Shown one piece after another: positions 1 through 8,742 of a stretch of 8,742 nt of DNA (within the stretch, counting starts at the first letter, position 1; each line of letters starts with the position of its first letter). The DNA lies in assembly GCA_030591795.1 (NCBI GenBank), contig JAUVAJ010000051.1, forward strand, positions 1 to 8,742. Reading direction: 5' to 3'. This stretch comes from Desulfuromonadales bacterium. GTDB lineage: Bacteria; Desulfobacterota; Desulfuromonadia; Desulfuromonadales; UBA2294. A program made the position numbers and the translations under genes. The notes beneath the pieces were generated by a model. The model did not search any database and was not told the origin of the DNA. It worked only from the letters and a program-made list of their open reading frames with translations.

Positions 1-908
1 CCGCCCGTGGCCGCAATGAAGCGCTGGATCATGTCCTGTTCTACGGTCCACCCGGTCTCGGCAAAACCACCCTGGCTAACATTGTCGCTATTGAGATGGG
101 GGTCAGCATCAAGAGCACTTCTGGTCCTGTTATCGAGAAACCAGGTGATCTAGCTGCAGTCCTGACCAATCTAGAAGAGGGCGATGTCCTGTTTATCGAC
201 GAAATTCACCGCCTCTCACCGGTGGTTGAAGAGATCCTCTATCCGGCCATGGAGGATTACCAGCTCGATATCATGATCGGCCAGGGCCCGTCGGCACGAA
301 CCATCAAGCTCGACATCCCACAATTCACTCTGGTCGGAGCCACAACCCGAGCCGGGCTGCTCTCCTCACCACTACGTGATCGGTTCGGCGTCATCTCCAG
401 GCTTGAGTTTTATTCAAATGCAGAACTCGCCATTATCGTTGAACGCAGCGCCAGTCTACTCGGCATCGAAACGACCAAAGAAGGGGCCGCAGAAATTGCC
501 CGACGCAGTCGGGGCACGCCCCGCATTGCCAACCGACTTTTACGCCGGGTTCGCGATTTTGCGCAAGTTGAAGGTAGCGGCAACATCACCCAGGAAGTGG
601 CTGACAGCTCCCTGTTGCGTATGGAAGTCGACGCCAAGGGGTTCGATCATATGGACCGACTCCTGATGCTGACGATTCTGGACAAGTTCAATGGTGGCCC
701 GGTCGGGCTCGATACGCTGGCAGCAGCTATCGGCGAAGAACGCGACACCATAGAGGATGTCATCGAGCCGTTCCTGATTCAGCAAGGGTATCTGAACCGA
801 ACCCCGCGCGGCCGCATGGCAACTCAACTGGCTATTAAGCATTTCGACCGGCCATTGCCAACCGGTCAGGATGATCTGTTTTCGGGGGGAGACAAAAGAG
901 ATGCGTGA
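1..908 (+). CDS. ruvB: RuvB Holliday junction branch-migration helicase, 5' end missing
   Basis: RuvB is the hexameric AAA+ motor that, with RuvA, drives branch migration of Holliday junctions before RuvC cleavage. The window enters the gene in frame at position 3, and 301 residues are visible, so roughly the first 40-50 residues of a protein of about 340 are missing. Motifs appear in family order: Walker [10 protein letters not shown] (codons from about 48), Walker B FIDEIH (about 195-212), sensor 1/arginine-finger region [18 protein letters not shown] (about 339-392), sensor 2 region [18 protein letters not shown], and the C-terminal winged-helix signature RTPRGRMAT (about 799-825). The match to E. 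coli RuvB is close throughout. The stop at 906-908 lies inside the next gene, whose ATG is at 901, so the two are probably translationally coupled. Identity is essentially certain; the start lies outside the window. Confidence 0.98.
884..891 (+). promoter_or_regulatory. Shine-Dalgarno fixing the start of the GGDEF gene
   Basis: A G-rich GGGGGGAG lies within the 3' end of ruvB and ends 9 nt before the ATG at 901. The alternative in-frame ATG at 871 has no comparable site and would add an unlikely ten-residue extension. The site supports the 901 start and translational coupling to ruvB. Confidence 0.7.
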
Positions 909-2253
909 GCGAAGACACGCTTATACAGAACATATCCGGATCACGTTAACCGGCAAAATCACAGCGACCTATCTGTTGCTGGTGTTTTTCAGCCTGATTG
1001 CAAGTGGTTACGCTCTGAACAGTCTGCACAAACAGACAACAGTGTCGCGAGACCTGGTTAACATCGACATCCGGGCCGCGGAGCTGGCGCGCGACCTGCA
1101 AGCAGAACTCCGGAGCCAGGAAAGGCTGGCCGGGCAATTAACGATCCGGCCGAATAAGAAAGCACTCGATCTTCTGAAAGAAAAACTCAGCCATAACGAA
1201 CCTAAGCAAACCAGCTTTCTGACAATCATCTCAGCCGAACAGCAGCAAGATTTTTCCGCCCTGTTTTCCCAGTACAAGGCGAGCAGTGACGAATTTCTGC
1301 AGATATTACAGAACCGGAAAAATGCAACGACAGGTTTTTACAAGAAGAGCCTGCGCCCCCGACAACATGCCGCGCTGGATGCGCTGAAAGACTTTCGTAA
1401 TAAGCAACAGATAAAAATCGATCGTTCCCTCGATCAGTTCTCCAAAGATAGTGACACTGCCTTTCAGGTAACCATGACCCTGCTGTTGCTCGGGTTGGCC
1501 TTGTCAACACCGGTCGGCATTTCAGTGATTCTCCAGATGCACCGTTCGCTGCGCAAGCTGACAGATGCAACCCAACAGATCGCTGACGGCAATTATGATC
1601 TGGACATCGACACAAAAGATCGCGACGAATTTGGTCTGTTGACCCGGGAATTCATAACCATGGGTCGTAAGTTGCGTGAATACGAAATCCTCAACCTCGA
1701 TGCCAGCCCATTAACCCACCTCCCCGGCAACCTCGTCATTCAACGTCGCGTCGAAGAGATGCTCGAGGAAGGAACCGCCTTCGCGCACGCCTTTGTTGAT
1801 CTTGATCATTTCAAAGCTTTTAATGACCGCTACGGCTACCAAAACGGCAGCGACATAATAAGCATGGTCGCTGAGATTATTAATCAGGTGGTACAGCAAC
1901 ACGGCAACCCGGAAGATTTTGTCGGCCATATCGGCGGTGATGACTACATTTTCCTGACTACTGCGGACAAGGTTGAATTCCTGGCGCAAAAATTTATCGA
2001 GGAGTTTGACCGGAAAATTCCAGAACACTATTCAGATGAGGATAGAGCTGCCGGGTCTTTTGTTGGCGAAGATCGTTTTGGCGTTAAGCGGCAATTCGAC
2101 ATTATGACGGTGTCGATTGCTATTATATGTAGTGAAAGGTCAAATTACGCCTCAGCGACTGCAATCAGCCACGAGTGTGCTAAGATGAAGGAGCATTTGA
2201 AGCGTCTACCCGGAAGTAACTACCTGATAGATCGTCGTAAAGGTGTTGCCTGA
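901..2253 (+). CDS. Membrane-anchored HAMP-GGDEF protein, variant active site (candidate Hypr-type)
   Basis: A 450-residue inner-membrane sensor with a cyclic-dinucleotide synthase-type output. Order: short basic N-terminus, TM1 about residues 20-40, a helical extracytoplasmic domain about 41-189 without recognised ligand motifs, TM2 about 190-211, HAMP about 212-262, and GGDEF about 265-450. The GGDEF core is clear: [11 protein letters not shown] (267-277), metal-binding D300 in [11 protein letters not shown], and GGDDY (345-349). Three departures stand out. The fourth motif residue is Asp rather than Glu. The primary inhibitory site RxxD is NPED (336-339), so Arg is lost. Ser317 aligns with PleD Asp344, the residue that in known Hypr enzymes is Ser and favours cGAMP. 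The ATG at 901 overlaps the ruvB stop by 8 nt, and the stop overlaps the lipoprotein ATG by 1 nt. The sensor half resembles GlrK-type kinase sensors. Fold assignment is firm; catalytic activity and product are inference, and an inactive receptor role is possible. Confidence 0.9.
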
Positions 2254-2609
2254 TGAGAAAAACCGTAATTGTCTGCCTGTTTTTTCTGGTAACCGGCTGT
2301 GTTGCCATCCAACCCGGAAAAAATTCGACGCAAAACCAGGCCAAACTATTCCACGACTCCCTGGAACAACTGCTACAAAAAAACAATACCAAGCCGATGC
2401 AGACATTTATCAAGGAGTATCCTGACAATATGTTTATTAATGATGCCAAGCAACTTTTACAACTGCACAGCAACGCAAAAAGTTGTGGCGGTAAGCTTAA
2501 AAAATGCAGCAAGCAACTTAAGGCCTCACATCAGGATCTGCAGAAATTACAAGATGATATTGACCGTCTGACCGAATTAAATCTGGAGATGGACCGAATT
2601 TCTCCATAA
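2253..2609 (+). CDS. Small lipoprotein with helical C-terminus, partner of the GGDEF sensor
   Basis: A 118-residue lipoprotein. It has a short signal peptide with a basic start (MRKT), a hydrophobic core and a lipobox LVTGC with the lipidated Cys at residue 16. Residue 17 is Val rather than Asp, which under the enterobacterial Lol rule favours the outer membrane. Residues about 30-72 look helical and TPR-like (FIKEYPDNMFINDAKQLL). Two more cysteines (C78, C85) bracket CGGKLKKC and could form a disulfide, and residues about 85-115 form a heptad-like coiled coil. The ATG overlaps the upstream stop (TGATG) and AAAGGTG at 2239-2245 is its ribosome site, so it is cotranslated with the GGDEF gene. 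The layout recalls the small lipoprotein (QseG/YfhG type) encoded beside GlrK-like sensors. A role as periplasmic modulator of the GGDEF sensor is inference; no enzymatic motif is visible. Confidence 0.85.
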   Translation: MRKTVIVCLFFLVTGCVAIQPGKNSTQNQAKLFHDSLEQLLQKNNTKPMQTFIKEYPDNMFINDAKQLLQLHSNAKSCGGKLKKCSKQLKASHQDLQKLQDDIDRLTELNLEMDRISP

Positions 2610-2634
2610 TTTTTTCCAATAAAGAAAAACATCA

Positions 2635-2663
2635 TTGGCAACAACCTTTGCCTGTGCTAGAAA
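2635..2663 (+). promoter_or_regulatory. Candidate sigma70-type promoter in the intergenic gap
   Basis: TTGGCA at 2635-2640 matches the -35 consensus at five of six positions. A 17-nt spacer separates it from TAGAAA at 2658-2663 (four of six), which is preceded by TG at 2655-2656 as in an extended -10. The predicted start is near 2670, just before the G-run that begins the structured stretch. Read by eye only. It could drive a short RNA ending at the terminator or, through read-through, the gene at 2774. Confidence 0.45.
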
Positions 2664-2669
2664 TAATTA

Positions 2670-2742
2670 CGTGGGGGGATTGAGCTTATAAGCCCTGCTG
2701 AGTCACCCCCGGGGCCGTCATTGTGGCGGCCCTATTTTATTT
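2670..2742 (+). ncRNA. Possible small RNA or terminated leader of about 70 nt
   Basis: The stretch between the predicted promoter start and the T-tract has no ORF and can fold into two adjacent elements. In the first, GGGGG (2674-2678) pairs with CCCCC (2706-2710) and, after a two-base bulge, TGA (2681-2683) pairs with TCA (2703-2705), enclosing a loop with a small GCT/AGC hairpin. The second is the terminator hairpin at 2712-2732. I do not recognise it as a known riboswitch or RNA family; it lacks the conserved GEMM core. It could be a trans-acting small RNA, the 3' end of the upstream transcript, or an attenuator in front of the gene at 2774. Existence as an independent transcript is inference from promoter-terminator spacing. 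Confidence 0.35.
2712..2742 (+). terminator. Strong intrinsic terminator
   Basis: GGGCCGTCA (2712-2720) and TGGCGGCCC (2724-2732) form a nine-pair stem with one G-T pair and a TTG loop, or eight pairs with a five-base loop. TATTTTATTT follows at 2733-2742. This is a classic Rho-independent terminator for + strand transcription. It separates the ruvB-GGDEF-lipoprotein unit from the gene at 2774. There is no A-run on its 5' side, so it is unlikely to work in the reverse direction. Confidence 0.85.
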
Positions 2743-2773
2743 CTGACAATTCCTATTTAATTCTGGCCGATAG

Positions 2774-5017
2774 ATGAGTCAAGACCCCCTTCAGCAATTT
2801 GCCCGGCAGCTCCACGCATGGTCAATAGAAGAACTGCTTAAAAAACCGGGGCCATTCCGCACCGCTGAACTGTTTCCAGCTCTGCTTGGGAATGTGGATA
2901 GCATCACCCCGCCTGTTGTCTTCTGGGTCAATCGGGAGAGCCATCTGGCCGGGGGAGTCATATTACTGCCGAAAAAAGACCCAATCGGGGTTCTCGATTC
3001 AGGTCGAGAAGTCTGTGCCGCTCTCGGTCTGGACTGTTATTACACTTGGGCCGTCGGCGAAGTCTCTGCCTGGCGAGTTGACCTTGATCCGGGCCGGCAA
3101 TGGTCAGAACCATTACCAAGTGCAACCATGCAAGATGAGAGTAGCTTCCGGGAGGTGCTCTCGCTTCTGCTGGAAAGCATGCAAAACCACTTCTTTAAAA
3201 ACCAACTGCAACTACCAATACTCTCTGCGCCATACCTGACTAATCTATTACACAATTGCATAGAGTCATCGCTACCGACAATAGGCCAAAGTACGGAAGC
3301 CGGTCAGCGCACCATTACCGACGTTGTTCTACAGCTGGTCACACTTTACAGTCAGGATTTACTACCCCCTAAAACCAGCCCGGACAATTTACTGGATGAC
3401 CTGAAATATGCTTCAGAACTGCTGCCCCTCCCGCTGGCGGCGGTTTTAAATCAACCTGACGCCCCACTCCGCCTGCCTGAATCTGTTGTCATCAAACTGC
3501 ACCATCTTTACCAGCGATTACGACAACACGGACCTGAGCTGCTGCCATTTATCCCGGCAACGGTACAGCGACTACTTCGGTTCTGGTCGACAACTAACAA
3601 CTTGTGTCCATTGCCGACAGCGCTGAAGAAAACCGACTCAACATTAATTATCGCCCCGGACCGATACCATCCTGAGATGTCAGTATCGATTGAAGTTGGT
3701 GCACAGCCTCTGATCACGGCTACTGCCTTGCTTAGACAACTACAGAGTCCCGACAGACGGCACCCGTCTCAGTTTACAGATTTACTGGAGATACAAGCAC
3801 CAATCACAATTGACGCTGTGATCGGAACCTTGAATAACAATTCAAGAGCGACCGCGACCGAGCAAAAGAAGATGAATGCACTGCTGCGCTATTCATGGCC
3901 AAATCGCCAGCTTAAGCTCGCCACGAAGTCGCCACAATGGGCTTGGCGTGCCGTTCACCTCATCGGCCTTTTACAAGGGACACCACAGGGCAGCCTTAAC
4001 TTACCAGCCGATTGGCTATGGGAACCTTATGGCGAAAAATTGTTCGCCTTACTTGTCGAGCGTGTTGCTCTCAGCAAAATAAGCCAGACAGAAAAGGATC
4101 AGGTCTGTATTGAGTTCAATCGATCAACTAGAAACCAGGTTACAATCGTTTCTTTTGCAAATAGTAATCGTGTATTGGACCTCCAGAGCATGACCAGAAC
4201 AACCCTGCTTCTGGCCCTCTCTCTACCGACTGATATATACGACCTGATACGCAATGGCGAGCTCAAGCCGGCCACGGATGAGCTTCAAGCTTCTGCCGCC
4301 ATTGAACTGTTTCTACGTTCCTCTATCGGACGGGGTTTATGGCAAATTCTGGCGCCCGGGAAACCGTCGCCAGACAGGACAAAAATGCTGACAAAAATTA
4401 TTCAAAGCGGCCTGCCGTTGCCGGGCGAACAGACACTGGAGGCCCTCGCGCAGCTAGCTAAAAAATGCAACCAGCCTGATGCCGCAACTATCGACCGAGA
4501 ATTGGAGGTATGGCTCGGCTCAGCATGCTTGAGTGTAACCGCACCATGTTTCAGACCGTCTGCCAGAGCAACGCGACCCCGGCCAGAGCACGACTCCGCT
4601 GCAGCAATTGTGGACAAGCTGATCCAGTCGGGAGACATCCTTTGCTTTCCGCAAGATTACCTTTACAAAATCCCGGAGAAATCCAGAACACCCTACACAA
4701 TTACCGGGCGGCTGAAAATCAGTGAAACTTTCTTCAATACAGTTACGTTATTGTCTCCGGAAGGGGAGTCAATGCAAGTTGAAGGTGTAACAACCGCACG
4801 CTCACTAGAGTTAATATCCACTGTTCAACGCGCAGAGATCGAGCTTCCTGTCGATGAGCAGCAAGTAAGCATTATCCTCGAGCGCTATCTGCGTGACTTA
4901 CTAAACCTGCAAACAACAGTCCTGCAACTGACGGCAAATTCCGGCAGTAATTCAACAACCAGCCTGGCTGATCAGGTGTGGGACCTCCTGCCGGTTCCGC
5001 CGCGGGATCTCCTCTAA
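2774..5017 (+). CDS. Large uncharacterised protein, 747 residues
   Basis: I do not recognise the family. The reading frame is intact for 747 codons. An in-frame TAG lies directly before the ATG (2771-2773), so this or a later codon must be the start. There is no clear Shine-Dalgarno sequence, suggesting weak or regulated translation. No signal peptide or membrane span is evident, so it is probably cytoplasmic, and much of it looks alpha-helical and leucine-rich. Residues about 48-103 alternate hydrophobic strands: VVFWVN, GGVILLPKK, then ALGLDCYYTWA and a final VSAWRVD. This faintly resembles the restriction-endonuclease-like N-terminus of type I R subunits, with the usual E-x-K replaced by L-P-K, so it would be catalytically dead. 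No Walker, HTH or zinc motif was found. The C-terminal part (about residues 610-680) could contain a small beta domain. It stands alone between a terminator and the queH promoter region. The CDS is very likely real; the function is unknown. Confidence 0.8.
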   Translation: MSQDPLQQFARQLHAWSIEELLKKPGPFRTAELFPALLGNVDSITPPVVFWVNRESHLAGGVILLPKKDPIGVLDSGREVCAALGLDCYYTWAVGEVSAWRVDLDPGRQWSEPLPSATMQDESSFREVLSLLLESMQNHFFKNQLQLPILSAPYLTNLLHNCIESSLPTIGQSTEAGQRTITDVVLQLVTLYSQDLLPPKTSPDNLLDDLKYASELLPLPLAAVLNQPDAPLRLPESVVIKLHHLYQRLRQHGPELLPFIPATVQRLLRFWSTTNNLCPLPTALKKTDSTLIIAPDRYHPEMSVSIEVGAQPLITATALLRQLQSPDRRHPSQFTDLLEIQAPITIDAVIGTLNNNSRATATEQKKMNALLRYSWPNRQLKLATKSPQWAWRAVHLIGLLQGTPQGSLNLPADWLWEPYGEKLFALLVERVALSKISQTEKDQVCIEFNRSTRNQVTIVSFANSNRVLDLQSMTRTTLLLALSLPTDIYDLIRNGELKPATDELQASAAIELFLRSSIGRGLWQILAPGKPSPDRTKMLTKIIQSGLPLPGEQTLEALAQLAKKCNQPDAATIDRELEVWLGSACLSVTAPCFRPSARATRPRPEHDSAAAIVDKLIQSGDILCFPQDYLYKIPEKSRTPYTITGRLKISETFFNTVTLLSPEGESMQVEGVTTARSLELISTVQRAEIELPVDEQQVSIILERYLRDLLNLQTTVLQLTANSGSNSTTSLADQVWDLLPVPPRDLL

Positions 5018-5023
5018 ACTGCC

Positions 5024-5052
5024 TTCACGTCATCAGCTAAAAGTGTTATGGT
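5024..5052 (+). promoter_or_regulatory. Weak candidate promoter for queH
   Basis: TTCACG at 5024-5029, a 17-nt spacer and TATGGT at 5047-5052 preceded by TG (5044-5045) give a plausible extended -10 promoter. Its start would fall near 5059, leaving a leader of under 20 nt before the queH ATG. Each hexamer matches only four of six consensus bases, so this is tentative. No terminator hairpin is visible between 5018 and 5076. Confidence 0.3.
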
Positions 5053-5065
5053 TATTTTTTAAACA

Positions 5066-5071
5066 TTGGAG
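5066..5071 (+). promoter_or_regulatory. Ribosome binding site of queH
   Basis: TTGGAG ends five bases before the ATG at 5077. The in-frame GTG at 5071 overlaps the last base of this site and so cannot use it. This decides the start in favour of 5077. Confidence 0.7.
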
Positions 5072-5076
5072 TGACC

Positions 5077-5616
5077 ATGAATATTCTGCTGCACATCTGT
5101 TGCGCAAACTGTGCCATATACCCGGTCAGCGTCATGCGCGATAAAAACCACACGATTGACGGCTACTTCTACAACAACAACATCCATCCCTATCAGGAAT
5201 TCAAGAAGCGGCTGGATGCTGTACGTGAATACAGTCAACTCGTGGAGCTTAATGTTCAGATCAACGAAACCTATATGCTTGAAGAATTCCTGCAAAATGT
5301 CGCTACTGACCCGGCCAATCGTTGCGAGTACTGCTACCAGTCACGCATGGAAGAGACAGCTCGCGCAGCTGCCGAACAGGATTACGATGCATTCACAACC
5401 ACATTGCTCTACTCTCGCTACCAACAACAGGATGTCATCCGAAAAATTGGCGAAGCTCTGGCTCTGCAATATGGTTTGAAGTTTTATTATGAAGACTTCC
5501 GCGCCGGTTGGCAGGAAGGGATCCGCGTATCAAAAAGCATGCAGCTCTATCGCCAGCAATACTGCGGCTGTATCTATTCCGAGATGGATCGCTACTACCC
5601 GCGCAGCAAAAACTGA
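5077..5616 (+). CDS. queH: QueH-type epoxyqueuosine reductase
   Basis: QueH (formerly DUF208) performs the last step of queuosine synthesis, reducing epoxyqueuosine at tRNA wobble position 34 in place of the cobalamin enzyme QueG. The 179-residue protein has the full set of family cysteine motifs: HICCANC at the N-terminus (C8, C9, C12), RCEYCYQSRM (C83, C86) and QQYCGCIYSE (C163, C165). These cysteines hold the iron-sulfur cluster and auxiliary iron in the family. The middle contains FYNNNIHPYQEF and TTTLLYSRYQQQ, also typical. The length is normal for a stand-alone QueH. The start at 5077 is set by the TTGGAG site. It lies 36 nt upstream of the patatin gene with no terminator between, so the two are probably cotranscribed, although no functional link is known. 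Identity is confident from the cysteine pattern. Confidence 0.95.
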   Translation: MNILLHICCANCAIYPVSVMRDKNHTIDGYFYNNNIHPYQEFKKRLDAVREYSQLVELNVQINETYMLEEFLQNVATDPANRCEYCYQSRMEETARAAAEQDYDAFTTTLLYSRYQQQDVIRKIGEALALQYGLKFYYEDFRAGWQEGIRVSKSMQLYRQQYCGCIYSEMDRYYPRSKN

Positions 5617-5652
5617 CGCTCGACAATCTCCATTTTCACAAGCAGGGTATTG

Positions 5653-6618
5653 ATGGCCGATTCTGTCAAACTATCTACATCTGATAAAGTATTCCCCACC
5701 GATCAAATCACCGGCCTGGCTCTCGGTAGTGGTGCAGCCAGGGGTCTTGCTCACATCGGCGTACTACACTCTCTGGAACAAAACAACGTACGGATCGACC
5801 TTCTCGCTGGAACCTCTATCGGCGCTCTTATTGGCGCACTTTACGCATCCGGTGTTCCCGTCTCCCGTCTGCAGCAGGTTGCCTGTGAACTTAACTGGCG
5901 CAAACTTGCCGGGCTGGTCGGCCCGATCATACCGACATCAGGACTGATGGATGGACGCCGGGTTACTCGCTTCATTGATGAACTCCTTCCGGTCAAAACC
6001 TTTGAAGGTTTAAATATCCCGTTGGCGGTTACGACAACCGATATTGAGACAGGTGAGCTGATTGTGATCCGCCAAGGCCTGCTGCTGCCGGCAATCCTCG
6101 CTGCTATCTCTTTTCCAGGCCTGTTTTCGCCCGTACGCATCGGTAATCGGTTTCTGGTCGATGGCGGGCTTTGTTCGCCGGTTCCGACCGATGTAGTTCG
6201 CCAAATGGGGGCTGAAATAATTATTGGTGTCTGCGCCATTCCGGCAATCGACAAACGCTATAATGAAACATTTGCCCCTGACACCGACAAGTCACCGCCA
6301 AAAAAACCGCTCCTGAAGCGATTCACACCAGACTGGGTCGAGCGCACGTTCAGCGAAATATGGACTGCGCAAAGCCGTGGCGATGCAGAGACGTTGAAAG
6401 ACGATGATCGCGATCCTCCGGGGATATTCCGGGTTTTCGCCCAAAGTATCGCCATCCTGGAAAATCAGATCAATTCACTAAGGCTCGACAATGAAAAGGT
6501 CGATTTTCTGATCCGGCCAGACTTGAACAACATTACACTTTTAGAATTTCACAAGGCAGCAGAGGTGATTGAAGCCGGTCGTATCGCCACGCATATGATG
6601 CTGGGCGCAGAGCATTGA
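5653..6618 (+). CDS. rssA: RssA-like patatin-family serine hydrolase
   Basis: A 321-residue patatin-like acyl hydrolase. It carries the oxyanion-hole motif GSGAARG (residues 25-31), the nucleophile elbow GTSIG with Ser55, and the second member of the Ser-Asp dyad, Asp170, in VDGG. GSGAARG followed by a GVL helix, and a C-terminal region with SIAILENQI and a LEFHKA segment, match the E. coli RssA layout. The length is slightly above RssA (about 300), mainly through an N-terminal extension and an insertion near residues 200-260. No signal peptide is evident, so it is probably cytoplasmic or peripheral at the inner membrane. The ATG at 5653 is preferred over the TTG at 5650; AGCAGGGT at 5641-5648 serves as ribosome site. 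The substrate is unknown. A lysophospholipase or fatty-acyl esterase activity is family inference. No rssB-like regulator is adjacent. Confidence 0.92.
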   Translation: MADSVKLSTSDKVFPTDQITGLALGSGAARGLAHIGVLHSLEQNNVRIDLLAGTSIGALIGALYASGVPVSRLQQVACELNWRKLAGLVGPIIPTSGLMDGRRVTRFIDELLPVKTFEGLNIPLAVTTTDIETGELIVIRQGLLLPAILAAISFPGLFSPVRIGNRFLVDGGLCSPVPTDVVRQMGAEIIIGVCAIPAIDKRYNETFAPDTDKSPPKKPLLKRFTPDWVERTFSEIWTAQSRGDAETLKDDDRDPPGIFRVFAQSIAILENQINSLRLDNEKVDFLIRPDLNNITLLEFHKAAEVIEAGRIATHMMLGAEH

Positions 6619-6640
6619 TTTGTTTGCACTATGATTACAG

Positions 6641-6667
6641 TATGATAGATTTGCAAGTGACTAGAAT
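6641..6667 (+). promoter_or_regulatory. A/T-rich region with promoter-like -10 boxes before the phasin-like gene
   Basis: The 73-nt gap after the patatin gene contains TATGAT (6641-6646) and TAGAAT (6662-6667), each five of six matches to a -10 box. Neither has a well-spaced -35 partner: TTGATT at 6615 is 20 nt from the first. No terminator is seen here. A promoter for the phasin-ubiB pair is plausible but not demonstrated. Confidence 0.25.
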
Positions 6668-6681
6668 AACATGCGAACAAT

Positions 6682-6687
6682 AGGAGG
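6682..6687 (+). promoter_or_regulatory. Strong Shine-Dalgarno choosing the 6692 start
   Basis: A perfect AGGAGG lies four bases before the ATG at 6692. The upstream in-frame ATG at 6671 would place this site inside the gene and has no ribosome site of its own. Another ATG at 6701 is 13 bases away, so 6692 is the best start. Confidence 0.75.
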
Positions 6688-6691
6688 CTCT

Positions 6692-6994
6692 ATGATCGAC
6701 ATGATTGAAAAAACGGTATTGGCAGGGATCGGGGCGCTCGCATTGAGCCAGAAAAAAGCTGAAGAACTGGTTGAAGAGATGAAGGCCAAACTAAACATCA
6801 GTGAAGAAGAAGGCCGGTCATTACTTGAAAATCTGAAAGCAGCGGTTGAAGAAAACCGGCAAAAGCTGGAAGATATTGCCCGGGAAGAGGTTGAAAAAAA
6901 CCTGAGCCGAATCGGTATTGTCAGAAAGAGCGATTTTGACGCGCTAAAGAAAAAAGTAGCCACTCTAGAGAAACGCCTGAAAGGTGCTGGCTGA
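6692..6994 (+). CDS. Phasin-family / UbiK-like coiled-coil protein
   Basis: A 100-residue, highly charged, almost entirely helical protein. A short hydrophobic, glycine-containing helix (VLAGIGALAL, about residues 9-18) is followed by amphipathic Glu/Lys-rich helices. At the C-terminus (about 76-97), VRKSDFDALKKKVATLEKRL has the form of the trimerising coiled coil shared by small phasin-family proteins and by the BMFP/UbiK accessory factor. In proteobacteria UbiK assists late ubiquinone-synthesis steps in a lipid-associated complex, while phasins coat polyhydroxyalkanoate granules. No PHA gene is present here, but the UbiB gene begins 7 nt after the stop, so a quinone- or lipid-linked role looks more likely than a granule role. 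That is inference from context. Translation should be strong, given the AGGAGG at 6682-6687. Gene reality is confident; the exact family is moderate. Confidence 0.82.
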   Translation: MIDMIEKTVLAGIGALALSQKKAEELVEEMKAKLNISEEEGRSLLENLKAAVEENRQKLEDIAREEVEKNLSRIGIVRKSDFDALKKKVATLEKRLKGAG

Positions 6995-7001
6995 ACCAAT
7001 A

Positions 7002-8693
7002 ATGATTTCATTCACCCGCATCAACCGCAATATCCGCTCGATTCGTCGCTACAGACAGATTCTCGGGATATTGATCAAATACGGTTTCGGCCAAGTCGTC
7101 GAGCAGTTGAATATCGACTACTATCTGGAGTTGGGCCGGCGCATTGTCACGCTCGGTTCAGCCTCTAAAGAGGTCGAGAGGCTGAGTACAGCTCAACGTC
7201 TGCGTCTGGCCATGGAAGAGCTCGGCCCGACTTTTGTCAAACTCGGTCAGGTCCTCTCCACCAGGCCGGATCTCATTCCTACTGAATATTCTGATGAATT
7301 CAGAAAACTTCAGGACAAGGTACCACCGTTTGACAAAGTAGCGGTGCACAAACAATTACAGCTGGAATTCGGTGCAACTAGTGCCGAACTTTTTGCCGAA
7401 TTCAATGATGAACCGCTGGCTGCGGCATCTATAGGTCAAGTCCATAAAGCCCGACTTAAATCGGGTGAAGAGGTTGTCCTGAAGATCCAACGGCCGGATA
7501 TTGAAGCCACTATTGAAACAGACCTTGATATCTTGATGGGACTGGCCTATCTGATTGAAAACCACATGCCGGAAGAAATGATTGCTGATCCGGTTTCTAT
7601 TGTCAGGGAATTTCGCCGGGTTGTGCGTCGCGAACTTGACTATACTCGCGAAGGGAGAACCATAGATCGTTTTGCTGCAAATTTCGAAGATGACAAAACG
7701 ATTATAATCCCGGAGGTATTCTGGGATTATACCGGCAGAACTGTTTTAACCATGTCGTATATGCAAGGAATCAAGATCAATGATTTCACCCGGCTTGAAG
7801 AAGCGGGATACGACCTTAAAATTATTGCCAGAAACGGGGCAAATACATTTCTGGAACAGGTTCTGGGCCATGGGTTATTTCATGGCGACCCCCATCCGGG
7901 CAATATCCTTGTTGCACCCGACAATGTTATTTGCATGCTCGACTACGGCATGGTCGGGCATCTGGATGAGACCCTTAAGTTTCAGTTAATCGACCTGATT
8001 CTGGCTATTGTCAGCCGCGATGTTGACCGCATCATCAGCCAGCTGCTCTATTCCGGTGACATTACAGACGACACCGATCGCAAGCAACTGAAACGTGACA
8101 TGTCTGAGTTCATGGATGACTATTATGAGATCTCCCTGCAAAGAATTGACTCCGGAAAACTCGTCTCGGAATTCATCGAAATTCTCCAGCGTCACCGCAT
8201 CAAGTTTCCAGCTGATCTGATCCTGCTGGCCAAAGCGTTAGTCTCTATGGAAGGCCTCGGCAAGCAACTCGACCCTGAGTTCAACCTGGCCGACAACCTC
8301 AAGCCATTCATAGCACGCGTCATTCGTGAACGGATGGGCGCCAGCAACCTGAAACGCGAAGCGCAGAGCATCGGCCATGCCTACTTCAGCCTCCTGCGCA
8401 GTCTACCGAACGACCTGAAAGAATTTATCAATCGCATCAACCGAAATAATTTTAAAATTGATCTTGAACACCGCGGGTTAGAGCGATTAATTAACGATCT
8501 CGACAAATCGAGCAATCGGCTATCATTCAGCATGCTCATTGGCTCAATAATTGTCGGCTCCTCGCTCATCATGCTGACTGACAAAGGTCCACAAATCTTT
8601 GGTTTCCCTGCACTCGGTCTGGCTGGCTATACCATTGCCGGCCTGCTTGGCCTCTGGTTGGCTATTGGGATTCTCAGATCCGGTCGCCTATAG
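7002..8693 (+). CDS. ubiB: UbiB/ABC1 (ADCK)-family atypical kinase
   Basis: A full-length 563-residue UbiB-family protein, membrane-anchored with its kinase-like domain in the cytoplasm. Family marks in order: KLGQ within FVKLGQVLSTRPDLIP (K80-Q83), the Ala-rich loop AAASIGQVHKARL (140-152) that replaces the P-loop glycines, the nucleotide-site lysine K161 in VVLKIQRP, the ExD motif ELD (211-213), the catalytic loop HGDPHPGN (294-301) and the metal-binding DYG (D314; usually DFG). Two C-terminal transmembrane helices follow, about residues 507-526 and 537-558. In E. coli UbiB is needed for ubiquinone synthesis and acts as an ATPase rather than a protein kinase. In an anaerobe the analogous role would concern menaquinone or isoprenoid-lipid handling, which is inference. 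ATG 7002 lies 7 nt after the phasin-like gene. An in-frame GTG at 6984 would overlap that gene by 11 nt. Neither start has a strong ribosome site, so the start is less certain than the identity. Confidence 0.95.
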   Translation: MISFTRINRNIRSIRRYRQILGILIKYGFGQVVEQLNIDYYLELGRRIVTLGSASKEVERLSTAQRLRLAMEELGPTFVKLGQVLSTRPDLIPTEYSDEFRKLQDKVPPFDKVAVHKQLQLEFGATSAELFAEFNDEPLAAASIGQVHKARLKSGEEVVLKIQRPDIEATIETDLDILMGLAYLIENHMPEEMIADPVSIVREFRRVVRRELDYTREGRTIDRFAANFEDDKTIIIPEVFWDYTGRTVLTMSYMQGIKINDFTRLEEAGYDLKIIARNGANTFLEQVLGHGLFHGDPHPGNILVAPDNVICMLDYGMVGHLDETLKFQLIDLILAIVSRDVDRIISQLLYSGDITDDTDRKQLKRDMSEFMDDYYEISLQRIDSGKLVSEFIEILQRHRIKFPADLILLAKALVSMEGLGKQLDPEFNLADNLKPFIARVIRERMGASNLKREAQSIGHAYFSLLRSLPNDLKEFINRINRNNFKIDLEHRGLERLINDLDKSSNRLSFSMLIGSIIVGSSLIMLTDKGPQIFGFPALGLAGYTIAGLLGLWLAIGILRSGRL

Positions 8694-8701
8694 CTGTACA
8701 G

Positions 8702-8725
8702 GAGTGTGTTGCACTGTCCACACTC
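8702..8725. repeat. Perfect 7-bp inverted repeat after ubiB
   Basis: GAGTGTG (8702-8708) and CACACTC (8719-8725) are perfect inverted copies separated by 10 bases, starting 8 nt after the ubiB stop. A smaller AATG/CATT repeat follows at 8726-8737. There is no T-run afterwards within the window, so it is not a standard intrinsic terminator. An operator, an mRNA hairpin masking the AGGAG at 8700-8704, or chance are all possible. The remaining 17 nt to the window end show no gene that can be supported. Confidence 0.5.
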
Positions 8726-8742
8726 AATGTTGGCATTGTTAC

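Follow-up and report, generated by a model that had tools for sequence, protein, structure and literature searches.

A GSU1937-type HAMP-GGDDY protein with a Hypr-position serine outside the GacA lineage, encoded beside a lipoprotein gene

What might a membrane-bound GGDEF protein make when serine stands where diguanylate cyclases read guanine with an aspartate, and is that serine the one known from GacA? The window (the whole stretch of DNA analysed, 8,742 nucleotides) raises both questions through a HAMP-GGDDY protein encoded beside a small lipoprotein (Table 1). Judged by its residues and relatives, this protein is probably a periplasm-sensing Hypr cyclase of the GSU1937 type, a promiscuous enzyme making 3',3'-cGAMP with some c-di-GMP.

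Table 1. Coordinates of the features discussed in the window
Feature	Position	Strand	Remarks
HAMP-GGDDY protein, 450 aa, GSU1937-type Hypr candidate	901..2253	+	overlaps the end of ruvB (stop 906-908) by 8 bases
Two transmembrane helices (about residues 18-40 and 188-210) around a probably periplasmic four-helix bundle	952..1530	+	limits and topology predicted
HAMP domain, residues 212-260	1534..1680	+	PF00672, E 1.2e-10
GGDEF-fold domain, about residues 267-446	1699..2238	+	Pfam GGDEF match at 270-359
Asn277, facing the slot of the cross-dimer Arg that diguanylate cyclases conserve (Tyr304 in GmGacA)	1729..1731	+	ungapped alignments
Asn308, guanine-contact Asn (GmGacA Asn339)	1822..1824	+	Asn in 99/153
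Ser317, Hypr specificity position	1849-1851	+	equivalent to PleD Asp344 and GacA Ser348
GGDDY motif, a GGDEF variant; fourth residue Asp348	1933..1947	+	Asp348 in 152/153, Glu in 0/153
Small lipoprotein, 118 aa, LVTGC lipobox	2253..2609	+	ATG overlaps the cyclase stop TGA by one base
747-aa protein	2774-5017		no Pfam or NCBIfam match

Pfam recognises only HAMP and GGDEF in the window's cyclase, without EAL or HD-GYP; the membrane helices come from an AlphaFold2 model. The model (mean pLDDT 84.8, pTM 0.46) contains the GGDEF fold and predicts helices at residues 16-82, 86-109, 112-138 and 140-228; the fold comparison covered mainly residues 239-448. The HAMP and GGDEF pair is present in all 65 family members scanned, and 4HB_MCP_1 was matched by Pfam in 28 of the 65, the window's protein not being among them. 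The first-pass annotation is right about a sensor that spans the membrane, about HAMP and about the adjacent lipoprotein.

The family is widespread. With the window's protein as query, matches were obtained in 220 of 277 genomes of the class (E <= 1e-40); for the order of genome G001 the figure was 131 of 141 (E <= 1e-25), some of these being sister domains only. The closest relatives are in genomes G277 (70% identity), G276 (55%) and G275 (54%); one contig scan of genomes with the window's protein returned seven distant matches. The family set comprises 153 sequences, namely 140 loci (part of the matches listed) and P0001-P0013, and includes near-copies (e.g. P0012 and L044). Two protein-database searches, queried with sensor parts, gave 76 proteins in all, one of which is a fragment without the domain.

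The placement of Ser317 at the PleD Asp344 position, originally proposed from a hand alignment, was borne out in three ways. phmmer alignments to solved diguanylate cyclases set it ungapped on the equivalent Asp; profile-profile alignment by hhalign pairs it with the Ser in Hypr-like domains of G277, the nearest genome; and the family alignment agrees. Ser317 is kept in 152 of the 153 family sequences, which rules out a one-off substitution; the lone Asp belongs to L182, an extra copy that shares its genome with L181. The database members have Ser in 74/76 and Asn in one, with D347 in 73. In the main set D300, D302 and D347 are invariant (153/153), and the one residue at 348 that is not Asp is a Tyr. 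The window's protein itself keeps DxD, Asn308, Ser317, D347 and Asp348. By these residues it does not class as a canonical diguanylate cyclase: Asp at PleD 344 and GG[D/E]EF are both absent.

A second specificity position is the slot of the cross-dimer Arg. Arg here goes with more c-di-GMP in Hypr enzymes; Tyr and Gln are among the cGAMP-favouring residues, and His is not mentioned in the accessible text (PMC6456294). Asn277, found in 150/153 family sequences, faces the slot ungapped against 4urs. The hhalign alignment has a gap of four residues at this point, which makes the pairing uncertain; neither alignment puts an Arg in the slot. Among L256-L272, the best GacA match in 17 of 19 genomes (16 nearly full-length), the slot holds Tyr in eight, His in five and Gln in three, with one unread. 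In G277, the further Ser GGDEFs L130 (with REC, the GacA orthologue) and L131 (with GAF) have His and Ser at this position, respectively.

The published protein nearest to this description is GSU1937 of Geobacter sulfurreducens, reported in 2022 by Tan et al. as a second cGAMP synthase (PMC8835794). It is a HAMP membrane protein with Ser348 and GGDDF, and has many homologues in Deltaproteobacteria, without EAL or HD-GYP according to the accessible parts of that paper; its deletion lowered a cGAMP reporter by ~25% with fumarate and by 70% with Fe(III) citrate (PMC8835794). The window's protein shares the Hypr-position Ser, GGDD[F/Y], HAMP, the membrane location and the absence of EAL and HD-GYP, and differs in having Y where the GSU1937 motif has F. 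The sequence ends also fit the family. Translated in frame by eye, the published deletion primers encode the ends VQKLIAS and TPGSNY (PMC8835794). VQKLIAS lies near the N-terminal start of several members, such as L024 and L032; TPGSNY lies close to the C-terminal end of three, PGSN[YF] of 67/153 and GSN[YF] of 128/153, with GSNY in none of 22 sister GGDDF domains. Full-length matches to the window's protein in the order of G001, home of the VQKLIAS members, are about 30-37% identical to it. Because features and primer-encoded ends match GSU1937, the protein is filed with GSU1937 and not with GacA. The exact primer stretch did not retrieve GSU1937 from the 141 genomes and an outer primer occurred in 0/93 loci, so the orthology rests on features and sequence ends. 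The first-pass annotation had held that a second, differently built Hypr-type protein would be new; that novelty falls away, as GSU1937 has the same features and is a reported contributor to cGAMP (PMC8835794). By these features the kind of protein is already known and the window's protein is another member. Two results, that the serine arose separately and that a lipoprotein gene accompanies the family, go beyond the literature examined, including the accessible text of PMC8835794.

Activity data for GSU1937 cut both ways. One of four GacA-GSU1937 fusions (F4) made cGAMP and c-di-GMP and lost activity on a G-to-A change in the motif; in E. coli, wild-type GSU1937 and the other three fusions were inactive (PMC8835794). 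One rival explanation, improbable though arguable, is an active enzyme that is mainly a diguanylate cyclase, in which Ser only loosens the pocket. A D-to-S mutant of GSU3350 stayed solely a diguanylate cyclase (PMC6456294), and the c-di-GMP activity of F4 in E. coli was comparable to that of GacA (PMC8835794). However, the reporter losses in GSU1937 deletion strains argue against it, as does a cross-dimer slot in which no alignment places an Arg. The inactivity of wild-type GSU1937 in E. coli bears on another rival, that the GGDDY domain is catalytically dead, senses GTP, ATP or a cyclic dinucleotide, and relays a periplasmic signal by protein contact, for example by modulating GacA.

This dead-domain explanation is rather unlikely as a whole, and several residues lend it weight. 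In GacA the proposed general base is the fourth motif residue, and its Glu-to-Gln change abolishes activity (PMC6456294); in this family that Glu is Asp throughout the main set save for the single Tyr. Natural Ser/Thr348 proteins were reported exclusively with GGDE[F/Y] (PMC6456294). Because the signature motif used there is [G/A/S]G[D/E]E[F/Y], GGDDF proteins may not have been counted, as far as the accessible text indicates. Residue 308 drifts: Asn is replaced in 54/153 sequences, by Gly in 27, Ser in 26 and Thr in one, and the non-Asn members may be sub-groups that prefer a different substrate or are no longer active. In two members from metagenomes, P0073 and P0075, DxD and GGDD are gone (the motif reads GGAEF), yet Ser317 and the sensor are kept. 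From their sequences, Ser can persist where catalysis looks gone, and in these two a cyclase may have turned naturally into a binding domain. They and the drift at 308 make the best case from sequence that in some members of the family the domain is dead or only binds. The GGDDF sisters are, moreover, often joined to EAL (5/8 of those scanned), and degenerate motifs are typically inactive; the GGDDF/EAL protein PA3258 showed no cyclase effect (PMC8835794). Against a dead domain stand the three aspartates invariant in the main set, the GSU1937 deletion data and the F4 fusion killed by its motif mutation (PMC8835794). A promiscuous GSU1937-type cyclase is likewise favoured by the near-complete retention of Ser317 and GGDD (152/153 each), by the constant HAMP and GGDEF pair, and by the signalling context of G277 described below.

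Is the serine shared with GacA by descent? GacA (GSU1658, the founding Hypr GGDEF, PDB 6d9m) likewise has Ser at the base-reading position, the third-motif Asp and, as far as the alignments place the slot in the window's protein, no cross-dimer Arg; it differs from the window's protein in its receiver domain, its GGDE[F/Y] motif and its separate lineage. The nearest sisters by sequence are instead EAL/CBS-linked GGDDF domains, which have LPGN and GHxGGDD[FY] in common with the window's family. Residue 317 is Asp, and residue 308 Asn, in each of the 22 related domains (L236-L255, L008, L009). Five of the eight sister proteins scanned carry EAL and CBS; the other three (316-361 aa) have only GGDEF over the cut-off. 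A tree was built from 89 domains: 30 of the 153 family rows (13 chosen, 17 random), the 22 sisters, 25 other Ser domains and 12 Asp cyclases. The GSU1937-type family forms one clade (99/95) within a GGDDF half (100/100), and the other, GacA-like Ser domains form one clade (96/83) in the opposite half. A single clade for both Ser groups was rejected (p-AU 6.8e-8); without the site columns the joint clade has p = 1e-38, the GacA-like group then needing two changes, with a long-branch warning. The tree is unrooted and the branch between its halves is flagged as long. Read this way, the serine would have arisen twice, separately from GacA, an unrooted tree formally also admitting losses. With the same caveats, the tree and AU test speak against inheritance of Ser317 together with GacA's Ser. 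The GGDEF phylogeny suggested as a check in the first-pass annotation thus puts the Ser317 family outside the GacA lineage. Of the earlier view of a Hypr GGDEF like GacA, the Hypr-like serine stands; the likeness to GacA does not, given GGDDY in place of GGDE[F/Y], a difference that view had overlooked, and the domain's position in the tree and AU test.

The signalling context was read from related genomes. G277 has 12 GGDEF matches, nine of them readable by the motif rule. Three of the nine have Ser: P0014 (REC-GGDEF, the GacA orthologue), P0015 (GAF-GGDEF) and the GSU1937-type member; for P0014 and P0015 the best PDB match is the GacA structure, 6d9m. Of 19 chosen genomes, 17 have GEMM-I riboswitches. 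Their position 20 was assigned to the unpaired base immediately 5' to the opening pair of the Rfam structure, which we take to be G20 of Vc2. The strict A20 pattern was found in 96/277 genomes and the G20 pattern in 186/277, a few looking like chance matches. A20 versus G20 motifs number 3 and 7 in G277, 3 and 3 in G276, and 10 and 5 in G275. The excess of G20 in G277 fits a family that is mainly diguanylate cyclase; the reverse holds in G275. An A20G change switches a cGAMP-selective riboswitch to c-di-GMP (PMC6456294). The GacA orthologue of G277 and its three A20-type motifs, found beside seven of the G20 type, are consistent with a promiscuous cGAMP-making cyclase. Counting against that cyclase, G176 and G177 keep the family but show neither GEMM-I nor a full-length match to GacA, although a different Ser GGDEF is present in each (L274 and L273, respectively). 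Because these two genomes keep the family without them, it is not tied to GEMM-I riboswitches.

For the promiscuous cyclase, a mechanism can be proposed. The periplasmic four-helix bundle would act as sensor, probably jointly with the lipoprotein encoded next to it, and alter how a HAMP-linked homodimer packs. This would bring two GGDDY domains together, each binding one NTP, with Mg on DxD and the motif aspartates. With Ser317 in place of the guanine-reading Asp and no cross-dimer Arg, the pocket might take ATP or GTP, and Asp348 would serve as a shorter general base. The enzyme would make 3',3'-cGAMP along with some c-di-GMP, and at least part of the read-out would fall to A20-type GEMM-I riboswitches, presumably including ones in the window's own genome. 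By analogy with the tested homologue GSU1937, this product is plausible. If the family makes cGAMP, most class genomes searched carry a membrane-bound cGAMP input separate from the response-regulator-type GacA, and the lipoprotein is a first handle on its signal. The separate serine would also be a natural replicate for asking which residues open a GGDEF domain to ATP and whether the role of general base can fall to Asp.

The lipoprotein is a regular companion. Its gene lies directly 3' of the cyclase in 125 of 140 loci, with one locus at a contig end and 14 without it by the lipobox rule; under a stricter rule, 56 of the first 60 loci are positive. When the lipoprotein gene is started at its first acceptable codon, the two genes most often overlap as in ATGA, with an offset of -4 nt. 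Fourteen aligned partners share little sequence (19-48% to the window's lipoprotein), some with a TPR-like stretch, and have a C-terminal coiled coil; by profile, the top match among solved structures is BamD, the matched region taking in the signal peptide. For the window's lipoprotein no Pfam family exceeds the cut-off; an NCBIfam collagen-binding lipoprotein family matches weakly (21.8 of 90 bits, far below cut-off). YfiBNR joins a HAMP-GGDEF protein to a lipoprotein and a periplasmic inhibitor, YfiR, and YfiB has an OmpA domain. There too a membrane HAMP-GGDEF protein is encoded beside a lipoprotein, and a similar logic is possible. The window differs in that none of its eight proteins matches YfiR and its lipoprotein has no OmpA match; a YfiB-like OmpA lipoprotein is thus unsupported. 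The literature search found no paper on a lipoprotein partner of a GGDDF cyclase, and the word 'lipoprotein' is used 0 times in the accessible text of PMC8835794. A broader proposal, tentative at best, is that the two genes form a unit coupling the outer membrane or periplasm to cGAMP: a lipoprotein-gated HAMP-GGDDY cyclase with Ser317 specificity separate from GacA, on a scaffold otherwise seen as EAL-linked GGDDF. Evolution would then have made this base-reading switch on two occasions, each time with a different catalytic base.

The wider neighbourhood is less constant. The cyclase gene lies after ruvB and before the 747-aa ORF in nine of 20 loci with longer flanks, all within the first ten taken; neither was found at the other 11. 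The 747-aa protein adjoins the gene pair in the same proportion of loci (9/20), at 27-52% identity. L062 and L071 gave no lipoprotein; the gene that follows the cyclase there resembles the 747-aa ORF by eye.

Between the lipoprotein gene and this ORF lies a conserved structured element (2670-2740), in which a G5...GCCCTGCTGA...C5 stem precedes a GGCCGTCA/GGCGGCC hairpin and a T-rich tail. Its predicted fold has -41 kcal/mol (z -4.0), and an Rfam search of the window gave no match for it and no riboswitch. A terminator, a cis-acting RNA and a 3'-UTR small RNA are candidates for its role. Seven sequences of the element align with a mean column identity of 76%, and the exact pattern has a single copy in each of five genomes out of 277, lying 451-523 nt downstream of the family's gene.
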